Positions 1-9,775 of a stretch of DNA of 9,775 nucleotides are shown in pieces. Numbering within the stretch: position 1 is the stretch's first letter; the number at the start of each line of letters is the position of its first letter. Location of the stretch: positions 1 to 9,775 of the forward strand of contig JACDAH010000246.1 in NCBI GenBank assembly GCA_013695505.1, in the 5' to 3' direction. The DNA comes from Chloroflexota bacterium. GTDB taxonomy: Bacteria; Chloroflexota; Limnocylindria; Limnocylindrales; CSP1-4. The translations under genes and the position numbers were made by a program. The notes under the pieces were generated by a model. That model searched no databases. It saw only the letters and a program-made list of their open reading frames with translations, and was not told where the DNA came from.

Positions 1-1377
1 ATCCTCGAGCTGGGCGAGGGCGTCTTCGAGGTCAAGGCGACCAACGGCGACACGCACCTCGGCGGCGACGACTTCGACCAGCGCGTCATCGAATGGCTGC
101 TCGCGGAGTTCAAGAAGGACCAGGGGATCGACCTCTCGAAGGATCCCCAGGCGCTCCAGCGGCTCAAAGAGGCGGCCGAGAAGGCGAAGATCGAGCTCAG
201 CTCGACGTCCTCGACCGAGATCAACCTGCCCTACGTCACCGCCGACGCGTCCGGGCCGAAGCACCTCGTCGTGACTCTGACCCGGGCCAAGCTCGAGGAT
301 CTCGTCCGCGACCTCGTCGAGAAGACGCGCAAGCCGGTCGAGGCCGCGCTCAAGGACGCCGGGCTCAAGGCCGGCGACATCGACGAGGTCATTCTCGTCG
401 GCGGCATGACCCGGATGCCCGCCGTCGTCGAGGCCGTCAAGGCGATGTTCGGGGGCAAGGAGCCGCACAAGGGCGTCAACCCGGACGAGGTCGTCGGCAT
501 CGGTGCCGCGATCCAGGCCGGCGTGCTGGCGGGTGACGTCAAGGACGTCCTCCTGCTCGATGTCACGCCGCTGTCGCTCGGGATCGAGACGCTCGGTGGC
601 GTCATGACCAAGCTGATCGACCGCAACACGACGATCCCGACGTCGAAGTCGCAGGTCTTCTCGACGGCCTCGGACAACCAGGGCCAGGTCGAGATCCACG
701 TCCTCCAGGGCGAGCGCGAGTTCGCGGCCGACAACAAGACTCTCGGGCGGTTCATCCTCGACGGGATCCCTCCGGCGCCGCGCGGGGTGCCCCAGGTCGA
801 GGTGACGTTCGACATCGACGCGAACGGCATCCTCGACGTCAAGGCCAAGGACCGGGCGACCTCGAAGGAGCAGCAGGTCCGGATCACCGCGTCCTCGATG
901 CTCTCGAAGGACGATGTCGACAAGATGGTCCGCGAGGCGTCCGAGCATGCCGATGAGGACAAGCAGCGCCGCGAGGAGGTCGAGATCCGCAACCAGGCGG
1001 AGCAGCTGACCTACCAGGCGGAGCGGGTCCTCAAGGATCTCGGCGACAAGGTGTCGTCGGAGGACAAGGCGGCCGTCGAAACCCAGGTGTCGTCACTCCG
1101 TGACGCGCTCAAGGGCTCCGACATCGGGGCGATCACGTCCGGCGCGACGGCGCTTGGCGAGACGCTCAACAAGGTCTCGACCGCGGCCTATCAGGCGGCC
1201 GCGGCTGAGGACTCGGCCAACGGCTCCGGCGACGGTGAAGGTGCCGGCGCCGAGGGAGAGGGCGGAGGCCCGGGCGCAGACGGTGAGCCCGAGGCTGAGC
1301 CGGCCGGCGCCCGTGCCGGCGGCGGGTCGTCGGACTCATCGGACGATACGGTCGAGGGTGAGTTCAAGGAGGTCTGA
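1..1377 (+). CDS. dnaK: Molecular chaperone DnaK (Hsp70), 3' part; start lies outside the window
   Basis: Frame 1 is open from the first base to the TGA at 1375-1377 and gives 458 residues of a protein normally a little over 600 long, so about the first third is missing. DnaK is the cytoplasmic Hsp70 chaperone: ATP binding and hydrolysis in the N-terminal domain control peptide binding in the C-terminal domain. Visible parts are the late nucleotide-binding domain ([11 protein letters not shown] near residue 20, then VGGMTRMP at about 133-140), the interdomain linker running into [14 protein letters not shown] (from residue 187), the beta substrate-binding domain (about 190-300), the helical lid (about 305-390) and a Gly/Glu/Ser-rich disordered tail ending EGEFKEV. 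A small oddity is ITASSML where the family usually has ITASSGL. No grpE or dnaJ follows; the next gene is convergent. The identification is secure. Confidence 0.97.
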
Positions 1378-1379
1378 GC

Positions 1380-1405
1380 CGCCTCGGCCCCGCAAGCTCG
1401 AGGCG
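1380..1405 (+). terminator. Short hairpin just after dnaK, possible terminator
   Basis: CGCCTCG at 1380-1386 pairs perfectly with CGAGGCG at 1399-1405 around a 12-nt loop, starting 3 bases after the dnaK stop. No T-run follows, so it is not a canonical intrinsic terminator. It may only stabilise the mRNA 3' end or assist another mode of termination. In DNA this GC-rich a 7-bp stem can arise by chance. Confidence 0.3.
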
Positions 1406-1426
1406 CCCGATCGGTGGCTCCCGGCT

Positions 1427-1515
1427 GGGCGCGTCTCGGGCACGGACCCGGTCGTGGCGGGCGCGTCTCAGGGCCGGCGCGTCTCGGCCGCGGCCCGGTC
1501 TGCACGTCTCGGGCG
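1427..1515. repeat. Irregular cluster of a GCGCGTCTCGG motif
   Basis: The 11-bp motif GCGCGTCTCGG appears at 1429-1439, as GCGCGTCTCAG at 1461-1471, at 1477-1487, and as GCACGTCTCGG at 1502-1512. The first and last copies are followed by a CGGACCC or TGGACCC block. Spacings are 32, 16 and 25 bp, so this is not a clean tandem array. It lies between the dnaK stop and repeat element A, in DNA with no convincing gene. It may be a decayed repeat, a protein-binding cluster, or low-complexity GC-rich drift. Confidence 0.4.
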
Positions 1516-1533
1516 TGGACCCGGGCGCGCGTC

Positions 1534-1688
1534 CTGACAGGCGAATCTCTGCCGGTCGTTAGCGAGACCGGTCGCGACACTCGACCGCCTGGCGATCGCC
1601 TGTCAGGAGCTCGGGCCGGATCCACGCTCACTGGTCAGGCGGCGGCGGCGGACGCGCTGCCTTGCGACCGCCTGAGTGTCGCCTGACA
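1534..1688. repeat. 155-bp dispersed repeat element, copy A
   Basis: This segment aligns without gaps to 2409-2563 at an offset of 875 bp. By eye the first 72 bp match at 63 positions and the last 35 bp at 30; the middle is much less alike. It contains three versions of one 24-bp module with ends CGACCGCCTG and TCGCCTGTCA. One is inverted (1534-1558, starting CTGACAGGCGA), and two are direct (1582-1605 and 1665-1688). The inverted copy and first direct copy could fold into an imperfect hairpin with 11 bp and 6 bp paired at the two ends, around a 23-nt loop containing the palindrome GACCGGTC. It lies at the 3' end of the HTH-nuclease gene and supplies that gene's stop codon. No transposase-like gene is attached. 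Confidence 0.85.
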
Positions 1689-2343
1689 AAAACCACAGGC
1701 CGCGCAGCGGCCGTCGTCGGTGCGGAGCGGCAAGCCAGCGCCGCACCTCTCGGGCGCGGTCCGGGAACGCGTTTCCGAACGTTGCCGCATGCGCCTCAAT
1801 CCGGCGCCGGGCGGTGCGATCGTCCTTGATCACGAGCAACCGCCAGATCGCGACCGCATCCCAGCCGCGTCCGCGACCGATCTGTGGCGAGAGGCGCTCC
1901 TTTCGATCCAGCGTCACAAGCGTGGCCTGGACGTCCGGTACGACCGACTTCACCTCGACCACGAGCAGCACTCGCGTCGCCGGATGGAAGGCCAGGATAT
2001 CGATCGAGCCGCGCTCGCCGAAGATGTTGAACGAGACCTCCGTCGCGACGAGCCAGCCGCCCCGTTGGAGGATCCCGACGAGCTGCTCGACGATGGCGGC
2101 ATGGGCAGCGTCGAGCAGCCGGCCGAGCTCCTCGCCGTTCCATGACAGGCGGCAAGTCACCCGTGCACCGAGAGCGCCGGCGACCTTGTCCAGCGTCTGG
2201 ACGGTGACCTTGCTCGCATGACCCTGCTCGATCCGCGCAACCACACCGCGAGACACCTTCGCTTCTCGCGCGAGCTCGTCCTGGGTCCAACTCTTGCGGA
2301 TCCGCAGCGCCTTCAGACCTCGGCCGAACCCGACATCGTCCAT
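1603..2343 (-). CDS. XRE-family HTH protein fused to a PD-(D/E)XK nuclease-like domain
   Basis: From the ATG at 2343 this encodes 246 residues. An XRE-type HTH spans about residues 8-60 (TQDELAREAKVSRGVVARIE at 20-39). A second domain at about 75-205 has the order expected of a PD-(D/E)XK fold: a Glu in ATEVSFN (E102), GSIDILAFHP (D115) and LLVVEVKS (E130, K132), then helices and a final strand GLWFL. Related HTH-plus-nuclease-fold proteins are familiar from high-GC bacteria but I know of no established function; DNA binding and cleavage are inferred. An in-frame ATG at 2391 would add 16 residues; I prefer 2343 because MDDVGFGRGLKALR is a typical family start, though neither has a clear ribosome binding site. 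The last 27 residues (S220 on, starting SGDTQAVARQ) are Arg-rich and encoded by repeat element A, so the original C-terminus was probably just after GLWFL. Repeats flank both sides of the gene. Confidence 0.88.
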   Translation of the reverse strand: MDDVGFGRGLKALRIRKSWTQDELAREAKVSRGVVARIEQGHASKVTVQTLDKVAGALGARVTCRLSWNGEELGRLLDAAHAAIVEQLVGILQRGGWLVATEVSFNIFGERGSIDILAFHPATRVLLVVEVKSVVPDVQATLVTLDRKERLSPQIGRGRGWDAVAIWRLLVIKDDRTARRRIEAHAATFGNAFPDRAREVRRWLAAPHRRRPLRGLWFLSGDTQAVARQRVRRRRLTSERGSGPSS

Positions 2344-2375
2344 CCCGAGAGCATGAACCCAGGCGATGCACCGGC

Positions 2376-2382
2376 AGTTATC
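2376..2382 (-). promoter_or_regulatory. Possible -10 hexamer for the HTH-nuclease gene
   Basis: On the minus strand the sequence GATAACT stands 32 nt upstream of the preferred ATG at 2343. It is one of the few AT-richer spots nearby. No good -35 box is visible at the normal distance. If it is real, the transcript would start near 2369 and exclude the alternative ATG at 2391. This is weak support only. Confidence 0.2.
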
Positions 2383-2408
2383 AACGATCATCTGGTGATC
2401 GGCCAGAT

Positions 2409-2563
2409 CTGACCGGCGAATCTCAGCAGGTCGTTAGCGGGACCCGTCCTGACGCTCGACCGCCTGGCGATCGCTTGTCAAAGGTTGCTGCGCTGTTCAC
2501 GCGTGGGGTCCGCGGCGCGGCGGGGGAGGCGTTGCCTGGCGACCGCCTGAGGATCGCGTGACA
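2409..2563. repeat. 155-bp dispersed repeat element, copy B
   Basis: Same orientation and length as copy A at 1534-1688. The inverted module is at 2409-2433 (CTGACCGGCGA...), and the direct modules at 2457-2480 and 2540-2563. Spacings from inverted to first direct module (48 bp) and first to second direct module (83 bp) equal those of copy A exactly, although the sequence between the two direct modules has diverged strongly. It sits between the start of the HTH-nuclease gene and the stop of the membrane-protein gene at 2617. In copy B the equivalent minus-strand frame (DPQAVARQR) is also open but belongs to no gene. Confidence 0.85.
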
Positions 2564-2616
2564 CAAAGTTGCACGCGAGAGCGGCCGCGGTGGCGAGGGC
2601 GGCCCCGGCGGCGGCA

Positions 2617-3486
2617 CTACGGCGCCGAACTGACAGGCGGACTGGCGCGCATCTGCTCGAGCACGTCGGCGAGGGACAAGTTCGGGACGAACTCGGTCGT
2701 GACTCGCGGCCCGTCGATCGGCCACAGCTGCCACGCCTGGAGAACGCCAACGAGGCCGTTCCGTGGCGAGTCGTCGCCGACGAAGACCAAATACCGGTCG
2801 CCGATGGCGATGTCATCCATGAAGCCGCCCATCAAGTACCGCTGACACCCGATCGTGCCGCCCGGAATCCAGATCGTGATCACCGGCGCGACGGGGACGC
2901 CGCGGATCGTCTCCTCGACCTCGATCCGGATCAGACGAATGACGTCCGCCGCCTCGGACCGTTCCGGTCTCGTGACGGGCGCCCGTCCGCCGGGCGTGTT
3001 CCACTGCGCGGCTCCGACGCCGGTCACTCGCCCGACGACGACCGTTTGCGAATTCGCGGCATCCTCGGCCGGTGTCGTGACCATCCGGTCGTAGGTCGTC
3101 ATGCGCGTGAGGCACGGCGGTGGCAGCTCTTCCGGCGGCTCGGCCGGATCGAGCGGCACGATCGCAACGGGCTCGACGGGCCCCGACGCGGGCCCGGGCG
3201 CGGAAGCGGGCGGTGGCTTGACGGCGACGCCCGAGGCGTCAGGCGAGCCAGCGATCGACCCATCGCCCGCGGGCCGGCTTGCAACCGGCGCAGGAAATCC
3301 GAGACGCCCGCCGAGCATGATCCCGCCGACGACCATCACCGCGACCATGACCCCGAGAGCAGCGGCGAAGGCCGGTCCGATCGGCCGTCGGCGGGCGACG
3401 TCACGCGGCCGGTCGGCAACGAACGGCTCGATCCGGGCGAAGCGAACCGCGAACCGGCCGAAGGTCTCGTCGTCGCGGTCGGTCAT
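2617..3486 (-). CDS. Single-pass membrane protein paired with the ECF sigma factor
   Basis: This encodes 289 residues. A cytoplasmic, charged N-terminus (1-36) is followed by one transmembrane segment at about 37-60, a Pro/Ala/Ser-rich linker (about 65-125), and a beta-rich outer domain (about 145-285: VVVGRVTGV, IRIEVEETIRG, ITIWIPGG, DRYLVFVGDD). Cys125 and Cys214 could form a disulfide outside the membrane. Its ATG (3484-3486) overlaps the sigma-factor stop as ATGA, and GGAG stands 8 nt upstream. That coupling suggests an anti-sigma or signal-sensing role, but the HxxxCxxC motif of zinc anti-sigma factors is absent and I recognise no named domain. The N-terminal 36 residues are the only part available to contact a cytoplasmic sigma factor. 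It could instead be a target co-expressed with the sigma factor. Confidence 0.82.
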   Translation of the reverse strand: MTDRDDETFGRFAVRFARIEPFVADRPRDVARRRPIGPAFAAALGVMVAVMVVGGIMLGGRLGFPAPVASRPAGDGSIAGSPDASGVAVKPPPASAPGPASGPVEPVAIVPLDPAEPPEELPPPCLTRMTTYDRMVTTPAEDAANSQTVVVGRVTGVGAAQWNTPGGRAPVTRPERSEAADVIRLIRIEVEETIRGVPVAPVITIWIPGGTIGCQRYLMGGFMDDIAIGDRYLVFVGDDSPRNGLVGVLQAWQLWPIDGPRVTTEFVPNLSLADVLEQMRASPPVSSAP

Positions 3487-3986
3487 CGCAGCAGCTCCGG
3501 GTGATGGCGGAGGACCTCGAGGGCGCGCGCGACGAGTGAGCGGACCCCGGATTCGGAGAGGCCCATGATCGTTGCAATGTCGGCGTCGGTGAGGTCGCGC
3601 TGGTAGCGCAGGACAAGCACCTCACGCTGGCGGTCGGTCAACGCCCTGGCCACGGCACCGAACCAGAGCCAGAACTCCGTCCCGGCCTCGCCCGCGTCAG
3701 ATCGGACCGGGCGCGATGGTCCGAGCGCCAGACGAGCCAGACGCCGGGCGCGACGCCAGCGGTCGGTCGCGATCCGGCGGGCGGTCAGGAGCAGCCATGG
3801 CAGCGCTGGCTCGGGTACGCGATCCCACGCCCGGAGCGCCCGCTCGAAGGTCTCGGCCGCGATCTCGTCAGCGTCGGCGGGGGATGCAGTCAGCCCGAGC
3901 AGGTAGCGATGGACATCCCGGAAGTGGTCCGCGTAGACGCGCTCGATATCGACGAGACGCGGCCGCACGGCCATCCGCACGGGCAT
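3483..3986 (-). CDS. ECF-type RNA polymerase sigma factor (sigma-70 family)
   Basis: This encodes 167 residues, a usual size for an ECF sigma factor. Sigma region 2 spans about 17-82 (VYADHFRDVHRYLLGL, DEIAAETFERALRAW, PWLLLTARRIATDRWRR) and binds the -10 element and core polymerase. Region 4 spans about 107-160 (ALTDRQREVLVLRYQRDLTD, then the HTH IATIMGLSESGVRSLVARAL) and reads the -35 element. Regions 1.1 and 3 are absent, as expected of this class. The ATG at 3986 is chosen because GAGGGA (3996-4001) lies 9 nt upstream. A GTG at 4034 would add 16 acidic residues. The gene overlaps the next, a membrane protein, by 4 bp, the typical pairing of a sigma factor with its regulator. The regulon cannot be read from this window. 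Confidence 0.93.
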   Translation of the reverse strand: MPVRMAVRPRLVDIERVYADHFRDVHRYLLGLTASPADADEIAAETFERALRAWDRVPEPALPWLLLTARRIATDRWRRARRLARLALGPSRPVRSDAGEAGTEFWLWFGAVARALTDRQREVLVLRYQRDLTDADIATIMGLSESGVRSLVARALEVLRHHPELLR

Positions 3987-3995
3987 GACAAGTGG

Positions 3996-4001
3996 TCCCT
4001 C
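3996..4001 (-). promoter_or_regulatory. Ribosome binding site deciding the sigma-factor start
   Basis: GAGGGA on the minus strand, 9 nt before the ATG at 3984-3986. It favours the shorter sigma-factor form over the GTG start at 4034. Confidence 0.55.
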
Positions 4002-4052
4002 GTCTTCGTCCGGACCCGCCATCAGCTGGTACACACCCCAACAACGAACGAG

Positions 4053-4079
4053 CGGGGCCGCGCGTCCCGCGTGACCCCG
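4053..4079 (-). terminator. Terminator-like hairpin between the prenyltransferase and sigma-factor genes
   Basis: On the minus strand a 12-bp stem begins CGGGG and ends CCCCG, with one G-U pair and one A-C mismatch around a 3-nt GGA loop. It is followed by a moderately T-rich stretch (CTCGTTCGTTGTT). It begins 16 nt after the prenyltransferase stop. It would separate that operon from the sigma-factor pair, although the T tract is interrupted and termination may be partial. Confidence 0.5.
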
Positions 4080-4095
4080 CCCGTCGGTGGTCGGA

Positions 4096-5514
4096 TCAGC
4101 CGAGGAAGAGGTCGACCGACGGCGCCACCGCGCCCAGGATCAGGACCACCGCGTAGCCGGCGAGCAGGAGCAGCCCGGCGTAGAGGTGGACCTTGACGTT
4201 GACGCCCATCACCGCCATCAAGCCGTACGGGTTGTCGTAGTTCGGCTCGAGGCCGCGCGACACCTGGAGGGCGAGCGGGATCGTGAGCAGGGCAAGGAGT
4301 GCCGGGATCGGCAGAAGCCCGACGGCCACGCCGGCCACGAGGATGACGTAGGCCGCGATCGCCGCCACCCGGTAGCCACCGATGACCGTGGCCTTCGAGA
4401 GCCGGACGGGCAGCGTCCGCTTGCCGACGCGGGCGTCGCCGCGCCGATCCGGGATCTCGTTGACATACAGAATCAGCATCACGAGCAGGGCGATCGGGAG
4501 CGAGGCGACGAACGGCTCCCAGGACAGCTCGCCGCGGGTCTGGACGACATAGGCGCCGAGCAGCATCAGGGGTCCGAAACCGATCGCGACGGCGACCTCG
4601 CCGAGCCCGCGATAGACGAACTTCAGCGGTGGGGCGGTGTAGCCGATGCTCACGATGAAGCCGGCGACGCCGATGATCAGCAGCTCGGGCGAGCCGCGAA
4701 GGGCGAGCAGGAGGAGGCCGATGAGCCCCGCGGCGACGTAGAAGGTCGTCGCCAGCCCGGCCATCTGGCGGAACGACACGAGGCCGTACTGGATGACCCG
4801 CGAGCCGCCGCTGAATTGGGTCGGCGTGACGTTGGCCTCGTCGGCGCCCTGGACGCTGTCGAAGACATCGTTGGCGACATTCAGGCCGAGTTGGACGAAC
4901 GCCGATCCGATGACCGTCAGGATGGCGGTCGGCGGGTCGAAGAACCCCTGGCGAGTTGCGATGACGATGCCGAGCACGACCGGGACGATCGTTGCCGACA
5001 GGAACGGCAGGCGCGTGGTCCGGAGGGCGAGCCAGCCGAACGAGAGCTTCGGCTTGACCGGTGTGCCGCGCTCGACCGAAAGTGCGTCGAAGTACTTCTT
5101 GGACTGTGCGGTCGAGCGCTCGGAGTACTCGAAGAATGGGACCTCGGCCTCGTCCCAGCCCCAGGCCCGCGCGGCACGGAACGTCATCCGGTCACCGACC
5201 GTCGCCGCGCGACCCCAGACCGTCACGTGTCGGCGCTCGTCGTAGCCGTAGCCCGGCTGCGGTCTGATGTGGGAGCCGGTAAGACTGACGTCTACGCCGG
5301 TCGGGACCGTGAACCCGGCCGGCGCGCGAAAGCTCGCCGTGCCGCCCGGTGCGTCGATGTCGGCGGTGAGGGCGACGCTCATCGGATAGCCCGCATCGTC
5401 CACGAATGTCAGGATCTGGTATGGGTAGCTCGCCAGCTTGGTGAGCCCGGCCGCAACGTCGAGGGCGGGCGTGCGTGGCATCGGCTCATTCCTGGCGGCG
5501 GTCGCGGCTGCCAT
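4096..5514 (-). CDS. Split-barrel (PPOX-like) domain fused to a UbiA/MenA-type prenyltransferase
   Basis: This encodes 472 residues. Residues about 20-150 look like a flavin/F420-binding split barrel of the pyridoxamine 5'-phosphate oxidase superfamily; that assignment is tentative. Residues about 160-472 are a polytopic UbiA-superfamily prenyltransferase with about eight or nine membrane helices. The first Asp-rich motif is NDVFDSVQGAD (215-225) and the second is NEIPDRRGD (352-360), followed by GKRTLPVRL. These motifs bind Mg2+ and the prenyl diphosphate, and the second resembles MenA, which prenylates 1,4-dihydroxy-2-naphthoate in menaquinone synthesis; the substrate is inferred. UbiA proteins are usually near 300 residues, so the N-terminal domain is an addition. 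The ATG (5512-5514) overlaps the upstream PPOX stop as TGATG, with AAGG 10 nt before it. An internal ATG at 5481 is possible. The frame stays open upstream, but that stretch overlaps the PPOX gene. Confidence 0.9.
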   Translation of the reverse strand: MAAATAARNEPMPRTPALDVAAGLTKLASYPYQILTFVDDAGYPMSVALTADIDAPGGTASFRAPAGFTVPTGVDVSLTGSHIRPQPGYGYDERRHVTVWGRAATVGDRMTFRAARAWGWDEAEVPFFEYSERSTAQSKKYFDALSVERGTPVKPKLSFGWLALRTTRLPFLSATIVPVVLGIVIATRQGFFDPPTAILTVIGSAFVQLGLNVANDVFDSVQGADEANVTPTQFSGGSRVIQYGLVSFRQMAGLATTFYVAAGLIGLLLLALRGSPELLIIGVAGFIVSIGYTAPPLKFVYRGLGEVAVAIGFGPLMLLGAYVVQTRGELSWEPFVASLPIALLVMLILYVNEIPDRRGDARVGKRTLPVRLSKATVIGGYRVAAIAAYVILVAGVAVGLLPIPALLALLTIPLALQVSRGLEPNYDNPYGLMAVMGVNVKVHLYAGLLLLAGYAVVLILGAVAPSVDLFLG

Positions 5515-5996
5515 CACGCGGCCGCCTTGCCGGCGTCGCTGACGACCGGGGCCGTCGCGGGACTGCCGTCGGCCCAGTAGAGGACCTGCCGCGGCGTGAT
5601 CTCGATCAACGATCGCTCGAAGAACAGCGGCAGCGCGACCCGAGCCTTCAGGAAATACACGATCGAGGGCTCCTTCTTCTCCCAGATCGGGAGGAGGCGC
5701 TCCCAGCCGCCGTGGGGGTCTTCCTCGATGACCCGCGCGTCGCCCTGGATCGTCACCCGGTCCGTGCGGCCGCCGACCGCGACCGGATCGGTGATCGACA
5801 GCGAGACCTTCGGGTTCGCCTTGATGTGCTCGAGCTTGCGGGAGAACAGCGTCGAGGACGTGAGGTAGATCTTCTCGCCGTCGTAGAGCGGGATCAGGGG
5901 GTAGGTGACCGGATGGCCGGAGCCATCGACGACGGTCAGCTCGCCGACGAGCGCTGCATTCAGCAGCTCCTCGACGGGGTCCGGGAGAGTGCTCAT
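5514..5996 (-). CDS. Pyridoxamine 5'-phosphate oxidase-family (split-barrel) protein
   Basis: This encodes 160 residues, the usual size of small PPOX-superfamily proteins, which bind FMN, F420 or haem and often act as flavin- or F420-dependent reductases. Recognisable stretches are ELTVVDGSGHPVTYPLIPLYDG (20-41, two strands), KIYLTSSTLFSRKLEHIKAN (42-61), KVSLSITDP (63-71) and VTIQGDARVIEE (81-92), the order of strands in the split barrel. The cofactor cannot be decided from sequence alone. The start is supported by AAGGAG 8 nt upstream. It is the first gene of a two-gene unit: its TGA overlaps the ATG of the split-barrel/prenyltransferase fusion, so both are probably translated together. A palindromic site lies about 30 bp upstream. 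Confidence 0.9.
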   Translation of the reverse strand: MSTLPDPVEELLNAALVGELTVVDGSGHPVTYPLIPLYDGEKIYLTSSTLFSRKLEHIKANPKVSLSITDPVAVGGRTDRVTIQGDARVIEEDPHGGWERLLPIWEKKEPSIVYFLKARVALPLFFERSLIEITPRQVLYWADGSPATAPVVSDAGKAAA

Positions 5997-6004
5997 GGTG
6001 ATGG

Positions 6005-6010
6005 CTCCTT
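6005..6010 (-). promoter_or_regulatory. Ribosome binding site of the PPOX gene
   Basis: AAGGAG on the minus strand, 8 nt before the ATG at 5994-5996. It is the clearest Shine-Dalgarno in the window and fixes this start. Confidence 0.7.
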
Positions 6011-6025
6011 GGCCAGCGTTTCTTT

Positions 6026-6045
6026 GTGCTACCAGAAGCTAGCAC
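6026..6045. promoter_or_regulatory. Palindromic operator candidate upstream of the PPOX-prenyltransferase pair
   Basis: GTGCTA (6026-6031) and TAGCAC (6040-6045) are perfect inverted half-sites separated by 8 bp. The site lies 30 bp upstream of the PPOX start, in the 175-bp gap between that gene and the divergent gene at 6172, where a repressor would overlap the promoter. It stands out in an AT-richer patch of otherwise GC-rich DNA. It might instead be a weak RNA hairpin in the leader. Confidence 0.4.
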
Positions 6046-6171
6046 GTTTTGGCGAGGATCGCAAGGCAGCCGGTGGCGATTGCCTCGAGCAATGCGGCGG
6101 TTCAGAATGGCGCCGTCAGCGGCGGCATGGGGTCCTGCCGCCGACCGTCATCGGTCACGCCGAGGGAGCAC

Positions 6172-6852
6172 GTGCCCGACGCCCGGTTCCTGCGCGTCGT
6201 CACGTTCCGGACGAACGGTCCGGACTCCGCGGTCGACGCCGTCCTGCGGGCCGCAGTCCTCCCGGATCTGATCGAAGATGCCGAGATCTGCGACGTGTGG
6301 ATCGGAAGGCGGGAAGCCGGCTCGGACCGAAGCCGGGTGCTGGCGTCGACGTGGATCGATGTCCAGGATTCGCCAGAGGCGCCCGAGGCGGCGGATGCCA
6401 TCGCGCTCCAGCACCGCCTGCTGGCCGAGCTGGGCCCGACGACCATCGACCGGATCGAGCAGGCCCGCCTCGCGGTCCACGCCCGGTTCGACCGTCTCGA
6501 GGAGGCTCGCGTCCTGCGGGTATTCCACGGTCGCGTTCTCCCCGGCGAGCTCGATACGTACGTCGCGGAGGCCGAGAGCGGGATGCTCGCGGACGCCGCC
6601 GTCAACGATGGGCTGGTCACGTTCGCGCTCGGCATTATGGGCGCGGCTGACGCCGACGCCTTCGTCACCGTGTCCGCGTGGACAGGCTGGGCGGCGATCG
6701 AGGCGGCAACGGGCGGCAACATCCGGAGACCGTTTGCGACGCGCCATGCCGCTCGACTCGCCACCTTCGAGGTCGTCCATCTCGAGATCCTGCCGGAGGC
6801 GCCGAACCGCCGCGCGCCCGTCGACGGGCCGGCAGGCGGGCGGGGTACCTGA
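6172..6852 (+). CDS. Hypothetical protein, possibly two ABM-like (dimeric alpha-beta barrel) repeats
   Basis: This encodes 226 residues from a GTG at 6172-6174, with AGGGAG 3 nt upstream (rather close). The frame is open from 6049, but that upstream part is unlike protein and has no ribosome binding site. Two stretches look like ferredoxin-fold repeats: residues about 5-65 (RFLRVVTFRTNG ... VLASTWIDV) and about 112-208 (ARVLRVFHGRVLPGELDTYV ... FVTVSAWTGWAAIEAA ... FEVVHLEIL). The second resembles antibiotic biosynthesis monooxygenase (ABM)-type domains, which bind small substrates or haem as dimers. The first half is weaker. No catalytic residues can be assigned. It is divergent from the PPOX-prenyltransferase pair and 38 bp upstream of the ABC exporter genes, so a role with either is possible but unproven. 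Confidence 0.75.
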   Translation: MPDARFLRVVTFRTNGPDSAVDAVLRAAVLPDLIEDAEICDVWIGRREAGSDRSRVLASTWIDVQDSPEAPEAADAIALQHRLLAELGPTTIDRIEQARLAVHARFDRLEEARVLRVFHGRVLPGELDTYVAEAESGMLADAAVNDGLVTFALGIMGAADADAFVTVSAWTGWAAIEAATGGNIRRPFATRHAARLATFEVVHLEILPEAPNRRAPVDGPAGGRGT

Positions 6853-6890
6853 CAGCTTCTGACGGCTCCGTCGGGTACCATCTCGACCCC

Positions 6891-7838
6891 ATGACCGACC
6901 GGCCCCCGATGTCCGATTCCGCCCTCATCCGGGCCCGCGGCCTGACCAAGCGCTTCGGCGCGTTCACGGCCGTCGACGCCGTCGACTTCGAGGTCGCCAA
7001 GGGCGAATCGTTCGGTTTCCTGGGGCCGAACGGCGCCGGCAAGACCTCGACGATGCGGATGATCGGCTGCGTCTCGCCCATCAGCGGCGGCACTCTTACG
7101 GTCCTCGATCAGGACCCGACGACGCAGGGCCCATCCATTCGCTCGCGTATCGGGGTGGTCCCGCAACAGGACAGCCTCGACACGGAGCTGACGGTCCGCG
7201 AGAACCTCGTCCTGTACGGCCGCTACTTCGGCCTGTCGCGGGCGGAGTGCGGACGGCGCGCCGACGAGCTACTCGAGTTTGCCCAGCTCACGGAGCGCCA
7301 GAACGACGAGGTCGAGCCGCTCTCCGGCGGGATGAAGCGGCGGCTGACAATCGCCCGGGCGCTCATCAACGAACCCGACCTTCTGCTCCTCGACGAGCCG
7401 ACGACCGGACTCGACCCGCAGGCCCGACACCTGCTCTGGGATCGCCTCTATCGCCTGAAGCAGCGCGGCGTGACGCTCGTCCTGACGACCCATTACATGG
7501 ACGAGGCGGAGCAGCTGTGCGATCGGCTCGTGGTCATGGACAAAGCGAAGATCGTCGCCGAGGGCTCGCCGCGCCAACTCATCGATCGCTACTCGACGAA
7601 GGAAGTGACGGAGCTGCGGTTCCCGGCGGGTGTCCAGGAGAGCCTCGACGGCCAGCTCGACGGCCTTGCCGATCGGATCGAGCGGCTCGCTGACCGGGTC
7701 CTCCTCTATGCCGATGACGGTGAGGCCGTGGCGGTCGCCGCCCACGAGCGCGGCCTCCAGCCCGAAACCGTGCTCGTCCGGCGATCGACCCTCGAGGATG
7801 TCTTCCTGCGGCTCACCGGCCGCTCACTCATCGAATAG
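6891..7838 (+). CDS. ABC transporter ATP-binding protein (DrrA/NodI-like)
   Basis: This encodes 315 residues. The nucleotide-binding domain has all expected motifs: Walker A GPNGAGKT (45-52), Q-loop in VVPQQDSLD (about 89-97), signature LSGGM (144-148), Walker B LLLLDEP (164-170), D-loop GLDPQ and the switch His in TTHYMDEAEQL (H201). The C-terminal extension (about 235-315), ending TLEDVFLRLTGRSL, is typical of the DrrA/NodI/CcmA group that powers ABC-2 exporters of drugs, lipids or polysaccharides. The ATG at 6891 is chosen; ATG 6909 is an alternative. Neither has a Shine-Dalgarno, and TACCAT at 6876-6881 could be a -10 box giving a nearly leaderless mRNA. The stop is 2 bp before the first permease, so the genes form an operon. 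The substrate cannot be told. Confidence 0.96.
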   Translation: MTDRPPMSDSALIRARGLTKRFGAFTAVDAVDFEVAKGESFGFLGPNGAGKTSTMRMIGCVSPISGGTLTVLDQDPTTQGPSIRSRIGVVPQQDSLDTELTVRENLVLYGRYFGLSRAECGRRADELLEFAQLTERQNDEVEPLSGGMKRRLTIARALINEPDLLLLDEPTTGLDPQARHLLWDRLYRLKQRGVTLVLTTHYMDEAEQLCDRLVVMDKAKIVAEGSPRQLIDRYSTKEVTELRFPAGVQESLDGQLDGLADRIERLADRVLLYADDGEAVAVAAHERGLQPETVLVRRSTLEDVFLRLTGRSLIE

Positions 7839-7840
7839 CC

Positions 7841-8620
7841 GTGGCCGGGCTCACCTACGTTCTCGAGCACCGTGCCGTCCAATACCGGCGGACCTTCCGC
7901 TCGTCCGTGTTCACGTCGTTCCTCAGCCCGCTGCTGTTCCTCACGGCGATGGGGATCGGATTGGGCGGCTACGTCGACCGCTCGGGTGGTGCCGCGCTCG
8001 GAGGACTGACCTACCTCCAGTTCCTCGCCCCAGGTCTTCTCGCGGCCACGGTCATGCAGTCGGCAGCGTTCGAAGCGACCTTCCCGATCATCGGCGGGCT
8101 GAACTGGCAGCGGACGTTCCACGCGATGTATGCGACACCGTTGTCGCCGCGCGATATCGCGCTCGGCAATCTGGTGTGGACTGCGCTGCGGCTCGCGATG
8201 ATCTCCTCGGTGTTCACCCTCGTCGTGATCGCCTTCGGGGCGGCGCACTCGCCGTTGGTCGTGGTCGGGATTCCGATCGCCGTCCTGACCGGGATGTCGT
8301 TCGCGGCCCCGATCTCGGCGTTCTCGGCCACCCAGCGGACGCCGAACCGGTTCAACGTGATCTTCCGCTTCGGGATCACCCCGCTGTTCCTCTTCTCGGG
8401 AACGTTCTTCCCGATCGAGTCGCTGCCGAGCTTCATCCAGCCGATCGCCTGGCTGTCCCCGCTCTGGCACGGCGTCGACCTGACCCGTGGTCTCGTGCTC
8501 GGCACGTTCTCCCAGAACCCCGGGTTGATGCTCGCCCACATCGTGGTCCTCATTGCGATCACGATCGTCGGGACATGGGCGACGGTCGTTACCGTCGAGC
8601 GAAGGTTGATCCGCGGATGA
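7841..8620 (+). CDS. ABC-2 type transporter permease, first subunit (NodJ-like)
   Basis: This encodes 259 residues from a GTG, 2 bp after the ATPase stop and with no own ribosome binding site, so translation is probably coupled. About six membrane segments are visible (near 24-43, 57-77, 107-133, 138-160, 172-190, 228-249). Family marks are [19 protein letters not shown] (92-110), the coupling-helix region, and [15 protein letters not shown] (182-196) before the last helices. It should form the membrane pore with the ATPase and the next permease. Its TGA overlaps the next gene's ATG as ATGA. Confidence 0.94.
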
Positions 8621-9429
8621 CGGGCCCGACTCTCCCGCTCCGCGTTGCCCCGCCGATCATGTTCGGCAGCCGCCGCGCGCTCCGCCTCATCGAGCGGAAC
8701 CTCTACGTCTACCGGCACGGCTGGATCGTCATCGTGTCCGGCTTTTTCGAGCCGTTGTTCTACCTCCTGAGCATCGGGTTCGGACTGGGAGCGCTGGTCG
8801 GGAACGTGCCCGGACCGGGCGGCGCCTCGATCCCGTACCAGCTGTTCGTGGCGCCGGCGCTCCTCGCAAGCTCATCGATGAACGGCGCGATCACCGAGGC
8901 GACGTTCAACTTCTTCTTCAAGCTCCGGTATCAGAAGACGTTCGACGCGATCCTGTCGACACCTCTGTCCGTGGCCGACATCGCGCTCGGCGAGATGGGC
9001 TGGGGGCTCATCCGGGGCGCGCTTTACACGGTCGGGTTCATCGGCGTGATGGTCGTCCTCGGGATCGGCGTGTCGCCGTGGCTGCTCCTGACCGTGCCCG
9101 CGGCGCTGCTGATCAGCTTCGGGTTCGGAGCCGTCGGGATGGCGGCGACATCGTTCATGCGGACGTGGCAGGACTTCGACCTGATCCAGCTCATCATCCT
9201 GCCGATGTTCCTGTTCTCGGGCACGTTCTACCCGGTCGAGACGTATCCGGATGGCTTGCGCTTCATCGTCCAGCTGACGCCGCTCTACCAGGGCGTCGAC
9301 CTGCTTCGGTCGCTGGCCGTCGGCGTCGTCGGGCCCGAGGCGATCTTCCATGTCGCGTATCTGCTGGTCATGGGATTCGCGGGACTCTTCGTGGTGTCGC
9401 GGCGACTCGACCGCTTGCTTCTCAAATAG
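8617..9429 (+). CDS. ABC-2 type transporter permease, second subunit (NodJ-like)
   Basis: This encodes 270 residues, starting at the ATG that overlaps the previous stop; GAAGG lies 11 nt upstream. It is a diverged relative of the preceding permease: [20 protein letters not shown] (107-126) and [15 protein letters not shown] (197-211) match the equivalent stretches there. About six membrane segments are seen (near 36-60, 75-95, 127-150, 154-178, 188-205, 243-262). Two distinct permeases with one ATPase gene point to a heteromeric exporter of one ATPase dimer and one copy of each permease. The upstream frame continues open from 7630, but only the part from 8617 looks like protein. Confidence 0.94.
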
Positions 9430-9431
9430 AG

Positions 9432-9775
9432 ATGCCGCGGCGTGCCGCGCTGACAGCGCTGACGGCCGAGATCGTTGCGTGCCGAGCCTGTCCGCGGCTC
9501 GTGGCCTGGCGCGAGCTGGTCGCCGTCGAGAAGGTCGCCCGGTTCCGCGACGAGACGTACTGGGGCCGGCCCGTGCCCGGCTTCGGAGACCCCCGGGCGC
9601 GGATCCTGATCGTCGGCCTGGCGCCCGCCGCACACGGCGGCAACCGGACCGGGCGCGTGTTCACCGGTGACGCGTCTGGCGACTTCCTGTTCGACGCGAT
9701 GCACGCGGTCGGGCTGGCGAACCAGCCGGTCGGCCGGCGGGCGGGCGACGGGCTGGCGCTCACCGATGCCTACAT
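9432..9775 (+). CDS. Uracil-DNA glycosylase, family 5 (UDGb)-like, 5' part cut by the window end
   Basis: The frame runs from the ATG at 9432, 2 bp after the permease stop, to the window edge (114 codons, no stop). Uracil-DNA glycosylases remove uracil (and for family 5 also other deaminated bases) from DNA to start base-excision repair. Cys17 and Cys20 (CRACPR) are the first pair of ligands for the 4Fe-4S cluster of family 4/5 enzymes. Residues 50-86 carry the diagnostic stretch [20 protein letters not shown], then [11 protein letters not shown] and SGDFL. The active-site motif GLAPAAHG, lacking the polar residue found in other families, fits family 5 better than family 4. The later motifs and the other two cysteines lie outside the window. 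Two base pairs after an exporter gene, it is probably co-transcribed, perhaps only by position. Confidence 0.9.

What the first reader, a model, noticed from the sequence alone, without database searches (positions are those of the whole stretch)
1534..2563. Two co-linear 155-bp repeat elements bracket an HTH-nuclease gene
Copies A (1534-1688) and B (2409-2563) have the same length, orientation and internal spacing, with an exact 875-bp offset and no indels. The ends match at 63/72 and 30/35 positions by eye, while the centre has diverged. The gene between them encodes a DNA-binding HTH plus a PD-(D/E)XK-like nuclease fold. Conserved length with a diverged centre suggests selection on structure or spacing. 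One hypothesis is a non-autonomous element family moved or bound by such proteins, loosely like REP sequences and RAYT proteins. A simpler one is a genome-wide repeat that happens to flank this gene.
Basis: partly seen in the sequence, partly recalled or inferred. Interest (0 to 1): 0.7.

Follow-up and report, generated by a model that had tools for sequence, protein, structure and literature searches.

The report
Nuclease gene carrying its own targets
In an uncultured bacterium and its relatives, a gene that looks like a nuclease ends in a mirror-image pair of DNA sites whose bases change in step with the gene's own DNA-reading helix, and the copies of that pair found elsewhere in the genome are likely bound, and perhaps spread, by the same protein.

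Summary
A is the 3' end of the HTH-nuclease gene, not a bystander. In this family the last codons form one arm of an inverted pair; arm letters differ between genes but stay self-matched (41 of 86 genes score >=12, 2.3 expected; held-out loci 24 of 45, 1.5 expected). Each arm holds a 4+7+4 palindrome whose outer base follows recognition-helix residue 48 (Arg: G-C; Gln: A-T) and inner base residue 53. The non-coding arm agrees (Arg 18 of 20, Gln 14 of 14), as do 14 of 15 informative independent contrasts. Arm spacing looks helically phased, suggesting looped duplex DNA; the strictest test is not significant. Catalytic residues are invariant (75 of 75). Copies away from the gene occur in 6 of 8 genomes searched; at least 6 of 11 G007 sites recur in its sister species, so movement is plausible, old and unproven. 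It works like REPIN-RAYT but is not a member: the protein is no HUH transposase and copies are few. Binding, cutting and function are inferred.

The parts
1603..2391 (-). HTH-nuclease ORF (262 aa from ATG 2391; many homologues and a codon model fit a start at 2343, 246 aa). Residue numbers below count from 2391.
2167..2316 (-). HTH_3 DNA-binding domain (residues 26-75)
   Evidence: Pfam HTH_3 E 7e-10, 39.2 bits; model pLDDT about 97-99 there
2227..2250 (-). recognition helix, residues 48-55; residue 48 (Arg) = codon 2248-2250, residue 53 (Arg) = codon 2233-2235
   Evidence: covariation with arm bases; helix 32-39 of the 246-aa form in the model
1696..2142 (-). PD-(D/E)XK-type nuclease domain; E118, D131, E146, K148 (codons 2038-2040, 1999-2001, 1954-1956, 1948-1950)
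   Evidence: invariant in 75 of 75 non-redundant homologues; domain model pLDDT 95 and fold matches
1531..1692 (.). element A, the gene's own 3' element
1659..1692 (-). arm A.R (arm 1), inside the gene's last codons, starting at the Phe codon of GLWF; dyad centre 1673
1576..1609 (-). arm A.M, an extra middle arm; dyad centre 1590
1531..1564 (+). arm A.L (arm 2), inverted to A.R; dyad centre 1550, 123 bp from that of A.R
2406..2567 (.). element B, second copy upstream of the gene, same orientation as A; arms 2406-2439 (+), 2451-2484 (-), 2534-2567 (-)
1..1377 (+). 3' part of dnaK (named by reading its translation, no family search run); family members recur just downstream of dnaK

Best explanation
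Repeat A is the 3' end of the HTH-nuclease gene itself, an inverted pair of palindromic sites whose bases co-vary across the family with two residues of the protein's recognition helix, so the protein is predicted to bind its own gene's 3' end as dimers, to loop the double-stranded DNA between the two sites, and likely to cut there. Shown by sequence: arm 1 inside the last codons, arm-to-arm self-matching, the 4+7+4 palindrome, residue-base covariation, invariant catalytic residues, copies elsewhere in the genome. Supported but not settled: helical phasing of the arms, hence looping. Inferred: dimer binding, cleavage at or beside the conserved TTCCTGTCA / TTAGGC-like flanks, and release or copying of the short element as the source of B and the other copies. 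The gene with its 3' element would then be a self-tagged unit that works like a RAYT with its REPINs, built from an unrelated nuclease and acting on duplex DNA.
For: Own-arm matching: 41 of 86 genes score >=12 against 2.3 expected from other genes' flanks; held-out 24 of 45 against 1.5. Palindrome: Watson-Crick at the four pairs in 53, 45, 50, 51 of 86 against 28.9, 27.6, 27.5, 26.5 expected. Covariation outside the arm-encoded residues: residue 48 with base 26 z 11.0 and base 12 z 10.3, residue 53 with base 15 z 6.0, in 75 non-redundant proteins; held-out 48-26 z 9.8 in 29; combined 17.1 in 104. Arg48: G.C 18 and T.C 8 of 31; Gln48: A.T 20 of 31. Arm 2, downstream of the matched codons: Arg 18 of 20 with C26, Gln 14 of 14 with T26; 20 independent Arg/Gln contrasts: at base 26, 14 concordant, 1 reversed, 5 uninformative; at base 12, 7 concordant, 1 reversed. 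In arm 1 G.T mismatches do not exceed A.C (37 against 44 of 540). Phasing: R 0.54 at 10.75 bp in 50 non-redundant genes, 0 of 2000 nulls (p up to 0.0025 at other score cut-offs); sister contrasts p 0.0086. Catalytic residues 75 of 75. Copies away from the gene in 6 of 8 genomes; both arms in 16 of 18 G007/G049 sites; 25 of 25 copies examined, of at least 29 found, overlap no called gene by more than 30 nt. One site has 408 nt between flanks in G005 and 21 nt in G047.
Against: No experiment shows binding or cutting. 45 of 86 genes score below 12. Phasing is not significant in the strictest forms: 20 merged spacing classes p 0.15; G007/G049 classes shifted as blocks p 0.20. In arm 2, G.T (14) slightly exceeds A.C (9) of 164. 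Copy numbers are low. At least 6 of 11 G007 sites have a syntenic counterpart with an arm in G049, so recent movement is not seen there. The G005/G047 site carries the last ~48 codons of a gene copy, so it could be a decayed gene. No target-site duplication was recognised by eye. In the combined scan residues 129 and 155 also correlate with base 12 (z 7.2, 6.7), perhaps a phylogenetic echo; in the 29 held-out proteins residue 51 with base 14 scored highest (z 10.6) and is not among the top 14 of the combined scan.
Confidence: 0.6

Rival explanations
1. Autoregulation: the HTH dimers bind the two 3' arms and loop DNA to limit transcription of their own gene, for example as a roadblock in the coding region; the nuclease domain has some other target, and the dispersed pairs are decayed or minor operators.
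For: Arm 1 lies in the coding region; the HTH resembles HipB, HigA and R-M controller proteins. A title and abstract start in the listing (PMC6237814, a controller protein acting as an elongation roadblock in its own gene) gives a precedent. Phased spacing fits repressor loops too.
Against: Own-arm matches upstream of the gene are found in only 8 of 83 genes; the copies examined show no clear preference for promoter positions (14 tandem, 5 convergent, 4 divergent, 2 undetermined of 25); catalytic residues are invariant.
Confidence: 0.25
2. Hairpin substrate: the arms act as folded single-stranded DNA or RNA, as in REP/RAYT, or as a guide-like RNA at the ORF end, as with TnpB.
For: Element A folds better than shuffles as single-stranded DNA (z -3.3, 0 of 200) and, more weakly, as RNA (z -2.3, 4 of 200); the arrangement resembles REPINs; G.T 14 against A.C 9 of 164 in arm 2.
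Against: In arm 1 G.T mismatches do not exceed A.C (37 against 44 of 540); the bases track recognition-helix residues in Arg-G, Gln-A fashion; spacing is phased near the helical repeat; no Rfam match near threshold in window 1350-2700.
Confidence: 0.08
3. A miniature element of another transposase inserted beside the gene and both have since drifted.
For: TIR-like inverted ends, copies elsewhere, a few full-length similar copies (G018 C118 88-90%; G005 C10 83%).
Against: Arm position is fixed at one codon across diverged proteins, arm pairs stay matched while changing sequence, and the bases track this protein's helix.
Confidence: 0.03
4. The protein is a restriction- or defence-type nuclease and the arms are control sites that hold it in check or mark self DNA.
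Against: No methyltransferase recognised on reading the window's ORFs (only three ORFs were scanned with Pfam, and partners elsewhere were not searched); no relative in the viral contigs scan; recurrent chromosomal target pairs are not expected for a self-sparing enzyme (inference).
Confidence: 0.1

Closest known systems
REPIN-RAYT (REPtron, TnpA_REP) systems
   Same: A gene with its own short palindromes, arranged as inverted doublets beside it and elsewhere in the genome, with gene and repeats evolving together (PMC3116915, passages read; PMC8266576, abstract and outline).
   Different: RAYTs are HUH/Y1 transposases acting on folded single-stranded REP DNA. Here the protein is HTH plus PD-(D/E)XK, arm 1 lies inside the coding region, most signals point to duplex DNA, and only 2-11 copies away from the gene were found in the six positive genomes.
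434-type phage repressors, HipB/HigA and R-M controller proteins (HTH_3)
   Different: Those have no nuclease domain and act at promoters or operators (recalled).
XisH (fdxN excision controlling factor), EndoMS/NucS, R2 restriction-like endonuclease, Hjc
   Different: 13-17% identity; matches of this strength show a shared fold, not function; no such fused HTH or cognate 3' element known to me (recalled).
TnpB and its omegaRNA
   Same: A functional element overlapping the 3' end of a nuclease ORF (recalled).
   Different: There it is a guide RNA and the nuclease is RuvC-like (recalled); here the main signal is at DNA level.
Two-site restriction enzymes (SfiI, Type IIB)
   Same: Bridge two sites before cutting (starts of abstracts PMC2082129 and PMC1892151 in the listing).
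   Different: Their sites are not an obligate pair inside their own gene (recalled).

Membership tests
REPIN-RAYT | palindromic intergenic repeats as inverted doublets | tested here: met
   both arms in 16 of 18 G007/G049 sites; 25 of 25 copies examined overlap no called gene by more than 30 nt
REPIN-RAYT | associated protein is an HUH Y1 transposase | tested here: not met
   Pfam gives only HTH families; invariant E, D, E-x-K; nuclease-domain model matches PD-(D/E)XK-type structures
REPIN-RAYT | recognition of folded single-stranded REP | tested here: inconclusive
   mismatch balance in arm 1, duplex-type covariation and phasing argue against; strictest phasing tests p 0.15 and 0.20; no biochemistry
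REPIN-RAYT | high copy number in the genome | tested here: not met
   2 to 11 copies found away from the gene in the 6 positive of 8 genomes; lower bounds, as at most 40 first-look candidates were scored per genome
HTH_3 DNA-binding domain | score above the Pfam cut-off | tested here: met
   39.2 bits against a cut-off of 23
PD-(D/E)XK nuclease superfamily | fold and catalytic E/D...E-x-K residues | tested here: met
PD-(D/E)XK nuclease superfamily | membership of a named Pfam nuclease family | tested here: not met
   window domain: HSDR_N_2 12.3 bits against 25, YhcG_C 12.1 against 32.5; other members' best E 0.001 (UPF0102), cut-offs not shown for them
PD-(D/E)XK nuclease superfamily | DNA cleavage | not testable with these tools
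   needs purified protein
Known structured RNA | match to an Rfam model | tested here: not met
   best E 1.8, far under its gathering score, window 1350-2700
Transposon-type TIR element | target-site duplication and filled/empty sites | tested here: inconclusive
   one filled/near-empty pair, one ambiguous, other tested sites shared; no duplication seen by eye
Type II restriction-modification | partner methyltransferase | not tested
   none recognised on reading the window's ORFs, but no family search was run for one

The most novel reading that the evidence does not exclude
A new class of self-tagged mobile gene: an HTH-PD-(D/E)XK nuclease that reads a phased inverted pair of operators written into its own last codons, synapses them on duplex DNA, cuts, and thereby copies a miniature element around the genome. 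It would be a REPIN-RAYT analogue evolved independently from a restriction-type nuclease, with target specificity that can be predicted from two residues of the protein.
Probability: 0.38. Interest if true: 0.93.

Novelty: categorically new. Interest (0 to 1): 0.85.

Why it matters
Homologues number 2,765 at E <= 0.001, and the names shown among the best 120 are XRE/HTH regulator or hypothetical protein. In the 131 genes with a usable 3' end that I tested (86 and 45), about half carry a clearly self-matched pair at the 3' end, with bases that follow the protein's own helix. If that holds for the rest, proteins filed as regulators are likely nucleases with their recognition sites written into their own genes. 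That gives a natural catalogue of matched protein-DNA pairs from which the recognition code of HTH_3 helices can be read (Arg48 to G, Gln48 to A, residue 53 to the inner base). It also offers a second, independent case for the old question of how REP-like palindromes arise and persist in bacterial genomes, one that can be tested directly because both the site and its likely reader are known.

Tried and rejected
Rejected: known RNA family (Rfam); phage origin (viral-contig scan, 31 pattern matches, none a relative); chance repeat. RNA or ssDNA hairpin as the primary signal is disfavoured, not excluded. Ungapped inverted-repeat scans with shuffles were replaced by the anchored, gapped test with other genes as control. 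Phasing inside G007/G049 alone proves little once the spacing classes are shifted as blocks (p 0.20). The search for empty sites gave one near-empty site (G005/G047: 408 against 21 nt between flanks), one ambiguous (G000/G002: 607 against 335 nt, then 55 against 145 nt, between flanking matches), and shared sites in G007/G049: 6 of 11 G007 sites have a syntenic counterpart with at least one arm (four; two), one is unclear (81% over 420 nt only), four were not tested. In G018 the homology of the C118 copy with the gene copy covers about 600 bp, including about 390 bp beyond the element, so that duplication is not of the element alone. Paper searches listed nothing that describes this arrangement by title or abstract start; only open-licence papers are held, so this is no proof of absence.

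Rows dropped before counts: of 106 loci with a located gene, 94 had distinct C-termini and 86 a usable 3' end; non-redundant sets keep proteins under 60% identity (75, and 29 held-out). Held-out: 80 loci, 50 not in the first set, 45 with a full 3' end. The first set was fetched from the listed matches, whose list was itself cut. The phasing test uses only genes scoring >=12 (64; 50 non-redundant). DNA queries of the genome search scored at most 20 (relatives) or 40 (single genomes) candidates per genome, so copy counts are lower bounds; 8 genomes were searched with a cognate element.

Full report
Observation. A and B agree at 116 of 155 ungapped positions, 63/72 and 30/35 at the ends and 23/48 in the centre. 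The own genome, an incomplete assembly (60.8% complete, 549 contigs), has two further copies, on C473 and C410. In all four the outer arms start 128 nt apart.

What A is. In gene sense, A starts at the Phe codon of the protein's last strand motif (GLWFLS) and runs past the stop. In the congener G001 the order is dnaK, one such element, the HTH gene, a UbiA-like gene; there is no B and nothing of the sigma-factor pair between (dnaK and UbiA named by reading the translations, no family search). Protein matches occur in 36 of 61 genomes searched, own genome included, with two or more matches in 34 of those 36 (some matches are pieces of one split gene). Reading their 3' ends showed that many carry an inverted pair beginning at the same codon but with different letters.

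Test of the pair. I anchored 86 distinct genes at that codon and scored 45 nt of arm 1 against the reverse complement of bases 75-320 downstream, with the other genes' downstream DNA as control. Own mean 12.9, others 8.24 (sd 1.59); score >=12 in 41 of 86 against 2.3 expected, >=14 in 32 against 0.42. Control stretches inside the genes reach >=14 in 1.6% of 258, and stretches 400 nt further downstream in 1.3% of 79. On loci found by an independent scan of GTDB genomes and not in the first set, 24 of 45 reach >=12 against 1.5 expected. An extra copy of the own arm within 500 nt upstream, as B is, scores >=14 in 8 of 83 genes against 0.57 expected.

Anatomy of an arm. A conserved left flank (consensus TTCCTGTCA), then four bases, seven spacer bases, the four complementary bases, then a TTAGGC-like flank. 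Watson-Crick pairing at the four positions is 53, 45, 50 and 51 of 86 (expected 26.5-28.9) in arm 1, and 28, 28, 21 and 28 of 41 in arm 2 (expected 12.4-14.4). The pair types vary, so this is covariation, not one conserved sequence. In arm 1, G.T mismatches (37) do not exceed A.C mismatches (44) among 540 pairs, which fits a duplex site rather than a transcript hairpin; arm 2 has 14 against 9 of 164. In the window's own six arms 2-3 of the 4 pairs are Watson-Crick, so this copy is a weaker example than many.

Protein-DNA covariation. I scanned residues against arm bases in 75 proteins below 60% identity (3,584 tests). Residues 237-243 are encoded by the arm itself and are set aside. The next strongest are residue 48 with base 26 (z 11.0) and base 12 (z 10.3), and residue 53 with base 15 (z 6.0); the others are at or below 5.2. 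Arg48 goes with G.C (18 of 31) or T.C (8), Gln48 with A.T (20 of 31), Arg53 with C.G (21 of 36), Leu53 with A.T (10 of 18). In 29 held-out proteins Arg48 has G.C in 8 of 10 and Gln48 A.T in 9 of 14 (48-26 z 9.8); the top held-out score was residue 51 with base 14 (z 10.6), which is not among the top 14 of the combined scan. In the combined 104 the values are 17.1 and 12.2 for residue 48 and 7.2 for residue 53, with residues 129 and 155 at 7.2 and 6.7 against base 12. In arm 2, Arg48 has C26 in 18 of 20 and Gln48 T26 in 14 of 14. On a tree of the nuclease domain alone, 20 independent Arg/Gln pairs give 14 concordant, 1 reversed and 5 uninformative at base 26, and 7 concordant, 1 reversed at base 12. 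In the model these residues are the first and sixth of the recognition helix; that they correspond to Gln28 and Gln33 of 434 repressor, which contact the outer and inner bases of its half-site, is recalled, not checked (a paper search gave none).

Same locus, changed specificity. By a dnaK-end motif, ten of the loci in hand, window included, have a family member directly downstream of dnaK, with Arg48, Gln48 or Ala48 and different half-sites. L046 and L168 share a locus (flanks 81% and 88%); their proteins are 58% identical, residue 53 is Arg in one and Asp in the other, and the inner pair is C.G in one and G.C in the other. In the syntenic pairs examined the gene is thus inherited in place while its specificity and its arms change together.

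Spacing. Dyad distances in the 64 genes that score >=12 range from 84 to 259 bp and concentrate near a helical repeat (R 0.55 at 10.75 bp, 0 of 2000 jitter nulls; 50 non-redundant genes R 0.54, 0 of 2000). With phylogenetic control by sister pairs, 26 non-zero differences give mean cosine 0.37, p 0.0086; 40 distinct spacings give p 0.004; merged into 20 classes p 0.15. Among 12 independent G007/G049 copies the distances fall in four classes, about 144, 164, 175 and 204, with R 0.87, but shifting classes as blocks gives p 0.20. I take phasing as likely, and with it looping of duplex DNA.

Copies elsewhere. Searches with a cognate element found copies away from the gene in 6 of 8 genomes: G000 2, G003 2, G005 5, G007 11 and G049 7, G018 at least 2, both on C118; G044 none and G002 none. 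Both arms were found in 16 of 18 G007/G049 sites. Of these at least 29 copies I examined 25: none overlaps a called gene by more than 30 nt; 14 lie between tandem, 5 between convergent and 4 between divergent genes, 2 undetermined (a simple codon model). The arm distance, start to start, is nearly fixed in G005 (151-153), G003 (139-140) and G000 (128), and falls in four classes in G007/G049.

Movement. One G005 copy sits in 408 nt between flanks that in G047 are 21 nt apart, but it carries the last ~48 codons of a gene copy. In G000/G002 the comparison is ambiguous. Of 11 G007 sites, six have a syntenic counterpart with at least one arm in G049 (four; two), one is unclear and four were not tested. 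So many copies are old and stable, with rare gain or loss.

Distribution. None of 31 pattern matches in viral contigs was a relative.

Verdict. That the protein recognises its own 3' arms is, in my view, close to established by sequence (about 0.9); looping likely; cutting inferred from the invariant active site; mobilisation plausible (about 0.4). It works like REPIN-RAYT but fails two of that family's tested defining features, so it is not filed there.

Noticed in passing
window 2406-4034: B, a gene without Pfam hit (2617-3486) and an ECF-type sigma gene (3483-4034) lie between the HTH gene and the UbiA-like gene; in G001 none of them is there and the UbiA-like gene follows the HTH gene after 73 nt.
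   Followed up: partly
L038:4846-5543 (G001 C21): The congener's HTH-nuclease gene reads in two frames, a sequencing error or a decaying gene; several other homologues also have internal stops or split frames.
   Followed up: no
window 1411-1533: Several imperfect repeats of the type GCGCGTCTCGGGC..CGGACCCGG between dnaK and element A.
   Followed up: no
L050:2027-2400 (G000 C475): The genome's second family member is followed by repeated GGTTGGTATCCGGTCG-type stretches, with no clear arm pair by the score used (8.9).
   Followed up: no
L020:1-120 (G049 C59): Tandem copies of a 23-mer (GGCAAGGCATCGGCGGGACCTCC) just beyond the element.
   Followed up: no
ten loci with a dnaK end downstream of the family gene: The dnaK 3' side is a recurrent home of this gene family across genera, with different recognition helices.
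   Followed up: partly
L263 and L266: A G007 and a G049 copy match each other over 420 nt only (81%), with unlike flanking genes: perhaps a moved or duplicated copy.
   Followed up: no
L204 (JAICUY010000024.1): A relative on a contig labelled Steroidobacteraceae, either contamination of the MAG or transfer between phyla.
   Followed up: no
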